A stretch of DNA of 64,000 bases from Streptomyces paludis (GTDB taxonomy: Bacteria; Actinomycetota; Actinomycetes; Streptomycetales; Streptomycetaceae), in NCBI RefSeq assembly GCF_003344965.1, contig NZ_CP031194.1, forward strand, positions 5,084,001 to 5,148,000. Direction: 5' to 3'. The translations under genes were made by a program, and so were the position numbers. Positions within the stretch are counted from its first letter, which is position 1. Each line of letters starts with the position of its first letter. The notes beneath the pieces are model-generated. The model saw nothing but the letters and a program-made list of their open reading frames with translations. It did not search any database and had not been told where the DNA came from. Below are positions 1-64,000 of the stretch, piece by piece.

Positions 1-2
1 AC

Positions 3-428
3 GCGTGGCTGGTGCTGCGCGGCATCAAGACGCTCGCCGTACGGATGGACCGGCACTGCGAGAACGCCACGCGCGTCGTCGAGATGCTCGCCCGCCACCC
101 CCGTGTCTCCCAGGTGCTCTACCCGGGCCTGCCGGAGCACCCGGGTCACGAGGTCGCGGCGAAGCAGATGAAGGCGTTCGGCGGGATGATCTCGTTCCGG
201 GTCGCGGACGGCGAGGAGGCGGCGGTCGCGCTCTGCGACCGTACGGAGATCTTCACGCTGGGCGAGTCGCTCGGCGGCGTCGAGTCCCTCATCGAGCACC
301 CCGGCCGGATGACCCACGCCTCGGCGGCCGGTTCGCCGCTGGAGGTGCCGTCCGATCTCGTACGGCTGTCGGTCGGCATCGAGTCCGCCGACGATCTGCT
401 GGCCGACCTGAAGCAGGCGCTGGGCTGA
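3..428 (+). CDS. metB: Cystathionine gamma-synthase, C-terminal part (5' end outside window)
   Basis: This is the last 141 codons of a Cys/Met-metabolism PLP enzyme, open at the left edge of the window. It contains the C-terminal hallmark of the family, the LGESLGGVESLIEHP stretch followed by RMTHAS, and ends in the usual RLSVGIES...DL segment. The PLP-binding lysine lies upstream and is not visible. Family members make cystathionine from O-acylhomoserine and cysteine, or run the gamma-elimination in reverse transsulfuration. The fragment cannot separate gamma-synthase from gamma-lyase, so the gene symbol is the likelier of two options. The next gene is on the opposite strand and convergent. 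Confidence 0.75.
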   Translation, partial: AWLVLRGIKTLAVRMDRHCENATRVVEMLARHPRVSQVLYPGLPEHPGHEVAAKQMKAFGGMISFRVADGEEAAVALCDRTEIFTLGESLGGVESLIEHPGRMTHASAAGSPLEVPSDLVRLSVGIESADDLLADLKQALG

Positions 429-501
429 CAGCCCGCAGCAAGGGGCTGTGGTGGCCGGCCCGGGAGGGATCTCCGCGCCGGCCACCGCACACAGCAAACG
501 A

Positions 502-789
502 CTAACAGCCGCCGCAGTCCTCCAGCGGCGGTGTCGTCTCCGCCGGCGGTACGTACCACGGATGCGCCGTCCACGCCCAGACGGTGAAGACCAGCGCGGC
601 GGCCAGCAGAACGGCCCAGAGCAGCAGCCGGACCGCCCTGCGCAGCCGCAGCAGCCGGGCGCCGCGCGCGGTCGCCCGCGCGACGAGGCCCACCGGCACC
701 GCCGGAGGCGCGTCGTCCAGCAGCCGCCGCACCTCGGCCTCCCGGCGGCTCGTACCACTCCCGCCGGACGGGCCGCTACCGCCGGGCAT
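502..789 (-). CDS. Small membrane protein of a sigma-like gene cluster
   Basis: A 95-residue protein. It has a Gly/Ser-rich N-terminus, a basic stretch around residues 38-52, one clear transmembrane segment at about residues 53-75 (LLLWAVLLAAALVFTVWAW) and a short tail ending in DCGGC. Its start overlaps the end of the upstream sigma-like gene by 14 bp, so the two are translationally coupled. That arrangement would suit an accessory or anti-sigma-type membrane partner, but no anti-sigma zinc motif (HxxxCxxC) is present, so this role is only inference from position. It could equally be an unrelated small envelope protein. Confidence 0.55.
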   Translation of the reverse strand: MPGGSGPSGGSGTSRREAEVRRLLDDAPPAVPVGLVARATARGARLLRLRRAVRLLLWAVLLAAALVFTVWAWTAHPWYVPPAETTPPLEDCGGC

Positions 790-1267
790 GGGACACCCGC
801 CCCCGCCGCATCGCCGCCACCCCTCGCGCGCAGATCGCCCGTACCCGGTCCTCCGGCAGCCCGATCAGCGACGCCGTCTGCCGGTCGGTGAGCCCCTCGT
901 ACAGCCGCAGGACGAGGACGAGCCGCTCCTGCGGGCCCAGCGCGCCGAGCACGCCCACGGCGCCCGGACCCGCCGCGGGCCGGGGCGGGCTCAGCCGCTC
1001 CCAGTGGACGCGCCACGCGCCCCGGACGAAGCACAGCGCCAGCGCCTGGCGCGCCCGGTCGTACGGGTCCTCGCCCCGAAGCAGGTCCCACTCCGCGTAC
1101 GTACGGGCCAGCGCGGCCGTCAGCAGGCGCTCGGCGCGCGGGGCGGCGGTGGACGGTTCGGCCGTCAGCAGTACGGCGGCATGCAGCAGCCGGCCGGCCG
1201 CGCCCGCCGCGAATGCCTCGAACTCCCGGGCGCGACCTCGATCCCGGTCCTCCCGCCGCTCTCGCAC
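776..1267 (-). CDS. Sigma-70 region-4-like / ECF-type regulator
   Basis: A 163-residue protein starting at a GTG. The C-terminal half reads as a sigma-70 region 4 helix-turn-helix: LGALGPQERLVLVLRLYEGL, then DRQTASLIGLPEDRVRAI. The N-terminal half, about residues 15-60, is helical and could be a weak region 2, but the conserved region-2 core motifs are poor, so this may be a sigma-like DNA-binding protein and not a working sigma factor. It is 33 bp downstream of the MarR gene and overlaps the next membrane-protein gene, giving a probable three-gene operon on the minus strand. Confidence 0.6.
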   Translation of the reverse strand: MRERREDRDRGRAREFEAFAAGAAGRLLHAAVLLTAEPSTAAPRAERLLTAALARTYAEWDLLRGEDPYDRARQALALCFVRGAWRVHWERLSPPRPAAGPGAVGVLGALGPQERLVLVLRLYEGLTDRQTASLIGLPEDRVRAICARGVAAMRRGRVSHARR

Positions 1268-1300
1268 GGTCTCATCGTGCGGCCCGCCGGGGGGCCGTGG

Positions 1301-1876
1301 TCAAGAGGGCGTACCGGCGCCGCCCTGCTCCGCGGCCTCCGTACCCGGGCCCGACTCCCCGGCGGCGCGGGCCGCGCGGGCGGCGAGCGCGCCGTTGAAG
1401 CGGGTCAGCAGTGTGGTGAAGGAGTGCCGTTCCTCGTCCGTCCAGTCGTCTGTGACCTGCGACATCAGCTCACGGCGCGACGAGCGGACCTCTTCGAGCC
1501 GGGCGAGCCCGCGCGCCGACAGCTGGAGCACCACCGCGCGGCCGTCCTCCGGGTGCGAGGCGCGCTTGACCAGCCCGGTGTCGACCAGCGGCGCGACCTG
1601 CCGGGTCACGGTCGAGGAGTCGATCCCCATCCCGGCGGCCAGGGCCTTCACACCCATCGGCCCCTCCAGATCGAGCCGGTTGAGCAGCAGATACGCGGCG
1701 CGGTCCATCGAGTTGCGCACCTGGCCGACCCCGCCGAGCCGGGTCTGTTCGGCCCGCCGCGCGAAGACGGCCACCTGGTGCTGGAGTGCATCGAGGAGGG
1801 CGGCGTCGTCGGAGGGTTCGACGGGCCTTTCCGGGGCGGCCGACGCAGCGGAAGTCATGTCCTGCACAGGGGGCAT
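1301..1876 (-). CDS. MarR-family transcriptional regulator
   Basis: A 191-residue MarR protein. A dimerisation helix runs at about residues 25-60. The winged helix follows: LLLNRLDLEGPMGVKALAAG, the recognition helix DSSTVTRQVAPLVDTGLVKR, and the wing HPEDGRAVVLQLSARG with its usual Asp-x-Arg. The C-terminal helix WTDEERHSFTTLLTRF completes the fold. Such proteins are ligand-responsive repressors. It heads a probable minus-strand operon with the sigma-like gene and the small membrane protein. An alternative start 18 bp downstream (Met7) has an equally weak ribosome site. Confidence 0.85.
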   Translation of the reverse strand: MPPVQDMTSAASAAPERPVEPSDDAALLDALQHQVAVFARRAEQTRLGGVGQVRNSMDRAAYLLLNRLDLEGPMGVKALAAGMGIDSSTVTRQVAPLVDTGLVKRASHPEDGRAVVLQLSARGLARLEEVRSSRRELMSQVTDDWTDEERHSFTTLLTRFNGALAARAARAAGESGPGTEAAEQGGAGTPS

Positions 1877-2005
1877 GGCTGTGGCTCTCTGGTGCGGGGG
1901 TCGGATGGTTGGGGGAAAGAGTACGCGGCCGGAACGGGGACCGTACCTGCCCTGAACAAACCGGCGACGACATCGGTGAGGGCTGCGCGCGGGCTCGGGG
2001 AAGGG

Positions 2006-2071
2006 TCGGGGAGGACCCGGGGGAGGCTCGGGGAGGACCCGGGGGAGGCTCGGGGAGGACCCGGGGGAGGG
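2006..2071. repeat. Three tandem 22-bp G-rich repeats
   Basis: Three near-identical head-to-tail 22-bp units, starting at 2006, 2028 and 2050, each of the form TCGGGGAGGACCCGGGGGAG plus two bases. They lie in the 273-bp gap between the divergent MarR and ilvA genes. The gap otherwise shows no gene. Each unit holds a short inverted G/C run. No function is known to me; array-type operator or simple slippage are both possible. Confidence 0.8.
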
Positions 2072-2120
2072 ATCCGGGGCGGATCAACTGTGATCGTCCG
2101 CGATCGCCGACGACCGCTTT

Positions 2121-2148
2121 TCAGCCAGTGAGCTGCGAGACTGGCTGA
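2121..2148. promoter_or_regulatory. Perfect 9-bp inverted repeat at the ilvA start
   Basis: TCAGCCAGT (2121-2129) and ACTGGCTGA (2140-2148) form a perfect 9-bp inverted repeat with a 10-nt spacer, ending one base before the ilvA ATG. It occupies the place where a ribosome-binding site would be, and no clear Shine-Dalgarno is seen. It could be a protein operator on DNA or an RNA hairpin controlling initiation. Confidence 0.6.
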
Positions 2149-2149
2149 C

Positions 2150-3409
2150 ATGAGCTTCGGTACGTCCCGCGCCACCTCCGACCCCAGCAGCACCAAGGGC
2201 TCCGCCCGTCCCCTGACGCTCGAAGACATCCGCGGCGCGCGAAAAATCCTCGCCGGAGTGGCACGGGCCACCGCGATGGAGGGCAGCCGTTATCTGACCA
2301 GGCTCATCGGCGCCCCTGTCCTCCTCAAATGCGAGAACCTCCAGCGGACCGGCTCGTTCAAACTGCGCGGCGCGTACGTACGGATCGCCGGACTCTCGCC
2401 CGAGGAGCGCGCGGCGGGCGTCGTCGCGGCCAGCGCCGGCAACCACGCGCAGGGCGTCGCGCTCGCCTCCACCCTGCTCGGTGTACGGTCCACCGTCTTC
2501 ATGCCGGTCGGCGCCCCGCTGCCCAAGGTCGCCGCCACCCGCGAGTACGGCGCGGAGGTACGGCTGCACGGCCAGGTCGTCGACGAGACGCTCGCCGCCG
2601 CGCAGGAGTACGCGCGCGAGACGGGCGCGGTCTTCATCCACCCCTTCGACCACCCGGACATCATCGCCGGTCAGGGCACGGTCGGCCTGGAGATCCTGGA
2701 GCAGTGCCCGGAGGTGCGGACGATCGTCGTCGGCATCGGCGGCGGCGGGCTCGCCGCGGGCATCGCCCTGGCGGTGAAGTCGCTGCGCCCGGACGTCCGG
2801 GTGATCGGGGTGCAGGCGGCGGCCGCCGCCGCGTATCCGCCCTCGCTGCGCGCGGGCCGCCCGGTCTCGGTGCCGGCCGGGCAGACGATGGCCGACGGCA
2901 TCAAGGTGGGCCGCCCCGGCGATCTGCCGTTCCGGCTGATCGAGGAGCTGGTGGACGATGTCCGCACGGTCACCGAGGACGAGCTGTCCAGCGCGCTGCT
3001 GCTCTGTCTGGAGCGGGCGAAGATGGTCGTCGAACCGGCGGGCGCGAGCCCGGTGGCCGCGCTGCTGAGAGACCCCGGCGCGTTCCGGGGACCGGTCGTC
3101 GCCGTCCTGTCGGGCGGCAACGTCGACCCCGTACTGATGCAGCGCATCCTGCGGCACGGCATGGCGGCGGCCGGGCGCTATCTGAGCCTGCGCCTCCGGG
3201 TCACCGACCGGCCCGGCGCGCTCGCGACAATGCTCGGGGTGCTGTCCGTGGCCGACGCCAATGTGCTGGACGTCAGCCATGTACGGACCGATCCGCGGCT
3301 CGGGCTGACGGAGGCGGACGTGGAGGTGCACCTGGAGACGAAGGGCACCGAGCACTGCGCGGAGGTCGCGGCGGCGCTGCGGTCGGCCGGGTACACGATC
3401 CTCGGCTGA
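2150..3409 (+). CDS. ilvA: Threonine ammonia-lyase (threonine dehydratase)
   Basis: A 419-residue PLP fold-type II enzyme that converts L-threonine to 2-oxobutanoate and ammonia, either as the first step of isoleucine synthesis or in catabolism. Visible features are the PLP-lysine motif TGSFKLRGA (Lys71), the SAGNHAQGVA substrate/PLP segment, the glycine loop VVGIGGGGLAAG that holds the PLP phosphate, and the C-terminal SGGNVDP motif. Residues from about 330 form one ACT-like regulatory domain, so this is the shorter form with a single ACT domain. The start is the ATG at 2150, just after the leader inverted repeat. A factor-independent terminator follows at once, so the gene is probably monocistronic. 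Confidence 0.92.
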   Translation: MSFGTSRATSDPSSTKGSARPLTLEDIRGARKILAGVARATAMEGSRYLTRLIGAPVLLKCENLQRTGSFKLRGAYVRIAGLSPEERAAGVVAASAGNHAQGVALASTLLGVRSTVFMPVGAPLPKVAATREYGAEVRLHGQVVDETLAAAQEYARETGAVFIHPFDHPDIIAGQGTVGLEILEQCPEVRTIVVGIGGGGLAAGIALAVKSLRPDVRVIGVQAAAAAAYPPSLRAGRPVSVPAGQTMADGIKVGRPGDLPFRLIEELVDDVRTVTEDELSSALLLCLERAKMVVEPAGASPVAALLRDPGAFRGPVVAVLSGGNVDPVLMQRILRHGMAAAGRYLSLRLRVTDRPGALATMLGVLSVADANVLDVSHVRTDPRLGLTEADVEVHLETKGTEHCAEVAAALRSAGYTILG

Positions 3410-3453
3410 GCGTCGCCCGTACGGACGGTGAGCCCGTACGGACGCTGAGTACG

Positions 3454-3493
3454 GAGAAGGCCGGGGCGCCTGGCGTGGCGTCCCGGCCTTCTC
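3454..3493. terminator. Bidirectional terminator between ilvA and greA
   Basis: A perfect 12-bp GC-rich stem (3454-3465 with 3482-3493) and a 16-nt loop in the gap between two convergent genes. It can serve ilvA on the plus strand and greA on the minus strand. Confidence 0.8.
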
Positions 3494-3531
3494 GTACAAG
3501 TGCGGGCGGTGCGGCGGGCGGGTGAGGGCGG

Positions 3532-4029
3532 TCAGGCCCGGTAGGGCTTGGCGTCGAGGATCTTCACCGTGGCGCTCTTGCCGTTCGGCAGCTCGTACTG
3601 CGCGGTGTCGCCGGCCTTCTTGCCGTTCACGCCGCTGCCCAGCGGGGACTGCGGCGAGTAGGTCTCGATGTCCGAGCTGGCGTACTCGCGCGACGCGAGC
3701 AGGAACTCCAGGGTGTCGTCCGGGTCGCCGTCGAAGGCGATCGTCACGACCATGCCGGGCTCGACGATGCCGTCGTCCGCCGGTGCTTCGCCGACCTTGG
3801 CGTTCTGGAGCAGCTGCGTGAGCTGGCGTACCCGCAGCTCCTGCTTGCCCTGCTCCTCCTTGGCCGCGTGGTACCCGCCGTTCTCCTTGAGGTCACCCTC
3901 ATCACGGGCCGCCGAGATCTTCACAGCGATCTCCGTGCGGGCGGGACCAGACAGGTAGTCCAGCTCGGCCTTGAGCTGGTCGTACGCCTCCTGGGTGAGC
4001 CAGGTGACGTTCTCGCTGGTCTGGGTCAC
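3532..4029 (-). CDS. greA: Transcription elongation factor GreA
   Basis: A 165-residue GreA. The GTG at 4029 is chosen as start because an ACGAGGAG ribosome site precedes it; extension to an upstream ATG would add ten residues not typical of the family. The N-terminal coiled coil (about residues 8-75) carries the tip sequence DEGDLKENGGYHAAKEEQ, whose Asp and Glu are the acidic pair that reaches the RNA polymerase active site and triggers cleavage of backtracked RNA. The C-terminal FKBP-like domain contains SPLGSGVNGKKAGD, diagnostic of GreA/GreB. Full length for the family. Confidence 0.95.
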   Translation of the reverse strand: MTQTSENVTWLTQEAYDQLKAELDYLSGPARTEIAVKISAARDEGDLKENGGYHAAKEEQGKQELRVRQLTQLLQNAKVGEAPADDGIVEPGMVVTIAFDGDPDDTLEFLLASREYASSDIETYSPQSPLGSGVNGKKAGDTAQYELPNGKSATVKILDAKPYRA

Positions 4030-4258
4030 AGGTGCTCCTCGTAGGTACTCGGAATACAAAGCAACGCCCTACCCAGAAGGATGTTCCCTCTCGGGTGGGC
4101 GAAACCACGAGCGTAACAATTTAGTGGCGCGAGGGGGAGGACAATTGCCGTCAGAATTCCATCAACGCAGGTCAGCCCAGGTCAGCGCCGGTCAGTGCGG
4201 GATCGGCGTCGGGGGCGGCGCCGCGTCGTGACCGTGAGGGCCGGGCCGCGTCCGGCGG

Positions 4259-4660
4259 TCAGTCGGACGTGCAGCCGACCAGCTCGGTGGCTGTCGCGCT
4301 CTCCGTCGTACGGATGGTGACGACCGTGTCGATCCGGGTCTCGCCCGCGCCGAAGCGGACGTCCTTGCGGCCGACCTCGGCGCCGTTCTCCGCGATCGAG
4401 CGCAACGTACAGCTGCCGGTGGCGTCGCGGTCCTTGCGGACTTCGAGATGGGCCTCGACGGCCGTCGCCGAAATCCGTTTGAACTTGATCAGCTCACCGG
4501 AGACACTGCGGTCGACCACGTAGTGATAGCCGTACCAGCCGAGCAGGACGAGCAGAGCGGCCCCGAGCGCGCCGCCGACGATCCGCAGCCGCCGGTCCGC
4601 GCTCTGGTCCGCAGAGCGGCCGTAGCGGCCCTGGGGGAGGTCCTCGCGTACCGCCGTCAT
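4259..4660 (-). CDS. DUF4307 membrane protein
   Basis: A 133-residue protein. A charged cytoplasmic N-terminus begins with MTAVREDLPQGRYGR, the usual DUF4307 opening. One transmembrane segment follows at about residues 27-47 (GGALGAALLVLLGWYGYHYVV). The extracytoplasmic beta-rich domain has two cysteines (SCTLRSI and the terminal VGCTSD) that probably pair. The family occurs in actinobacteria beside mca and greA; its function is unknown. It is divergent from mca, with 98 bp between the two start codons. Confidence 0.85.
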   Translation of the reverse strand: MTAVREDLPQGRYGRSADQSADRRLRIVGGALGAALLVLLGWYGYHYVVDRSVSGELIKFKRISATAVEAHLEVRKDRDATGSCTLRSIAENGAEVGRKDVRFGAGETRIDTVVTIRTTESATATELVGCTSD

Positions 4661-4758
4661 GATCGTTCCCTTCGGAGTCGGGCGACCCGGAATTTCCGCC
4701 CTCCGATATCCGTCACTATAGAAGCCGACCGATGCGACACATCACTGAGGATCGAGTC

Positions 4759-5640
4759 TTGACTGACCAGCTGCGACTGATGGCCGTTCACGCCCACCCC
4801 GACGACGAGTCGAGCAAGGGCGCGGCCACCATGGCCAAGTACGTGTCCGAGGGGGTGGACGTGCTGGTCGTGACCTGCACGGGAGGCGAGCGCGGCTCCA
4901 TCCTCAACCCGAAGCTCCAGGGTGACGCCTTCATCGAGGCGAACATCCACGAAGTCCGCAAGAAGGAGATGGACGAGGCCCGCGAGATCCTCGGCATCCG
5001 GCAGGAGTGGCTGGGGTACGTCGACTCCGGGCTGCCCGAGGGCGACCCGCTGCCGCCGCTGCCCGAGGGCTGCTTCGGCCTCGCGGACGTCGACGAGGCG
5101 GCCGGCCGGCTGGTGCGGTCGATCCGCTCGTTCCGGCCGCAGGTCATCACCACGTACGACGAGAACGGCGGCTATCCGCACCCCGACCACATCATGACCC
5201 ACAAGATCTCCATGGTGGCCTTCGAGGGCGCGACGGACGCCGAGAAGTACCCGGAGGACGAGTTCGGTCCCGTCTGGCAGCCCGTGAAGCTCTACTACAA
5301 CCAGGGCTTCAACCGGCCGCGTACGGTCGCGCTGCACGAGGCGCTGCTGTCGCGCGGCATGGAGTCGCCGTACGGGGAGTGGCTCAAGCGCTGGGACGAG
5401 TTCGGGCGGGACGAGCGGACGCTGACCACGTACGTTCCCTGCGGTGACTTCTTCGAGATCCGGGACAAGGCGCTGATCGCGCACGCCACCCAGATCGACC
5501 CCGACGGCGGCTGGTTCCGTATCCCGCTGGACCTCCAGCGGGAGATCTGGCCGACGGAGGAGTACGAGCTGGCGAAGGCGCTCGTCACCACATCCCTCCC
5601 CGAGAGCGACCTCTTCGCGGGCGTCCGCGACAATGCCTGA
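4759..5640 (+). CDS. mca: Mycothiol S-conjugate amidase Mca
   Basis: A 293-residue zinc amidase that cleaves mycothiol S-conjugates of toxic electrophiles to GlcN-Ins and a mercapturic acid for export. It has the LmbE/PIG-L fold motifs: HAHPDDE near the N-terminus (zinc His and Asp, catalytic Asp) and HPDH in the middle (third zinc ligand). GERGSI and the WLGYVDSG stretch fit Mca better than the related MshB deacetylase. The TTG at 4759 is chosen because a TGAGGA ribosome site sits eight bases upstream; an ATG at 4732 would add nine residues and has no such site. It overlaps the next small gene by 8 bp. Confidence 0.92.
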   Translation: MTDQLRLMAVHAHPDDESSKGAATMAKYVSEGVDVLVVTCTGGERGSILNPKLQGDAFIEANIHEVRKKEMDEAREILGIRQEWLGYVDSGLPEGDPLPPLPEGCFGLADVDEAAGRLVRSIRSFRPQVITTYDENGGYPHPDHIMTHKISMVAFEGATDAEKYPEDEFGPVWQPVKLYYNQGFNRPRTVALHEALLSRGMESPYGEWLKRWDEFGRDERTLTTYVPCGDFFEIRDKALIAHATQIDPDGGWFRIPLDLQREIWPTEEYELAKALVTTSLPESDLFAGVRDNA

Positions 5641-5890
5641 TATGTATGCGACTCAGGCCGCCGCCCAAGCGGTGACGCACGTGATCCCCCTCGCCCAGGA
5701 GCTGGACAAGAACAAGGTGACGCCCGGGGTGCTCGGGTTCATCGTGTTCGCCGTGATGGCGGGCGGGGTGTGGATGCTCATGAAGTCCATGAGCCGCCAC
5801 ATGGAGCGGGTGAACTTCGAGGAGGCGCCGCGGACGCCGGAGCCGCCCAAGGCGACGGCGCGGCCCTCGGAGCCACTGGGCGGCGAGTAG
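5633..5890 (+). CDS. Small membrane protein coupled to mca
   Basis: An 85-residue protein whose start lies inside the last codons of mca, so the two are translationally coupled. One transmembrane segment is seen at about residues 31-51 (PGVLGFIVFAVMAGGVWMLM), followed by a basic stretch and a Pro/Glu-rich tail. It has no enzymatic motif. A partner of this kind next to mca suggests a conserved but unassigned role in the membrane. Confidence 0.75.
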   Translation: MPDMYATQAAAQAVTHVIPLAQELDKNKVTPGVLGFIVFAVMAGGVWMLMKSMSRHMERVNFEEAPRTPEPPKATARPSEPLGGE

Positions 5891-5907
5891 CGCGCGTCCC
5901 GGCTCCT

Positions 5908-5972
5908 CCCCGGTCACCCGTACACGTAACGCGTACGTACTACGTACGTACGCGCGCGTACGGTGACCGGGG
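5908..5972. terminator. Long inverted repeat between convergent genes
   Basis: CCCCGGTCAC (5908-5917) pairs with GTGACCGGGG (5963-5972), and CGTAC with GTACG extends the stem after a one-base bulge. The 35-bp interior is itself dense in GTAC and ACGT palindromes. It lies between the convergent mca operon and the NB-ARC gene and probably terminates both. Confidence 0.65.
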
Positions 5973-6008
5973 ATGCCGCCGTAGGCATACGGCGTACGGC
6001 CTCAGGTG

Positions 6009-9000
6009 TCAGGTCGGCGTGACGTCTCCGCGCACATCCGCCGATACGCGCAGCGACACGTCCGCCGAGACGTCCACCGGTACGCCCATCACCTCGCGCG
6101 CGTGCCGGCTCGGGACCATGCCCAGGTCCCACGCCTGCCAGCCGTCCTCCAGCCGGACCCCGCGCCCCAGGATCACCGCGAACGTCGCCGCCGACTCCGC
6201 GAGCTTGCTCTCGCGCGCCGGGTGCCCGGCGGCGGACAGCTCCGCCAGCTCCTGCTCGGCGACCACCGAGCCGACCTCGACCCCGCCCGCCGACGCGTAC
6301 GGCAGCAGCGTGCAGCGCAGGAAGCGCGCCCAGTCGGCGCCGCGCCGGTCACCGTACGAGGTGAAGAGCGCGAGCGCGTCGTCGCACAGTTGCAGCGCCT
6401 GGGCGGGCCGGTTGTTGCCCGCGTCGACGATCGCCAGCTCCAGGCAGGTCCACGCCTCGCCGTGCGCCACCCCGATCCGGTGGAAGTCGGCGCGCGAGTC
6501 CACCAGCAGCTGACGGGCGAAGCCGGAGTTGCGCAGGTTGCCGGTCTGGGCGGCGCGCTGGTCGCGGGTGACCCGCCCGGAGTGATGACGCGCGCACGCC
6601 AGACCGTACACATCGCGCATCCGCGAGAACTTCGTCCGCGCCTGCCCCAGCTCGCGCACCGCCTCGTCGCGGTCGCCGTCCTCCTCCAGCGCCTGCCCCA
6701 GGTAGTACAGCGTCCACGCCTCGCCGCGCGCGTCCTCGCTCTCGCGGTGCCGGGCAAGTGCCTCGCGCAGCTGATCGACGGCCTGCCCGGCCTCGCCGTC
6801 CACCAGCCGCGCGCGGGCCAGCTGGGTCAGCGCCCACGCCTCGCCGCGGGCGTCGTGCGTCCGGTCGTACCGCTCCAGCGCCGCCCGCAGCTCGCTCTCG
6901 GCGCGCGCCACATCGCCCGTCCGCAGGAACAGCTGCCCGAGCTGGTAGTGCGCCCACGCCTCACCGTGCACCGACTCGCTCTCCCGGTGCAGCGCCAGCG
7001 CCGACGTCAGCAGCGCGAACGCCTCCGCGAGGCCGCCGCGGTCGCGCTCGACCGCCGCCAGCGCGTGCATCGTCCAGCCGCGGTCCCCGGCGAGCGAGGG
7101 CTCGGCCTGGAGCGCCAGCGCCTCCCGCAGCTTCGCCGACGCCTCGGTGAGATTGCCCTGGTGGTGCAGGGTGATGCCCAGCGAGCAGAGCGCGCGGGCC
7201 GCGCCCGCGTCGTGCTGCGCCTCCTGGTAGAGGCCCACCACCGAGGTGAGCGTAGAGCGCGCCTTGTCCAGCTCGCCGAGCTGCCGGGCCGCGATACCCG
7301 TACGCCACTGGACCGAGCGCAGCAGCAGACCCTGGTCCACGGCCTGCGTCAGCTCGCTGATCTCGCCCAGCCGGTAGAGGTCGCCGCGCAGCAGGCAGTA
7401 GTCGCAGAGCGCGCCGAGCAGCCCGAGGACGGCCTGCTGGTCGACGCCCTCGGCGTGCCGCAGCGTCGCCGTGATGAAGCTCGACTCGTCGTCCAGCCAG
7501 CGCAGCGCCGCGTCCAGCGAGGAGAATCCGTGTGAGTTCGCCGCGGTCCTGAAGAGATCCGCGCGGGTGGACGTCTTGCCGTCGACCAGCCGGATCACCG
7601 AGTCGGCCAGCTCGCCGTAGTTGCGGATCAGCCGCTCCTGCGCCGCCGTCCGCTCCTCGGCGGGCTCCTCCTCGCGCAGCCGGGCGTGCACGAAGGCCCG
7701 TACGACATCGTGCAGCCGGTAGCGGCTGCCGCGTACGTGATCGATCAGCCCGGCCCGGGAGAGCGCCGCCAGCAGCCGCGCCGCCTCCTCCTCGTCGGTC
7801 GCCAGCAGCGCCGCCGCCGCGGCGGTGCCCAGCGAGGCGCGCCCGGCCAGCGCGAGCCGCCGCAGCAGCCTGCGGGCCTGGTCGTTCTGGTCGGTGTAGC
7901 GCAGCCACAGGGCCCGCTCGACGGGGCCCACCGGGCCGTACGCGGCGAGATCCGTGGCCAGTTCGAGCGCGGTGCGCTCGCCGAGCGAGGAGCCCGCGAT
8001 CCGCAGCGCGAGCGGCAGCCCGCCGCACAGGTCGCGCACGCTGTCGGCGGACTGGAAGTCGTACGGGCCCGCCGCGGCCTCGGCGGACTCGCCGGACGCG
8101 ATCCGCAGCAGCTCCTCGGCGCCCGCGCCGTCCAGCGCGGCCACCTCCAGCTGGTGCACCCACGCGGGCACATCGGCCGGCAGATCGAGGCGGGTGCGCG
8201 CCGTCACCAGCACCAGGCTGTCGGAGCGCTCGGGCACCAGCGCCCGTACCTGCGCGGGATCGGAGGCGTCGTCGAGCACGACGGTGACGGGCAGCCCCTT
8301 CAGATGCTGGTGGTACAGCTCGCTCAGCCGCCGCACCTGCTGCTCCGGCGAGGAGCCCTCACGGAACAGCAGCTGCTCGCGGGGCGCGCCCAGCCGGTTC
8401 AGCAGATGCAGCAGCGCGTCCCGCGTCGACAGCGGCGCCTCCAGGCTGCCGCCGCCGCGCAGATCCACCACACACGCGCCGCGGAACTGGTCCCTGAGCC
8501 GGTGCGCCGCCCGTACGGCCAGCTCGGTGCGGCCCGATCCGGGGTCCCCGTACAGCACGACGACGGTCGGCTTCGTCTCGGTCGAGGCGCGGGCGGCCTG
8601 CACCCACTGGGTGAGCTGCGCCAGTTCGGCGCGGCGCCCGGCGAACGGCCCGTCCGGCTCCGGCAGATGGGCGAAGGACTGCTCCAGCACCGTACGGCGG
8701 CGGGCGGCGGCGCTGCGGTCGCCACCGCGCAACTGCGGTACGACGGCGGGCTTCTTGACGGCCGTACGCTTCGTCGCCGACGCCAGCACCCGCTGCTGGT
8801 CGAGGAACGGGCGGATGCCCCGTACCTCCAGCGCCGTCAGCCACTGGAGCCTCAACTGCTCGGTGCCGCCCGGCTGTCCGGCGGCGCCGGCGCGGCGGTG
8901 GGCGGCCGGCCAGTGCGACACGGTCACCTTCGCGACGGTCGTCGCGGCCCCCGCCACGGCGACGACGGCCCCGGCCCCGAGCGCGATCCCGGTCGCCGTG

Positions 9001-9299
9001 CCCAGCGCCACATCGGCCCCGACGGCGGCCATGGCGGCCACGGACGTCACGAGCGCCGGTGTCCCGATGGCCTGCTTGCTGAACCGCTGTGCCAGCGAGG
9101 GATGTCCGGCCGCGTCGGCGTCGAGCGCGCGCACATACGCGGCGTACTCCTCGGCGGCCCCGGCGGCCAGGGCGTCGAGCGACCCGCGCCCCCGCGCCAG
9201 CAACGCGCCGCCCTCGCTCCGCCCGCCGGAACGCCGGACTTCCTCCTCCACGGCACGCACCAACAGCCTCTCGGCCTCGGCGCGGTGGCTTTCCCGCAT
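6009..9299 (-). CDS. NB-ARC ATPase with C-terminal TPR array
   Basis: A 1,096-residue STAND-type protein. The ATG at 9299 is chosen because GGAGGG precedes it by eight bases; an upstream ATG would add eleven residues. The N-terminal 190 residues include a hydrophobic, Ala/Gly-rich hairpin (about 75-125) that could sit in a membrane. The NB-ARC part has Walker A GDPGSGRTEL, Walker B VTVVLDDA, and the GGLPLALRI motif that follows the nucleotide domain, then a winged-helix region. The C-terminal half is at least eight TPR-like repeats, many containing GEAW (for example ARGEAWTLYYLGQAL). STAND proteins switch on by ATP-driven oligomerisation after ligand binding; in bacteria they serve as regulators or phage sensors. 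No effector enzyme is visible, so the role here is open. Confidence 0.85.
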   Translation of the reverse strand: MRESHRAEAERLLVRAVEEEVRRSGGRSEGGALLARGRGSLDALAAGAAEEYAAYVRALDADAAGHPSLAQRFSKQAIGTPALVTSVAAMAAVGADVALGTATGIALGAGAVVAVAGAATTVAKVTVSHWPAAHRRAGAAGQPGGTEQLRLQWLTALEVRGIRPFLDQQRVLASATKRTAVKKPAVVPQLRGGDRSAAARRRTVLEQSFAHLPEPDGPFAGRRAELAQLTQWVQAARASTETKPTVVVLYGDPGSGRTELAVRAAHRLRDQFRGACVVDLRGGGSLEAPLSTRDALLHLLNRLGAPREQLLFREGSSPEQQVRRLSELYHQHLKGLPVTVVLDDASDPAQVRALVPERSDSLVLVTARTRLDLPADVPAWVHQLEVAALDGAGAEELLRIASGESAEAAAGPYDFQSADSVRDLCGGLPLALRIAGSSLGERTALELATDLAAYGPVGPVERALWLRYTDQNDQARRLLRRLALAGRASLGTAAAAALLATDEEEAARLLAALSRAGLIDHVRGSRYRLHDVVRAFVHARLREEEPAEERTAAQERLIRNYGELADSVIRLVDGKTSTRADLFRTAANSHGFSSLDAALRWLDDESSFITATLRHAEGVDQQAVLGLLGALCDYCLLRGDLYRLGEISELTQAVDQGLLLRSVQWRTGIAARQLGELDKARSTLTSVVGLYQEAQHDAGAARALCSLGITLHHQGNLTEASAKLREALALQAEPSLAGDRGWTMHALAAVERDRGGLAEAFALLTSALALHRESESVHGEAWAHYQLGQLFLRTGDVARAESELRAALERYDRTHDARGEAWALTQLARARLVDGEAGQAVDQLREALARHRESEDARGEAWTLYYLGQALEEDGDRDEAVRELGQARTKFSRMRDVYGLACARHHSGRVTRDQRAAQTGNLRNSGFARQLLVDSRADFHRIGVAHGEAWTCLELAIVDAGNNRPAQALQLCDDALALFTSYGDRRGADWARFLRCTLLPYASAGGVEVGSVVAEQELAELSAAGHPARESKLAESAATFAVILGRGVRLEDGWQAWDLGMVPSRHAREVMGVPVDVSADVSLRVSADVRGDVTPT

Positions 9300-9522
9300 G
9301 TGCGTTCCCTCCGCGAGCATGAGTGAGAGCACATTGTCCCGGCTGGGCGGCGCGAGCGCGAGTACGGATCGCGGCGGGGTGGGGCGGGGTACGGCGCTGC
9401 CTCCTCGAAGCCGCGCGACGAGGCGCCCCCGGGCGTTTCCGGCGGTGGGTTACTCTTCCCGGACTTTGCCAAAAACTGGGCAAGTGCCAGGTCCGGGCCT
9501 GGTTGAGTTCCTTGGGGGGAAC

Positions 9523-10404
9523 ATGTTCGAGCTGTCCGTCATCCTTCTCATAGCAGCCGTCGCGCTGTACGTCGTAGGCCGGTTCAACTCCCAGGCCAAG
9601 TGGCGGATCGGGAGTGTGTTCGCACTGCTGGGGGCGGTACTGGCGGCCGTGGTGAGCTGTGTGCACGTGGTGAGCGCGTACCAGGTGGGGGTGCCGGTGG
9701 CCTTCGGGAAGGTGGGGAAGCCCTGGGGCTCGGGCATCCATCTGAAGTCGCCGTTCACCACGGTGACGACGTTCTCGACCCGCCCGGTCGACCTGAACCT
9801 CTCCGGCAAGGAGGTCGTCGAGGTGCGTTCCTCGCAGGGCGGGGTGATGTACGCGGAGCTGACCGTCAAGTGGGCGGTGAGGCCGGACAAGGCCGTGGAG
9901 CTGTACCGGCTCGCGGGGACGGAGCAGGCGATCCAGGAGCGGCTGGTGTTCCCCGACAGCCGGGAGATCGTCCGTAACGTCTTCGCCCAGCACACCAGCG
10001 AGGAGGGCTACACCTCCGCCCGCGAGAAGATCAACGCCGAGATCGGCGACCTGATCAAGCAGCGCCTCGCACCGCGCGGCATCGCCGTGACGGCCGTGAA
10101 CCTGCGCAACGTCAAGCCCTCCGAGCAGCTCCAGGACCAGATCGACAAGAAGATCCAGCAGCAGCAGGCCACCGAACGCGCCACCGAAGCCGCCCGCACG
10201 GCAACGGCCGAGGCCGAGCGCCGCCGGATCGAGGCCGAGGGAATCGCGAAGGCGAACAAGATCCTGGAGCAGTCCCTCAGCGACAAGGTCCTCATGAACC
10301 AGTGCATCGACGCGTTCCGCGAGGCCGCGAAGGAGAACCCGGTCTACACGGTCCCGTGCGGCTCGGGCAGCGGCACACCGGTAATCGTCGGCGGCAAGAA
10401 CTGA
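9523..10404 (+). CDS. SPFH/band-7 (prohibitin-like) membrane protein
   Basis: A 293-residue protein. The ATG at 9523 follows a GGGGGG stretch. Two hydrophobic segments lie at about residues 4-20 and 32-52, followed by the band-7 domain (VGVPVAFGKVGKPWGSGIHLKSPF through the VNLRNVKPSEQLQDQID stretch) and a charged coiled coil containing QQQQATERATEAARTATAEA and RRRIEAEGIAKA. Such proteins form oligomeric membrane rings that scaffold lipid microdomains or proteases. It is the last intact core gene before the genomic island, and a GC-rich repeated GGCGCC region follows it. Confidence 0.85.
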   Translation: MFELSVILLIAAVALYVVGRFNSQAKWRIGSVFALLGAVLAAVVSCVHVVSAYQVGVPVAFGKVGKPWGSGIHLKSPFTTVTTFSTRPVDLNLSGKEVVEVRSSQGGVMYAELTVKWAVRPDKAVELYRLAGTEQAIQERLVFPDSREIVRNVFAQHTSEEGYTSAREKINAEIGDLIKQRLAPRGIAVTAVNLRNVKPSEQLQDQIDKKIQQQQATERATEAARTATAEAERRRIEAEGIAKANKILEQSLSDKVLMNQCIDAFREAAKENPVYTVPCGSGSGTPVIVGGKN

Positions 10405-10529
10405 CCCGGGCCCGAACGCCCAACCGACCACGCGGCGCCTGACCGCCGCCTGAGCGGCGCCTGACCGAGCGGCGCCGCGCGGACACCGGCGAGCCGGGCC
10501 GCCCGGCCGGCTGGGGCAGGATGGGAGGT

Positions 10530-10694
10530 ATGGCGAACCGACTGGCCCATGAGACCTCTCCCTACCTGCTCCAGCACGCCGACAACCCCGTCGACTGGTG
10601 GCCCTGGTCGCCCGAGGCGTTCGCGGAGGCGCGGCGGCGGGATGTGCCCGTGCTGCTGAGTGTGGGGTATTCGAGCTGTCACTGGTGCCAGTGA
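10530..10694 (+). pseudogene. Displaced 5' end of a DUF255 thioredoxin-like gene (left island edge)
   Basis: Fifty-four codons that match the beginning of the intact DUF255 gene at 18661: [39 protein letters not shown]. It stops one codon after the second Cys of the CxxC motif, where reading runs into a TGA made by foreign sequence. Codon use is typical of the core chromosome, so this is probably the original 5' end of the gene, cut off when the island inserted. An in-frame ATG at 10521 would add three residues. Confidence 0.85.
10677..10690. other. Left copy of the island boundary direct repeat
   Basis: TGTCACTGGTGCCA, identical to 18805-18818, covers the CHWC codons of the DUF255 gene. It is the last sequence shared by the truncated and intact copies on the left, and is the best candidate for the crossover site. 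Confidence 0.6.
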
Positions 10695-10942
10695 ACTCGC
10701 GAACCCAGTAGTCCGCAGCTCTCCCGCTATCTCAGGCACAGGGGCCCTGCGCCCGCACTCAGGACGTGGTGGCCACCTGGAGGTGGACGCGCTGCGACCG
10801 GGGGACCGCCAGCTGATCGCTGAGCTTCCGTCGTCTGAGAGCATTGCTGTAGTTAGGTTGTGGCGCCGCTGGAGCGGAGTCCACTGAGGCCAGCGCGGCC
10901 TCGCCAGACATCCAGACATGGTGTTACCGAGCGGGGGCCTAA

Positions 10943-12205
10943 ATGCCGTTGGAACGGTTCTCGCTGGAGAACTACCGCTGCTTTAGAGAGCGGCAGGAGG
11001 TGGAGCTTGGAAAGATCACCGTGGTGCTGGGTCGGAACAATGCTGGTAAGAGTGCGGTTGTCCGAGCCCTCCCGCTTCTCTCGGCCGGGGTCCGAGGGGA
11101 TTCTCCGCACCCTCTCGACTCGGATCAGATCCAGGAATTCCCTCCAACGTTCACCGATCTGATCCATGGCTCTTCGCCTCACGGGCGAATCCGCATGGGG
11201 GCATCGTTCGGTATCGAGGGTGGCAGGGTCGTCGATGCCACCGCTGAGGTCCAGAATATCGCCAACCAGGGAATCCAGTTGGTTTCCTCGTTGGAGATCT
11301 CCTGTGACTCAGAGGTTACGAATCTCACTTGGATTCCCAGTCGCGATGCCTACTCTTCGGAGAAGCGCGCGTATCTTGTCGACGGACACGAGGCAAGCGT
11401 CGGGTTCCGTGGGCTGCTGCCCGATCCTGCAGACTGGCCAGACTCCGTCGGCGGTATGCACGGAGTCACCAGGAGGATTCGAGAGGAGCTTGACGAGATC
11501 CGGTACCTGGGGCCTTTCAGGAAGAGTCCGGAGCGCTCCTTCCGATCCTCCTGCAGAGCATCGGATAGCGTCGGCTTTTGGGGTGAGAGGGCGTTGGGCA
11601 TGCTCGCCACGGATGAGATGCACGGGCGTGGCCGGCTCGCCCGCGAGGTCAATGTCCTGCTGGCAGGAATCCTGCCCGGGTGGCGCCTCGAAGTCGCCGA
11701 TGTCGGCTCGGGAATTTACGTTCCCAAGCTGCGTTCCCGGCATGATGCTGAACTCGTCGTCCACCTCGATGATGTAGGCACCGGTGTGGCCCAGTTCCTC
11801 CCGATCGTGATCCAACGGGCTGCGGACCGGGTGGATCCGCCCGTGAAGTCCGTGATCGAAATCGTGGAGGAGCCCGAGCTTCACCTCCATCCGTCCGCGC
11901 ATGCCGCGATCGCCGATCTCTATGTTGACGCCGTTCGGGGGTCACGGGTGCGATTCCTAGTGGAAACGCACAGTGAGAACTTCCTCCTCAGGCTGCGTCG
12001 GCGGGTTGCGGAGCGGAAGCTAAGCCCGGAGGAAGTGAAAGTCTACTTTGTTGAACAAGCCGATGGATCCGCTTCCTTGCGAAAGATCAAACTAGACACT
12101 CTCGGCAACCTCGACTACTGGCCTAGGGGAATCTTCGCAGAGGACTTCGAAGAGGTCCGCGCCCTCGCAGACGCGCAGGCTAATCGGATCGCTGATGCGC
12201 GTTGA
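10943..12205 (+). CDS. AAA (ABC/SMC-type) ATPase with DUF3696-like C-terminus
   Basis: A 420-residue ATPase of the AAA_15/AAA_21 group used by OLD and PARIS-type defence systems. Walker A is GRNNAGKS (residues 30-37). An ABC-signature-like segment DDVGTGVAQFLPIV comes before Walker B IEIVEEPELHLHP (ending at 317), and a switch histidine follows in VETHSENFLLRL. The last 60 residues (VKVYFVEQADG, then the LDTLGNLDYWPRGIFAEDFEEV stretch) read like a DUF3696 tail. The middle (about 70-250) is the insert domain usual in these proteins. Its end overlaps the TOPRIM-like gene by 11 bp. Likely the sensor or regulator that controls its partners. First gene of a three-gene operon. Confidence 0.88.
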   Translation: MPLERFSLENYRCFRERQEVELGKITVVLGRNNAGKSAVVRALPLLSAGVRGDSPHPLDSDQIQEFPPTFTDLIHGSSPHGRIRMGASFGIEGGRVVDATAEVQNIANQGIQLVSSLEISCDSEVTNLTWIPSRDAYSSEKRAYLVDGHEASVGFRGLLPDPADWPDSVGGMHGVTRRIREELDEIRYLGPFRKSPERSFRSSCRASDSVGFWGERALGMLATDEMHGRGRLAREVNVLLAGILPGWRLEVADVGSGIYVPKLRSRHDAELVVHLDDVGTGVAQFLPIVIQRAADRVDPPVKSVIEIVEEPELHLHPSAHAAIADLYVDAVRGSRVRFLVETHSENFLLRLRRRVAERKLSPEEVKVYFVEQADGSASLRKIKLDTLGNLDYWPRGIFAEDFEEVRALADAQANRIADAR

Positions 12206-13220
12206 GATTCCGGTTGACCTGCTGAGGGGCCGCGAGGGTGACGAGAACGCGGAGCTCGTACTGAAGCTGATCACGTTCTTCAGGGAGGCACGGCATGAGT
12301 GGGTGATATCCCCGCGCGACGTGGGCATCCTTCAAGTGTTCCTACAGCGTCACGTCCCGACCTTGGCGCAGACCTACCTGCTGCTCGCACAGAAGGCGAG
12401 CATGGCGCAGGCTTGGGCACCGCATGGTGAAAGCAACGGTGTGGTCAGGGTGGCTGGCGAGACGCTGGCGAGCGACATTCGCGATTTGGAGCAGCCGGCC
12501 GTGTTGGTTGTGGAGAACGCGTTTTATGACTGGCAGATGATCGAAGCAATCGCGCGCCTGCTGGACTGCAAGGACGTCGTTGACGCCAAGGAAAGCAGCC
12601 GCCTCGGTGTGTACAACGGTGGCGGCAAGGACGGTGCGGCCTGGCACGCTGTCGACCAAGCCGCGAAGTTCTCTAGGACCAAGCGTGTGGTTCTTGTCAT
12701 CGACAGCGATAGTTTCTACCCAGCAGACCGGACCGGGAATCACGAGAAGGCTGATGCTGCAACCTGCGGAGGCGTGAGTTCGCATGTCCTCAGCTTCCGG
12801 GAGATGGAAAACTATATTCCCAACCGGGTCTTGGCTCGACAATCGAAAAGAACTACCGGAATGTCTTCGATGGCCAAGCGCCTGGAATCCCTAAAGGCGC
12901 TTTTGCCGGAACAGCGTGCTCACTTCGACATGAAGCATGGGTTCAAGGGTAAGCCGCATCGGAGTCCTGATCAAAAGAGACGGCACACCAGGCAGGCGGG
13001 GACGACGTTTTTCGTCCCATCGCGCCACGGCGATTTGTACGACGGAGTAGCAGAGCAGGATCTTATCGTCCTTCAGGAGGGATTTGGAACGGACCTGCCG
13101 AGCTTATTCTTGCAAGAGGTGATGCGCGGCGGGATATCGGAGCGAGATCTGGATGGCCTGGGACTTGACGCGAAGCAGGAATTGCGATCGATGTTTGAAA
13201 TGATTCGGAGTGTGATCTGA
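12195..13220 (+). CDS. TOPRIM-like (DUF4435/AriB-type) putative nuclease
   Basis: A 341-residue protein I place in the TOPRIM superfamily by motif spacing. An invariant Glu lies in AVLVVENAFYD (Glu107), a DxD in VVLVIDSDSF (170-172), and an acidic end motif in SFREMENYIPN (203-210). This is the same order as in DUF4435 and OLD-type nucleases (E...DxD...diEny). The N-terminal 95 residues and C-terminal 130 residues match nothing I know; the C-terminus has basic patches around 250-275. It overlaps the ATPase gene by 11 bp and ends 2 bp before the DUF262 gene. Probable effector nuclease held in check by the ATPase. The assignment is inference and needs a profile or structure comparison. Confidence 0.65.
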   Translation: MRVEIPVDLLRGREGDENAELVLKLITFFREARHEWVISPRDVGILQVFLQRHVPTLAQTYLLLAQKASMAQAWAPHGESNGVVRVAGETLASDIRDLEQPAVLVVENAFYDWQMIEAIARLLDCKDVVDAKESSRLGVYNGGGKDGAAWHAVDQAAKFSRTKRVVLVIDSDSFYPADRTGNHEKADAATCGGVSSHVLSFREMENYIPNRVLARQSKRTTGMSSMAKRLESLKALLPEQRAHFDMKHGFKGKPHRSPDQKRRHTRQAGTTFFVPSRHGDLYDGVAEQDLIVLQEGFGTDLPSLFLQEVMRGGISERDLDGLGLDAKQELRSMFEMIRSVI

Positions 13221-13222
13221 GC

Positions 13223-14896
13223 ATGGGAGGTGTCGAGGCGTTCAAGGATATCTCCGTGGTTCCGGAGGCCTACTTTCTGGAGCAATTGCTGGAGCGGATT
13301 GCGCGGGGAGAGTTGCGTGTGCCAAAATTCCAGCGCCCGTTCTTGTGGCGTCCCGAACAGATGCTGCAACTATTTGATAGTCTGGAGCGCGGTTACCCGA
13401 TAGGGAGCTTCCTCGTCTGGGAGACGGCTCTGCCGCTTGAAAGCCTTGATAGTATCGGCGGAATCAGCATTCCTTCGCCACCGGAGGGAGTGAAAGTCGC
13501 CTACGTGTTGGACGGGCACCAGCGGCTCTCGACGCTCTTTGGGTCCCTCTACCGATCGGTCGACGCCCCACGGTCCACCCGGCAGGAGGACTGGATGTGG
13601 TGGGTCTACCGGTCGCTTGCCCGATCGGATCACGAAGGGGTGCGCTACCTGCATTGGAAGAGTGGCGAGCCGGCTCCCACTGACTACCTACCTATGAGAG
13701 CCGTGCTGAGGACTCTGGACTTCCTCGAATGCGTGCGGAAGATGTCCGATGCTACTGGCTCTCGGGAGGAGGCCGACCGCCTTATCGCGGAGAGTGAGCG
13801 CATCGCCAGGCGCGTGAAGAACTACAGGGTCCCCGTGGTGCGCATGGAGGGTGGCGATCTACACCAGTCCATCGAGGTCTTCTCCAGACTCAACAGCGGT
13901 GGCCAGGAGATGAGGCCCGATCACATGGTCTCCGCCCTGACCTACAAAGTCACGGGACCGGAGACTCTCAGCGACAAGATGGAGGAAATCAAGGGGCGGG
14001 TCGCTGCCTCGGGCTTCGGCGAAATCCCAATCATGACGATCTTCCAGACCATCCTCGCGCTCTCTGGCGAGGAGGACGTGCAGTGGGGGTCTTCCTGGGA
14101 AACGATGGCCGGCAGGGTCCCAGGCCATCTTATGACCGCCGTGAAGGACACTGAGCGGAGCTTGCAAGAGGTGGTCGCGTTTCTGCAAGGCGAGGTCGGG
14201 GTTCCGATAGGCCGCCTAGTCCCCTACAACATCCAGATCATGTTGCTCGCTGTCTTCTTCCACTTCTCCGACGAGGTGGAAGCGGAGCAACGAGCCAGAC
14301 TCCGGAACTGGTTCTGGACCACGTCGCTGGCAGGTACCTTCGCCGGAGTTGCGGCCGCTCAGGTTCGGAGATTGATCCAGCAGATGAGGGACTTCGCGCA
14401 GGGAGAGAGCGGGCTCAGCTGTCCGAGTGAGCGGGCCCGTGCCTTCCCCGACCGCTTCGACCTGCGCAGTGCGCGGGTACGTGCCTACCTCCTCTGGGAT
14501 CTGCAGGAGTTCCCGGAACGGAAGAACTTCGATGGCAGCACCGTAAACGTGCTGGAGCAGCTAGCGACAGCACACGGAGAGACCTATCGACACATCATCA
14601 CCCAGAGTGGAGTTCCGGGGGCATCCAGCCCAGCCAACCGGATCGTCATGACAACGCCGCCAGGCATGTCAATCCGGCAGGCGCTCATTCGGCTTGCGGA
14701 AGAGGGGAGGGCCAATGTCCTGGATTCACACGGGGTCAGCCTAACGTCCATTGAGCACCTCAAGGCCCACAACCACACCGCATTCATCTTCGCGCGTCAA
14801 CACGATCTGGCCGCGCGGGAGAGACAGTTCATCGAGAGCCTGGGCATTGAGTCGGCAGATAGGGAGGTAGGAGAGGCCGACATCGACACCGAATGA
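13223..14896 (+). CDS. DUF262 (GmrSD N-terminal-like) protein
   Basis: A 557-residue protein starting two bases after the TOPRIM-like gene. The N-terminal 300 residues have the DUF262 signature: VPKFQRPFLWRPEQ (33-46), the ParB-like nuclease/NTPase motif YVLDGHQRLSTL (94-105), and VFSRLNSGGQEMRPDHM (from about 217). DUF262 proteins include the GTP-using part of the GmrSD type IV restriction enzyme and BrxU. The usual DUF1524 HNH nuclease half is absent: the C-terminal 250 residues show no HNH motif. The protein therefore probably depends on its neighbours for nuclease action. Third gene of the operon; no terminator is obvious after it. Confidence 0.85.
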   Translation: MGGVEAFKDISVVPEAYFLEQLLERIARGELRVPKFQRPFLWRPEQMLQLFDSLERGYPIGSFLVWETALPLESLDSIGGISIPSPPEGVKVAYVLDGHQRLSTLFGSLYRSVDAPRSTRQEDWMWWVYRSLARSDHEGVRYLHWKSGEPAPTDYLPMRAVLRTLDFLECVRKMSDATGSREEADRLIAESERIARRVKNYRVPVVRMEGGDLHQSIEVFSRLNSGGQEMRPDHMVSALTYKVTGPETLSDKMEEIKGRVAASGFGEIPIMTIFQTILALSGEEDVQWGSSWETMAGRVPGHLMTAVKDTERSLQEVVAFLQGEVGVPIGRLVPYNIQIMLLAVFFHFSDEVEAEQRARLRNWFWTTSLAGTFAGVAAAQVRRLIQQMRDFAQGESGLSCPSERARAFPDRFDLRSARVRAYLLWDLQEFPERKNFDGSTVNVLEQLATAHGETYRHIITQSGVPGASSPANRIVMTTPPGMSIRQALIRLAEEGRANVLDSHGVSLTSIEHLKAHNHTAFIFARQHDLAARERQFIESLGIESADREVGEADIDTE

Positions 14897-14940
14897 CGAG
14901 CAGCGAGTCTAGGTTTCGCCGTCGAGAGCGCCGGCTTATA

Positions 14941-14992
14941 AGAGGCTGACGCGTATGAACCGGCTGGCTGGTGTGACCTCGTCTTGCTTGCT
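14941..14992 (+). pseudogene. Third remnant of the DUF255 5' end inside the island
   Basis: AGAGGCTG, then ATG at 14955, MNRLAGVTSSCLLG, closely follows the leader and first 14 codons of the intact gene at 18661 ([22 protein letters not shown]). Similarity then ends and reading runs to a stop. It is nearer to the right-hand copy than to the left-hand copy. It marks the boundary between the ATPase/TOPRIM/DUF262 block and the kinase block, and so suggests two insertion events. The rest of 14897-15205 holds no gene I can support. Confidence 0.75.
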
Positions 14993-15205
14993 TGGCCAAG
15001 GAGAAGTGGGACACCATCGTTGTCATCTTTGAGCCAGGCGGTTCCTCCTGAGGGCTCCGACAGACGGCCGGAATGCGGCTTCAGCGCGTGTAGAGTTTGT
15101 CCGCACCTTGCTGCTGCGCATGGGATTTGCTGTTCACCCTTTCGCCAATTTCCTGTGCCTGTCCCCAGTCGCAACTGGGGTATCCAGGCCGTCGGCGTTG
15201 TGTCA

Positions 15206-16585
15206 TCAAAAGCGACTGCGGTCTATGGCCTCCTGGATTGCGTGATGAATAGCCCTGTGGATAGCGTCGTCTTGGAGGAGTCGACCGAAATGCCTGGCGG
15301 AGCTGGGGTGCGCTTGGAGTGCGTCTGCCGCTATTTGGGCTGCGTGTCCAGAGAGCTGCCGTAGCCACGGGGCGATCTGGTTCTGTGCCTTCCACTGGTC
15401 CCAGGCTCCGTCCCAGATCAGCATGCAGCGGACGGACTCGTCGAGAAGGTCCCATGCTTCGAGCGCTGCCGCCTCCGCCACGATCTGCTGAAGCCAGAGG
15501 GCGGTCAGGTTGGCTTCGCCGAATTGGACGCGTCTGCTCCCATCCCCGTTGACCAGATTGGCGAGTGAGCCAAGGACGGTTGCGGCACGAGCGGGGCTGC
15601 TTATGAAGTGCTGGACTGCGGGCGCAGGTGGGAGGGCGGTAAGGCTTTGGAGATGCAGGTCGTAATGTCGGGGGTGTTCGACGGCCAAACCGATCACGTC
15701 CCGGACGGCGTCTCCTTCTCCTTCCTTCGCGCCCACGAGCAGGGTACGGACACGGCTTTCCAACGAAACTGAAGGACCGGCAAGCTGACTGTTTATCAAA
15801 GCCAAGAGGCTCTGAACGGTCTGCGGACGATTCTGGGGCTCCTGCTCGGTAGTTTGTCGGACAACGGTGCGCCAGGCTCCCCATTCTGGACCTGGATACA
15901 GCGGGACGTTAGGTCGGGGTCGCTCGCCGGTCAATGCCCAGGCGACCAAGCGGCCGATGCTGTAGATGTCACTCGCCGGGGATGCGTTATGCGGTGAGGT
16001 TGAGAGTTCGGGCGCGGCGAAGCCCTCGGTGCCGATGGAGGAGCGGGTGCGGTCGGGCTTTGTGGTCTGGCCACGGGGGCGTCGCACGAGGCCCCAGTCG
16101 GCGAGCATCCAGCGACCGTCGAGTAGCAGCACGTTGTAGGGCGTGATGTCACGGTGAAGCCAGTCATGCTGGTGTGCCGTTGACAGCACGTCGATGAGGC
16201 TGTTGACCAGGCCAAGGATGCGCTGAGGGTTCCGCAACTCGTTCTGGCGTTCTGCAGCAGTGGCTTCGGCGATGGGCATGACGATCCAGTCCTCGTTGGC
16301 GTTGGCGTCGAGGATCGGCATGAAGTGGGCGTGGCCTTCGAGGACCTGCGATATCTCGATCTCGCGCTTCATCCGCGCAATCGGGTCATCCAATGACGAG
16401 GTGCGGCGCTTGTACACGACGCGAGTCCGTGTTGTCTTGTGGGTGGCCAGGAAGATGTCCGCCTGGCCACCGTGCTTCCAGCGGGCAGGGTCGAGTGCAT
16501 AGTCCCTGCGTTCGCCGCGGCCGCGGCCACGGACGATCTCGTAGCCGGTGGTATCGGAACTCGATGAGAAGCTGTCAACGTTCGA
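15206..16585 (-). CDS. Protein kinase domain downstream of the TAA
   Basis: The kinase half of the split gene, taken from the codon after the TAA. Hanks-type motifs are in order: glycine loop GGQADIFLAT, ATP lysine VVYKR, alpha-C region REIEISQVLEGH, catalytic loop LHRDITPYNVLL (Asp and Asn both kept), DWG in place of DFG (LADWGLV), activation segment SSIGTEGFAAPEL, and DIYSIGRLVAWALTG. The remaining 190 residues are helical and unassigned. All catalytic residues are intact. No start codon exists upstream of the glycine loop in this frame, so independent translation would give a truncated kinase beginning at GTG 16417. Kinases with AbiJ domains are expected in phage-defence loci. Confidence 0.7.
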   Translation of the reverse strand, partial: SNVDSFSSSSDTTGYEIVRGRGRGERRDYALDPARWKHGGQADIFLATHKTTRTRVVYKRRTSSLDDPIARMKREIEISQVLEGHAHFMPILDANANEDWIVMPIAEATAAERQNELRNPQRILGLVNSLIDVLSTAHQHDWLHRDITPYNVLLLDGRWMLADWGLVRRPRGQTTKPDRTRSSIGTEGFAAPELSTSPHNASPASDIYSIGRLVAWALTGERPRPNVPLYPGPEWGAWRTVVRQTTEQEPQNRPQTVQSLLALINSQLAGPSVSLESRVRTLLVGAKEGEGDAVRDVIGLAVEHPRHYDLHLQSLTALPPAPAVQHFISSPARAATVLGSLANLVNGDGSRRVQFGEANLTALWLQQIVAEAAALEAWDLLDESVRCMLIWDGAWDQWKAQNQIAPWLRQLSGHAAQIAADALQAHPSSARHFGRLLQDDAIHRAIHHAIQEAIDRSRF

Positions 16586-17431
16586 TTACCTGTCCCGTGC
16601 GGTGAGCGACGCTGGGGACGCGACGGGGATGCGGCGGCCGGCGTAGATGGGGAATCCGCTGATGCGGTCGACCGCAGCGATGGAGTAGCTGTCGCGCCCC
16701 AGGGCCTCGTTAAAGAACTCCAACAGGTGTTCCACCTCCTTCGTGTCCGGACGCACGACAGGGTGGACCATCTCGGCAAGGAAGCGCAGGAAGGTATCGT
16801 CGCTGCCGCGCAGCAGGTCGAACCGAATATCGGTGAAGATCCAGTCCTCCTGCCAGTCATCGTTATTGAACCGGTGCTGGTAAATGTCCCCCTCGGCCGT
16901 CTCGAACCGACTATCAGTGCTCGGTAGTTTGCCCAGGTCATAGATGCGCTCAAGGAATTCGGCGTCAGTCAGAGCGCCGTACCAGCTCAAGCCGCTCAGC
17001 TTCAGCATGTCGATGATTCGACGCCGCGTGACCTCTGTGATCCGGTTCTCAGCGACACCGGTCGCTCGAGTAGCGGCGGGGACGAGAGCTTGACGCCAAT
17101 CAGCCGCTGGTTCGGGCAGCACTGGCCGGACCACGATCCGGTCGACAGCGCTACGACTGTTTTGCTTGCACACCTCGGTCAGCGTGGGCTGGACATGAGT
17201 CAGCACATCAGTTGTGAACGCTGGTCGATCGATCTCCTCGACGTAGAACACGGCTGCCCAGTAGTAGTCATGCCAGTTGCTCTCAGTCACGAAACCGTCG
17301 TCGGTCTGCTCGAAGTCCACGCGCTGCACAGCGCGCAGCAGATCGAGAGTGCCCAGATCGCCGCTGGCAGCGAACAGCGAAGCGGTTTGAGCCAAGATCC
17401 GTTCGCCCTCGCTGGCGTCGTCCAAGATCAT
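16586..17431 (-). CDS. AbiJ-NTD3 domain protein (N-terminal part of the split gene)
   Basis: 281 residues ending at the TAA. Residues from about 130 to 272 match what I recall as AbiJ N-terminal domain 3: ITEVTRRRIIDMLKLSGLSWYG, then YDLGKLPSTDSRF, GDIYQHRFNNDDWQEDW, FTDIRFDLL, FLRFLAEMVHPVVRPD, and ISGFPIYAGRR. AbiJ N-terminal domains occur at the front of abortive-infection and related defence proteins, where they are thought to sense a trigger and pass it to a C-terminal effector, here the kinase. The first 130 residues are helical and unassigned. The AGGA before the ATG at 17431 abuts it, so the start is uncertain. Confidence 0.7.
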   Translation of the reverse strand: MILDDASEGERILAQTASLFAASGDLGTLDLLRAVQRVDFEQTDDGFVTESNWHDYYWAAVFYVEEIDRPAFTTDVLTHVQPTLTEVCKQNSRSAVDRIVVRPVLPEPAADWRQALVPAATRATGVAENRITEVTRRRIIDMLKLSGLSWYGALTDAEFLERIYDLGKLPSTDSRFETAEGDIYQHRFNNDDWQEDWIFTDIRFDLLRGSDDTFLRFLAEMVHPVVRPDTKEVEHLLEFFNEALGRDSYSIAAVDRISGFPIYAGRRIPVASPASLTARDR

Positions 17432-17525
17432 TCCTAGCGCTCATCGTCGTCGAAGACGGAGACGATTCGATATTTTCGCCATTGTGCCAACCAAGTTTTC
17501 TCCAGGCCTCGACTTTCAGGAAACC

Positions 17526-17867
17526 TCAGAGGATGCCCCCGACCACCGCGCTGGCGGACAGTCGCAGCCAGCGTTCGGCGCCTTCGTCTCGGTGGCGGGA
17601 CTCGACATGGTGATCACCAGCTATGTGAGTCCTGACTGACCGTGCCAGCCGGGCGGTTGCTGCTCCGTTGTCTCGCGCGGCCAGGATCGCCGCACGAGCT
17701 TCTACGCTCGACTCGGCGGGCATCGCTCTTGTCTCCCGGTGCCCTTCTGTCTCGCCGCTGACGGCGACGTCCGCGTACGCGGACGGCTGTAGGCCCAAGC
17801 CCGGGTCGGTCTTGTAGGTGCCGCCCCGATTGGTCCGAGAAGAAGCGATGCGGACGCTGACGGTCAA
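17526..17867 (-). CDS. Small hypothetical protein
   Basis: 113 codons from a TTG, 30 bp downstream of the Uma2 gene on the same strand. The C-terminal half looks protein-like and helical (ARAAILAARDNGAATARLARS, then HVESRHRDEGAERWLRLS), while the first 48 residues are low in structure. A start at the internal ATG (65 residues) is also possible. I do not recognise it. It may be the tail of a larger, decayed gene. Confidence 0.35.
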   Translation of the reverse strand: MTVSVRIASSRTNRGGTYKTDPGLGLQPSAYADVAVSGETEGHRETRAMPAESSVEARAAILAARDNGAATARLARSVRTHIAGDHHVESRHRDEGAERWLRLSASAVVGGIL

Positions 17868-17897
17868 GCGTCGACAGCCGGGCGGCTTCTCGGGTCC

Positions 17898-18464
17898 TTA
17901 CAGGACCCCAAGATCGACCGTGACAGGGAATGGTGCGGTGGCCTTCACCGTGCCGGTGAACATCTCGCCGTCCCGGTAGGCCTTGGTGGCGGGGTCGAGG
18001 ACGTAGGTGTACACGATTGGGACACCGGTGGCGGCCTGTTCAATGCGCCAGTAGAAGGGGATGCCAGCCTTGGCGTACTGGTCCACCTTTACGATCCGGT
18101 CTGTGGTCTCCGAGCCGGGCGACACCACCTCGACGACCAGGAGCACGTGCTCGGGTCGGGTGGGCGTGAGGTCGATGGTTTCTGCCCGGTAGACGACGAC
18201 GTCAGGGCGGCGATTGGTGAGGGGAACGTCCTGTAGACGGACGTCGAAGTCCGTGTCCGCGTTCCAGTCCGGGCCCGCGGCGGCGTCCAGGGCGTTGGCC
18301 AGGATGCGGGCCAGCCGGTTGTGGCGCTTGGAGGCGCTCGGGCTCACGACGACCATCCCGTCCACGATCTCGATGCCGGCGCACTGCTCCTCGGACCAGG
18401 AGTCGTACTGCTCCGCGCTGATCTGCGTGTGCATCCACGCGGGCGCCACCATCTCGGCGGTCAT
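17898..18464 (-). CDS. Uma2-family (DUF820) nuclease-fold protein
   Basis: A 188-residue PD-(D/E)xK-fold protein. The start at 18464 has a strong GAAGGAGG ribosome site. Core elements are IEIVDGMVVVSPSAS near residues 31-45, then RLQDVPLTNRRPDVVVY (the PD aspartate) and LLVVEVVSPGSETTDRIVKVDQYAKAGIPFYW (E-x-V core followed by a lysine and the usual Y-A-x-x-GIPxYW). The catalytic residues seem present. Uma2 proteins are common in many copies in Streptomyces and cyanobacteria, often in mobile or variable regions; their targets are unknown. Last gene of the island before the rebuilt DUF255 gene. Confidence 0.88.
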   Translation of the reverse strand: MTAEMVAPAWMHTQISAEQYDSWSEEQCAGIEIVDGMVVVSPSASKRHNRLARILANALDAAAGPDWNADTDFDVRLQDVPLTNRRPDVVVYRAETIDLTPTRPEHVLLVVEVVSPGSETTDRIVKVDQYAKAGIPFYWRIEQAATGVPIVYTYVLDPATKAYRDGEMFTGTVKATAPFPVTVDLGVL

Positions 18465-18660
18465 GGTGTACCTCCTTCGAGAGGCCTCGGCAGGTCCGGC
18501 GCTGCTGCGCCAAGCCTACTGTTCCGAGGTGCCGGGCTGCCCGACTCGGAAAGGAAGGAGCCGCCCACCACGTCATGGCGCATAAGTGCAATTCGGCTAA
18601 GTGAGGCGGGCTCGTCAGCGTTTCACCGGTCGCGGGAGGCGCTGTGAGAGGCTGGGCCGT

Positions 18661-20736
18661 ATGAACCGGCTAGCTGATGTGACCTCGCCTTATCTGCTTC
18701 AGCACGCTGCCAATCCGGTCGACTGGTGGCCGTGGGGACCCGAGGCGTTCGAGGAAGCGAAGCGGCGTGATGTACCCGTTCTGCTGTCGGTCGGCTACTC
18801 CGCGTGTCACTGGTGCCATGTGATGGCACACGAGAGCTTCGAGGACGTCACCACCGCGAAGTACCTGAACGCGCACTTCGTCAGCGTCAAGGTGGACCGT
18901 GAGGAGCGGCCCGATGTGGATGCGGTGTATATGGAGGCCGTGCAGGCGGCTACTGGGCAGGGTGGGTGGCCTATGACGGTGTTTTTGACGCCGGATGCGG
19001 AGCCCTTCTACTTCGGTACGTACTTTCCGCCCGCGCCCCGTGCAGGTATGGCGTCGTTTCCGCAGGTGCTGGAGGGGGTCAGTGCCGCGTGGACCGATCG
19101 GCGGGAGGAGGTCGCCGAGGTGGGGGCTCGGATTGTGCGGGAGCTGGCCGGGCGGTCGCTGGCGCACGGTGGGGACGGGGTGCCGGGGGAGGAGGAGGTG
19201 TCGCAGGCGTTGCTGGGGCTGACGCGGGAGTACGACGCGCAGCACGGCGGGTTCGGCGGGGCGCCCAAGTTCCCGCCGTCGATGGTCGTCGAGTTCCTGC
19301 TGCGTCATCACGCCCGTACCGGTTCCGAGGGCGCGCTCCAGATGGCCGCGCACACCTGCGAGGCGATGGCGCGCGGTGGGATCTACGACCAGCTGGGCGG
19401 CGGCTTCGCGCGCTACGCGGTGGACCGCGAGTGGGTGGTGCCCCACTTCGAGAAGATGCTGTACGACAACGCCCTGCTGTGCCGGGTGTACGCGCACCTC
19501 TGGCGGGCCACCGGATCGGATCTCGCCCGCCGGGTCGCCGTCGAGACCGCCGACTTCCTCGTACGGGAACTCCGTACGCCCGAGGGCGGGTTCGCCTCCG
19601 CGCTCGACGCCGACAGCGACGACGGCACCGGCAGCGGGAAGCACGCGGAGGGCGCGTACTACGTCTGGACGCCGGAGCAGTTGCGCGCGGTGCTGGGGGA
19701 GGCGGACGCCGAGTTCGCCGAGCGGTACTACGGCGTGACGGCCGACGGTACGTTCGAGGCCGGCGCCTCCGTGCTGCAACTCCCCGTCGGTGAGAGGCTG
19801 GTGGACGCGGAGCGCGTCGAGTCCGTACGGACACGGCTGCTCGCCGCGCGCGAGGAGCGGGCGCGGCCCGGCCGGGACGACAAGGTCGTGGCCGCCTGGA
19901 ACGGGCTCGCGATCGCCGCACTGGCCGAGACCGGCGCGTACTTCGACCGGCCCGACCTCATCGAGCGGGCCACCGAGGCCGCCGATCTGCTCGTACGGGT
20001 GCATCTGGACGACGCGGCCCGGCTGGCCCGTACGTCGAAGGACGGCCGGGTGGGCGCCAATGCCGGGGTGCTGGAGGACTACGGCGATGTCGCCGAGGGG
20101 TTCCTCGCGCTCGCGAGCGTCACCGGCGAGGGAGTGTGGCTGGAATTCGCCGGATTCTTGCTGGACATTGTGCTCGACAAGTTCGTGGCGGAGAGCGGTG
20201 GCACGCTGTTCGATACGGCCGACGACGCCGAACAGTTGATCAGGCGTCCGCAGGACCCGATGGACAACGCGACCCCCTCCGGCTGGACGGCCGCCGCCGG
20301 CGCGCTCCTCTCGTACGCCGCGCACACCGGCTCCGCCGCCCACCGCGACGCGGCCGAGGGTGCCCTCGGGGTGGTGAAGGCGCTCGGGCCGCGCGCGCCG
20401 CGCTTCATCGGCTGGGGGCTCGCGGTCGCCGAGGCGCGCCTCGACGGGCCGCGCGAGATCGCCGTCGTGGGACCGGCGGGGGACGGCACAAGAGCGGCGT
20501 TGCACCTTGCCGCGCTGCTCGGCACCCGTCCCGGCGCCGTCGTGGCTGTCGGGGAGCCGGACGGTACGGCGGGCGGCCCGTCAGGTGGTGCGGGGGGCGC
20601 ACCTGAGTTCCCGCTGCTCGCGGACCGGCCGCTCGTCGCCGGCAAGGCCGCCGCGTACGTCTGCCGACGTTTCGTCTGCTCGGCACCCACCACCGAAGTA
20701 AGCGAACTAAGAGCCGAATTGGGTGTGTTCGAGTAG
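18661..20736 (+). CDS. DUF255 thioredoxin-like / AGE-barrel protein (YyaL/SPATA20-type)
   Basis: A 691-residue protein, full length for the family. The N-terminal thioredoxin-like domain contains [18 protein letters not shown] and the CHWC pair (Cys49, Cys52), followed by VMAHESFED and [19 protein letters not shown] six-hairpin-like (AGE/GH) domain fills the rest, with [42 protein letters not shown]...[12 protein letters not shown] and [18 protein letters not shown]. Function is not established. The 5' end (to the CxxC codons) belongs to the island-borne copy; codon use in the first few hundred bases is less GC-rich than in the rest, which fits a hybrid gene. Confidence 0.9.
18805..18818. other. 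Right copy of the island boundary direct repeat
   Basis: TGTCACTGGTGCCA within the CxxC codons, identical to 10677-10690. To its right the DUF255 gene continues; to its left lies island-borne sequence. Confidence 0.6.
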
Positions 20737-20865
20737 GGGCAGGTTCTAGGTGCGTCCTAGGTGGCCTGTTTCCTACGGGTCGTGAATCGGACTGAAACGC
20801 AGTATTCACCCGATCGGCCCTTCTCCCGTCACAGGTCCCCCTTATGGTCTTCAACGACCGCACAC

Positions 20866-20966
20866 AGCAGCGCGCCAGGGGGGAACCTGCGCGCCAGGGG
20901 GATCTGAGCGGGTGGACCGGCGGCCAGGGGGGCCTTGCCGCGGTCCGCCCCGGCCGAGGGGGGCCA
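20866..20966 (+). promoter_or_regulatory. G-rich repeated leader before the glycosyltransferase operon
   Basis: Four copies of a CCAGGGGG-like motif (GCGCCAGGGGG, GCGCCAGGGGG, GGCCAGGGGGG, GCCGAGGGGGG) at roughly 20-40 bp intervals, the last forming the ribosome site of the first gene. The earlier ones resemble extra Shine-Dalgarno sequences without matching long frames. The rest of the 20737-20967 gap shows no gene. Confidence 0.4.
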
Positions 20967-20967
20967 A

Positions 20968-22233
20968 TTGTTCCTGTCCGTGTTCACCGCTGCGCTGATT
21001 GCGGTGATATCCATCGCTTTGTTCTGGATGGCCGCCTTCACGCTCTGGTGGCAGATGCACGCCTGGCGTACGCCGGAGACACTGGCCGCCACCAGATTCG
21101 ACCCGCCCGACGGCGGCCGGCAGGGTTCGTTCTCGCTGCTCCTGCCCGCCCGCCATGAGCAGGCGGTGCTGGAGCACACCATCGAACGGCTGCTGGAATC
21201 CAGCCACAGCGCATTCGAGATCATCGTCATCGTCGGCCACGACGACCCGGAGACCGCCGCGGTCGCCGACCGCGCCGCGGCCCGCGCCCCCGACCGGGTC
21301 CGGGTCGTCGTCGACACCCACGAGGCCAAGAACAAGCCCAAGGCGCTCAACACCGCGCTCCCGTACTGCACGGGCGATGTCGTCGGCGTCTTCGACGCGG
21401 AGGACCAGGTCCATCCCGCCCTGCTCACCCATGTCGACCACGCGTTCCGCTCCACCGGCGCCGATGTCGTCCAGGGCGGAGTGCAGCTGATCAACTTCCA
21501 CTCCAGCTGGTACAGCCTGCGCAACTGCCTGGAGTACTTCTTCTGGTTCCGCAGCCGGCTCCATCTGCACGCGCAGAAAGGCTTCATCCCGCTCGGCGGC
21601 AACACCGTCTTCGTACGGACCGAGGTGCTGCGCGCGGCCGGCGGCTGGGACCAGAACTGCCTGGCCGAGGACTGCGATCTGGGCGTACGGCTCTCCAGCG
21701 TCGGCAAGAAGGTCGTTGTCGCGTACGACTCCGACATGGTGACCCGCGAGGAGACCCCCGACTCGCTGATGTCGCTGCTCAAGCAGCGCACCCGGTGGAA
21801 CCAGGGCTTCCTTCAGGTCTACCGCAAGAACGACTGGCGCCAACTGCCCACGCGCGGACAGCGGATGCTCGCCCGCTACACCCTGATGACCCCGTTCCTC
21901 CAGGCGTTCACCGGTGTGATCATCCCGCTGAACATCTGCGTCGCGCTCTTTCTCGACGTACCGGTGACGATCGCGTTCATCAGCTTCCTGCCGCTGGTCA
22001 CCGCCCTGGTCACCTTTGTCTTCGAGGTCGTCGGGCTCCATGACTTCGGCCGGCAGTACGGACTCCGGGTCCGGCTCGCGCACTACCTCAAGCTCGTCGT
22101 CGGCGGCCCCTTCTACCAGGTGCTACTCGCCGGAGCGGCCATCCGCGCCGTGTGGCGCGAGCACCGGGGGCGCAGCGACTGGGAGCTGACCAGCCATGTC
22201 GGCGCGCATCTCCGAGAGGAAGTCCACGCGTGA
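20968..22233 (+). CDS. Family 2 processive glycosyltransferase (membrane)
   Basis: 421 residues from the TTG at 20968, which follows a GAGGGGGG ribosome site; a TTG at 20935 would add eleven residues. One N-terminal transmembrane helix, a GT-A domain (SLLLPARHEQAVLEHTIERL, the VVGVFDAEDQVHP metal site, NTVFVRTEVLRAAGGWDQNCLAEDCDLGVRL with its ED base) and the Q-x-x-R-W product-site motif (KQRTRWNQGF), then three C-terminal transmembrane helices. This is the plan of cellulose-synthase/CslA-like and hyaluronan-type enzymes. The downstream oxidase gene supports a role in an extracellular glycan. The product is not determined by sequence. Confidence 0.88.
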   Translation: MFLSVFTAALIAVISIALFWMAAFTLWWQMHAWRTPETLAATRFDPPDGGRQGSFSLLLPARHEQAVLEHTIERLLESSHSAFEIIVIVGHDDPETAAVADRAAARAPDRVRVVVDTHEAKNKPKALNTALPYCTGDVVGVFDAEDQVHPALLTHVDHAFRSTGADVVQGGVQLINFHSSWYSLRNCLEYFFWFRSRLHLHAQKGFIPLGGNTVFVRTEVLRAAGGWDQNCLAEDCDLGVRLSSVGKKVVVAYDSDMVTREETPDSLMSLLKQRTRWNQGFLQVYRKNDWRQLPTRGQRMLARYTLMTPFLQAFTGVIIPLNICVALFLDVPVTIAFISFLPLVTALVTFVFEVVGLHDFGRQYGLRVRLAHYLKLVVGGPFYQVLLAGAAIRAVWREHRGRSDWELTSHVGAHLREEVHA

Positions 22234-23978
22234 CCTCCACGCTCCCCGCGGTGACACCGGACGCGGGTTCGAGAACGGGTATGGGTACGGACGGGCGGAG
22301 ACCGCCTTCCGGACCTGACAGATCAGACGGCGTTACGGGTACGGGCACGGGGGCAGGGGCGGGGACGGACACGCGCGCCTCGCACACCCCGCACACCTCG
22401 CGCGCCCCGAAGCTCTTCGCCCGCCCCGTCGTCCGCTTCCGCCGCTCCCGCGCCGACCTCGTCCTCTGCGGCGTCCTCCTCCTCGCGATCCTCGCCGTCC
22501 AGGGCTGGAACATCCAGCACTACCCCACGCTCAGCGACGACGAGGGCACCTACCTCGCCCAGGCGTGGGCCGTCCAGGAGGGCCGGGGCCTCGCCCACTA
22601 CACGTACTGGTACGACCATCCGCCCCTCGGCTGGCTCCAGATCGCCTTCCTGACCTGGCTGCCGGCGCTCCTGTCGCCCGACTCGATGACCGTCGCGACG
22701 ATGCGCGTCGCGATGCTGCTCGTCAGCGCCGCCAGCGCGGTCCTCGTCTACGTACTCGCGCGCCGGCTGCTGCTGCCGCGCTGGGCGGCCGGGCTCGCGA
22801 TGGCGCTGTTCGGGCTGTCGCCGCTCTCCGTGGTGCTCCAGCGGGAGATCTTCCTCGACAACATCGCCGTCATGTGGACGCTGCTCGCGTTCTGTCTCGC
22901 GGCCTCGCCCCACCGGCATCTCTGGCACCACTTCGCGGCCGGGATCGCCGCCGCCGTCGGGGTGCTGACGAAAGAGACCATGCTCGTCGTGCTGCCCGCG
23001 CTGCTTGTCACGATGTGGCGCAACAGCCACCGCGACACCCGTAAGTTCGCGCTGACCGGCGCCATCACCGCGTGTGTGCTGATCGGGCTCTCGTATCCGC
23101 TGTTCGCCCTGCTCAAGGGCGAGTTGCTGCCCGGTGGCGGGCATGTCTCGCTCTGGGACGGTGTGACGTACCAGATGAGCCGGCCGGGCTCCGGCTTCGT
23201 CCTCGACCCGGGCTCCGGTTCGTACGGGGTGCTCCAGTCCTGGCTCTACTACGACCGGGTGCTGCCGCTCGGCGGGATCGCGGCGGCCGTGCTGCTCGTG
23301 GCGGCCCTGCGCTGGTCGGTCACGGCGCGGGCGCTGGCGGGGCCCGCGCTCGCGGTGGTCATTCTGACGGCGGTGGCGATGCGCCCGTCCGGCTATCTGC
23401 CCGCGATGTACATCATCCAGGGGCTGCCGTTCCTGGCGCTGGTCCTGGCGGGCGCGGCGGCCTCCGTCAGCCATGCCGTGCTGCGCAAGTGGCGCCGTCC
23501 GGGGGAGGGGCGCGGGCTGTCCGCCGTACGGTGGACGGCGCTGGTGGCGCTGGCGGCGAGCGCCGCCGTACTCGTCGTACCGCGCTGGTACGACGGCGAC
23601 CGTACGGCGCTGACGGCGGACGACAACGCGTCGTACCGCGCGGCGGCCGACTGGATGGCGACCGAGGTGGCGGACCCGTCCCGGGCGCGGGTGCTGGTGG
23701 ACGACGCGCTCTGGCTCGACCTCGTCCACGCGGGCTACGAACCGGGCCTGGGCGCCATCTGGTTCTACAAGGCGGATCTCGACCCGGCGGTCACGAAGAC
23801 CATGCCGGGCGGCTGGCGCGACCTGGACTATGTCGTCGCCTCTCCGACCGTACGGCGCGACGCGCGCGACCTGCCCAATGTGCGGGCGGCGCTGGACCAT
23901 TCGACCGCTGTGGCCGTCTTCGGGGACGGCGAGGACCGGATCGAGATCCGGCAGATCGTGGGAGGCGACGAGCGATGA
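22230..23978 (+). CDS. GT39/ArnT-like membrane glycosyltransferase
   Basis: 582 residues from a GTG that overlaps the previous stop (GTGA). After a variable, Gly/Thr-rich N-terminus of about 60 residues come some ten transmembrane helices. The first large loop holds the catalytic acidic pair in LSDDEGTYLAQAWAVQEG followed by YWYDHPPLGWLQ, typical of PMT/ArnT enzymes that use polyprenyl-phosphate sugars. REIFLDNIAVMW and a final soluble domain complete it. It probably uses the lipid-linked sugar made by the next gene's product. Confidence 0.85.
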   Translation: MTSTLPAVTPDAGSRTGMGTDGRRPPSGPDRSDGVTGTGTGAGAGTDTRASHTPHTSRAPKLFARPVVRFRRSRADLVLCGVLLLAILAVQGWNIQHYPTLSDDEGTYLAQAWAVQEGRGLAHYTYWYDHPPLGWLQIAFLTWLPALLSPDSMTVATMRVAMLLVSAASAVLVYVLARRLLLPRWAAGLAMALFGLSPLSVVLQREIFLDNIAVMWTLLAFCLAASPHRHLWHHFAAGIAAAVGVLTKETMLVVLPALLVTMWRNSHRDTRKFALTGAITACVLIGLSYPLFALLKGELLPGGGHVSLWDGVTYQMSRPGSGFVLDPGSGSYGVLQSWLYYDRVLPLGGIAAAVLLVAALRWSVTARALAGPALAVVILTAVAMRPSGYLPAMYIIQGLPFLALVLAGAAASVSHAVLRKWRRPGEGRGLSAVRWTALVALAASAAVLVVPRWYDGDRTALTADDNASYRAAADWMATEVADPSRARVLVDDALWLDLVHAGYEPGLGAIWFYKADLDPAVTKTMPGGWRDLDYVVASPTVRRDARDLPNVRAALDHSTAVAVFGDGEDRIEIRQIVGGDER

Positions 23979-25426
23979 GCGATCTTTCCGAGAACGGCGC
24001 GGAGCTGCCGGGCGCGGGCGGCGGTAACGGCAGCGGTGGTAGCGGCAGCGGCGGTAACGGCAGTGGCGGTAGGGGAAGTGGTGGCAGCGGCAGTGACGGC
24101 GATGTACGCGGGCAACTGAGCCTCGGCGCCCTGGAGTCGACCGCCGTCGCCGAGCCGGGTGCCGTGACCGTCATCATCCCGACCTTCAACGAGGCCGGGA
24201 ACGTACGGGAGTTGCTGCGCCGGCTGACCGACGCCGTACCGGCCAGGCTGCCCTGCGAGGTCCTCTTCGTCGACGACTCGACGGACAACACCCCGGCCGT
24301 CATCGCGTCGGCCGCGCTGGACTGCCCGTTCCCCGTCAACGTTCTGCACCGCGAGGAGCCGGTGGGGGGACTCGGCGGCGCGGTCGTCGAGGGCCTCAGG
24401 GCCGCCGGGTCGGACTGGATCGTCGTCATGGACGCCGATCTCCAGCACCCGCCGGCGCTCGTGCCCGACCTGGTCGCGGCCGGGGAGCGCGAGGGCGCCG
24501 ATCTCGTGGTGGCCAGCCGGTATATCGAGGGCGGCAGCCGGGCCGGGCTGGCGGGCGGTTACCGTATCGCCGTCTCGCGCTCCGCGACCTGGCTGACGAA
24601 GGCGCTGTTCCCGCGCCGGCTGCGCGGGATAAGCGATCCGATGAGCGGCTTCTTCGCGATCAGACGGTCCGCTGTGGCTGCTGCGGCCGGTTCAGCGGCC
24701 GGGTCCTCGGCGGGTTCCGCGGCCGGGTCCTCGGAGGCTGCATCGGAGGGAGCGGAGGTGCTGCGTCCGCTCGGCTACAAGATCCTGCTGGAGCTGGCCG
24801 TACGCTGCCGCCCCGAGCGCCCGGCGGAGGTGCCGTTCGTCTTCGGCGACCGGTTCGCCGGTGAGTCGAAGTCGACGGCGAAGGAGGGCCTGCGTTTCCT
24901 GCGTCACCTGGTCGAACTCCGCACGGCCGCCCCGGCCGCCCGGATGGTCGCCTTCGGGCTGATCGGCCTGACCGGCTTCGTACCGAACCTGCTCGTGCTG
25001 TACGGGCTGACGGCGGCCGGGGCGCACTATCTGCCGGCCGAGGTGGTGGCCAACCAGTTCGGGGTGGCGTGGAACTTCCTGCTCATCGAGGGGCTGCTGT
25101 TCCGGGGGAGGCGAGCGCACCGGCACTGGGCGGACCGGGTGGGCCGGTTCGCGCTGCTGGCCAACGCGGATCTGCTGCTGCGGATTCCGCTGATCGCGCT
25201 GCTGGTGACGTACGCCGGGATGGGGGTGCTGCCGGCGACGGTGTGCGGGCTGCTGGCGACGTTTGTGCTGCGGTTCGTGGGGACGGAGGCGCTGGTGTAT
25301 CTGCCGAAGCGGCAGCGGAGGGCGCCCCGGAAGGGGCGGGGGAAGGGCCGGGGGACGGTGGTGCGTACGGGCAGGCCGGGCGCGCCGGCCGAGCGGATGG
25401 AGACGGTCAGCGAGGCGAGCCGATGA
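23975..25426 (+). CDS. Polyprenyl-phosphate glycosyltransferase fused to GtrA
   Basis: 483 residues, start ATG overlapping the previous stop (ATGA). A 45-residue Gly/Ser/Asn repeat tail precedes a DPM1-like GT2 domain: VTVIIPTFNEAGNVREL, VLFVDDSTDNTP, WIVVMDADLQHPPALVPDL, SRYIEGGSRAG, GISDPMSGFFAIRR. An Ala/Ser/Gly insert at about residues 231-255 interrupts the domain. The C-terminal half is a GtrA-type flippase domain with four transmembrane helices (MVAFGLIGLTGFVPNLLVLYG onward). The protein probably loads a sugar onto polyprenyl phosphate and flips it across the membrane for the GT39 enzyme. Confidence 0.88.
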   Translation: MSDLSENGAELPGAGGGNGSGGSGSGGNGSGGRGSGGSGSDGDVRGQLSLGALESTAVAEPGAVTVIIPTFNEAGNVRELLRRLTDAVPARLPCEVLFVDDSTDNTPAVIASAALDCPFPVNVLHREEPVGGLGGAVVEGLRAAGSDWIVVMDADLQHPPALVPDLVAAGEREGADLVVASRYIEGGSRAGLAGGYRIAVSRSATWLTKALFPRRLRGISDPMSGFFAIRRSAVAAAAGSAAGSSAGSAAGSSEAASEGAEVLRPLGYKILLELAVRCRPERPAEVPFVFGDRFAGESKSTAKEGLRFLRHLVELRTAAPAARMVAFGLIGLTGFVPNLLVLYGLTAAGAHYLPAEVVANQFGVAWNFLLIEGLLFRGRRAHRHWADRVGRFALLANADLLLRIPLIALLVTYAGMGVLPATVCGLLATFVLRFVGTEALVYLPKRQRRAPRKGRGKGRGTVVRTGRPGAPAERMETVSEASR

Positions 25427-27930
25427 GAACACGTACCGGCGCACGGCTGCGCTCCCCCTTCCTCTCCGACCGCACTCGCCCCTCCCGCCGCACCCGTACC
25501 GCCTTCCTCGCCGTCACCGCCCTCACCGGCGGTCTGCTGCTCGGCACCCAGCACCCCGCCGTCGCCGGCCCGAACCTGATCAAGAACCCGGGCTTCGAGA
25601 CGGCGGGCACCGGCGCCGACGGGATGCCGTACTGCTGGGAGCGGTCCGGCTGGGGCGACAACGACTTCAGCTTCGATGTCGTGGCCGACGCCCATTCCGG
25701 TACGAAGGCGCTCAAGGTCGAGCTGACGCGCAGCGTCGACGGTGACCGCAAGGCGCTGATCACGGAGTCGGCGGCGTGCGCGCCGGCCGTGACGGAGGGG
25801 GCGCAGTACGACCTCTCCGTCTGGTACAAGTCGACGACTCCCGACGCGGCGATCACGGTCTTCCGCCATGACACGGTGGCGGGCTGGCAGTACTGGACGG
25901 ACCTCAAGACCCTTGATCTGAGCGCCGGTTACCAGCAGGCGTCGGTCCGTACGCCCGTCGTCCCGCCCGGCACCGACCGGATCAGCTGGGGTGTCTCCGT
26001 CTACGGCACGGGCAGTGTGACCACCGACGACTACGCGATGGAGGAGGTCGTCGCGGAGCCGCCGGACCCGGTGTGCACGGGGACGGCCGAGGAGTGTGCC
26101 GACGGGAAGTGGGAGGTCCTGCCGACGGACAACCCGGTGCGCTCGATGCACTCGGTGGTGCTGAACAACGGCAAGGTGCTGCTGATCGCGGGTTCGGGGA
26201 ACGACACCGACCTGTTCGAGGCGGGCACGTTCACCTCCGCCGTATACGACCCGGCGACCGGCTCGTACCGTACGATCCCGACGCCCGACGACATGTTCTG
26301 CTCCGGCCATGTCCAGCTCTCCGACGGCCGGGTGCTGGTGATGAGCGGCAACAAGGGCTATCCGTCGGCGGACGGCACGGTCGGCTACCAGGGCTACAAG
26401 GACTCGTACGTCTTCGACCCGGCCACCGAGACGTACACGAGGACGAACGACATGAACGACGGGCACTGGTACCCGTCGGCGACGATCATGGGCAACGGCG
26501 ATGTGATGTCCTTCGGCGGGCTGCGCGAGGACTCCAGCGGCTCGGTGACGGCGGAGCGCTGGTCGGCGGCCGAGGAGAAGTGGCTGCCGCTGTGGCAGGT
26601 CAACCAGACGTGGTCGTACTGGGGGCTGTACCCGTCGATGATCCTGATGCAGGACGGCCGGCTCTTCTACTCGGGCAGCCATGTCTTCGGCAACGGCACC
26701 CCGGGCACGGGCGCGTCGATCTACGACTACGACGCGAACACGGTGACGGATGTCGCCGGGCTCCAGAACAAGGACGAGCGCGACCAGTCGGCGAGTGTGC
26801 TGCTGCCGCCCGCGCAGGATCAGCGGGTGCTGACGATCGGCGGCGGCAACATCGACTCGAACCCGGAGGCGAACCGCCTCACGGACCTCATCGACCTCAA
26901 GCAGCCCAACCCCACCTATACGCACGGCCCGTTGCTGCCTCAGGGAACGGTGGATCTCGGCACGGGCGCGGGCCCGCAGCCGCAGACGGGCGCGCAGGGC
27001 AAGATGTACGGCTCGGCGGTGCTGCTGCCGGACGGCAAGGTGCTGGAGACGGGCGGCGCACTGCACAACCGCGCCAACCCGGTGTTCTCGTCGTCCCTCT
27101 TCGACCCGGCGACCGACACCTTCACCCCGGTGGCCCCGGACCCGGAGGCGCGCGGCTACCACTCCTCCGCGTTCCTGCTGCCGGACGGCCGGGTGATGGC
27201 GACGGGCGACAACCCGGGCAACGGCACCTGGAACCACAAGGTCTCGCTCTACACCCCGCCGTATCTGCTGAAGGGCCCGCGCCCGGAGATCACCTCGGTC
27301 GCCGGGGACCACTGGCTGTACGGCGACACCCGGCGCATCACCGTCGACCGCCCCATCGTGAAGGCCGAGCTGATCCGCCCGGCCGCCGTCACCCACTCCT
27401 CCGACCCCAACCAGCGCTTTGTGGACCTGCCGCTGACGGTCGACCCCGACGACCCCCGCACCATCGACCTCAACGTCACCAGCAACCCCAACCTGGCGCC
27501 GCCCGGCTGGTACATGCTCTTCGCGGTCGACGCGGCGGGTGTCCCGTCGGTCGCCGAATGGGTCCACCTGGGCGGCCCGGCGGCCCTGGCGGAACGTGCG
27601 CTGGAGTCGGCGCACATCCACGACTTCGCGACGGACCTGGCGAAGCCCGAGAAGAAACCGCAGAAGCGGCGCGCGTCGGCGCCCGTACCCCCTCAAGTCG
27701 CGGGCTGCGACCGCCACTACGGCCCGCCCGACGTCTGCGTCCCCGCCACCTTCCCGGACAGCCTCGCCACCCCCGCCGCCCGCTGCGACTGGCTGGCCGC
27801 GCACGCGTACGGTCGGCTGAAGCTCAACGGCAGGGAGGACCCGCTGGGGCTGGACCGGAACGGGGACGGGCTGGCGTGCGGAAAGGGCGATGTGACGGGA
27901 GGCGGTGTGACGGGAGCACACCACCACTGA
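25423..27930 (+). CDS. Secreted galactose-oxidase-like radical copper oxidase (GlxA-type)
   Basis: 835 residues, ATG overlapping the previous stop. Signal peptide (Arg-rich start, TAFLAVTALTGGLLLG, cut near AVAG), a carbohydrate-binding-like domain (LIKNPGFETAG...), then a kelch propeller with the copper-radical motifs: MFCSGHVQLSDGRVLVMSG (Cys of the Tyr-Cys cofactor), DGHWYPSATIM (Tyr), and RGYHSSAFLLPDGRVMATGDNPG (axial Tyr and His ligand). A DUF1929 immunoglobulin-like domain ends near 605. The last 60 residues resemble an excalibur calcium motif (GLDRNGDGLACG). In S. coelicolor a GlxA oxidase works with the CslA glucan synthase; the gene order here suggests a parallel pair. Confidence 0.88.
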   Translation: MRTRTGARLRSPFLSDRTRPSRRTRTAFLAVTALTGGLLLGTQHPAVAGPNLIKNPGFETAGTGADGMPYCWERSGWGDNDFSFDVVADAHSGTKALKVELTRSVDGDRKALITESAACAPAVTEGAQYDLSVWYKSTTPDAAITVFRHDTVAGWQYWTDLKTLDLSAGYQQASVRTPVVPPGTDRISWGVSVYGTGSVTTDDYAMEEVVAEPPDPVCTGTAEECADGKWEVLPTDNPVRSMHSVVLNNGKVLLIAGSGNDTDLFEAGTFTSAVYDPATGSYRTIPTPDDMFCSGHVQLSDGRVLVMSGNKGYPSADGTVGYQGYKDSYVFDPATETYTRTNDMNDGHWYPSATIMGNGDVMSFGGLREDSSGSVTAERWSAAEEKWLPLWQVNQTWSYWGLYPSMILMQDGRLFYSGSHVFGNGTPGTGASIYDYDANTVTDVAGLQNKDERDQSASVLLPPAQDQRVLTIGGGNIDSNPEANRLTDLIDLKQPNPTYTHGPLLPQGTVDLGTGAGPQPQTGAQGKMYGSAVLLPDGKVLETGGALHNRANPVFSSSLFDPATDTFTPVAPDPEARGYHSSAFLLPDGRVMATGDNPGNGTWNHKVSLYTPPYLLKGPRPEITSVAGDHWLYGDTRRITVDRPIVKAELIRPAAVTHSSDPNQRFVDLPLTVDPDDPRTIDLNVTSNPNLAPPGWYMLFAVDAAGVPSVAEWVHLGGPAALAERALESAHIHDFATDLAKPEKKPQKRRASAPVPPQVAGCDRHYGPPDVCVPATFPDSLATPAARCDWLAAHAYGRLKLNGREDPLGLDRNGDGLACGKGDVTGGGVTGAHHH

Positions 27931-28190
27931 CGCACGACTGACGGTCCGACGTCTGTACATGGGGCTGTTCCTCACCCGGACGGGGAGAGGACCAGCCCCG
28001 TCGACGCGAAAATCCGTGGACGGACCGGTGGAGGGGCACATACGGTGTGGCTCCACGCCCTGAGATGGCCGGAAGGAGGCGAGTGCCGTGCGGTTCACAC
28101 CATTCATGCGCTCCCTTTTCCGCTGTCCCGGCGTGGTTCGCGAGTTCTGACCGGGAGCGCTTCACGCAGTCCGTATCCCGGAGGAATTCC

Positions 28191-29090
28191 ATGACCGGTC
28201 CGGTCATCATCCGCGCGCTCTCCGCGAGCGACGCCCATCTCTTCGACGCACTCCCCGACCCGCTGGACGCCCGCGAAGGCCATCGGCGTACGCGCTTCCG
28301 CCCCGACTGGAAGCGCGTCGCGCTGCGTGACGGCGAGGTTGTCGCGCGTGGTGCGTGGTGGGGCGGCCCCGACGACGCGGAGCCCGTCAACATCAACTGG
28401 TTCGATGTGGCCGAGGGCGAGGAGGCGGCGGGGGCCGAACTCCTGCGCTCCGCGCCCTGGCGGGTCGAGCTGGAGATCAACCTGCCCGGCGGCCGACGGG
28501 ACGAGCCCATTCTGCGCGCCGCCGCCGAGGCGCGCTTCGCCGCCGCGCGGGCCGCCGGTTACGAACTCCTGGTGGAACGCTTCCTGTACCGCTGGACCCC
28601 GGAGCGAGGACTGCCCGAACGGCCCGGACGCCTGCGCTTCAGCCCCGAACCCGACGACGCCGTGTTCTTCGACGCGCTGCGCCGTATCCACTCCGCCACC
28701 CTGGACGCTCACGCGATCAGCGCCATCGCGGAGGGCGGCCTCGACCGGGCCGCCCAGGAGGAGCTCGACTTCTTCCACTGGTGCCCCTCCCCGCGGGAGT
28801 GGTGGCAGCTCGCACACACCCCGGACGGCGACCTGGCCGGCATCCACATCCCGGCCCACAACCCCAGCGGCCCGACCATCGGCTTCATCGGAGTCCTCCC
28901 GGAACACCGCGGCCACGGCTACGCCTACGACCTCCTCGCGGAGTGCACCCACTACCTCGCCGAACGCGGCGCACAGTACGTCAGCGGAGCGACGGACCAG
29001 GGCAACTTCCCCATGGCCGCCCACTTCACCAAGGCCGGCTTCCCCATCATCAGCGAACGCGTCAACTTCCACCCGATGGCTACTGACTAG
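28191..29090 (+). CDS. GNAT-family acetyltransferase
   Basis: 299 residues. The ATG at 28191 has a GGAGGAATTCC ribosome site, which decides it over an upstream frame extension. The C-terminal half has the acetyl-CoA binding signature IGFIGVLPEHRGHGYAYDLL (Q/R-x-x-G-x-G/A type) and ends GNFPMAAHFTKAGF, the usual GNAT finish. The N-terminal half is a diverged second GNAT-like domain. The substrate is unknown. It stands alone between the oxidase and a convergent secreted-protein gene. 27931-28190 shows no other gene. Confidence 0.8.
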   Translation: MTGPVIIRALSASDAHLFDALPDPLDAREGHRRTRFRPDWKRVALRDGEVVARGAWWGGPDDAEPVNINWFDVAEGEEAAGAELLRSAPWRVELEINLPGGRRDEPILRAAAEARFAAARAAGYELLVERFLYRWTPERGLPERPGRLRFSPEPDDAVFFDALRRIHSATLDAHAISAIAEGGLDRAAQEELDFFHWCPSPREWWQLAHTPDGDLAGIHIPAHNPSGPTIGFIGVLPEHRGHGYAYDLLAECTHYLAERGAQYVSGATDQGNFPMAAHFTKAGFPIISERVNFHPMATD

Positions 29091-29159
29091 GGTGCCGCTC
29101 ATGCTCTTAGGCTGGGACTGACCTCCCTGGGCATCGGCCACACCCCAGGGGTGCGGCCG

Positions 29160-29190
29160 CCGGAGCCGGCCGTGGCGCGACCGGCTCCGG
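29160..29190. terminator. Bidirectional terminator
   Basis: CCGGAGCCGG (29160-29169) and CCGGCTCCGG (29181-29190) form a perfect 10-bp stem with an 11-nt loop between the convergent GNAT gene and the secreted FG-GAP protein gene. Confidence 0.75.
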
Positions 29191-29199
29191 ACCGCGTGC

Positions 29200-32100
29200 T
29201 CAGCCGATGGTCTGCCGTGTCTTCCAGTAGCTCGCCGGCGCGATGATCTCGGTGCCGCTGCCGGAGAGGGCCGTCTTGCTGCCTGTGTAGAGGCGTACGG
29301 ATCCGTTGGCGAAGACCGCCCAGATGTCGGGGATGCCATCCCCGGTGACATCGGGGGTGCCCATGAGATGCGGGATGGACGAACTCAACCAGCCGGAGGC
29401 TCCGTACTGAGCATCGGTTCCGGTACCGGAATTCGCCGCGGAGGTAAGCGAGTTGAAGTCGACGCCGCCCGAGGCCGCCTTGATGCCGGTACGCAGGAGC
29501 AGCCGCCCGGTGACGTCGGACCGGTAGACGATGTCGGTGACACCGTCGCCGGTGACGTCGAGGACGGTGACGAGGTCGCGGTTGCCCCAGGCGGAGCCGG
29601 AGAGCCGCGTGGCCGTCTCGACCGTCGCGCCGTTGTAGCCGATGAGCACCCACAACGCCTCGCCGACGGTGACGAAGAAGTCGGCTTTGCCGTCACCGTT
29701 GGCGTCGCCCGCCGAGACGATCTGGCTGAAGGTGTCGGGGGCGGGCGCATTGGCCGGGAGGAGGATCTCGCGGCGCTTGCTGATGTTCACGGCGCCGTAG
29801 CCGTCGCCGGGGTAGACCCAGAGCTTTCCGTTGACGCGGACAATGAGGTCCTGGATGCCGTCGCCGCCGTACACATCCCCGTTGTGGGTGATCAGGGCAT
29901 TGTTGAAGTGGGCGCTCGGAGCCGAGACGAAGGGGGCGAGTTTGTCGCCGTTGGGGTCCTTGTTCGGGTTGTCGCGGTACGCGCCGGGCATCGAGTAGCC
30001 CAGTTTCCCGCTGACCTTGGTGAGGTCCTTGTTCATCTGTCCGGCGTACAGCCCCAGATTTCCCTTCTCCGTGACGGTCATCAGGTCGGCTATGCCGTCC
30101 CCGGTGAAGTCGCCGGGGGCATCGGCCTTCGACTTGGGCGCGACGTAGAAGAAGTACTTGGTCGGGACGGATACGTTGCCGGCGCCGTCGACAGTCCGTA
30201 CGAAGAGCACGTTGGGGCCGGCCGACGGGGGCTTCGCGTCCTTGATGGTCGCGCTGACCGTCGTCTTGGTTCCGTCCTTGCGAGCGAGGGAGAAGGGGTA
30301 ACTGGAATCGTTGAAGCCGTACTCGTAGGCCACGACGTCTTCGTTCAGCGCGCGGAAGGTGAAGCTGCCGGCGGTACCGAACTTGATCTTGCTCCAGATA
30401 GTGTCCTCTTCCTTGTTGCCGAAGCCATCGTTGTCCTCGTCGGCGTCGGGGAAGTCCTTCGACGTGACCTCGGGCGGGGTGGGCGCCTTCGTGTCGAAGA
30501 CGAAGCGGCAGGGCACCTTCTTCGGCGAGTAGCCCGAGGTGGCGCCGATATCATCAAAAGCCTGCACCCGCCACGAGTACACCGTGCCGTTGGTGAGCTT
30601 GCTGGTGGAGAAGGAGTTCGTGGTGACCCGGGCGCTTCCGGTGTTTATGCCGACGGACACCTTCCCGGTCGACTTGAGCAGGTCACCGGTGGCGGCCCAC
30701 TTGCCGGTCGGCCACAGATCGAAGTCCAGATAGTCGAGGTTCTTGTCCTTGTCGGTCGACGATGCGGTGAAGGTGATCTCCCCGGCGGCCATCCGTGCGT
30801 ACGGCTTGGTCGTGGTGCACTTGGCCTCGGGGTTGAGGTAATGGCCGGTGGGGGCGGTGGGACGGCGGTTGTACTCGATTTCGAGCCTCGGGCTGAAGTC
30901 GCTGTTGGCGGCGAACTTCTTCCAGGCGTACTGGGAGTCCTCGTTGACGGCGCGCATGCCGAAGGTGATGGTTTTCCCACCCTTGTCGGCGGCCTGCTGG
31001 GCGGCCTTCTTGACGTCGAAGTTCTCGAACGCGTCGGGGCAGCTGGATTTCCAGCCGTGCGCGAAACTCTTGGTACTGATCTTGTTGCCGTTGTGGAGTT
31101 TGGGGGCGTTCTTCCAATTGGTCTTCGAGTCGATCTCGCCGGTGAGGTGGACGCTCATGGCCCGCTCGCTGCACGACCAGGCATAGGTTTCCAGGACCGT
31201 CAGCTTGGCCGATTTGATGACCGCGCCCTTGATGGTCCCGTCCGTGTCGAAGTCGAGGTTGAAGAAGGAGCGTGAGGTGCCCCAGGTGTCGGACTCGAAG
31301 CCGACCCGCGCCTCGTGGGTACCACCCTTGTTGAAGCCCTTGCCGTTGTAGAAGGTCGCCTTCGGGTAGCGGTTGTAGACCGTGGTCCAGTTCTGTATGC
31401 CCTTCTTCACCGAGGGATCGATGAAGACAGGAAAGACGGTGGACGGGTCGGAGAGGAGGTTCTTGTCCGGGGTGATGACCCAGTTACCGCCGGAGAGATC
31501 CGTTTCGACCAGCGCGCCGTGGGAGTCGGGGGACGGACCGTCGAGCGCGGGCAGCGACAGGGTGGCGGCCGGCCCGCTCTTCGACGGTTCCGGTGTCGGC
31601 TCCGGAGGAGCGGTCGGCAGGGGTGTTTCGGAGACCGCCGGAACGGGCTCGTCGCTCGCGGTCGGCAGCTCCTCCTCGTCCTCGTCGGTCTGTTCGTCGG
31701 ACTGGGGCTCGTCGTCGGCGTCGGCCGAGGGGGTCTCCTCCGGCTCCTCGGGCTCCTCCGGCTCGGACGGCAGCACCTCGGGACCGGTGGGCTGCGCGGT
31801 CGCACCCACCTCGCTGTCGGTGACGGCCGGAGCCCCGGCGTTGTCCCACATCACCGGGGTCGGTGACATCGCGACCTCGTCTCCGTAGGCGTTCTCGGCG
31901 CTGACGATGCCGGAGGAAGGGTCGAGCCGGAAGGTGAGGGTGGGGGAGGAGAGGCCGTACGAGAGCTGGGCGACGCGCGGGTCGGCGGCGGCGGTGCGGT
32001 TCTTCACCACGAGGAGCTGGGCGAATCCCTCGTCGTCGGCGGTGAGCACCAGATCCGCGCCGGGGATGATTTCGGGATAGAGCGCTCGGTTGGTGTCGAT

Positions 32101-32715
32101 GATCGGTTCCGGTATCGGTCCCGGCCAAGTGAGCCGAATGTCATGGCCGTTGGTGTGCAGGGTGACCAGCGGACTCGCCACTCCGTCCGCCTTCGCGGTC
32201 GTACCCTTCAGCAGCGAGACCCGGTGCTCCGACGCACGAGACGTACGCGCCTCGCGGTCTCCGTCCCCCTTCCCGCCGGTGTTCTCCGAGCCGGCGGAGA
32301 ACACCATGCCGGTGTTGGTGGCCCGGGGTTCCCAGCCGCGGTCTGTGCGGTGGAGTGACCGGTCGATCGGCTTCCACTCGCCATCGACCTTGGCGCGGAT
32401 CGGAGAGGAGTGAACCTCACGGAGCATCTGCCCACCCGGGCGGGCCCAGGTGGTGGAGTTGGCGGTTCGCAGGGAGGCGACCTCCACTCGCTTGCCGGTC
32501 TTCGCCGCAGTGGTGATGGCATCGCTCTCGCTCGCCGCCGTCCCCGCCGTCCCCGTCGGCCCCGCCGACCGGGACGGCGGCGGAGCACTGCCGGACCCCG
32601 GATCGGCCCCTCGCAGACCCACGTAGGTCAGACCGGTCGCGGCGACGGCGACCGCGCAGGCCGTGGCGATGGTGCGCCGGCCCGGCAGGCGGAAACGGCG
32701 TGGCGGCGACGACAT
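29200..32715 (-). CDS. Secreted DNRLRE / FG-GAP repeat protein
   Basis: 1,171 residues from the ATG at 32715 (GGGAGGG ribosome site). A signal/anchor segment (RTIATACAVAVAATGLTYVGL) is followed by a Ser/Thr-rich part and an Asp/Glu/Pro-rich linker (PSEPEEPEEPEETPSADADDE). The centre contains a DNRLRE-like domain (KATFYNGKGFNKGGTHEARVGF... SRSFFNLDFD). The C-terminal 330 residues hold FG-GAP/VCBS-type calcium motifs such as DFTGDGIADLMTVTEKG, DANGDGKADFFVTVG, DVTGDGVTDIVYRSD and DVTGDGIPDIWAVFANG, which build a beta-propeller. Proteins of this type often sit beside RHS toxins in Streptomyces. It is divergent from the RHS gene, with 535 bp between. Confidence 0.8.
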   Translation of the reverse strand: MSSPPRRFRLPGRRTIATACAVAVAATGLTYVGLRGADPGSGSAPPPSRSAGPTGTAGTAASESDAITTAAKTGKRVEVASLRTANSTTWARPGGQMLREVHSSPIRAKVDGEWKPIDRSLHRTDRGWEPRATNTGMVFSAGSENTGGKGDGDREARTSRASEHRVSLLKGTTAKADGVASPLVTLHTNGHDIRLTWPGPIPEPIIDTNRALYPEIIPGADLVLTADDEGFAQLLVVKNRTAAADPRVAQLSYGLSSPTLTFRLDPSSGIVSAENAYGDEVAMSPTPVMWDNAGAPAVTDSEVGATAQPTGPEVLPSEPEEPEEPEETPSADADDEPQSDEQTDEDEEELPTASDEPVPAVSETPLPTAPPEPTPEPSKSGPAATLSLPALDGPSPDSHGALVETDLSGGNWVITPDKNLLSDPSTVFPVFIDPSVKKGIQNWTTVYNRYPKATFYNGKGFNKGGTHEARVGFESDTWGTSRSFFNLDFDTDGTIKGAVIKSAKLTVLETYAWSCSERAMSVHLTGEIDSKTNWKNAPKLHNGNKISTKSFAHGWKSSCPDAFENFDVKKAAQQAADKGGKTITFGMRAVNEDSQYAWKKFAANSDFSPRLEIEYNRRPTAPTGHYLNPEAKCTTTKPYARMAAGEITFTASSTDKDKNLDYLDFDLWPTGKWAATGDLLKSTGKVSVGINTGSARVTTNSFSTSKLTNGTVYSWRVQAFDDIGATSGYSPKKVPCRFVFDTKAPTPPEVTSKDFPDADEDNDGFGNKEEDTIWSKIKFGTAGSFTFRALNEDVVAYEYGFNDSSYPFSLARKDGTKTTVSATIKDAKPPSAGPNVLFVRTVDGAGNVSVPTKYFFYVAPKSKADAPGDFTGDGIADLMTVTEKGNLGLYAGQMNKDLTKVSGKLGYSMPGAYRDNPNKDPNGDKLAPFVSAPSAHFNNALITHNGDVYGGDGIQDLIVRVNGKLWVYPGDGYGAVNISKRREILLPANAPAPDTFSQIVSAGDANGDGKADFFVTVGEALWVLIGYNGATVETATRLSGSAWGNRDLVTVLDVTGDGVTDIVYRSDVTGRLLLRTGIKAASGGVDFNSLTSAANSGTGTDAQYGASGWLSSSIPHLMGTPDVTGDGIPDIWAVFANGSVRLYTGSKTALSGSGTEIIAPASYWKTRQTIG

Positions 32716-33250
32716 GAGTGAGATCCCTCCCCCTTGGCCCCGGTGGCCCGGTGGATCGCCGACCGGAGAAACGACGCTCCTCGCGCGAACCCGGGCAAAG
32801 GAGTCCGAGAGCACGGAACAAGCGAGCAGATCATGACCCATCGGTGAACATCCGTCACCCTCCGCGGAGCCGGCCGGCCTCCGGTGTGGAGCGCGGCTCG
32901 GCCGGAGCCGCCGCCTCGCTCACTCCTTTCTCGTAGCGGCACGGCCACCCGAGAAGATGTCATAAGGGTGCAAAAGGAGTGAATCTCTCGAACAATTATC
33001 CGATGGTGAGGTGTTTCTGGTGTGGTGACCGATGCGGGTCATGTCGCCGGTTGGCGGCCTTTTTGATCGGATGCCTCACGATTCCCGTTCCCTGATGGGT
33101 AATTGATCTGCTACCTACCGTGATGATGATCACGTAGTCGCTTTTTCCCTGGTTTTTCTTCACAGCGCCCCCACAGAATCAGCCCGTTCTTGCATGACGT
33201 CCTGTGCGGCCCAGCCCGGTGCCGTGCCACATGGTCCGGGGGGATCTGGC
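32716..33250. promoter_or_regulatory. Divergent control region of the FG-GAP and RHS genes
   Basis: 535 bp without a supported gene, clearly AT-richer than its surroundings from about 32950 to 33190. It must carry both promoters. An imperfect hairpin/operator (CTACCGTGAT 33115-33124 with ATCACGTAG 33129-33137, one bulged base) lies 114 bp before the RHS start. No further element could be assigned. Confidence 0.5.
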
Positions 33251-36200
33251 GTGTCTCGTCTGTCTGAAACTCGCCGTCGTCGACGCCGTGTCCGCCGCAC
33301 CGTGGTGCCCGCCGTGGGCCTTGCCCTGCTGGTGACCCTGCTGCCGGCCCAGGCGTTCGCGCTGCCACCGGATCCCGAGAGCGTCGGACTCACCGAAGTG
33401 TTCCTGGAGGAACTCGACCAGGAAAAGGAGATGCCGGGCACGATCGTCGACAAGAACCTCGAAAGCCTGAAGACCGAGACCCCCAAAGACCTGGAGCAGG
33501 CTCCCACCGGCACGACCACCGTGCCGCCCGCCGCCAGCGGTGAGGTCACCTTCGGCTCCGGAACGGCAACGGCCCCCGCCCGTACGGTCCGTACCGACGG
33601 CACGGCCTCCCCGGCAGCCACCCCCGTCGGGAACCTGCCGGTCAGCCTCGGGCAGGCAGAAGGAGAGCCGACGCCCACCGGCACGTGGAAGGTCGCGGTG
33701 GCCGGCCGCGCGGAGACCGTGGAGCGCGGTGTGGACGGCGCGGTGGTCACCGTGCAGGCACCGCCCGCCGGAGTGGTTCCGGTGTCGGTGCGGTTCGACT
33801 ACAAGAAGTTCAAGAACCTGTACGGCGCGGACTGGGCCTCACGGCTGCGCCTGGTGCAGTTCCCCGAGTGCTACCTCACCACGCCCGATGTCGAGGAGTG
33901 CCAGGAGTACGAGGAACTGGAGTCGGTCAACAACACCCTCGACGGCACCGTCACCGCCACGGTGGACCCCGCAGCCGAGGGCCTGGCCGCGCCCGTCTCC
34001 GCGCCGTTGTCGGCCAGTGACAGCCGTCCCACCGTCCAGCAGGCCGCGTACCGCGGTACGACGAACACCGTCGCGGCGGCGGCCGGTGGCTCCACGGCCG
34101 TACTCGGAGTCACCGACTCCGGCGCCGGAGACGGCGGTTCGTTCAAGGCCACCCCGCTCGCGTCCAGCGGAAACTGGGCCGCCGGCGGCTCCTCCGGCTC
34201 CTTCTCCTGGTCGTATCCGCTGACCGTGCCGCCCACCCCCGCCGGTCCCTCGCCGAACATCTCGCTGAACTACGACTCACAGCAGGTCGACGGCAAGACC
34301 GCGGTCTCCTCGCCCCAGGCGTCCTGGATCGGCGAGGGCTGGGACTACGAACCGGGCCACATCGAGCGGCGCTACCGCTCCTGCAAGGACGACACCAAGA
34401 AGCTCAAGGCCGGTACGCCCAACAACACGGCCACGAAGACCAAGACGTCCGACCTGTGCTGGCTGTCGTACAACGCGGTGATGTCGCTGGGCGGTCGCAC
34501 GGTCGAACTGGTCCGGGTGGGCACCACGAACCTCTACCGCCCGCAGAACGACGACGGCACCCGCGTCGAGCTGAAGACCGGCGGTACCAACGCCGACGAC
34601 GACGGCGAGTACTGGGTCGTCACCACCCCCGACGGCACGACGTACTACTACGGTCTGAACGCCGTTGGCGGTGGCCATGCCAACACCTCCTCGGTCTCCA
34701 CCGTTCCTGTTTTCGGCAACCACCCCGGTGAGCCCTGCTACGCCGCCACCTTCGCCGCCTCCCGCTGCGGCGCCGGCAAGCAGCAGGCATGGCGATGGGG
34801 CATGGACAAGGTCGTCGACGTCCACGGCAACGCCATGGTCGTCAACTGGAAGCAGGAGACCAACTACTACGCCGTCAACAAGAAGACCAAGACACCGGAG
34901 AAGTACGACCGCGCCGCCTACCCGCTCTCCATCGAGTACGGCATGCGCGCCTCCGACCTGACCAAGCCCTCGGCCACTGTCGAGTTCGGTGTCAAGCAGC
35001 GCTGCCTCAAGAGTGCCACCGCCTGCGACGCCGCCAACTTCGCCAAGACCGACGACCCCGGCGCGTACCGCCCCTGGTGGGACACGCCCGGCAACCTCAA
35101 CTGCAAGTCCAACTCCAAGCTGTGCCCGGCCTTCCCCTCCTTCTGGACGCAGCTGCGGCTCGACACGATCACGACGAAGGCGGCCCGCCCCGGCCAGAGC
35201 GGGCTGGGCAAGGTGGACACCTACACACTTCGCCAGTCCTTCCCCGCGGAGTGGTACGACACCTCGCCCGGCCTCTGGCTCAACTCCGTGACCCGTACGG
35301 GTTTCGCGCCCGGGGACACGACCGGCACCGTCCAGTCCGCGGACGGCGTCAGCTTCGGCCACTACACCGTCGGCTCGTCCTCCCCGTTGCGCGACCGGCT
35401 GCGGGACCGTCAGCTTCCCAACCTCGTGACCTCGGGATCGGGGACCAAGAACCCCGGATTCACCCGCCCGCGCATCGGTGTCGTCGCCACCGAGAACGGT
35501 GGGGACATCGAGGTCGAGTACACCGGCGGCTGCGCCGCCGAACCCGCCACCGACAAGGGAAAGAAGAACGACACCTGCTACCCGGTGCGGTGGTCCCCGG
35601 ACGGTGATGTGAAGAAGCCGGCCAAGGCGTGGTTCAACAAGTATGTCGTCGACTCGGTCACGGAGAGGGACCGGGTCACGTCGTTCGGCAAGAACGTCAA
35701 GACCTCCTACACGTACACCTCTCCTGCCTGGGACAAGAGCGACGACGAGTTCACGCGGCCGTCACTGCGCACCCACAGTGTGTGGCGCGGCTACGGACAG
35801 GTCGCCGTCACCCGGGGCAGCAAGTCCAGCTCGGAGCAGGGCGACCCGAACTCGCAGTCGTACACCGTGACCCGCTTCTTCCAGGGCACGGGCGGCGCGG
35901 TCAAGGACTCCAAGGGCGCGGTGGAACTGCTCGCCGACGACGCGGTGCAGTTCGCCGGAATGACCGCGGAGACGCTCACCTACGAGCATTCCGAGGGCCG
36001 GCTGCTGAAGCGCGCCCTGACCTTCCCCCGGTCGAAGCAGACCGCGTCCCGCGCACGCGAGGCCGAGGACGGCACGGAGATGGATCCGCTGCTCGCCCAG
36101 CGTGTGTGGGTGGCGCGCACCGACGCCATTCAGAGCGTCGAGAGCAGCTGGCAGGCGGTCCGGACCGAGACCACCGTGGACGACACGTACGGGCTGCCCA

Positions 36201-39200
36201 CGCAGCTGGAGATGTCGGTCGTCAAGCCCAACGGAACGGGTGAGACGCGCAGTAACCAGGTCTGCGTCCGGACGACGTATCTCCACAACACCTCCGCCTG
36301 GATCATCGGCAAGGCCAGGGAGACCCGCTCCACCGCGACGCCCTGTTCCGCATTCGACACGGCGGACCCCGAGACGCAGCTGCTCAGCTCGGTCCGTACG
36401 TCCTACGACGACCAGGCGTGGGGCACCGCCCCGACCAAGGGCCTGGAGACCACACTGGCGGAGATCAACGGCACGGGCAGCGCCCACTCCGTGACCACCA
36501 CCAGCTCGTACGACGACCTGGGCCGGCTCCGGAAGGTCAGCGAGCCGCTGAGCGGCACGTCGGAGACCGTCTTCACACCGGTCGGCGGTGGCCCCGTCAC
36601 CGCCGTCAAGACCATCAACGCGATGGGACACACCTCCACCACGACCTACGACCCCGGCCGCGCGCTGCCGCTCACCGTCACCGACACCAACGGCCGCGTC
36701 ACCCGTACCGAGTACGACGCGCTCGGCCGGGTCGTCAGGGGCTGGTCCCCGTCCCGCGCTGGCAGCAAGAACGCGGACGTGGAGATCGCCTACCAGCCCG
36801 CCGTCGCGACGAATAAGGTGACGACTCCGGCCGCCGTGACGGTGAAGTCCCTTGAGGACGACGGCGGTTACTCGCACCAGGTGACGATCTACGACGGTCT
36901 GATGCGCCAGGTGCAGACCCAGAGCGAGGCCCACGGCGCGGGCCGGATCATCAGTGACACCAAGTACGACGACCACGGCCTGGTGCGGGAGCAGACCAGC
37001 GGATACCTCGCCAAGGGTGGTCCGGAGACCAAGCTCTTCGCCCGTAAATCGGAGTCACTGGTACCGAGCAAGGTCAAGACGCGGTACGACGGCATGGACC
37101 GAGTGGTCCGCTCGTCCGTCTACCACGGCGCGGGCTTCAAGTACGCCACGTACACCACCTATACCGACACCACGGTCTATGTGAAGCCGCCCGGCTCCAG
37201 CGTTCCGGCGACCAAGAGCTACACCGACGCGATGGGCCGTGTCACCTCCGTACGGCACTACACCGCGGCCGACGGCGTCTCGTCCTACCGGACGACGAAC
37301 TACACGTACGACGCCCGGGGAAACCAGACCAGGGCCACCGACCCGGCCGGAAACGCCTGGACGTTCAGCTATGACGTACGGGGACGGCTCACCGCTTCCA
37401 CCGACCCCGACACCGGCTCCAGCTCCTTCGGGTACGACGACGCCGACCGCCAGATCCGAACCACCGACGCGCTCGGCAAGAGCCTCCACACCGAGTACGA
37501 CGTGCTGGGCCGCACCACGGCGATCCGTGAGGGCTCGGCCACCGCCGCCCCGATCAAGGAGTACAAGTACGACACCGTGTCCGGTGCGGTCGGCCTGCCC
37601 GCGGCCTCGATCCGGCGCGACGCGTCCAAGGCCGAGTACATCAACCGGATCACCGGCTACGACACCGACTACCGGCCCACCGGCCGGGAGACGGTCATTC
37701 CCGTCAACTCGATGACGACCGGGCTCTCGGGCACGTACGCCTACTCCTACGCCTACACGCCGACCGGGAAGCCACTGTCGGTCACGCTCCCGGCCAAGGG
37801 CGGCCTGGCGAAGGAGAAGGTCGTCACGCGCTACGACGACGACGGCCTCCCGGAGTCCACTTCGGGTATCGACTGGTACACCTCGGACGTCACGTACTCC
37901 CCGTACGGCGAGGCCCTGCGCAGCGTCAACGGCTCGCAGCCGGGCCGGGTCTGGACGACGAACTTCGTCGACCAGCACTCCGGCAGCCTCCAGCGCACGG
38001 TCACCGACCGGGAGAACGGCGGCGTCGGAGAGCCCCGAGTCTCCGACAGCTACTACTCGTACGACGCCTCGGGCAAGATCTCCTCGAACGCCCGCAAGCT
38101 CACGGAGACGACCGGCTCCTCCACCTGGGACAACCAGTGCTACACCTATGACGCGCTGGGCGAGCTGGTCCATGCCTGGACGTCGAACATCACTCCCAAC
38201 CAGGGCGGCACCGGATGCCGCTCCTCGGGCGGCACCAACTGGGGCTACACCAAGACGGGCGCCCCCTCGGGCGGCCCGGTCGCCGACGCCCCCACCCTCG
38301 CCACGGACGCGGCGAGCCCCAGCACCAGACTGGCCGCCTCGCTGACCACCGCGGCCCCACTCGCCTCGACGGTCTCGACCGGCACCACCGCCTACCGGCA
38401 GACGTTCACGTACGACTGGCTCGGCAACCGCGCCACGCTGACGGACCACAACACCGCCGACGCCACGAAGAACACCACCTTCAAGTACGGCTACGGCACC
38501 ACGGTCGCGGGCCAGAGCCTCGTCCAGCAGCCGCACATCCTCACTTCGGTCGCCTCCACACCGACCGGCCAGGGCAGCGCCTACTCGAACAACAAGGTGG
38601 GCAACACCACCCTGCGCGACCTCGCCAAATCCACCCAGAGCCTGGAGTGGACGGCCGAGGACCAGCTCGACACGATCACCGTCGACGGTGTCACCACCCG
38701 CTACGTCTACGACGCCGACGGCAACCGCCTCCTGGAGAACTCGCCCACCGGCTCCACCCTGTACCTGGGCGAGACCGAGCTGACCACCGACTCCACCGGC
38801 AAGATCACCCGTGCGTCCCGCGCCTACGCCCAGGCCGGCGCACCCACCGTCGTACGCACCACCACCAACGGCGCGAGCACCGGCCACCAGCTCAACGTCC
38901 TCATCACCGACGCGGTCGGCACCGCCAATACCACCGTCAGCCTCACCACCGGCCAGAGCGTCACCCGCCGTGCCTTCAAACCGTACGGCGAGACCCGTGG
39001 CACCAAACCCGCCACCTGGCCCAACAAACGCGGCTACCTCGGCTCCGGCATCGACGACACCGCCACCGGCCTGACCCACCTCGGCGCCCGCGAATACGAC
39101 CAGGCGGCAGGCCGCTTCCTGAGCGCCGACCCGATCATCGACATCACCGACCCGCTCCAGATGAACGGGTACGCGTACAGCAACAACAGCCCGATCAGCA

Positions 39201-40669
39201 GCAGCGACCCGACGGGGCTGTGCCCGGCGGACATCTGTGGCCACGGAAAGCAGAACCCCTCACAGCACTACGGCGGAGGCCCGAAGGATCCGCCCGCTGA
39301 CAACAAGAACAGCGGCAACTCGGGCTCCTCCGGCGGTTCCCAGAAGACGGTCACCTTCACCCAGACCGAGACCGTCACGGTGACCAAGCCCGAACCCTGC
39401 GGCGGGCTGTGCAAGATCGGCGGCTGGTTCAAGAAGTACAAGACGGAGATCATCACGATCACCGTCGAAGTCACCGTCGGCGTGACTTGCGGCGCCGTAG
39501 CGGTGGGCGCCGGCGCAGTCACCGGTGGAGTCGGCGCAGTCGCCGTCGGAGCGAGCTGCGGTGCCATAGCCGGTGCGGCAGGAGCGGCCGTCGGTAACGC
39601 CATGAACTCCGACGCCGACCACAGCATCGGGGGCTACGGCGCAGCCATCGGCAAGGGCGCCGTCATCGGCGGCATCAGCGGCGCGGCAGGCGGAGCGCTC
39701 GGCAATGTCGCCGCCAAGGGAATCAAAGCCGTCGGCTCAAAGCTCGTCAGCAGAACAGGCGGAGCCAAGGCGGGCGGTGCCGTAGCAGGCGCCAAGGCGG
39801 GATCGAAGACGGCAGCAAAGCCGGTCCAGGCATGCTTCCTTGCCGGCACCCCCGTCCTCCTCGCCGACGGCACCACCAAAAACATCGAGGACATCAAGGT
39901 CGGCGACCAGGTCCTCGCCACCAACCCCGCAACCGGCGAAACCAGCGCCCAGCCCGTCACCGAACTCCTGCCGAGTGAGGGCGACAAGGAGCTGAACAAG
40001 CTCACCATCGCCACCCCCGACGGCAACAAGAACATCACCGCCACGGCCGAGCACCCCTTCTGGGCACCCAAGGAAAACGCCTGGATCAACGCCGCCGACC
40101 TCAAACCCGGCACCACCCTCCACACCCCCAACGGCACCACCGCGCGCATCGTCCGGAACGACGCCTACACGGACCACGTCCGCACCTACAACTTCTCGGT
40201 CGCCAAACTCCACACGTACTATGTTGTCGCGGGGAAGACACCGGTCCTGGTCCACAATTCCTGTGGCCCGGATATGGGCACTGCTGCTCGTGCCGCTGCA
40301 AAGCAGGCGCCGGAAGATGCCACGATGGCTTCGGTTGCACGCATTAAGGGCACGGACATGACGGAGGTTGGCTATTCCGGAGCTTCCTCTCGTCCTGCCT
40401 ACCTGGAACCTGAGATTCAGAAGGCTGCTGGAGATGGCGGGCAGATGTTTGGGGGCGATGCGGCCAACTGTGCCGAAATACGCGCCTGTAATGCGCTGTT
40501 TGCCAATCGCGCGGCTGACTTTGAGGACATGTTCGGACGTTCGCTTGAGTTCAGTGATATCGAATTTCTCACTGTCAGAAGTTCTACGGGCCTACCCGAG
40601 GCGGCGTGTCTATCCTGCCAGAGTGTACTAGTGAGGCGTGGCGCGACTGACCTATCGGTCGGAAGGTGA
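33251..40669 (+). CDS. Secreted RHS-repeat polymorphic toxin with Hint domain and YwqJ-like deaminase tip
   Basis: 2,472 residues from the GTG at 33251 (GGGGGGAT upstream). A poly-Arg n-region and hydrophobic helix make a signal peptide cut near AQAFA. A long RHS/YD-repeat shell follows (for example YDALGRVVRGWSP, YTYDARGNQTRATDPAGNAW, YDVRGRLTASTD) and ends with the core motif YLGSGIDDTATGLTHLGAREYDQAAGRFLSADP. A Hint autoprotease begins at ACFLAGTPVLLADGT (about residue 2194) and ends at VLVHN-SC. The last 137 residues have deaminase motifs NCAEI and ACLSCQ. The shell packs the toxin, Hint may release it, and the deaminase attacks a nucleic acid or nucleotide. The tip has lower GC than the shell. 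Confidence 0.88.
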   Translation: MSRLSETRRRRRRVRRTVVPAVGLALLVTLLPAQAFALPPDPESVGLTEVFLEELDQEKEMPGTIVDKNLESLKTETPKDLEQAPTGTTTVPPAASGEVTFGSGTATAPARTVRTDGTASPAATPVGNLPVSLGQAEGEPTPTGTWKVAVAGRAETVERGVDGAVVTVQAPPAGVVPVSVRFDYKKFKNLYGADWASRLRLVQFPECYLTTPDVEECQEYEELESVNNTLDGTVTATVDPAAEGLAAPVSAPLSASDSRPTVQQAAYRGTTNTVAAAAGGSTAVLGVTDSGAGDGGSFKATPLASSGNWAAGGSSGSFSWSYPLTVPPTPAGPSPNISLNYDSQQVDGKTAVSSPQASWIGEGWDYEPGHIERRYRSCKDDTKKLKAGTPNNTATKTKTSDLCWLSYNAVMSLGGRTVELVRVGTTNLYRPQNDDGTRVELKTGGTNADDDGEYWVVTTPDGTTYYYGLNAVGGGHANTSSVSTVPVFGNHPGEPCYAATFAASRCGAGKQQAWRWGMDKVVDVHGNAMVVNWKQETNYYAVNKKTKTPEKYDRAAYPLSIEYGMRASDLTKPSATVEFGVKQRCLKSATACDAANFAKTDDPGAYRPWWDTPGNLNCKSNSKLCPAFPSFWTQLRLDTITTKAARPGQSGLGKVDTYTLRQSFPAEWYDTSPGLWLNSVTRTGFAPGDTTGTVQSADGVSFGHYTVGSSSPLRDRLRDRQLPNLVTSGSGTKNPGFTRPRIGVVATENGGDIEVEYTGGCAAEPATDKGKKNDTCYPVRWSPDGDVKKPAKAWFNKYVVDSVTERDRVTSFGKNVKTSYTYTSPAWDKSDDEFTRPSLRTHSVWRGYGQVAVTRGSKSSSEQGDPNSQSYTVTRFFQGTGGAVKDSKGAVELLADDAVQFAGMTAETLTYEHSEGRLLKRALTFPRSKQTASRAREAEDGTEMDPLLAQRVWVARTDAIQSVESSWQAVRTETTVDDTYGLPTQLEMSVVKPNGTGETRSNQVCVRTTYLHNTSAWIIGKARETRSTATPCSAFDTADPETQLLSSVRTSYDDQAWGTAPTKGLETTLAEINGTGSAHSVTTTSSYDDLGRLRKVSEPLSGTSETVFTPVGGGPVTAVKTINAMGHTSTTTYDPGRALPLTVTDTNGRVTRTEYDALGRVVRGWSPSRAGSKNADVEIAYQPAVATNKVTTPAAVTVKSLEDDGGYSHQVTIYDGLMRQVQTQSEAHGAGRIISDTKYDDHGLVREQTSGYLAKGGPETKLFARKSESLVPSKVKTRYDGMDRVVRSSVYHGAGFKYATYTTYTDTTVYVKPPGSSVPATKSYTDAMGRVTSVRHYTAADGVSSYRTTNYTYDARGNQTRATDPAGNAWTFSYDVRGRLTASTDPDTGSSSFGYDDADRQIRTTDALGKSLHTEYDVLGRTTAIREGSATAAPIKEYKYDTVSGAVGLPAASIRRDASKAEYINRITGYDTDYRPTGRETVIPVNSMTTGLSGTYAYSYAYTPTGKPLSVTLPAKGGLAKEKVVTRYDDDGLPESTSGIDWYTSDVTYSPYGEALRSVNGSQPGRVWTTNFVDQHSGSLQRTVTDRENGGVGEPRVSDSYYSYDASGKISSNARKLTETTGSSTWDNQCYTYDALGELVHAWTSNITPNQGGTGCRSSGGTNWGYTKTGAPSGGPVADAPTLATDAASPSTRLAASLTTAAPLASTVSTGTTAYRQTFTYDWLGNRATLTDHNTADATKNTTFKYGYGTTVAGQSLVQQPHILTSVASTPTGQGSAYSNNKVGNTTLRDLAKSTQSLEWTAEDQLDTITVDGVTTRYVYDADGNRLLENSPTGSTLYLGETELTTDSTGKITRASRAYAQAGAPTVVRTTTNGASTGHQLNVLITDAVGTANTTVSLTTGQSVTRRAFKPYGETRGTKPATWPNKRGYLGSGIDDTATGLTHLGAREYDQAAGRFLSADPIIDITDPLQMNGYAYSNNSPISSSDPTGLCPADICGHGKQNPSQHYGGGPKDPPADNKNSGNSGSSGGSQKTVTFTQTETVTVTKPEPCGGLCKIGGWFKKYKTEIITITVEVTVGVTCGAVAVGAGAVTGGVGAVAVGASCGAIAGAAGAAVGNAMNSDADHSIGGYGAAIGKGAVIGGISGAAGGALGNVAAKGIKAVGSKLVSRTGGAKAGGAVAGAKAGSKTAAKPVQACFLAGTPVLLADGTTKNIEDIKVGDQVLATNPATGETSAQPVTELLPSEGDKELNKLTIATPDGNKNITATAEHPFWAPKENAWINAADLKPGTTLHTPNGTTARIVRNDAYTDHVRTYNFSVAKLHTYYVVAGKTPVLVHNSCGPDMGTAARAAAKQAPEDATMASVARIKGTDMTEVGYSGASSRPAYLEPEIQKAAGDGGQMFGGDAANCAEIRACNALFANRAADFEDMFGRSLEFSDIEFLTVRSSTGLPEAACLSCQSVLVRRGATDLSVGR

Positions 40670-40671
40670 GC

Positions 40672-41142
40672 ATGGAGATGGCTATCTACGGACGGGGTCG
40701 CCAGTTGATCGAAGCGGCAGGCTGGAGGCCGGGACGCGCTACCGATGTCTCTGGGCTCGTCCGTGAGATGAGGCTCGTTGGTTTCGATGTGCCGACTGTG
40801 GCGCGCCGATTTTTGGAGGAGTTCTGGCAGCTTCGGATCGAGCACCCGCCCAGCATCGAGTTGAATGGCGGAGAGATATTCTGTTGGACCGAGTTTGACC
40901 CCATGAGGGTGTGCACTGAGCGTGACGTGAGGATTGCTGGGCGCTGTTCAGGGGTGGCTGGTGAATTCCTGTGCCCTTTGGGTATTGACGCGTTTCACCT
41001 CACTGTTTACTTGTCGTCGTCTGGAAAATTCTTCGCCGGTATGGACGCCTCGGTGTTCGCATATGCGGACCGAATTGACGAGTTCTTTTTGAAGCTGGCT
41101 GATGGATCCAGGCCGCAGCTCATAGGGAATTGGGGGCTATAA
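40672..41142 (+). CDS. SUKH-3-like immunity protein for the deaminase tip
   Basis: 156 residues; the ATG at 40672 follows GGAAGGTGA, and a GTG at 40666 overlaps the toxin stop. The sequence has the SUKH-3 opening (LIEAAGWRPGRATDVSGLV...), the FLEEFWQLRI segment, and the later FLCPLGIDAFHLTVYLSSSGKFFAGMDASVFAYADRIDEFF stretch typical of SUKH immunity proteins, whose fold ends with a helix carrying the ID..F residues. SUKH-3 genes are known partners of YwqJ-type deaminase toxins. The immediate coupling and shared low GC with the toxin tip support a toxin-immunity module acquired together. Confidence 0.8.
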   Translation: MEMAIYGRGRQLIEAAGWRPGRATDVSGLVREMRLVGFDVPTVARRFLEEFWQLRIEHPPSIELNGGEIFCWTEFDPMRVCTERDVRIAGRCSGVAGEFLCPLGIDAFHLTVYLSSSGKFFAGMDASVFAYADRIDEFFLKLADGSRPQLIGNWGL

Positions 41143-41171
41143 AGCAGCCGTTCGATGCTTCCGAGAAATTG

Positions 41172-41208
41172 CAGCGGCTCCACCGAGAGGCTTCCGGTGG
41201 GGCCGCTG
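41172..41208 (+). terminator. Terminator after the immunity gene
   Basis: A 14-bp stem (41172-41185 with 41195-41208, one G-U pair in RNA) and a 9-nt loop, 30 bp after the immunity gene stop. Confidence 0.75.
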
Positions 41209-41296
41209 GGGTGTCTGGCGGCAGTAGTTGACGGCGACGTCAGCGGGACGGGTGGTGTACAAAGGGGTGGTTCGTGGGTAATCGGCCCAACAATTC

Positions 41297-41370
41297 CTTG
41301 ATCGCGACTGAAGGACTTCATCGCCGCGAACGAGGACTGCTTGACCGTCTTCCACTTCCCGTCCAACGAT
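41297..41370 (+). pseudogene. IS630-family transposase fragment
   Basis: RLKDFIAANEDCLTVFHFPS matches the region just before the third catalytic residue of IS630-type transposases (where FxxPxYAPDLNP normally follows), but the match stops there. About 25 codons remain. The rest of 41209-41648 holds no gene I can support; a later plus-strand stretch (about 41460-41565) encodes a helical peptide but has no start. Confidence 0.55.
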
Positions 41371-41648
41371 CGGGAGCCCTGTCAGGATTATTTCTGGCGA
41401 GGTATCCGGAGGCGGGGCAGTAGAGCGGCCTCCGGCCGCAGGGCCTCCTGGGACCGGACCGCGTACAGGCCATCGCACTCGCCACCGCGCAGGTGGCGAT
41501 CGAGCGGCTCAGCGAGATCGCTGCCCATGCGCGGATGTCCGCCGGGCTTGCTGGCATTGCCTGCTAAGGGCGACAGGCGCGCGCCCTGATCGCGTAGGTG
41601 ATCAACATGCTTGAGTGGGGACGGCCGGTGGGGCTGGGGCCGGGTCGG

Positions 41649-41858
41649 TCAGATGGGGAAGTTCCCGCGCTTGAGCGACGTGACGAATGACGACCAACTG
41701 CCGACGGGGGAGGTGAGAGCCGCTCCGTGTGGGGTTTTGCTGTCCCGTACGGCGGCGGAGGTGGTGCTGGCGAGGTCGGCGACCTCGACGCAGTCTCCGC
41801 CCGAGCCGCTGTAGCTGCTCTTGCGCCAGGCCGCGCCGTGCAGGTCGAGGGTGGTCAT
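41649..41858 (-). CDS. DUF397 protein
   Basis: 69 residues, complete: WRKSSYSGSGGDCVEVADL, then VRDSKTPHGAALTSPVGSWSSFV. This is the standard DUF397 form. Such genes usually follow a helix-turn-helix DUF5753 regulator and act as its partner in a toxin-antitoxin-like or developmental pair. Here the upstream regulator (on the same strand) is broken, so this copy is probably an orphan. Start ATG 41858 with AGAGGA upstream. Confidence 0.88.
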   Translation of the reverse strand: MTTLDLHGAAWRKSSYSGSGGDCVEVADLASTTSAAVRDSKTPHGAALTSPVGSWSSFVTSLKRGNFPI

Positions 41859-41879
41859 CCGTGGTTCCTCTCGACTTCC

Positions 41880-42490
41880 CTGCGGGGCGTATCCGCGAGA
41901 TCAGGTCGAGGCTGTCCCCTGGGCTCAGGGCGATCGACCGGAGTGCATCAAAGATGAGCGTATATTCCTCGGTCTCCGACGGGGTCTCCATGTAAAGCGT
42001 TCCTGTGCGGTGCTCCACGCATCCGACGTCCGAGAAGGCCAGGTTCGGGAAGCTGAACAGGACGAACGACCCGAACAGGCCGGCGTGGGCTCCCGCCCGG
42101 TCGGCGATGATCTGGAGTTCACGCCTGGACGGTCCGCCGTCTTGGGCAAGTGCTCAAGCTGCCTGTCCATGACCTCGGCGCTGTCCACTCGGAGTCGCGA
42201 TGCCACCTCCCCCCGGATCACGCACAGGCTGGGCGGTTTGGCGCCGGTCGGTGCCCCTTGGCGCTCGATCCCTGCTGTGACGAGTGCCTTTACTCCGTCG
42301 TGGGTCAATGCAGTCTGAAGCTGCGTTGATGACTGCGCGAGCATAGGTGGGTGTTTGCAACAGGCCCGCGGCCAAGGTGGACTGAAGCGATCGGATGTAG
42401 TGCGAGGTCTCCTCGTACCCGATGAAGCCGAAGTGTTCAGCCGCGTCGTCGAGTGTCTTGTTGGTCCGGGGGCGTGGACAACGCTTCGAA
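41880..42490 (-). pseudogene. Frameshifted DUF5753 (XRE-type) regulator
   Basis: The DUF5753 ligand-binding domain can be followed through three frames: LDDAAEHFGFIGYEETSHYIRS and LLQTPTYARAVINA, then after a shift near 42320 THDGVKALVTAGIERQGAP...VIRGEVASRLRVDSAEVMDRQLEHL, then after a shift near 42115 SFVLFSFPNLAFSDVGCVEHRTGTLYMETPSETEEYTLIFDALRSIAL. The N-terminal helix-turn-helix is missing. It lies directly upstream of DUF397, the usual order. Confidence 0.7.
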
Positions 42491-42599
42491 GGAGCGTCAT
42501 CAATGGTGAAGTTTATTGTCCATCTCTTCGAGGAGCCGCTGTTGCGGCGAACTGTCGTGGAGGTCGTCTGACGGGCGGCGACGGAGAGCGGCGCGCCGT

Positions 42600-42772
42600 T
42601 GTATTGCGGTGGAGTCGGCACCCTCGGTGTGTTGGGCTCGGCCCTGCTGATCCTCTCGGAGTTACTCACCAACGCGGCACGCGCACGTGTCGCCCGGGCG
42701 GGAGATCGAGACGTGGTACGTGCCACGTGCCTGTGGTGGGCTGCGGATTAAGGTGAATGACGCCTCGGACTA
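42600..42772 (+). pseudogene. Broken HATPase (anti-sigma/RsbW-like) gene fragment
   Basis: LLILSELLTNAARAR followed, after a frameshift near 42689, by SPGREIETWYVPRACGGLRIKVNDASD. This is the N-box to G1-box segment of the small ATP-binding regulators common in Streptomyces. It is cut at its 3' end by the IS element. Such genes often stand divergent to DUF5753/DUF397 pairs, as here. Confidence 0.65.
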
Positions 42773-43723
42773 GGTCCTGTCCGGCGGATCACTGGCGGAG
42801 CCAGAGTCGGATCGCGGCGGCGGTGACGGTGCCGTGGAAGACGTAGGCCCGTTTGTCGTAACGAGTGGCGACCGCGCGGGAGTTCTTGAGCCGGTTGATG
42901 GTCCGCTCGACCTCGTTGCGGCGCCGGTAGCGGTCGCGGTCGAAGCCGGCGGGTCTGCCACCGCTGCTGCCTCTGCGTTGGCGGTTGGCCCGCTGGTCCT
43001 TCGGTTCCGGGATCGTGTGCCGGATGTGGCGTCTTCGCAGGTAGCGGCGGTTTCGGCGGGAGCTGTATGCCTTGTCGCCGCTGACGTGGTCGGGCCTGGT
43101 TCGGGGGCGTCCGCCCCGTGGCCGGGGGACCCGGATTCGGTCCAGGACCTCGACCATCTGCGGGGCGTCGCCCCACTGACCCGGCGTGAGCAGGAGGGCC
43201 ATGGGGCGGCAACCGCCTTCGCCGGCGAGGTGGATCTTGCAGGTCAGGCCGCCCCGGGACCGTCCGAGTCCCTCGTCGGGGCGGTGGTGCCGGGGCGTCG
43301 TCCTTTTTTCGGGATCTGCGGACGGGCCTTGCGGGCGCCGGCCGCGTGCTGATGGGCCCGGCAGGACGTCGAGTCGATGCCGATCATCGACCAGTCGATC
43401 CGCCCGGCCAGGTCGGCGTCGGCCTGGACCGCGTGCAGGATCCGGTCCCAGGTACCGTCCGCCGACCAGCGGCGATGCCGTTCATGGACGGTCTTCCACG
43501 AGCCATAGCGTTCCGGCAGGTCACGCCACGGGACACCGGTCCGGACCCGGAAGAGGATCCCGTTGACCACGGTGCGGTGGTCGTTCCACCGGCCGCCCCG
43601 GCCACCCAGAGATGGCAGATGCGGCTCCAGCAACGACCACTCGCGGTTCATCAAATCCCCCCGACCCATACCCGAACCAACGAGCGACCGGTCAGAAGGT
43701 CACATGATCCGCCGGACAGGACC
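42773..43723 (-). mobile_element. 951-bp IS5-family insertion sequence
   Basis: Perfect 19-bp terminal inverted repeats (GGTCCTGTCCGGCGGATCA at 42773-42791 and its complement at 43705-43723) with a 2-bp TA target duplication at 42771-42772 and 43724-43725, consistent with insertion into CTAG. One transposase gene fills the element. It interrupts HATPase debris. Confidence 0.92.
42789..43669 (-). CDS. IS5-family (IS427-group) transposase, -1 frameshift
   Basis: Two overlapping frames on the minus strand. The first (43669 to 43244) gives the N-terminus (LMNREWSLLEPHLPSLGGRGGRW, GVPWRDLPERYGSWKTVHERHRRW) and the first DDE aspartate (WSMIGIDSTSCRAHQHAAG). The second ends at 42789 and gives the second aspartate (SGDKAYSSRRNR) and glutamate (RRRNEVERTINRLK). 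They join by a -1 slip at A_AAA_AAG (43309-43303, complement), which restores KKRTTPRHHRPDEGLGRSRGG and a 293-residue transposase. Both DDE halves look intact, so the element may be active. An internal ATG at 43651 is an alternative start. Confidence 0.88.
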
Positions 43724-44045
43724 TAGCGGCCTGCGCCGCGTGTGGCGGGCGTGGATGACTGCGACGGGCCCGGGAAGGTTGTCTGGTTGCATCTCGCCGC
43801 TCCTGCCCCGCACGCCGCCTTCGGGGGCGTGGTGGGGTTGTCACGTCTTGTTGTGTGGCGAAGTGGCTGTGGTGGTTGTGGGGGTGCGGTCGGGGTGGAC
43901 GCTTTGTGTTCATCGTGACAGTTGTCGGCGTTCATTGTGTTCGCTCTGGGTGTTCCCGGGGCGGGGTTACGGTGCGATCGTGTTCGTGGTCGACACAGGT
44001 GATCGGCGCGGCTGTACGGCTGATCGGCGCACGTTGGGGGAATCA
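43724..44045. other. 322-bp gap before the cupin operon
   Basis: No gene is supported here. The left half continues the decayed zone. The right half, from about 43930, is less GC-rich and should hold the promoter of the six-gene operon; no clear -35/-10 pair could be chosen. Confidence 0.5.
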
Positions 44046-44741
44046 ATGCGCGGGATGGAGAAGTTGGCCGGGGTGCTGCCTCGGGGTGTTGAGGTGTTCA
44101 GCCTGCGGCCCGACGGTGTGGTGCTGTTCGTGGACCGGGGTGGGGCGCGGGAGTTGGGGCCTCGGGAGGAGTTTCTGCGGTTCATCGACACGGGGCAGTT
44201 CGCCCACTATCTGGTGGGGGACGCGCGGACCTCGCCCGAGCGGCCGTCGAACGCCACGTTCAAGCTCGGGGTCGTCGGGCCGCGCAGCGCGTTCACGCCG
44301 CACGCGCACGGCGGGGAGCACATCGTGCTCAGCCTCGGGCACGCGGCGTGCGGGCTGTACGACGTGGAGCGGGGGCGGGTGAGTGAGGTGCGGCTGTTTC
44401 CCGGGGCCATGATCCGGATCCCGTCGATGATGCCGCACTCGTTCGCCAACCGGGGCGGCCGGCCGCTCCACATCCTCGCCGCCAACACCGGCTTCGGCAT
44501 CGACCACGAGGACTACGCCATCACCGCCGACGAGGCCGAGCGCCGGATCGGGGAGACGGGGCGGGCGGCCCGGTCCCTCGGGACGCTTGACCGGGTCGCC
44601 ACCGACTACGCCCTCCTCGCCGCATCCCTCCGCGACATCGAGCGCCTCCAGTCCACCCGTGGCATCGGCGCCGTCTCCGTACGGGAGCGGCTCGCCGCCC
44701 GGTTGCGGCGGGCCGCGTACGCGCTGGAGGGGCCCCGGTGA
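44046..44741 (+). CDS. Cupin-domain protein (first gene of a six-gene operon)
   Basis: 231 residues; the ATG at 44046 follows TTGGGGGA. A single cupin barrel: FTPHAHGGEHIVLSLGHAACGLYD (first metal motif, two His and Glu) and FPGAMIRIPSMMPHSFANRGGRPLHILAANTGFG (second motif, His). The metal ligands are present, so a metal-dependent enzyme or a ligand-binding protein is possible. The C-terminal 80 residues are helical. Its stop overlaps the GTG of the next gene. Confidence 0.8.
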   Translation: MRGMEKLAGVLPRGVEVFSLRPDGVVLFVDRGGARELGPREEFLRFIDTGQFAHYLVGDARTSPERPSNATFKLGVVGPRSAFTPHAHGGEHIVLSLGHAACGLYDVERGRVSEVRLFPGAMIRIPSMMPHSFANRGGRPLHILAANTGFGIDHEDYAITADEAERRIGETGRAARSLGTLDRVATDYALLAASLRDIERLQSTRGIGAVSVRERLAARLRRAAYALEGPR

Positions 44742-45784
44742 TCTGTCCGCACTGCGCCCAGAATCTGCTCCGCAAGGAGCGGCCCAACATGACGTGTTCC
44801 AAGTGTCACCGGGTCTACGCCTTCGATCCCAAGGGCAACGCGCTCAGACTCCATGACCTCCGGGTCCGGAGGCTCGTCCAGAAGCTGTCCGGCGACGGTC
44901 AGCTGTCGGTCTCCGTCAGCCAGCTGTGGTTCGCGGCCTCCCGCAGGACACGGCAGCAGGGAAGCGATCTCCCGGGGACGCTGGGGTGTTCCGCCGTAGC
45001 GGTCGTGGTGGGGTGCGGGCTGATCGCCCTCGGGGTCAGCATCGGGGAGGAGGCGGCCGTCGCCACCGCGTTCGGGGGGCTCTTCCTCGTGGGTACGGTC
45101 ATCGCGCTCATCGTGAGCGCCGCCGCCCGCCGCAAGCGCAGACAGGCCCTGCCCTACGACCACTTCAACGCCCTCATGATGGCCCGCTGGATGGTGGTGT
45201 ACGGCGCGCTCCCGACCGGGGTCGTGGACGAGCGGGTGCTCAAGGGCGTCGTACGGCCGGAGCGGCCGGCGGCCGTGCTGCTCTGCCCCGACACGTCCAT
45301 CGCCGCGTTCCTGGCCGCGAACGGCGTTCCGCAGCGGTACGGGCTCGCCCTGGTCACCGACGTCGCGGGTGTACGGGACGTACCGGGCGAGGCGCCGGTC
45401 ATCGTGCTGCACCACGCCGATCCGTTCGGCTGCCGGCTGACCGGACTCGTCCGTGAGGCGCTGCCCGGCCGCCGGGTGGTCGACGCCGGGATGCCGCCGC
45501 GCTCCGTGATGAACGTGCCGAACGCGCTGCCCCTGCGCGGCGAGAAGCCGCGCCCCGAGGTGGTCGCCGCGCTCAAGGGCGTGAGCGCGACCGGCGCGCT
45601 GACGGGCGCCGAGGTGGCCTGGCTCGCCGACGGATACACCGGCACGCTGGCCGCCGTACCGCCCGCCAAGCTCCTCGCCACGGTCACCCGGGTCGTCGAA
45701 CGCGTCGCAGGCACGGGTGTTCCGGCGGACCAGCGGGCCAAGGACCTCGGCTTTCTCACCTGGCCGGTGGAGGGCGCCGCGTGA
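44738..45784 (+). CDS. Zinc-ribbon membrane protein with TOPRIM/Spo11-like domain
   Basis: 348 residues from a GTG overlapping the cupin stop. An N-terminal zinc ribbon (CPHC...CSKC), two transmembrane helices at about 82-130, and a C-terminal domain in which VLLCPDTSIAAFLAANGV and VIVLHHADPFGCRLTGLVREAL resemble the TOPRIM core of topoisomerase VI A/Spo11 (Glu...DxDPxG), though the acidic residues are partly replaced. The end (LTGAEVAWLADGYTGTL...PPAKLL...LGFLTWP) matches the end of the next protein, so the two are paralogues. Function unknown; catalysis seems doubtful. Confidence 0.7.
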   Translation: MICPHCAQNLLRKERPNMTCSKCHRVYAFDPKGNALRLHDLRVRRLVQKLSGDGQLSVSVSQLWFAASRRTRQQGSDLPGTLGCSAVAVVVGCGLIALGVSIGEEAAVATAFGGLFLVGTVIALIVSAAARRKRRQALPYDHFNALMMARWMVVYGALPTGVVDERVLKGVVRPERPAAVLLCPDTSIAAFLAANGVPQRYGLALVTDVAGVRDVPGEAPVIVLHHADPFGCRLTGLVREALPGRRVVDAGMPPRSVMNVPNALPLRGEKPRPEVVAALKGVSATGALTGAEVAWLADGYTGTLAAVPPAKLLATVTRVVERVAGTGVPADQRAKDLGFLTWPVEGAA

Positions 45785-46770
45785 AAGGGCGGCCTCCGCT
45801 GATCAATCCTCTGATGGATCCGCTGATCGACCGGGCGCTCGCGCGCGCCCTCGAACGCGCCGTCGCCCGCGCGGGCGCGCCCGGACTGACCGGCCGGATC
45901 CGCTTCACCGAGCGCCAGTTGTACTACGAGGTGTGCCGCGCCCTGCGCCCGCTGCACGCGTACCCCCGCCGCGTCCGTCGTACGCCCGCGCCGCCCGTAC
46001 CGTACGAGCGGTTTGAGGCGGCGCTGCGGCGGTACGCGGACGGGGGCGGTGACCTCGGGGGGCTGCTGGGCGGGGGTGGCGGTGGCGGTAGCCGCGTGGC
46101 CCCGCTTGCTGAACCGTGCGAACCCGACCTCTACGACTACGGGCTTCCCCGCCTCCTCGTCTGCCAGAGCCGCTCCGTGGCCCGGATGCTCCTCGCCAAC
46201 GATCTGCATCTGGAAGCCGCCTGCCCGGTGCTCGCCGCCGACGATCTGCCGCTCGATCCCCGGCTCGTGGCCGGTCTCGGCCGGGTCGACGGCGCCACCG
46301 TGCACGTACTGCACGACGCGAGCGCGGCCGGAATGGCGCTCACCGCGCGCGTACGGGACGGGGTGGAGGGGGCGCCGGGACCCGTAAGGGTCGTGTCCCT
46401 GGGGCTTGTGCCCCGGCACGCGATGGCCCTCCATCTCGTGGCGGGGAAGGGGAAGGGAGAGGGGCCAGGGAAGCGTGCGGGAGAGGGGCCGGGCCTCCCG
46501 GCCGGGCTGCCCGCCACGCTCACCGCCCGCGAGCGCGCCTGGCTGGCGGCGGGACGTTTCGCCGAGGTGGAGTCCGTACCCCCGGCGCGGCTGCTGCGTA
46601 CCGTCCTGCGCCTGGTGTGCGGACCCAGGACGCCCGTCCACTCCGTGTGGACGGGGCTGCGCACGCTGCGTACGGCGGGATTCATGACATGGCCGGCGGA
46701 GAACCGGCCGGGCGGCGAGACAAGGACGACAGACGATGAACCGGCCACGCGAAACCCCGTACAGGGATGA
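45781..46770 (+). CDS. Paralogous TOPRIM/Spo11-like protein
   Basis: 329 residues from a GTG overlapping the previous stop. RIRFTERQLYYEVCRALRP near residues 38-56 looks like the winged-helix entry of topoisomerase VI A-like proteins. LLVCQSRSVARMLLAND and VHVLHDASAAGMALTARVR occupy the TOPRIM positions. The finish (LTARERAWLAAGRF...PPARLLRTVLRL...TAGFMTWP) parallels the preceding protein. Gly-rich and Lys/Gly-rich inserts are at about 92-104 and 222-235. Unlike its partner it has no zinc ribbon or membrane helices. It overlaps the next gene by 35 bp. I do not know this pair from any described system. Confidence 0.65.
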   Translation: MKGRPPLINPLMDPLIDRALARALERAVARAGAPGLTGRIRFTERQLYYEVCRALRPLHAYPRRVRRTPAPPVPYERFEAALRRYADGGGDLGGLLGGGGGGGSRVAPLAEPCEPDLYDYGLPRLLVCQSRSVARMLLANDLHLEAACPVLAADDLPLDPRLVAGLGRVDGATVHVLHDASAAGMALTARVRDGVEGAPGPVRVVSLGLVPRHAMALHLVAGKGKGEGPGKRAGEGPGLPAGLPATLTARERAWLAAGRFAEVESVPPARLLRTVLRLVCGPRTPVHSVWTGLRTLRTAGFMTWPAENRPGGETRTTDDEPATRNPVQG

Positions 46771-47263
46771 ACTCCTCGCCGACAGCAGCGTCCACCGTAC
46801 GTACGAGGACGGGCGCGAGGAGTGGCGGCGGCGCGATGTCGCCGACGGCCGCCGGGTCGTGCGCTGGCACGACAACCGGGGCGCCGCCGGCACCGACGAG
46901 CTGCTCGGCGACGGGATCATCAAACGCCGGTACGCCGATGGCACGGTGACCTACGGCCGGGACATCGGCTACGGCCGTACGGTCTGGGACGGGGGCGAGC
47001 GCGTCCTCGTCAACAGGACGTCGTTCGGCGGGCGTATGGGTGCGGTCCTGGGCGGCATCGGGCTCGCGACCCTCGCGGTGACCGCCGCGCAGCTGCCGCC
47101 CGCACATCTCACTCCCGAAGAGGAGGAGGCGCTGCGGCAGCAGCAGGCCAATTCCTCGGCCTCGGGCGGTGACAGCGGTGGTGGCGGTGACGGTGGCGGC
47201 GGCGGAGACGGCGACTGGTCCTCCGACGACGACAGCGGCTGGAGCGACGACGACTTTGGATAG
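46736..47263 (+). CDS. Small protein with acidic Gly/Asp/Ser tail
   Basis: 175 residues overlapping the previous gene. The first 90 residues have WRRRDVADGRRVVRWHDN and YADGTVTYGRDIGYG, short beta-strand repeats somewhat like MORN or toxin_15 strands. A hydrophobic segment (AVLGGIGLATLAVTAAQLPP) follows, then a tail of Gly and Asp/Ser/Trp (SGGDSGGGGDGG, DWSSDDDSGWSDDDFG). It might be membrane-attached. No family recognised. The context is a tightly packed operon. Confidence 0.6.
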   Translation: MNRPRETPYRDELLADSSVHRTYEDGREEWRRRDVADGRRVVRWHDNRGAAGTDELLGDGIIKRRYADGTVTYGRDIGYGRTVWDGGERVLVNRTSFGGRMGAVLGGIGLATLAVTAAQLPPAHLTPEEEEALRQQQANSSASGGDSGGGGDGGGGGDGDWSSDDDSGWSDDDFG

Positions 47264-47301
47264 AGACGAGGACTTTGGACAAAGAGGGAGCTGAGGGAGC
47301 C

Positions 47302-49155
47302 ATGGCGCGCTTCGTGGCCTGTCTGGCACCGACCCCCGAGCGGTCGGCGGGCCATCTCGCCGCCATGGGCGCGGCGGTACGGTACGGGGCCGGCGCGGGC
47401 GGTGGCGCGGTCCGCACGCCCCATCTGGCGCTGGTCACGGACGAACCGGGGTACGCCACCGGGCCCTTCGCCGCGTACGGCCGTACCGCCGTCGGCGAGG
47501 TCACCCTCCACAACCGGCCGGACCTGCTCGAAGCGCTCACCGTCGCCGGTGACCCCGCCCCGCCCGGCTGCCCGGACGGGGAGCTGCTGCTGCGCTGCTG
47601 GGTACGGCTCGGCGCGGCCGGGATCCGCGCGGCGGAAGGCATGTTCGCGCTCGCCGTGCACGAGCACGCGGAGGGCGGTGGTCCGGATGAACTCGTCCTG
47701 ATACGTGACCATATGGGCGCCCGTACCCTCTTCTACGCGCGCGCCGACGACACCTGGACCGCAGCCACCTCCCTGCGCGCGCTGCGCCGCTGGCCCGCGC
47801 TCGTCGCCGCCGGCGGCACCGGGCTCGACCTCGCGGCCGTACGGTCCTTCCTGACGTTCGCCTATCTGCCCGGCGAGGAGACACTGCTGCGCGGCGTACG
47901 CGAGGTGCTGCCGGGCCGGTGTCTGCGGCTCGCCGCCGACGGGACCGTGACGGAGACGCACTACTGGGAGCCGGAGGAGCGTCTGAAGGCCGGCGGCGAC
48001 GGTGCTGCCTCGCCCGCGCCGTACGTTCTGCGCCTGCGCGAGCTGCTCGAAGAGGCCACCGCGATGCGGCTGCCGCCGGGCGAGGACGTCGGGGTGCTGC
48101 TCTCCGGCGGCGTCGACAGCTCGCTGGTCACGGCCCTCGCCGCCAAGCTGCACGATCACCCCGTCCACACGTACTCCATCAGCTTCGGCGACGAACTCCC
48201 CAACGAGCTGGGCTACTCCGGGCTCGTCGCCGCGCACTGCCGCACCCGCCACCGGATCCTCACCGTCTCCGGCGACGCCGTCGCCGCGCGGCTCGCCGAG
48301 GCGGCGGCGCTGCTCGACAGCCCGGTGGGCGACCCGCTGACCGTCCCGAACCTGATGCTCGCGGAGGCCGTGGCGGGTGACGGGCTGCGCGTCGTGCTCA
48401 ATGGGGAAGGCGGCGACCCGGTGTTCGGCGGGCCGAAGAACCTGCCGATGCTGGTGCAGGAGATGCACCGCCGCCGCGGCGACCTTCCCGACGACGGGTA
48501 CGGGGACGGGTACGGGCACGGCGACGACGTACGCGCCACCGCCTACCTCCGCTCGTACCGCAAGTGCTTCGCCGACCTGCCCGACCTGCTCACCCCTGAG
48601 GCGCTGCACGCCCTCACCGGCCTGCCCGCGCCGCAGCGCTTCGTCACCCCGTATCTGCGGCCGGAGGCCCGGGACGGCCGGATGGACCATCTGCTCAACC
48701 AGCTCCTGCACTGCAATCTGCGCACCAAGGGCGCCCACCACATCCTCACCAAGGTCGAACGGCTCACCGCCTCGCAGTCCGTCCAGGGGCGCTCCCCGCT
48801 CTTCGACCGGCGGGTGGTGGACCACGCGTTCGCGACCCCGCCGCGCTGGAAGCTGAACGGCGCGACCGAGAAGTGGGTGCTGAAGGAATCCGTACGGGAC
48901 CTGCTGCCCGACACGGTCGTGGACCGGCCCAAGAGCGGTATGCGCGTCCCCGTGCAGCAGTGGCTCGGCGGGCCGCTGCGCGAGCTGGCGGACGATCTGC
49001 TGCTCGGGCGGGAGGCGCGCGCCCGGGGGCTGTTCCGGCCCGACACGGTACGGGCGTGGCTGCGCGGCGAGGGGGCGCTGCTGCCCCGGCAGGGCGGGAA
49101 GCTCTGGCTCGTGCTCACACTGGAACTCTGGCTGCGCGCCTATGACATCAGTTGA
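47302..49155 (+). CDS. Asparagine-synthetase-like amidotransferase lacking the glutaminase Cys
   Basis: 617 residues; ATG 47302 with GAGGGAGCC upstream. The N-terminal half keeps the Ntn-hydrolase shape (GEVTLHNRPDLLEAL, DGELLLRCW, MFALAVHE, LIRDHMGARTLFYA) but begins MARFVACL, without the Cys2 that class-II glutaminases need. The synthetase half is intact: VGVLLSGGVDSSLVTALAA (PP-loop at about 265), YSISFGDE, VLNGEGGDPVFGG, and VLKESVRDLLPDTVVDRPKSGMRVP. It thus resembles beta-lactam synthetase and lasso-peptide cyclases, which activate a carboxylate with ATP but take no ammonia from glutamine. The substrate is unknown. Confidence 0.85.
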   Translation: MARFVACLAPTPERSAGHLAAMGAAVRYGAGAGGGAVRTPHLALVTDEPGYATGPFAAYGRTAVGEVTLHNRPDLLEALTVAGDPAPPGCPDGELLLRCWVRLGAAGIRAAEGMFALAVHEHAEGGGPDELVLIRDHMGARTLFYARADDTWTAATSLRALRRWPALVAAGGTGLDLAAVRSFLTFAYLPGEETLLRGVREVLPGRCLRLAADGTVTETHYWEPEERLKAGGDGAASPAPYVLRLRELLEEATAMRLPPGEDVGVLLSGGVDSSLVTALAAKLHDHPVHTYSISFGDELPNELGYSGLVAAHCRTRHRILTVSGDAVAARLAEAAALLDSPVGDPLTVPNLMLAEAVAGDGLRVVLNGEGGDPVFGGPKNLPMLVQEMHRRRGDLPDDGYGDGYGHGDDVRATAYLRSYRKCFADLPDLLTPEALHALTGLPAPQRFVTPYLRPEARDGRMDHLLNQLLHCNLRTKGAHHILTKVERLTASQSVQGRSPLFDRRVVDHAFATPPRWKLNGATEKWVLKESVRDLLPDTVVDRPKSGMRVPVQQWLGGPLRELADDLLLGREARARGLFRPDTVRAWLRGEGALLPRQGGKLWLVLTLELWLRAYDIS

Positions 49156-49176
49156 TCAGTTCTGGAGGAACCGACC

Positions 49177-50562
49177 GTGCCCGAAGTCCCCGTGCCTGAC
49201 ACGACCTTGATCGATCCCCGTACGGGCCGGGCCCGCGGCAGCCGCCCCGCCGCCCGTGCGCCCCAGGTCACCGCCGCCGTCGCGGCGGCCCGCCGCGCCC
49301 TGCCGGACTGGCGCGCGCTGACACCGAAGGAGCGCTCCCGGCGGCTCCACCGGCTCGCCACGCTGATCGAGGAGCACGCCGACGCCTACGCGGAACGGGA
49401 ACGGGCCGGTACGGGCAAGCCGGCGCACGAGGCCGCCGGCGAGGTCGAGCAGATGGCGGACCTCTTCCGCTTCTACGCGGGCGCGGTGCGCGCCCAGCCC
49501 GCCCCGGCGGCGGGCGCGCTCGTCGCCGGTCACGAGAGCTGGGTCCGCTGGGAGCCCCTTGGAGTCATCGGGGTCGTCGTCCCCTGGAACTACCCGCTGA
49601 TGATGGCCGCGTGGCGCTGCGCCCCCGCGCTCGCGGCCGGGAACACGGTCGTGGCCAAGCCCGCCGAGACCACCCCGGACGCGCTCGAACTGCTCGCCGA
49701 GCACGCGCGCGAGGCACTGGGCGAGGGCGTGCTCACGGCGCTGCCGGGCGACCGGGAGACCGGCCGGCTGCTGGTCGCGGGCGAGGTGGACATGGTCGCC
49801 TTCACCGGGAGCGCGGGGGCCGGCGCCGAGGTGGCGGCGCGCGCGGGCACCCGCCGGGTCAGCCTGGAACTGGGCGGCAACAGCCCGGTCGTCGTCCTGC
49901 CCGACGCGCCCGAGGACACCTGGGCACAGCTGGCGGCGGCGACCACGTACAACGCGGGCCAGAGCTGCGCCGTCCCCGCGCGGGTGATCACGCTCCGCGC
50001 CAACTACGCGTCCGCGCTCGCGGGGCTCGGCGCCGCGATGCGCGAGCGCGTCGCGGGCCGCGACTTCGGCCCGCTCAACAACGCGGACCAGGCGGCCCGT
50101 TACGACCGGATCGTGGCCTCCTCGGCGGCGAAGGTGACAGTGAGCGGGGATACGGCGCCGGGCGCGGGCGAGGACGGCGGCTACTGGCGGCCCGCGACCG
50201 TACTCGCCGATCTGCCGGACGACGATCCGGCGGTGCTGGAGGAGGTGTTCGGGCCGCTGCTCACCGTGCAGGCGGCGGAGAGCGTCGAGGCGGCCGTCGC
50301 CCTGGCGAACGGTGTGCCGCAGGCGCTCGCCGCGAGCGTCTGGACACGGGACCTGCCGACCGGGCTCGCGCTCGCGGCGCGGCTGGACGCGGGGGAGACC
50401 TGGCTCAACTGCCATCTCGTCCAGACGGCGGAACTGCCCCACGGCGGCCGGGGCGCGTCCGGCCACGGGACGGACCTCAGCGCGCTGGCCCTGCATGAGT
50501 ACCAGCGGCCGAAGACGGTGACGGCCCGGCTGCTGATGGCACCGCCCCCTTCCCTCACATGA
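49177..50562 (+). CDS. Aldehyde dehydrogenase (NAD(P)+-dependent)
   Basis: 461 residues from a GTG with TGGAGGAA upstream, 21 bp after the synthetase gene. ALDH motifs are complete: VVVPWNYPLMMAAWRCAPALAAGNTVVAKPAE (cofactor site and structural Asn), VAFTGSAGAGAEV, catalytic Glu in SLELGGNSPVVV, and catalytic Cys in YNAGQSCAVPAR. It resembles betaine- or aminobutyraldehyde-type dehydrogenases. The cluster order suggests it oxidises an intermediate to the acid that the amide-forming enzyme then activates, but this is inference. Last gene of the operon. Confidence 0.88.
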   Translation: MPEVPVPDTTLIDPRTGRARGSRPAARAPQVTAAVAAARRALPDWRALTPKERSRRLHRLATLIEEHADAYAERERAGTGKPAHEAAGEVEQMADLFRFYAGAVRAQPAPAAGALVAGHESWVRWEPLGVIGVVVPWNYPLMMAAWRCAPALAAGNTVVAKPAETTPDALELLAEHAREALGEGVLTALPGDRETGRLLVAGEVDMVAFTGSAGAGAEVAARAGTRRVSLELGGNSPVVVLPDAPEDTWAQLAAATTYNAGQSCAVPARVITLRANYASALAGLGAAMRERVAGRDFGPLNNADQAARYDRIVASSAAKVTVSGDTAPGAGEDGGYWRPATVLADLPDDDPAVLEEVFGPLLTVQAAESVEAAVALANGVPQALAASVWTRDLPTGLALAARLDAGETWLNCHLVQTAELPHGGRGASGHGTDLSALALHEYQRPKTVTARLLMAPPPSLT

Positions 50563-50598
50563 CGCGGCCGTCGCCCTGAGCGTCCCCCTCGGCGGCCG

Positions 50599-50646
50599 AG
50601 TCCGTGCGGCTCGGGTCCGTACAGCTCAGATCCGTGCGGCTCAGAG
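50599..50646. repeat. Short tandem repeat between convergent genes
   Basis: Three imperfect 15-16-bp units, (G/A)TCCGT(G/A)C(G/A)GCTC(A/G)G, between the ALDH and TetR genes. Possible slippage repeat. Confidence 0.6.
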
Positions 50647-51264
50647 AGGCAGTCCGTTTTCGAGGCTGTCCAGGGCGCGGTGCACCAGTGCGGGCAGATC
50701 CCCCTGGCAGTCGTGCTCGGCCCAGTACAGGCTGACCTCGTTCAGCGCGCTGAGGACCGCCGAGGTGAAGACGCGCAGTTCGAGGTCGTCCGGCTCCCGG
50801 CCGGTGCGTTCCGCGAGGATCTCGATGAGCATCCTGGCCGTGACCGACGTGGTCTCGGCCATGCGGGCCCGCAGCGCCGGGACCTGGACCAGCAGCCTGC
50901 TGCGCAGCACCAGCTCTTCGTGATCGTTGACCAGGACGTCGCGCAGGGCCTGGTCCATGATGAAGTGGAAGGAGTCCAGCGGGCTTTCGTCGAGGGGCCG
51001 GGAACGCAGACTGGCTGCCATGAGCGGGTCGTACTCGTCGGTGAGGACGATGTCCTCTTTGGTCGGGAAGTACCGGAAGACCGTGGACGGGGACACCTCC
51101 GAAGCCTCCGCGATCTGCTCGACGGTCGTCGCCTCGTACCCCTGCTCGGCGATCAGCCGGAACGCCGCCCCTCTGATCGCGATCCGGGTCCTGAGCTTCT
51201 TGCGCTCGCGCAGCCCCAGGGAGGCCAGCTGCTGTTCGAGCGGGGTGTACGAGGTGGCGGCCAT
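50641..51264 (-). CDS. TetR-family regulator of the adjacent MFS gene
   Basis: 207 residues from the ATG at 51264. The N-terminal helix-turn-helix is standard: RIAIRGAAFRLIAEQGYEATTVEQIAEASEVSPSTVFRYFPTKEDIV. The C-terminal domain is the actinobacterial type with a conserved Trp (VSLYWAEHD). It lies directly downstream of the drug-exporter gene on the same strand, 5 bp apart, so it probably represses that gene and itself. A palindrome before the exporter gene is the likely operator. Confidence 0.9.
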   Translation of the reverse strand: MAATSYTPLEQQLASLGLRERKKLRTRIAIRGAAFRLIAEQGYEATTVEQIAEASEVSPSTVFRYFPTKEDIVLTDEYDPLMAASLRSRPLDESPLDSFHFIMDQALRDVLVNDHEELVLRSRLLVQVPALRARMAETTSVTARMLIEILAERTGREPDDLELRVFTSAVLSALNEVSLYWAEHDCQGDLPALVHRALDSLENGLPL

Positions 51265-51269
51265 GGTGC

Positions 51270-52883
51270 TTATTGTCGGGCATCGGTGGTCTCCGGAGCC
51301 ACCTCCGGCCCAGGTACGGGGCCCGGCCCGCCGTCTCCGGTGGCCGGCCCGGCTCCAGTGGCCGGACTGTCTACGGGGGCCGGCCCGGCGGCGCGGTCCC
51401 GGTCCGGGGTCTCCCGCGCCGGATTCGGCAGCAGCAGTGCCACCAGCAGTGCGGAGAACAGCGCCGCGATACCGCAGACCAGCAACGCCAGCCCCAGACC
51501 GTGGACATACGCGGCATCCGCCGAGCTGACGAGCCCCGGCGCCCCCAGCCGCTCGGCCACGATATGCGCCGCCACCACGGAGTCCCCGGCGGCGTCCGCG
51601 GCGGGCCCCGGCAGCCCCGAGGTGTCGAGCCTCGCCGCGTACCGCGCCGCGACCAGCGAGCCCAGCAGGGCTATGCCGACCGCACTGCCCACCTGCCGGA
51701 CGGTCATCAGCAGCCCCGAGCCGCTGCCCGCCCGGTCCGCGGGGAGAGCGCCCAGGGCGCCGTCCATCGCGGGCACCACCGAGAACCCGAAGCCGATGCC
51801 CGCTATGGAGAGCCACAGGGCCGTGAAGCCGTAACCGCTCTCCACCGAGGTCCGGCTGCCGAGCAGCGCCGCGAAGGCGAGCACCACCAGCCCCGTACTG
51901 ATCACGGCGCGCGGTCCGAAGCGCTGGGCGAGCGGGCCGCTGATCCGGGCGGCGACCGCCAGCCCGCCCATCATCGGCAGCAGCCGCAGCCCCGTCCCCA
52001 GCGCGCTGTTGCCCAGGACGATCTGGAGATAGCCGGGCAGCAGGAACAGCAGCCCCGACATCACGAACATGACCAGGGTCGCGGCCACCGTGTTGAGCAG
52101 AAATCCGCGCTCCCGCAGCAGAGCGAGATCCAGCATCGGCCGGGCCGTACCGCGCTCCCGCAGCACGAGCAGGGCGAGCAGTACGACGCCCGAGCAGAGC
52201 GCGGTCACCACGAGCGGATCGCCCCAACCCCGGCCCGGGGCCTCGATGATGCCGTAGATCAGCGCGCCGAGTCCGGCCGCTGTGAGCGTGGTGGAGAGGG
52301 CGTCGACCTTCGGCGCGGCCGGATCGCTGGTCTCGGGGAGCAGCAGCACACAGGCCGTGATCCCGATGGCCACCATCGGGACGTTGACCAGGAAGATCGA
52401 GCCCCACCAGAAGTGTTCGAGCAGCCAGCCGCCGATGACCGGACCCAGCGGCAGCCCCAGGGCGAAGGTGCTGGACACGATGCCGACCGCTCTGGACCGG
52501 TCCTTGGCGTCGGGAAAGAGCGACGGCAGCACGGCGAGGCCCAGGGGCATCACCAGCGCGCCGCCGACACCCATCACGGCGCGCGCGACGACGACCATCG
52601 CGACACTGTGCACGAGCGCGCCCACGACCGAGCCGGCCAGGAAGAGTACGAGCCCGGCGATCAGCATCCGGCGCCGGCCGAAGCGGTCGCCGAGCAGACC
52701 GGCCGGGAGCATCAGCGCGGCGAACACGACGATGTACACGTCCGCCATCCACTGCTGCTCGCCGGTGCTCGCGCCGAGCTGGTCGGCCATCGTCGGCAGC
52801 GCGACATTGAGGATCGTCAGATCGAGTCCGAGCACGAGCATGCTCGTGACCAGGGCGCCCAGCGCCCACCAGCGGCGGGTCAT
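51270..52883 (-). CDS. MFS drug exporter, DHA2 (EmrB/QacA) family, 14 TM
   Basis: 537 residues with 14 predicted membrane helices. Motif A LGDRFGRRRMLIAG follows TM2, motif C-like ALGLPLGPVIGGWLLEHFWWGSIFLVNVP lies in TM5 and loop, and the first helix has the DHA2 LDLTILNVALPTMADQLG. It exports drugs or a native metabolite using the proton gradient. The last 60 residues are a Pro/Gly/Ala-rich cytoplasmic tail. It is the first gene of a two-gene operon with tetR. Confidence 0.92.
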   Translation of the reverse strand: MTRRWWALGALVTSMLVLGLDLTILNVALPTMADQLGASTGEQQWMADVYIVVFAALMLPAGLLGDRFGRRRMLIAGLVLFLAGSVVGALVHSVAMVVVARAVMGVGGALVMPLGLAVLPSLFPDAKDRSRAVGIVSSTFALGLPLGPVIGGWLLEHFWWGSIFLVNVPMVAIGITACVLLLPETSDPAAPKVDALSTTLTAAGLGALIYGIIEAPGRGWGDPLVVTALCSGVVLLALLVLRERGTARPMLDLALLRERGFLLNTVAATLVMFVMSGLLFLLPGYLQIVLGNSALGTGLRLLPMMGGLAVAARISGPLAQRFGPRAVISTGLVVLAFAALLGSRTSVESGYGFTALWLSIAGIGFGFSVVPAMDGALGALPADRAGSGSGLLMTVRQVGSAVGIALLGSLVAARYAARLDTSGLPGPAADAAGDSVVAAHIVAERLGAPGLVSSADAAYVHGLGLALLVCGIAALFSALLVALLLPNPARETPDRDRAAGPAPVDSPATGAGPATGDGGPGPVPGPEVAPETTDARQ

Positions 52884-52899
52884 GGCAGCCTCCCTTGCG

Positions 52900-52923
52900 A
52901 GTTGATGTCAAGTGACAGTAACT
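52900..52923. promoter_or_regulatory. Candidate TetR operator before the MFS gene
   Basis: AGTTGATGTCA / AG / TGACAGTAACT: 11-bp arms, nine of eleven positions symmetric, 17 bp before the exporter start. Its size and place fit a TetR operator overlapping the promoter or transcript start. Confidence 0.6.
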
Positions 52924-53109
52924 CTCAAAATCGAGGAGCCGTCAATGCCTGCCGGTCAGGTTGGCGACTTGACGCCATCTTGTTTTGTGCGTGTGGCATG
53001 TGACGATGAGTAAAGGAATGGCGAACGGTCGGTGATCGAGTACGCGATCGGATGTGGTGATCAAGCGCGGTGATCGGAGTGGTGGTCGGCGTACGGAGGG
53101 GAGGCCGGA

Positions 53110-53499
53110 ATGGGGTACGTCATCCACGCGCTGGCCGCTGCCGTGGCGGTGCTGTGCGTGGGGGGATTTCTGCTGGGCGGCGAGATGGCCGTGGTCGGGG
53201 TGGTCGTGCTGACGGTCGGGGCCGGGACCTGGCGGGTGGCCGTGGCGTCCCGGCCACGGACACGGCCGCGGCTGCGCTCGCCGTCCTGGCGAGGCAACCG
53301 CGGCCGTGGTGTACCGGATGAGGTGCCGGATGCTCGAAATGTGCTGGAAGTTCCGGGTGTTCGGGGCGGTCGGGGTCTTCCCGGCCCGGGTGGGTCAGGA
53401 GTGCTGGTAGGCCACCAGCGAGATGCCGACGAAGTGCACGACGAACGCGGCCAGGGTGAAGGAGTGGAACACCTCATGGAAGCCGAACCACCGAGGTGA
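53110..53499 (+). CDS. Small putative membrane protein overlapping hemolysin III
   Basis: 129 codons; ATG 53110 with GGGGAGG upstream. The first 65 residues look genuine: two hydrophobic helices (HALAAAVAVLCVGGFLLGG and MAVVGVVVLTVGAGTW) and a basic end. The last 35 codons lie antisense to the 3' end of the hemolysin III gene and have no protein character, so either the reading frame simply runs on or the true gene was truncated. Function unknown. Confidence 0.4.
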   Translation: MGYVIHALAAAVAVLCVGGFLLGGEMAVVGVVVLTVGAGTWRVAVASRPRTRPRLRSPSWRGNRGRGVPDEVPDARNVLEVPGVRGGRGLPGPGGSGVLVGHQRDADEVHDERGQGEGVEHLMEAEPPR

Positions 53500-54117
53500 C
53501 GGGTTGGGCCGCTTGAGGCCGTAGATCACACCGCCCGCGCTGTACAGCAGCCCGCCGACGATGACCAGCACCAGCACCGCGATGCCGCCCGCGCGCAGGA
53601 AATCGGGGAGGAAGAAGACGGCGGCCCAGCCCATCGCGATGTAGCAGGGCGTGTACAGCCAGCGCGGCGCGCCGACCCAGAACACCCGGAACGCGATCCC
53701 CGCGGCGGCGGCGGCCCACACGGCCCAGAGCAGGGTCCGCCCCGTCGACGCGGGCAGCAGCAGCATGGTCAGCGGGGTGTAAGTCCCCGCGATGATCAGG
53801 AAGATGTTGGCGTGGTCGAGCCGGCGCAGCACGGCCTCGCCGCGCGGTCCCCAGGTGCCGCGGTGGTAGACGGCGCTGACGCCGAAGAGCAGGCAGGCCG
53901 TCAGGACATAGATCCCGCAGGCGATCCGGGCGCGGGTGGAGTCCGTCAGGATGATCAGCGCCGACCCGGCGACCAGGACGGCGGGGAACATCCCCGCGTG
54001 CAGCCAGCCGCGCAGTTTCGGCTTGACCGGGCTCGACGGCAGGATCCCGGCCGGCCCCCCTTCGGTGCTCGGGGGGTTCGCGGACGGATCGGACGCGGCA
54101 GGGTTCATGGGGCTCAT
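53395..54117 (-). CDS. Hemolysin III / PAQR-type membrane protein
   Basis: 240 residues from the ATG at 54117 (a second ATG lies at 54108). Seven membrane helices of the YqfA/hemolysin III family, with the metal-site residues in SAVYHRGTWGPRGEAVLRRLDHANIFLIIAGTYTP and the C-terminal WFGFHEVFHSFTLAAFVVHF. PAQR proteins are thought to be zinc hydrolases that act on lipids. No ribosome site is evident, and the transcript may be leaderless, since the upstream palindrome leaves little room. Confidence 0.85.
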   Translation of the reverse strand: MSPMNPAASDPSANPPSTEGGPAGILPSSPVKPKLRGWLHAGMFPAVLVAGSALIILTDSTRARIACGIYVLTACLLFGVSAVYHRGTWGPRGEAVLRRLDHANIFLIIAGTYTPLTMLLLPASTGRTLLWAVWAAAAAGIAFRVFWVGAPRWLYTPCYIAMGWAAVFFLPDFLRAGGIAVLVLVIVGGLLYSAGGVIYGLKRPNPSPRWFGFHEVFHSFTLAAFVVHFVGISLVAYQHS

Positions 54118-54514
54118 GCTACCTACGGTTCCGTAGGTTACGTCTCGGTACAGCGGGTTCCGGACTCGGTGTGATCGGTTCCGCTTCGCGCGCGGAGGGT
54201 TCGGGAGGGGTGGGGTACGGAGGGCGCGAGGAGAAGCCGGAAGCGCGGAGGGTCCGGGGAAGCCGGGGGAGGTCCGGGGAGACCCGTGGGCACGGGAAGG
54301 GTCAAGACCTGGAAAACGGCCTGGAAAACCCCGGAAGTCGCGCCGGTCTGCCCCGGAACGAGTGGCGATGCTCACGTGTGAGGCCCTCTGGACAGATGGG
54401 CACGATCATCGGATGATCAAATGAGTGCGGTCGGCACCGGATGAGCGGCTACGAAGCATCCGGGTCGCAGCCCCCAAGGGGCACAACACCCGAAACCCTC
54501 ACCAAGGAGCAATC
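54118..54514. other. 397-bp control region between hemolysin III and pckG
   Basis: No gene is supported. It holds the palindrome at 54121-54138, a G-rich, repeat-like stretch (GGGGAAGCCGGGGGAGGTCCGGGGAG, about 54256-54281) and the leader of pckG. Confidence 0.5.
54121..54138. promoter_or_regulatory. Perfect palindromic operator before hemolysin III
   Basis: ACCTACGG TT CCGTAGGT: perfect 8-bp arms with a 2-bp spacer, four bases upstream of the ATG at 54117. This is typical of a TetR-type dimer site and would block the start of transcription. The regulator is not obvious nearby. Confidence 0.65.
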
Positions 54515-56338
54515 GTGGCGCGCGAAAACGCGGCTCCCCTCACCATCCCCACCCAGCATCAGGACTTGATCTCCTGGGTGGACGAAATCGCAGCCATCAC
54601 AGAGCCGGACAGGGTGGTCTGGTGCGACGGGTCCGAGAGCGAGTACGAGAACCTGTGCGGGGAACTCGTCGCCAAGGGCACGTTCCGGAAGCTCGACCCG
54701 GTCAAGCGGCCCAACTCGTACTACGCCGCCTCCGACCCCTCCGACGTGGCGCGCGTCGAGGACCGTACGTACATCTGCTCCGAGAAGGAGGAGGACGCCG
54801 GCCCGACCAACCACTGGAAGGCGCCGGCGGAGATGCGCGACATCTTCACCGGTGACCGGGGTATCTTCCGCGGCGCCATGCGCGGCCGGACCATGTACGT
54901 CGTGCCGTTCTGCATGGGCCCGCTGGGCTCGCCGCTCTCCGCGATCGGTGTCGAGATCACCGACTCCGCCTATGTCGCGGCCTCCATGCGCACCATGACC
55001 CGGATGGGACAGCCGGTCCTCGACGAACTCGGCGCCGACGGCTTCTTCGTGAAGGCCGTCCACACCCTCGGCGCACCGCTCGCCCCCGGCGAGGCGGATG
55101 TGCCGTGGCCCTGCAACTCCACCAAGTACATCTCGCACTTCCCCGAGGCGCGCGAGATCTGGTCGTACGGTTCCGGTTACGGCGGCAACGCGCTGCTGGG
55201 CAAGAAGTGTTACGCGCTGCGTATCGCCTCCGTCATGGCGCGTGACGAGGGCTGGCTCGCCGAGCACATGCTGATCCTCAAACTCACGCCTCCCCAGGGC
55301 GACGCGAAGTACGTCGCCGCCGCGTTCCCGTCCGCCTGCGGCAAGACCAACCTCGCCATGCTGGAGCCGACGATCGCCGGCTGGACCGTGGAGACCATCG
55401 GCGACGACATCGCCTGGATGCGCTTCGGCGAGGACGGCCGGCTCTACGCGATCAACCCGGAGGCAGGCTTCTTCGGCGTCGCGCCCGGCACCGGCGAACA
55501 CACCAACGCCAACGCGATGAAGACGATGTGGGGCAACTCCGTCTTCACCAATGTCGCGCTCACCGACGACGGCGACATCTGGTGGGAGGGCATGACCGAC
55601 GAGCCGCCCGCGCATCTCACCGACTGGAAGGGCAACGACTGGACCCCGGAGTCCGGCACCCCCGCCGCCCACCCCAACGCCCGCTTCACCGTGCCCGCCG
55701 GACAGTGCCCGATCATCGCGCCCGAGTGGGAGGACCCCAAGGGCGTGCCGATCTCGGCCATCCTCTTCGGCGGCCGCCGCGCCTCCGCCGTCCCGCTGGT
55801 CACCGAGTCGTTCGACTGGCAGCACGGCGTCTTCCTCGGCGCCAACGTCGCCTCGGAGAAGACGGCGGCGGCCGAGGGCAAGGTCGGTGAGCTGCGCCGC
55901 GACCCGTTCGCCATGCTGCCCTTCTGCGGCTACAACATGGGCGACTACATGGGGCACTGGGTCAAGGTCGGCCAGGACAAGGACGCGGCCAAGCTCCCGA
56001 AGATCTACTACGTGAACTGGTTCCGCAAGGACGGCGCCGGCCGGTTCGTCTGGCCCGGCTTCGGCGAGAACAGCCGGGTGCTCAAGTGGATCGTGGAGCG
56101 TCTGGACGGTACGGCCGAGGGCGTCGAGACGCCGATCGGCATCCTGCCGACGAAGGAGTCCTTCGACACGGACGGTCTGGCGCTCTCCCCGTCCGAGCTG
56201 GACTTCCTGCTCTCGGTCGACAAGGAGGTCTGGCGCGAGGAGGCCGCGCTCGTGCCGGAGCACCTCAACATCTTCGGTGACCACGCGCCGAAGGAGCTGT
56301 GGGACGAGTACCGCGCGCTGGTCCAGCGCCTGGGCTGA
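54515..56338 (+). CDS. pckG: Phosphoenolpyruvate carboxykinase (GTP)
   Basis: 607 residues from a GTG with AAGGAG upstream. GTP-type PEPCK that converts oxaloacetate and GTP to PEP, CO2 and GDP in gluconeogenesis and anaplerosis. Motifs: the substrate Arg region ([17 protein letters not shown]), the metal-binding region [19 protein letters not shown], the mobile P-loop with reactive Cys [13 protein letters not shown], the kinase-2 motif TIGDDIAWM, and guanine-binding [13 protein letters not shown]. Full length for actinobacteria. Hairpins follow the stop. Confidence 0.96.
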
Positions 56339-56351
56339 CACACCCGTCCGT

Positions 56352-56374
56352 ACGTTCGCCGGATGAGCGAACGT
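56352..56374 (+). terminator. First terminator hairpin after pckG
   Basis: ACGTTCGC and GCGAACGT form an 8-bp stem with a 7-nt loop, 14 bp after the stop codon. Confidence 0.65.
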
Positions 56375-56381
56375 GCCGCGA

Positions 56382-56410
56382 CCCCCGGAACCGTGCGAGG
56401 GCTCCGGGGG
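56382..56410 (+). terminator. Second hairpin after pckG
   Basis: CCCCCGGA (56382-56389) with TCCGGGGG (56403-56410), 8-bp stem, 13-nt loop. Together with the first hairpin it makes a tandem terminator. Confidence 0.6.
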
Positions 56411-56457
56411 CCGCGGTACGTCATACCCGTACGGGGCGAGTTCGTCACGGCCCCACC

Positions 56458-56525
56458 GAGGAGGACTCCATCGAGGAGGACTCCGCCTACGAGGACTCCG
56501 CCGCCGAGGACTCCACCGACGACGG
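56458..56525. repeat. GAGGACTCC short repeats
   Basis: Four copies of GAGGACTCC spaced 12-18 bp apart in the pckG downstream gap. One frame would read a Glu-Asp-Ser repeat, but no start or gene context supports translation. Confidence 0.6.
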
Positions 56526-56555
56526 CGAGGCCGCCGATGGCATGGGGGAGGGCCG

Positions 56556-56945
56556 TCAGCGCGCGCCGATGAGGTCCGGCGTGGCCAGTGCCGCTGTGTG
56601 GGCGTCCATCCGCTCCGCCGCGAGGATGGCGGCGCCCGTGTCGGCGCGGGAGGCGGCCACGACCAGGGCGCGGCCCGCCAGGGCCAGGGCGCGGCGGTGG
56701 AGGGCGGCCGGGTCGTGGCCGGTGAGGGCCGCGTGGCGGACCGGCGGGGTGCCCCGGAGTCCGGCGATCCGGGTGGCTATGGCCTCGGCGGCCGCGCCCA
56801 GCCCCAGTTCGTCGGTGACGGCGAGGAGCGCGGACAGATGTCCGGCGAGCTGGATGTCCAGCTCCTCGTCGCGGCTGCGGTGCGGGAACCCGGCGTCGGC
56901 GCCGGCCATGGTGTGGACCGACTTCGTACGGATCGGCTCGTACAT
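56556..56945 (-). CDS. Conserved-looking hypothetical helical protein
   Basis: 129 residues; the ATG at 56945 has AGGAGG six bases upstream. It opens MYEPIRTKSVHTM and is then almost wholly helical (EELDIQLAGHLSALLAVTDEL, AAAEAIATRIAGLRG, ALHRRALALAGRALVVAASR). There is no signal peptide, membrane helix or catalytic motif. The amphipathic helices suggest a small helical-bundle protein. I do not recognise the family. Confidence 0.7.
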   Translation of the reverse strand: MYEPIRTKSVHTMAGADAGFPHRSRDEELDIQLAGHLSALLAVTDELGLGAAAEAIATRIAGLRGTPPVRHAALTGHDPAALHRRALALAGRALVVAASRADTGAAILAAERMDAHTAALATPDLIGAR

Positions 56946-57075
56946 GAGAGGGCCTCCTGGCATCGTCAGGAGGCCATCCTACCTTGGATTCAGTCTAAAG
57001 TTGAGTGGTGTCCGGGGAGGTTCGGGGGGCGTCCGGGGAAGTTGCGGAAGAGGCATGGCCGCCCGCGCCCCTTCC

Positions 57076-58287
57076 CTACGGCTGCGCGTACCCCTCCAGG
57101 AACGTCCCGATCCGCGTCACCGCGTCCGTCAGGTCCTGCACCGTCGGCAGCGTCACGATCCGGAAGTGATCGGGCTCGGGCCAGTTGAACCCCGTACCGT
57201 GCACGACCATGATCTTCTCCGCGCGCAGCAGATCGAGGACCATCTGCCGGTCGTCCTTGATCTTGTAGACCTTCGGGTCCAGCCGGGGGAAGAGATACAG
57301 CGCCCCCTTCGGCTTCACACATGTCACGCCGGGGATCTGGGTGAGCAGGTCGTACGCCACGTTCCGCTGCTCCAGGATCCGGCCGCCCGGCTCCACCAGC
57401 TCCTGGATGGACTGCCGGCCGTTCAGCGCCGTGGCCACCGCGTGCTGCGACGGCATGTTCGCGCACAGCCGCATATTGGCCAGGATCGTCAGCCCCTCGA
57501 TGTACGAGGAGGCGTGCGCCTTCGGGCCGCAGACCGCGAGCCAGCCCGAGCGGAAGCCGGCCACCCGGTAGTTCTTCGAGAGCCCGTTGAACGTGAGGGT
57601 CAGCAGGTCGGGCGCGATCGCCGCCGTCGGGGTGTGGGTCGCGCCGTCGTAGAGGATCCGGTCGTAGATCTCGTCGGAGCAGACGACCAGATTGTGCCGC
57701 CGCGCGATCTCGGTGAGCGAGGCGACCATCGCGTCGTCGTACACGGCGCCGGTGGGATTGTTCGGGTTGATGATCACGATCGCCTTCGTACGATCGGTGA
57801 TCTTCCGCTCGATGTCGCCGAGGTCCGGCATCCAGTCCGACTGCTCGTCGCAGCGGTAGTGCACGGCCGTACCGCCCGCCAGCGACACCGACGCCGTCCA
57901 CAGCGGATAGTCGGGGGACGGTACGAGGACCTCGTCCCCGTCGTCCAGCAGCGCCTGCATCGACATCTGGATCAGCTCGGAGACGCCGTTGCCGAGGTAG
58001 ATGTCCTCGACGTCCAGCTCGATGCCCTTGGTCTGGTAGTGCTGCATGACCGCGCGGCGCGCCGACAGGAGCCCCTTCGCGTCGCCGTAGCCGTGGGCGT
58101 CCCCGAGGTTGCGGAGCATGTCCTCAAGGATCTCCGGGGGGCACTCGAAACCGAACGCCGCCGGGTTCCCGGTGTTCAGCTTGAGGATGCGCTGGCCCGC
58201 CGCCTCCAGCCGCATCGCCTCGTCGAGGACGGGGCCCCGGATCTCGTAACCGACGTTTGCGAGCTTTGTGGACTGGATGACCTGCAT
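57076..58287 (-). CDS. Class I/II aminotransferase, AlaA-like (glutamate-pyruvate type)
   Basis: 403 residues; ATG 58287 with AAGGTGG upstream. A PLP fold-type I enzyme: LNTGNPAAFGFECPPEIL at the substrate site, GYGDAKGLLSARRAVMQHY, PSPDYPLWTASVSLAGG, IINPNNPTGAVYDD, the aspartate CSDEIYDRILYDG, and the PLP lysine in FNGLSKNYRVAGFRSGW. The order and spacing match AlaA, which makes alanine from pyruvate with glutamate as amino donor. Related aspartate aminotransferases remain possible. Confidence 0.85.
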   Translation of the reverse strand: MQVIQSTKLANVGYEIRGPVLDEAMRLEAAGQRILKLNTGNPAAFGFECPPEILEDMLRNLGDAHGYGDAKGLLSARRAVMQHYQTKGIELDVEDIYLGNGVSELIQMSMQALLDDGDEVLVPSPDYPLWTASVSLAGGTAVHYRCDEQSDWMPDLGDIERKITDRTKAIVIINPNNPTGAVYDDAMVASLTEIARRHNLVVCSDEIYDRILYDGATHTPTAAIAPDLLTLTFNGLSKNYRVAGFRSGWLAVCGPKAHASSYIEGLTILANMRLCANMPSQHAVATALNGRQSIQELVEPGGRILEQRNVAYDLLTQIPGVTCVKPKGALYLFPRLDPKVYKIKDDRQMVLDLLRAEKIMVVHGTGFNWPEPDHFRIVTLPTVQDLTDAVTRIGTFLEGYAQP

Positions 58288-58376
58288 GTCGGCCACCTTA
58301 CGGCCGTGTAACGGAGGCCGCCTGGTGTTTTTCCCCACGTTGCCCCGCGCGGGTGACGTGCCCGGATGCCCTGCCG

Positions 58377-58416
58377 GGATGCCCCGCCCGGACGCCCTAG
58401 CGGGGGCGGGGCATCC
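58377..58416 (-). terminator. Terminator of the deacetylase gene
   Basis: A 13-bp GC-rich stem (58377-58389 with 58404-58416) and 14-nt loop, 40 bp downstream of the NodB lipoprotein gene on the minus strand. Confidence 0.75.
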
Positions 58417-58455
58417 GGGCTCCGAGGCGGCTCCCGGCGCCCCCGGCCGCCGGGC

Positions 58456-59367
58456 CTAGCGGACCGGGAAGCTGAACGCGTACCCGTTCTCGCGCAGCCA
58501 CGGCAGCAGCTCCCCGAGCGCCGCCGCCGTCTGCGACCTGTCGCCCCCGCCGTCGTGGAAGAGCAGCGTCGGGCCGTTGCTCAGCTGGTTGCGCACGGTG
58601 CGCAGGATCGCCGCCGCGCCCGGCTGCTCGAAGTCCTTGGAGTCCACGTTCCAGCCCACCGGCCGCATCCCGGCCGCCGCCGCGATCTGCCTGCTGTACG
58701 GGGTGAACGCGCCGCCGGGGGCCCGGTAGTACAGCGGCTTGACGCCGCCCGACGCCTTCTCGATCTGCCGGGCGGCCTTCAGGATCTGGTCCTTCTGATA
58801 GTTCTCCGGCTTGTGGTCCATTCCGGTGTCGTGCGACACCGAGTGGTCGCAGAGCAGATGGCCCTCGGCCACCACGCGCTTGACCAGCTCCGGGTGCGCC
58901 TCGGCCTGCGGGCCGACCATGCAGAAGACCGCCTTGGCGTGGTTCTTCTTGAGGATCTTGAGGATCTTCGGGGTCCAGACCGGGTCCGGGCCGTCGTCGA
59001 TGGTGAGGTTGACGGCCTTGCCGCCGTCCTCCGCCGCGTGCGCGATGTCCATGTTCACCAGCGGGGCGGGGAGCCGCGCGTCGGGCTTCGACGTCTGTTC
59101 CGGGATGCTCGGCGCCGTACGGGCCGCGGGGGCCGCCGGGGCTGTCGGGGCTGCCGGGGTCTCATGGCGCTGGGAGGGTACGGACAGGCCGGCCCCGTTC
59201 CCCGCCCCGGCCCCCGGCGCCTTCGCGTCGTCCGTCGGGACCGCCTGCTGTCCGCCGCATCCGGCGACCAGCGCCGCCCCGGCGAGCACGAGCGCCGTCG
59301 CCTTCAGCGCCCGGGCGCCCGCCGACCGTACGCCACCACGTGCCCCGCGCGCCGCTTTGTGTGTCAT
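58456..59367 (-). CDS. Polysaccharide deacetylase (NodB) lipoprotein
   Basis: 303 residues from the ATG at 59367. A lipoprotein signal peptide ends in the lipobox LVAGC. An Ala/Pro-rich linker of about 60 residues precedes the NodB domain: catalytic Asp and metal Asp in NLTIDDGPDP, the metal His pair in LCDHSVSHDTGMDH, RAPGGAFTP, and the final HDGGGDRSQT histidine. All catalytic residues are present. It acts outside the cell, probably on peptidoglycan or another N-acetylated glycan. Confidence 0.9.
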   Translation of the reverse strand: MTHKAARGARGGVRSAGARALKATALVLAGAALVAGCGGQQAVPTDDAKAPGAGAGNGAGLSVPSQRHETPAAPTAPAAPAARTAPSIPEQTSKPDARLPAPLVNMDIAHAAEDGGKAVNLTIDDGPDPVWTPKILKILKKNHAKAVFCMVGPQAEAHPELVKRVVAEGHLLCDHSVSHDTGMDHKPENYQKDQILKAARQIEKASGGVKPLYYRAPGGAFTPYSRQIAAAAGMRPVGWNVDSKDFEQPGAAAILRTVRNQLSNGPTLLFHDGGGDRSQTAAALGELLPWLRENGYAFSFPVR

Positions 59368-59495
59368 GTCCCCCACCACTTCTGCTTCTGTTCCGCCACG
59401 TACGGGAGAAGAGACGAGCGAAGGCGCGCGGAGGATCCGCTTTCGGCGCTTCGGTCACCCGTTTGTGACTCCGCCCCCGGTCCGATCCGCCCAGC

Positions 59496-60359
59496 TCAGC
59501 CCGCGACCGCGCGCAGCGCCCCCGGCCGCCGTCCGGTGAGGGAGTCGAGGGCGGCGGCCGTCGCGTCGTCCGCCGGGAGGTGGATCAGCAGCCGCTGTCC
59601 GTCGGCCTCCGGGAGGGCGAGGGTCTCCTCGACGAGCCGCAGCTCGCCCGCCGCGGGGTGCGCGATCCGCCGTACGCCCGCGTTGCTCGCCGGCGCCGCC
59701 GGCAGGTTCGCCCAGCGGTCGGCGAAGGGAGCGCCCGCGGTGAGGGTCAGTTCATGGACGACGGTACGGAGGTGCTGGTCGTCGGGGGCGGAGTCGGCCC
59801 TGAGCCGGGTGACCATCCCGTCGGCGACGCCCTCCCAGTCCGGATGCGCGGACCGGGCCCGCGGGTCGGTGAACAGGAACCGCGCCAGGCTGGGCGCCGG
59901 CGCGTCCAGCAGCCCGAGCGGGCCGAAGACCTGCCGGTAACCGTCGGTGTGGGCCAGCACCTCCGTCAGCCGGTTCAGCAGTACGGCGGGCGTGGGCTCC
60001 AGCCGGTCCAGCAGGGCGCGCAGCGACGGCCGTACGGTACGGGACGGGGGCCGGCCCGCCCCCGGGCAGAACTGCGTCGAGCCGCTGACCGCCTTGAGCG
60101 CGTGCACCAGCGCCGTACGGTCGTCGGCGGTGAAGCGCAGCGCCTGGGCGAGCGAGGCGAGTACCGCGAGCGACGGATTGCGGTCCCTGCCCTGTTCGAG
60201 ACGGGTGAGGTACTCGACGCTGATCCCGGCCAGCGTGGCCAGCTCGGACCGGCGCAGCCCCGGCGTACGGCGCCGGGAACCGGCCGGGAGCCCGACATCG
60301 GCGGGGGACGTGGCCTCGCGCCGCGCGCGCAGGAAGAGGCCCAGTTCGTTGTCGCTCAC
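59496..60359 (-). CDS. XRE-type regulator with MmyB-like ligand-binding domain
   Basis: 287 residues from a GTG. N-terminal helix-turn-helix: LGLFLRARREA, RRTPGLRRSELATLAGISVEYLTRLEQGRDRNPS. The C-terminal MmyB-like domain contains LLDRLEPTPAVLLNRLTEVLAHTDGYRQVFGP, HELTLTAGAPFADRWAN, and GVRRIAHPAAGELRL. Members often bind fatty-acid-like ligands and control an adjacent oxidoreductase or membrane gene. The divergent DoxX gene 379 bp away is the likely target. Confidence 0.88.
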   Translation of the reverse strand: MSDNELGLFLRARREATSPADVGLPAGSRRRTPGLRRSELATLAGISVEYLTRLEQGRDRNPSLAVLASLAQALRFTADDRTALVHALKAVSGSTQFCPGAGRPPSRTVRPSLRALLDRLEPTPAVLLNRLTEVLAHTDGYRQVFGPLGLLDAPAPSLARFLFTDPRARSAHPDWEGVADGMVTRLRADSAPDDQHLRTVVHELTLTAGAPFADRWANLPAAPASNAGVRRIAHPAAGELRLVEETLALPEADGQRLLIHLPADDATAAALDSLTGRRPGALRAVAG

Positions 60360-60738
60360 CCGGGCAATCTACCGGCTGCCGCGGACCGGAGGCGCGGGAC
60401 CGGGCCCGTACCGAGAAGGCCGAGGCGCGGAAACGGGATCGTACCGGGAGGACCGAGGCGCGGAACGGGCCCGCACTGAGAGGACCGAGGCGCGGAACGG
60501 GCCCGTACCGAGAAGACCGAGGTGCGGAATGGACCCGTACCTCGAAGATCGAGGCGTGGGACGGGCTCGCGGCGGGGAGTGTCAGGGCGGGCTCGTATCG
60601 TGGCCCTGGCGCTACCAGCCTGCGCCCGGCCTTCCTCCGCGCCTCGGGAGCAGTCATCCTGACCCGGTTCCCGAGCGCACCGCGCCCGCACCTCCTGACC
60701 CGTGCCGTGCCCGCGCTCACTTCGCTGAGAGGTCCCCC
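60360..60738. other. 379-bp divergent control region
   Basis: Region between the XRE regulator and the DoxX gene. About half of it (60384-60579) is the 32-bp repeat array; the rest (60580-60738) should hold the DoxX promoter. No gene is supported. Confidence 0.6.
60384..60579. repeat. Six degenerate 32-bp tandem repeats
   Basis: Units of the form GACCGAGGCGCGGAACGGGC plus CCGTACCGAGAA, with six copies from 60384 to 60579. The middle ones are nearly identical and exactly 32 bp; the first and last are more diverged. No spacers separate them. Confidence 0.8.
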
Positions 60739-61086
60739 GTGTTCATCGCCTTCGCCGTCATCGGCATCCTGCTCGCCCTCGCCCTGACCGCGTCCGCCGT
60801 GGGCGACATCACCCGGGCCGAGGCGATCGTCGCCTCGCTGTCCAAGGTCGGGGTGCCGGACTCCTGGTACGTCCCCCTCGGCCTCGTCAAGATCGCGGGC
60901 GCGGCCGGGCTCGTGATCGGGCTCTGGGTGCCGTTCCTGGGCGCCGCGGCGGCGATCGGCGTGATCCTCTACTTCATCGGCGCGCTCATCATGCATCTGC
61001 GCGCCAAGGACAAGGGGTTCGCTCCGGTCATCCTCTTCATCGTGCTCGCGGCGGCGGCGCTGGTGCTGCGCCTGGCGTCCGCCTGA
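60739..61086 (+). CDS. DoxX-family membrane protein
   Basis: 115 residues from a GTG preceded by AGAGG. Four membrane helices: FIAFAVIGILLALALTASAV, the SLSKVGVPDSWYVPLGLVKIAGAAGLVIGLWVPF region typical of DoxX, AIGVILYFIGALIMHLRA, and VILFIVLAAAALVLRLAS. DoxX-like proteins are linked to redox stress and quinone-associated membrane complexes. It stands alone and is convergent with the next gene. Confidence 0.85.
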   Translation: MFIAFAVIGILLALALTASAVGDITRAEAIVASLSKVGVPDSWYVPLGLVKIAGAAGLVIGLWVPFLGAAAAIGVILYFIGALIMHLRAKDKGFAPVILFIVLAAAALVLRLASA

Positions 61087-61106
61087 GGACGTAGGCCCCA
61101 CAGGGC

Positions 61107-62411
61107 TCAGAAAAAGGTACGGACGAGATCCGTCACCGTGCCGTCCGCCGTCACCAGCGGGATCAGCTGCCACTTGTCGAACGACGTGCACGGGTGCGAC
61201 AGCCCCATCCCGACCCAGTCGCCGACCTCCAGCTCGGCCCCCGGTCCGGTCGCCAGCCAGCCGTGCTGGTCGGACAGGCGCGTCACCGTGATGCCGGCCG
61301 CCGGGCGGATCGCGCCCGTACGCGCGTCCCGTACCACCTGGGCCTCCGGCAGATGCAGGTCGTACGCGGCGTCCCGCTTGCCCGCGTTGACGAACGCCTG
61401 GCCGGGGGAGGGGCGGGAGACGACCTGGGCCCAGAGGCGGAAGGCGGGCTGGAGGGCGCCCTCCTCCGGTACGCGGTTGAAGGGCGTGAGGGCGCGGTAC
61501 TGGCCGTCGTCGTGTGTGACGTACGCGCCGGAGCGCAGCAGCTTCAGTACGGGACGCGAGAGCGCCGGGATCTCCGCGAAGACGTCCGCCACCGTGTCGA
61601 ACCAGGCGCTGCCGCCCGCGCTGACGATGATCTCGTCGGTTTCGTCGGTCTCCGCGAACCGGCCCGCCGCGTCGAACTCCACGGCCAGCGCGGTCAGCCG
61701 GCGCAGCCAGGCGCGGACGCTGACCTCGTCGGCCTCCGGCACCTCGCCCTCGTACCCCGCCACCCCGACCAGTCGCAGGGTGGGTACGGCGGCCACCGCG
61801 TCCGCGACGGCGGCGCACTCCGCCTCCGTACGCGCGCCGGTACGCGCCCCCTCGCCCGCGCCCAGTTCGACCACGACCTCCACCGGACGGCCCGCGCCCG
61901 CCGCCCGGAGCGCCTCGTCCATCAGCTCGACGCCGCGCACGGAGTCCACGTAGCAGACGAGCCGGAAGCCGGGATCCCGGTCCAGCTCGGCGGCGAGCCA
62001 GCGCAGCGCCACCGCGTCGACCAGCTCGTTGGCGAGGAAGATCCGCCGGATCCCGAACGCCCGGTAGACACGCGCCTGGTGGGGGACGGCGGCGGTGATG
62101 CCCCAGGCGCCGTGCGCCAGCTGGCGCGCGAAGAGCCGCGGGGACATGGAGGTCTTGCCGTGCGGCGCGAAGGCGAGGCCGTGGCGTGTGGAGTAGGTCT
62201 CCAGCAGGGCGAGATTGTGCTCGACCGACTCGGCGGAGAGGGCGAGAACGGGGGTGGTGAAGCCGCCGGTGAACAGGGAGCGGCGCTCCGCGGCGAGCGC
62301 GCCGACGGTCATCCCCTCGGCATCCGGGGGCAGCCCCTTGAAACGGTGGTCGATCCGCTCGGTGCTCAGGTCTTCCGCGCTCAGGAACCGCGTACTCGGC
62401 TCGTCGGTCAC
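61107..62411 (-). CDS. PLP-dependent amino-acid deaminase (DSD1/alanine-racemase fold)
   Basis: 434 residues from a GTG. Fold-type III PLP enzyme with the lysine in LAFAPHGKTSMSPRLF, then GITAAVPHQARVYRAFGIRR, the AGYEGEVPEADE loop, IIVSAGGSAWFD, and the C-terminal metal/substrate site GWLATGPGAELEVGDWVGMGLSHPCTSFDKWQLIPLV (His and Cys of the D-serine dehydratase type). The family includes D-threonine aldolase and D-serine dehydratase. It shares a divergent control region with a sugar kinase and IclR gene, so a D-amino-acid or hydroxy-amino-acid degradation role is likely. Confidence 0.85.
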   Translation of the reverse strand: MTDEPSTRFLSAEDLSTERIDHRFKGLPPDAEGMTVGALAAERRSLFTGGFTTPVLALSAESVEHNLALLETYSTRHGLAFAPHGKTSMSPRLFARQLAHGAWGITAAVPHQARVYRAFGIRRIFLANELVDAVALRWLAAELDRDPGFRLVCYVDSVRGVELMDEALRAAGAGRPVEVVVELGAGEGARTGARTEAECAAVADAVAAVPTLRLVGVAGYEGEVPEADEVSVRAWLRRLTALAVEFDAAGRFAETDETDEIIVSAGGSAWFDTVADVFAEIPALSRPVLKLLRSGAYVTHDDGQYRALTPFNRVPEEGALQPAFRLWAQVVSRPSPGQAFVNAGKRDAAYDLHLPEAQVVRDARTGAIRPAAGITVTRLSDQHGWLATGPGAELEVGDWVGMGLSHPCTSFDKWQLIPLVTADGTVTDLVRTFF

Positions 62412-62440
62412 GGGCCCTCCCCCTCGTCCATAGACGCGTA

Positions 62441-62459
62441 CGTTGCACTGCGTGCAACG
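62441..62459. promoter_or_regulatory. Palindrome, candidate IclR operator
   Basis: CGTTGCA CTGCG TGCAACG: perfect 7-bp arms and a 5-bp spacer in the 159-bp gap between the divergent deaminase and kinase genes. IclR regulators bind such sites in divergent promoters, and an iclR gene is part of the kinase operon. Confidence 0.6.
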
Positions 62460-62570
62460 CCCATTGCGTATGTCGCTCGGCGCTGTCTAACATCCGAGCC
62501 GACAGCGGGTCAATGGTGCCTTCGAGATCCGGTGCCTTCGAGATCTGCCCGGCCAGGAGGAGTGCCCCGA

Positions 62571-63692
62571 GTGACCGCGACCGCAGCCACGGCAGCAGAC
62601 GACCACCCCGGCGGGGACGGCATGGAAGCCGTGGAAGGTGTGGAAGTCGTCTGCCTCGGGGAATCCATGGTCACCTTCCTCCCCTCCCGCCCCGGCCGCC
62701 TCGCGGACGTCCCGTCCTTCGACCGTACGATCGGCGGCGCCGAGTCCAATGTGGCCTGCGCGCTGGCCGCCGCCGGACACCGGGTCCGGTGGGTCAGCAG
62801 GGTCGGCGCGGACGGCTTCGGCGACCATCTGACCGAGGCGATCGCCGCGTACGGCGTCGACACCTCGGGGGTACGCCGCGACCCGGAGCGCCCCACCGGC
62901 GTCTACTTCCGTACGGCCACGGACCGCGCCACCGACGCCCACGAGGTCGCCTACTACCGCGCCGGCTCGGCGGCGAGCGCCATGGCGCCGGGCAATCCGC
63001 CCCGGGACGGCCTGTGGGCGGGCCGTGTCCTGCACCTGTCCGGTATCACGGCCGCGCTCTCCGACGGCTGCCTCGTCCTCATGCGCGAGCTGACCGCCCG
63101 CGCCCCGGGCCGTCCGCTGCTCTCCTTCGACGTCAACCACCGCCCCGGCCTGTGGCGCCGCCGGGACTCCGACACCCGGGTCCTGCTGGAGCTGGCCCGG
63201 GGCGCCGATCTGGTCCTCGTCGGCGAGGACGAGGCGGCGGAGGCGTGGGACCTGCACGGCGCCGACGCGATCAGGGCCGCGCTTCCCGAGCCTGCGACGC
63301 TGGTCGTCAAGCGCGGCGCCGCGGGCGCCATCGCGTACACCCGCGCACAGGACAAGGACAACACCGACACTGTCATCTCCGTCCCCGCGCCGCGTGTCGA
63401 CGTCGTCGCGCCCGTCGGCGCCGGGGACGCGTTCGCCGCCGGGTTCCTCTCCGCCACCCTGCGCGGCCTGCCCGTCGCCGCCCGGCTGCGCCACGGCCAC
63501 CTCATGGCCGCCGCCGCCCTCACGGTCCCCGGCGACCTGGGCGCGCCGCCCTCCCGGGCCATGGCCGACCGGCTGGCCGCGCTCGACGAGGCCGGCTGGG
63601 GGACACTTCGGCTGGGCCCCGGCTGGACGGCGGACACGGAAACGGGCACCGAGACGGTGACAGAACCAGACACGGAGGTACGCAGTCCATGA
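62571..63692 (+). CDS. PfkB-family sugar kinase (2-keto-3-deoxygluconate kinase-like)
   Basis: 373 residues from a GTG with AGGAGG upstream. Ribokinase-fold motifs: VVCLGESMVTFLPSRPGRLADVPSF, the sugar-binding GGAESNVACALAAAGHRVRWVSRVGADGFG, and the C-terminal ATP/anion-hole signature VVAPVGAGDAFAAGF with catalytic Asp. It is similar to KdgK, which phosphorylates 2-keto-3-deoxygluconate. The deaminase next door may feed or share a regulated catabolic pathway. Its stop overlaps the iclR start (ATGA). Confidence 0.9.
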   Translation: MTATAATAADDHPGGDGMEAVEGVEVVCLGESMVTFLPSRPGRLADVPSFDRTIGGAESNVACALAAAGHRVRWVSRVGADGFGDHLTEAIAAYGVDTSGVRRDPERPTGVYFRTATDRATDAHEVAYYRAGSAASAMAPGNPPRDGLWAGRVLHLSGITAALSDGCLVLMRELTARAPGRPLLSFDVNHRPGLWRRRDSDTRVLLELARGADLVLVGEDEAAEAWDLHGADAIRAALPEPATLVVKRGAAGAIAYTRAQDKDNTDTVISVPAPRVDVVAPVGAGDAFAAGFLSATLRGLPVAARLRHGHLMAAAALTVPGDLGAPPSRAMADRLAALDEAGWGTLRLGPGWTADTETGTETVTEPDTEVRSP

Positions 63693-64000
63693 GCCAGAGT
63701 GTCGACCGGGCGCTGAGCATCCTTCCGCTGCTCGCGCGGGGCCCCGCCGACCTGGGGCAGGTGGCCGACGCCCTCGGCGTCCACAAGTCGACCGCGCTCA
63801 GACTCCTCCGTACGCTCCACGACCACGGCCTCGTCTACCGCCAGCAGGACGGCCGCCACCGGCTGGGCGCGCGCCTCTTCGCGCTGGCGGCGGAGGCCGT
63901 CGAGAACCTCGACGTACGCGAGATCGCGCACCCGCATCTCCGCGCGCTCAACGAGGAGTGCGGCCACACCGTCCACCTCGCGGTGTACGAGGAGAACGAG
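63689..64000 (+). CDS. IclR-family regulator (3' end outside window)
   Basis: The first 104 codons, overlapping the kinase stop. N-terminal winged helix: SVDRALSILPLLARGPADLGQVADALGVHKSTALRLLRTLHDHGLVYRQ, wing GRHRLGARLFALA, then the linker helix and the beginning of the effector domain (EIAHPHLRALNEECGHTVHLAVYEENE). Such proteins bind a pathway metabolite. The gene probably controls the kinase/deaminase pair through the palindrome at 62441. Confidence 0.92.
   Translation, partial: MSQSVDRALSILPLLARGPADLGQVADALGVHKSTALRLLRTLHDHGLVYRQQDGRHRLGARLFALAAEAVENLDVREIAHPHLRALNEECGHTVHLAVYEENE

Follow-up and report, generated by a model that had tools for sequence, protein, structure and literature searches.

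Three consecutive genes, here called A, B and C, lie within the stretch of Streptomyces paludis DNA that was analysed (the window, 64,000 nucleotides), and they are the PDC-M55 system, which is catalogued in PADLOC-DB 2.0.0 as an unnamed candidate and not as a tested system. On balance we favour a reading of this operon as a three-component system, most likely directed against phages or mobile elements, in which C, a protein with a probably dead HNH half, would trigger an effector made up of A and B. The genes are:

10943-12205, + strand: gene A, 420 aa; OLD/Menshen-type ABC ATPase (AAA_15 plus DUF3696); PDC-M55A
12195-13220, + strand: gene B, 341 aa; predicted TOPRIM nuclease of OLD/AriB type; PDC-M55B
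13223-14896, + strand: gene C, 557 aa; DUF262 (GmrSD_N) plus a predicted, degenerate His-Me/HNH (DUF1524-like) half; PDC-M55C

There is an 11-bp overlap between A and B, and a gap of 2 bp separates B from C. All three genes have TGA as stop codon; the start codon of both B and C is ATG. The three genes on the + strand, their spacing and the named motifs of the original prediction were all confirmed. The dN/dS ratios of the three genes against four relatives are 0.11-0.20; A, B and C are real, intact genes under purifying selection. The trio goes beyond chance because Pfam families match A and C, and dedicated PADLOC profiles exist for all three.

These profiles, PDC-M55A, PDC-M55B and PDC-M55C, are the best matches of A, B and C (8.1e-164, 3.1e-96 and 1.6e-236, respectively), are covered nearly in full, and are also the top matches for trios on Paracoccus and Leclercia plasmids. 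We take PDC-M55 to stand for phage defence candidate, multi-gene 55. No difference between the entry and the trio was found, and the name of the entry explains nothing. The trio had been proposed as an undescribed system; it was in fact already listed, although as a candidate, and no paper naming or describing it was found in the open-licence literature. A match with a catalogued defence system had been named beforehand as a ground for abandoning the proposal, and for an entry of this kind it counts by half. According to the available part of a paper that used PADLOC, PDC-x entries are unpublished candidates (PMC11811056). Two other PADLOC candidates, PDC-M63AB and PDC-S04, had no effect when tested, as stated in the accessible text of PMC12409345.

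Gene A encodes an ATPase that matches AAA_15 (PF13175, E 1.1e-21) and DUF3696 (PF12476, 1.1e-6) in Pfam. Its recognizable motifs are:

11030..11053, + strand: Walker A, GRNNAGKS, A residues 30-37
11855..11893, + strand: Walker B/D-loop, IEIVEEPELHLHP, A305-317
11963-11977, + strand: H-loop, ETHSE, A341-345

Besides PDC-M55A, the PADLOC profiles that A matches include NsnB (4.1e-43), HEC-03B (6.4e-42) and AriA (2.7e-23). The NsnB profile is covered by A from position 2 to 342 of 345, and hhalign (prob 99.5, E 9.1e-23) places the homology along the whole length.

The original prediction could name no described system with these parts. In Menshen (NsnABC), however, a DUF262 protein (NsnA) is already known to occur together with a DUF3696-type ATPase (NsnB) and a third protein, and A is nearer to NsnB than to AriA. 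It is conceivable that the trio represents a Menshen subtype that replaced NsnC with a TOPRIM protein and rearranged its genes. The likeness of A to NsnB speaks for this, as does the DUF262 domain common to C and NsnA (1.5e-8), and DUF262 genes are required for Menshen defence in the portion of PMC10952713 that was available. We nevertheless regard this origin as improbable. Sequence comparison of B with the two NsnC proteins available shows no relationship (hhalign prob 0.08), and the NsnC profile matches nothing in the S. paludis genome, although among 396 genomes of the phylum it finds matches in 16, including two that are nearly full-length. The similarity between C and NsnA is confined to the N-terminal DUF262 part (hhalign prob 67.9, 80 columns), and C is a 557-aa protein with a BrxU-like second half, as against 414 and 410 aa for the Menshen NsnA proteins. 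The order NsnA-NsnB-NsnC, seen at loci L027 and L028, also differs from ATPase-TOPRIM-DUF262. An assignment of the trio to Menshen was rejected on the grounds that B is unrelated in sequence to NsnC.

Gene B encodes a protein with a TOPRIM fold that is predicted with good confidence, and its absence had been named beforehand as a ground for abandoning the proposal. The AF2 model has a pLDDT of 89.9; its top structural matches are OLD nucleases, followed by AriB of PARIS, which bears out the proposed make-up of ATPase, TOPRIM nuclease and DUF262 protein. Foldseek alone gave no match for B at E <= 0.001 (best 0.023). AriB proteins as a sequence family are recognized by Pfam DUF4435 or by the PARIS profile, and among the PADLOC profiles no PARIS match was obtained for B. 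The features of B, with counterparts in BpOLD as given in the accessible part of PMC7049728 (E400, D455/D457, T506-x-E508 and K562), are:

residues 1-97: N-terminal part, mostly helical
12486..13217, + strand: TOPRIM domain, residues about 98-341 of B
12513..12515, + strand: E107 in VVEN (B105-108), counterpart of BpOLD E400; model residue 98 aligns with BpOLD 391
12702..12710, + strand: D170-S-D172, counterpart of BpOLD D455/D457
12801..12815, + strand: EMENY (B203-207; E203, E205, N206, Y207), likely metal-B ligands, compare BpOLD T506-x-E508
12933..12935, + strand: K247 in DMKHGF, candidate counterpart of BpOLD K562 by a putative pairing

These catalytic residues are OLD-like and are kept across two phyla. 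For instance, E107, D170 and D172 are invariant in three alignments, one of them cross-phylum, and in the cross-phylum alignment E205, N206, Y207 and K247 are invariant and E203 is present in at least 90%. B is thereby predicted to combine an OLD-type TOPRIM fold with its metal-binding residues and the Lys/Arg position.

OLD nucleases, GajA of Gabija and retron Eco8 contain the same two domains as A and B, with similar predicted metal-binding positions. In these, however, both domains sit in one chain, whereas A and B are two overlapping genes accompanied by a third. PARIS shares the arrangement of an AriA-type ATPase and a TOPRIM protein encoded by separate, adjacent genes, as well as the AriB-like fold of B. 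It differs in that it is a two-gene system, and A is closer to NsnB of Menshen and to HEC-03B than to AriA, which is not its best match. PARIS responds to an Ocr-type trigger with the release of AriB and the cleavage of tRNA. The trio was rejected as a PARIS system on account of its constant third gene.

That third gene, C, matches GmrSD_N (PF03235, E 1.1e-22) in Pfam and appears from its model to have the two-half architecture of the DUF262 plus DUF1524 enzymes GmrSD, BrxU, SspE, DndI and GrwA. The diagnostic positions of its two halves are:

13331..13894, + strand: DUF262 nucleotide-site motifs Q37R38, D97GHQR101 and F220xxxN224
14585..14641, + strand: degenerate HNH, YRHII(T) plus SSPANR; intact relatives have HHxxP ... 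N ... N

The motif names QR, DGQQR and FxxxN for DUF262 are those in the available part of PMC12137116. Both QR and DGxQR are found in all 54 C proteins compared, as is F220, and N224 is kept in 53 of them; the first Q of DGQQR is replaced by H in 52 of the 54. The second half is a different matter. It had been described as missing, yet the model of C aligns end to end with BrxU (residues 13-538 with BrxU 1-579), and the structural comparison indicates that the HNH half is present, and degenerate rather than lost. The rmsd of this superposition is 16.6-17.8 Å, a value large enough to imply that the domains match but are arranged differently. No Pfam DUF1524 match was obtained for C, and none appeared among 54 relatives in the 25 of 26 families listed. 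The profile match of the Leclercia C protein to PDC-M55C reaches only position 365 of 554.

In all 54 proteins, R or Q occupies position 456, where the HH/DH pair begins, and residue 481, the last N of the motif, is never N (G in 39, R in 14 and H in one); two positions of an intact HNH catalytic site are therefore lost. We take these flanking positions to be metal ligands, as in other HNH enzymes, and their joint loss is the case for a dead HNH. Residue 457, the partner of the His in the GmrD DHIYP motif, is H in 46 of 54, and the middle Asn, N472, is kept in all 54. Since these two stay, some residual HNH activity may persist; judged from its residues, C is probably a nuclease-dead restriction enzyme that cannot cut. 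For the loss of its nuclease residues, and with its constant ATPase and TOPRIM partners, the trio was not accepted as a GmrSD system. A partial parallel is offered by GrwAB, where, in the accessible text of PMC12137116, GrwB is a DUF262 protein without a recognized nuclease domain that is essential to a separate nuclease protein. That nuclease, GrwA, is itself a DUF262-HNH protein, and the pair has no ATPase or TOPRIM component (PMC12137116).

The order A-B-C is conserved far outside the genus, from Streptomyces to the Paracoccus and Leclercia plasmids. It holds at each of the 22 loci that contain B and could be read, two eroded loci having been set aside; rare co-occurrence of the genes, named beforehand as a ground for abandoning the proposal, is not what was seen. 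The range comprises Actinomycetota, Alphaproteobacteria and Gammaproteobacteria. Genes are broken at three of the 22 loci (L006, L009 and L032), which indicates that the trio is often lost. Across 19 loci the three proteins diverge in step (r 0.95-0.98). One could suppose that A and B alone are a PARIS-like toxin module, given the adjacent ATPase and TOPRIM genes and the AriB-like fold, with C a passenger or a regulator of expression only. This seems very unlikely in view of the presence of C at every counted locus, its co-divergence with A and B (r 0.978 and 0.952, respectively), and selection on it of a similar kind (dN/dS 0.115-0.200).

Within its own family, the trio is rare, being present in the S. 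paludis genome and in four of 393 others. A resident chromosomal function, such as DNA repair or stress response, and no role in defence would agree with its fixed place before yyaL (nine of ten trio-bearing loci of the family) and with purifying selection, and OLD family ATPases can act outside defence, as with Cran1 in the available part of PMC12796447. We hold this, too, to be highly doubtful: besides the rarity of the trio, the Streptomyces copies mostly lie in a variable insertion hotspot (of 20 genomes, nine are nearly empty there and eight hold other cargo), and the trio is also plasmid-borne. The locus had been placed in an island with other defence-type genes. This is partly borne out: of six scanned neighbours, three defence-like ones lie downstream (a PD-T4-6/Stk2-like kinase and two proteins resembling PDC-M01A and Uma2/PDC-S03, respectively); another is NB-ARC/TPR-like with weak matches, and two have none. 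It does not extend to the left side, where threonine-deaminase-like and mca-like genes, named by eye from their translations, have an ordinary chromosomal look.

In the three-component mechanism that we favour, A and B would assemble into a two-protein equivalent of OLD nuclease, comparable to AriA-AriB in PARIS, with A keeping B inactive and ATP use by A switching it. C would be a type IV restriction enzyme related to GmrSD and BrxU that has kept its DUF262 nucleotide site while its HNH nuclease decayed. As a sensor or licensing arm, it may recognize a phage protein or else phage or foreign DNA, perhaps with modified bases. It would then trigger A-B rather than cut DNA itself. B would cut nucleic acid, be it host tRNA (compare AriB) or DNA (compare OLD), and infection would be stopped. 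Points that speak against this reading are the Foldseek result for B, the differing domain arrangement of C and BrxU, the retention of H457 and N472, the shortened profile match of the Leclercia C protein, the two PADLOC candidates that had no effect, the fixed place before yyaL and the broken genes at three loci. Alternatively, C could find modified or foreign DNA and recruit A-B as a DNA cutter in place of its lost HNH, with no abortive tRNase involved. Such direct restriction is rather unlikely in our estimation: AriB, with the same fold, is an RNase, and the Z differences between OLD and AriB are too small to tell DNase from RNase.

OLD, Gabija, PARIS and Menshen, which combine an ATPase and a nuclease, are usually treated apart from modification-dependent restriction by GmrSD and BrxU. 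The trio joins both kinds through a constant third protein, apparently a nuclease-dead restriction enzyme. Since C probably cannot cut, the trio offers a direct and cheap test of a DUF262 module as a sensor, as well as of whether base modification triggers an abortive TOPRIM effector. An entry known by number only, PDC-M55, also gains a mechanistic hypothesis and named residues. As a tentative further step, PDC-M55 might constitute a distinct mechanistic class, in which a type IV restriction enzyme, having lost its own nuclease, detects modified or foreign DNA under nucleotide control and is coupled to an ATPase-TOPRIM effector like those of OLD and PARIS. If so, sensing by a restriction enzyme would lead to a PARIS-type response, possibly tRNA-cutting and abortive, and modification-dependent restriction would be linked with abortive infection across Actinomycetota, Alphaproteobacteria and Gammaproteobacteria.

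Three genes, designated A (an OLD/Menshen-type ABC ATPase gene), B (a gene with a predicted TOPRIM fold) and C (a DUF262 gene with an apparently degenerate HNH half), lie head to tail in a single-contig genome of 8.45 Mb. The window spans 5,084,001–5,148,000 of this genome, which its nearest named relatives mark as Streptomyces-like. A and B overlap by 11 bp, and a gap of 2 bp separates B from C. The gene calls for this trio, and its downstream neighbors as recognized by family matches, occupy the following positions in the window:

10943–12205, + strand: A (gene call)
12195–13220, + strand: B (gene call)
13223–14896, + strand: C (gene call)
15206–17431, − strand: PD-T4-6/Stk2-like kinase gene (4.8e-22) adjoining a PDC-M01A-like gene (1.5e-14)
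17898–18464, − strand: Uma2-like (PDC-S03) gene (6.6e-23), before yyaL

Pfam assigns A to AAA_15 and DUF3696 and C to GmrSD_N (DUF262), with no Pfam match for B even at E 10. NCBIfam yields sub-cut-off matches only, every one of them to A; in PHROGs, all matches better than E 0.1 are to families without an assigned function. In PADLOC-DB, near full-length matches are obtained to PDC-M55A (8.1e-164), PDC-M55B (3.1e-96) and PDC-M55C (1.6e-236) for A, B and C, respectively; the trio is thus an already catalogued candidate and a member of the PDC-M55 entry. Behind PDC-M55A, A scores best against Menshen NsnB (4.1e-43), HEC-03B (6.4e-42) and PARIS AriA (2.7e-23). PDC entries are referred to as unpublished candidates in a paper that uses PADLOC (PMC11811056), and the term “PDC-M55” was not found in a search of open-licence literature. 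A second GmrSD_N gene (3.1e-32, in an 896-aa frame) occurs elsewhere in the same genome, at 6875356–6876015 on the − strand.

The order A-B-C is identical in 22 loci outside the window (L003–L011, L029–L032, L063–L067 and L097–L100). Most were found via B and six via C (L063–L067, L100), so this count shows B always accompanied by A and C here and gives no measure of A or C lacking B; it leaves out L068, L073 and L076. In named genomes, nine of nine B-bearing loci have A upstream and C downstream, with C interrupted in L006 and shortened in L009. Within the family of the host, presumably Streptomycetaceae, a B profile matches 6 of 394 genomes. With one weak match (G503) set aside, the carriers kept are the host genome and four more, all four of which possess A and C. 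In L032, A, B and C are each fragmented. A class-level search with a C profile matches 28 of 394 genomes at 1e-30, and seven, the host included, at 1e-130 or better. Of the six others, five have A-B-C (L063–L067), and the sixth (L068) has just an isolated fragment of C close to the end of a contig. Another eight loci were read, apart from 19 weaker C matches: A and B are absent within the 15 kb read around six distant DUF262 genes (L069–L072, L074, L075), L073 repeats the L009 locus, and the copy in L076 is eroded.

The arrangement ATPase–B–DUF262 is also found in plasmid records of Paracoccus yeei (pYEE5, L097), Leclercia adecarboxylata (pYUSHP29-2, L098) and Nonomuraea gerenzanensis (L099). 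The trio is also present on a second Leclercia plasmid (NZ_MH909329.1), where the B match is in two pieces and has an IS1-like element inside it. A divergent trio (377, 334 and 556 aa) is located at L100:431–7632, on a metagenomic IMG/VR contig filed as viral; the gene directly before it resembles HsdR by eye. Over the 19 loci with intact genes, a set that includes the window but not L006, L009, L032 or L100, pairwise identities correlate at 0.979 for A-B, 0.978 for A-C and 0.952 for B-C. A, B and C travel and diverge as one unit. The annotated protein P0051 of Acrocarpospora corrugata (401 aa), in which the DUF3696 tail of A runs in frame into B, hints at a possible A-B fusion or a cut gene model.

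All three genes are under purifying selection. Nei-Gojobori dN/dS values for A/B/C are 0.158/0.155/0.181 against L031, 0.185/0.172/0.199 against L003, and 0.174/0.140/0.200 against L004; the comparison with L008, in which synonymous sites are near saturation, gives 0.111/0.117/0.115. The B-to-C start distance is identical in L003–L007.

Ten trio loci are known in the host's family (L003–L008, L029–L032), and the yyaL-like gene of the window follows the trio in nine. The exception, L029, is a divergent trio at a different place in a genome of the same genus (G711; A 45%, B 36% and C 46% identical), which indicates repeated entry of the family into the genus, or a move. Genes from the left side of the window (mca-like, ilvA-like or NB-ARC-like) recur upstream in seven of the nine yyaL-linked loci, L005 and L031 being the two without them.

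The yyaL-like gene is present in 61 of 61 genomes of the genus. Twenty of these with long contigs, chosen regardless of the trio, were read at this gene (L077–L096); the sequence covered there contains no A, B or C in any of the 20. The distance between the NB-ARC/TPR-like gene and the yyaL-like gene (window 9333–18660), taken from match end to match end, is <1.2 kb in nine genomes and 2.3–11.6 kb with varied cargo in eight, with no resolved length in L077, L083 and L087. The site of the trio is thus an insertion hotspot. Among its cargo are an AbiEii-like gene (L089:15273–16130, 2.8e-83) and, at L095:2061–5209, a PN-superfamily effector-like gene (2.5e-22) followed by a 662-aa partner without a PADLOC match. 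Of six cargo proteins tested, two gave strong defence matches, one a weak match (3.4e-4) and three none. The island with other defence-type genes of the original prediction is more aptly termed a hotspot whose cargo is in part of defence type. The kinase and PDC-M01A-like pair beside the trio is possibly a second defence module. The Uma2-like gene is 82–98% identical in loci matched near this site, and often more conserved than its neighbors.

Membership of the trio in PARIS, Menshen, OLD or GmrSD is in each case contradicted by one or more of the defining features tested. In PARIS, the partner of an OLD-type ATPase is AriB, described as a TOPRIM tRNase that AriA keeps inactive and a phage trigger frees (PMC12409363). 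Two Menshen-type loci (L027, L028) have the order NsnA-NsnB-NsnC. Their NsnB is a homologue of A (hhalign probability 99.5), their NsnC has no sequence relation to B (0.08, for two NsnC sequences only), and NsnA has only the DUF262 part in common with C. L027 (5398–8733) lies in a genome of the host's genus and is followed by a 2236-aa gene, helicase-like by eye, that is possibly another defence system. In GrwAB of Vibrio, a nuclease protein cannot do without its partner, a DUF262 protein that lacks a recognized nuclease domain (PMC12137116), and BREX-like loci are described as commonly pairing OLD-ABC ATPases with alternative nucleases (PMC12839542).

In structural comparison, the closest folds to the predicted B are DNases, with AriB close behind; B may act on either tRNA or DNA. 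The trio is already catalogued as PDC-M55, and Menshen is a near precedent; within the reach of these searches, the trio's degenerate restriction enzyme and its constancy across phyla have no earlier description. Read most economically, C would be a nuclease-dead type IV restriction enzyme: it would detect the invader and license A-B, a two-protein OLD/PARIS-like effector.
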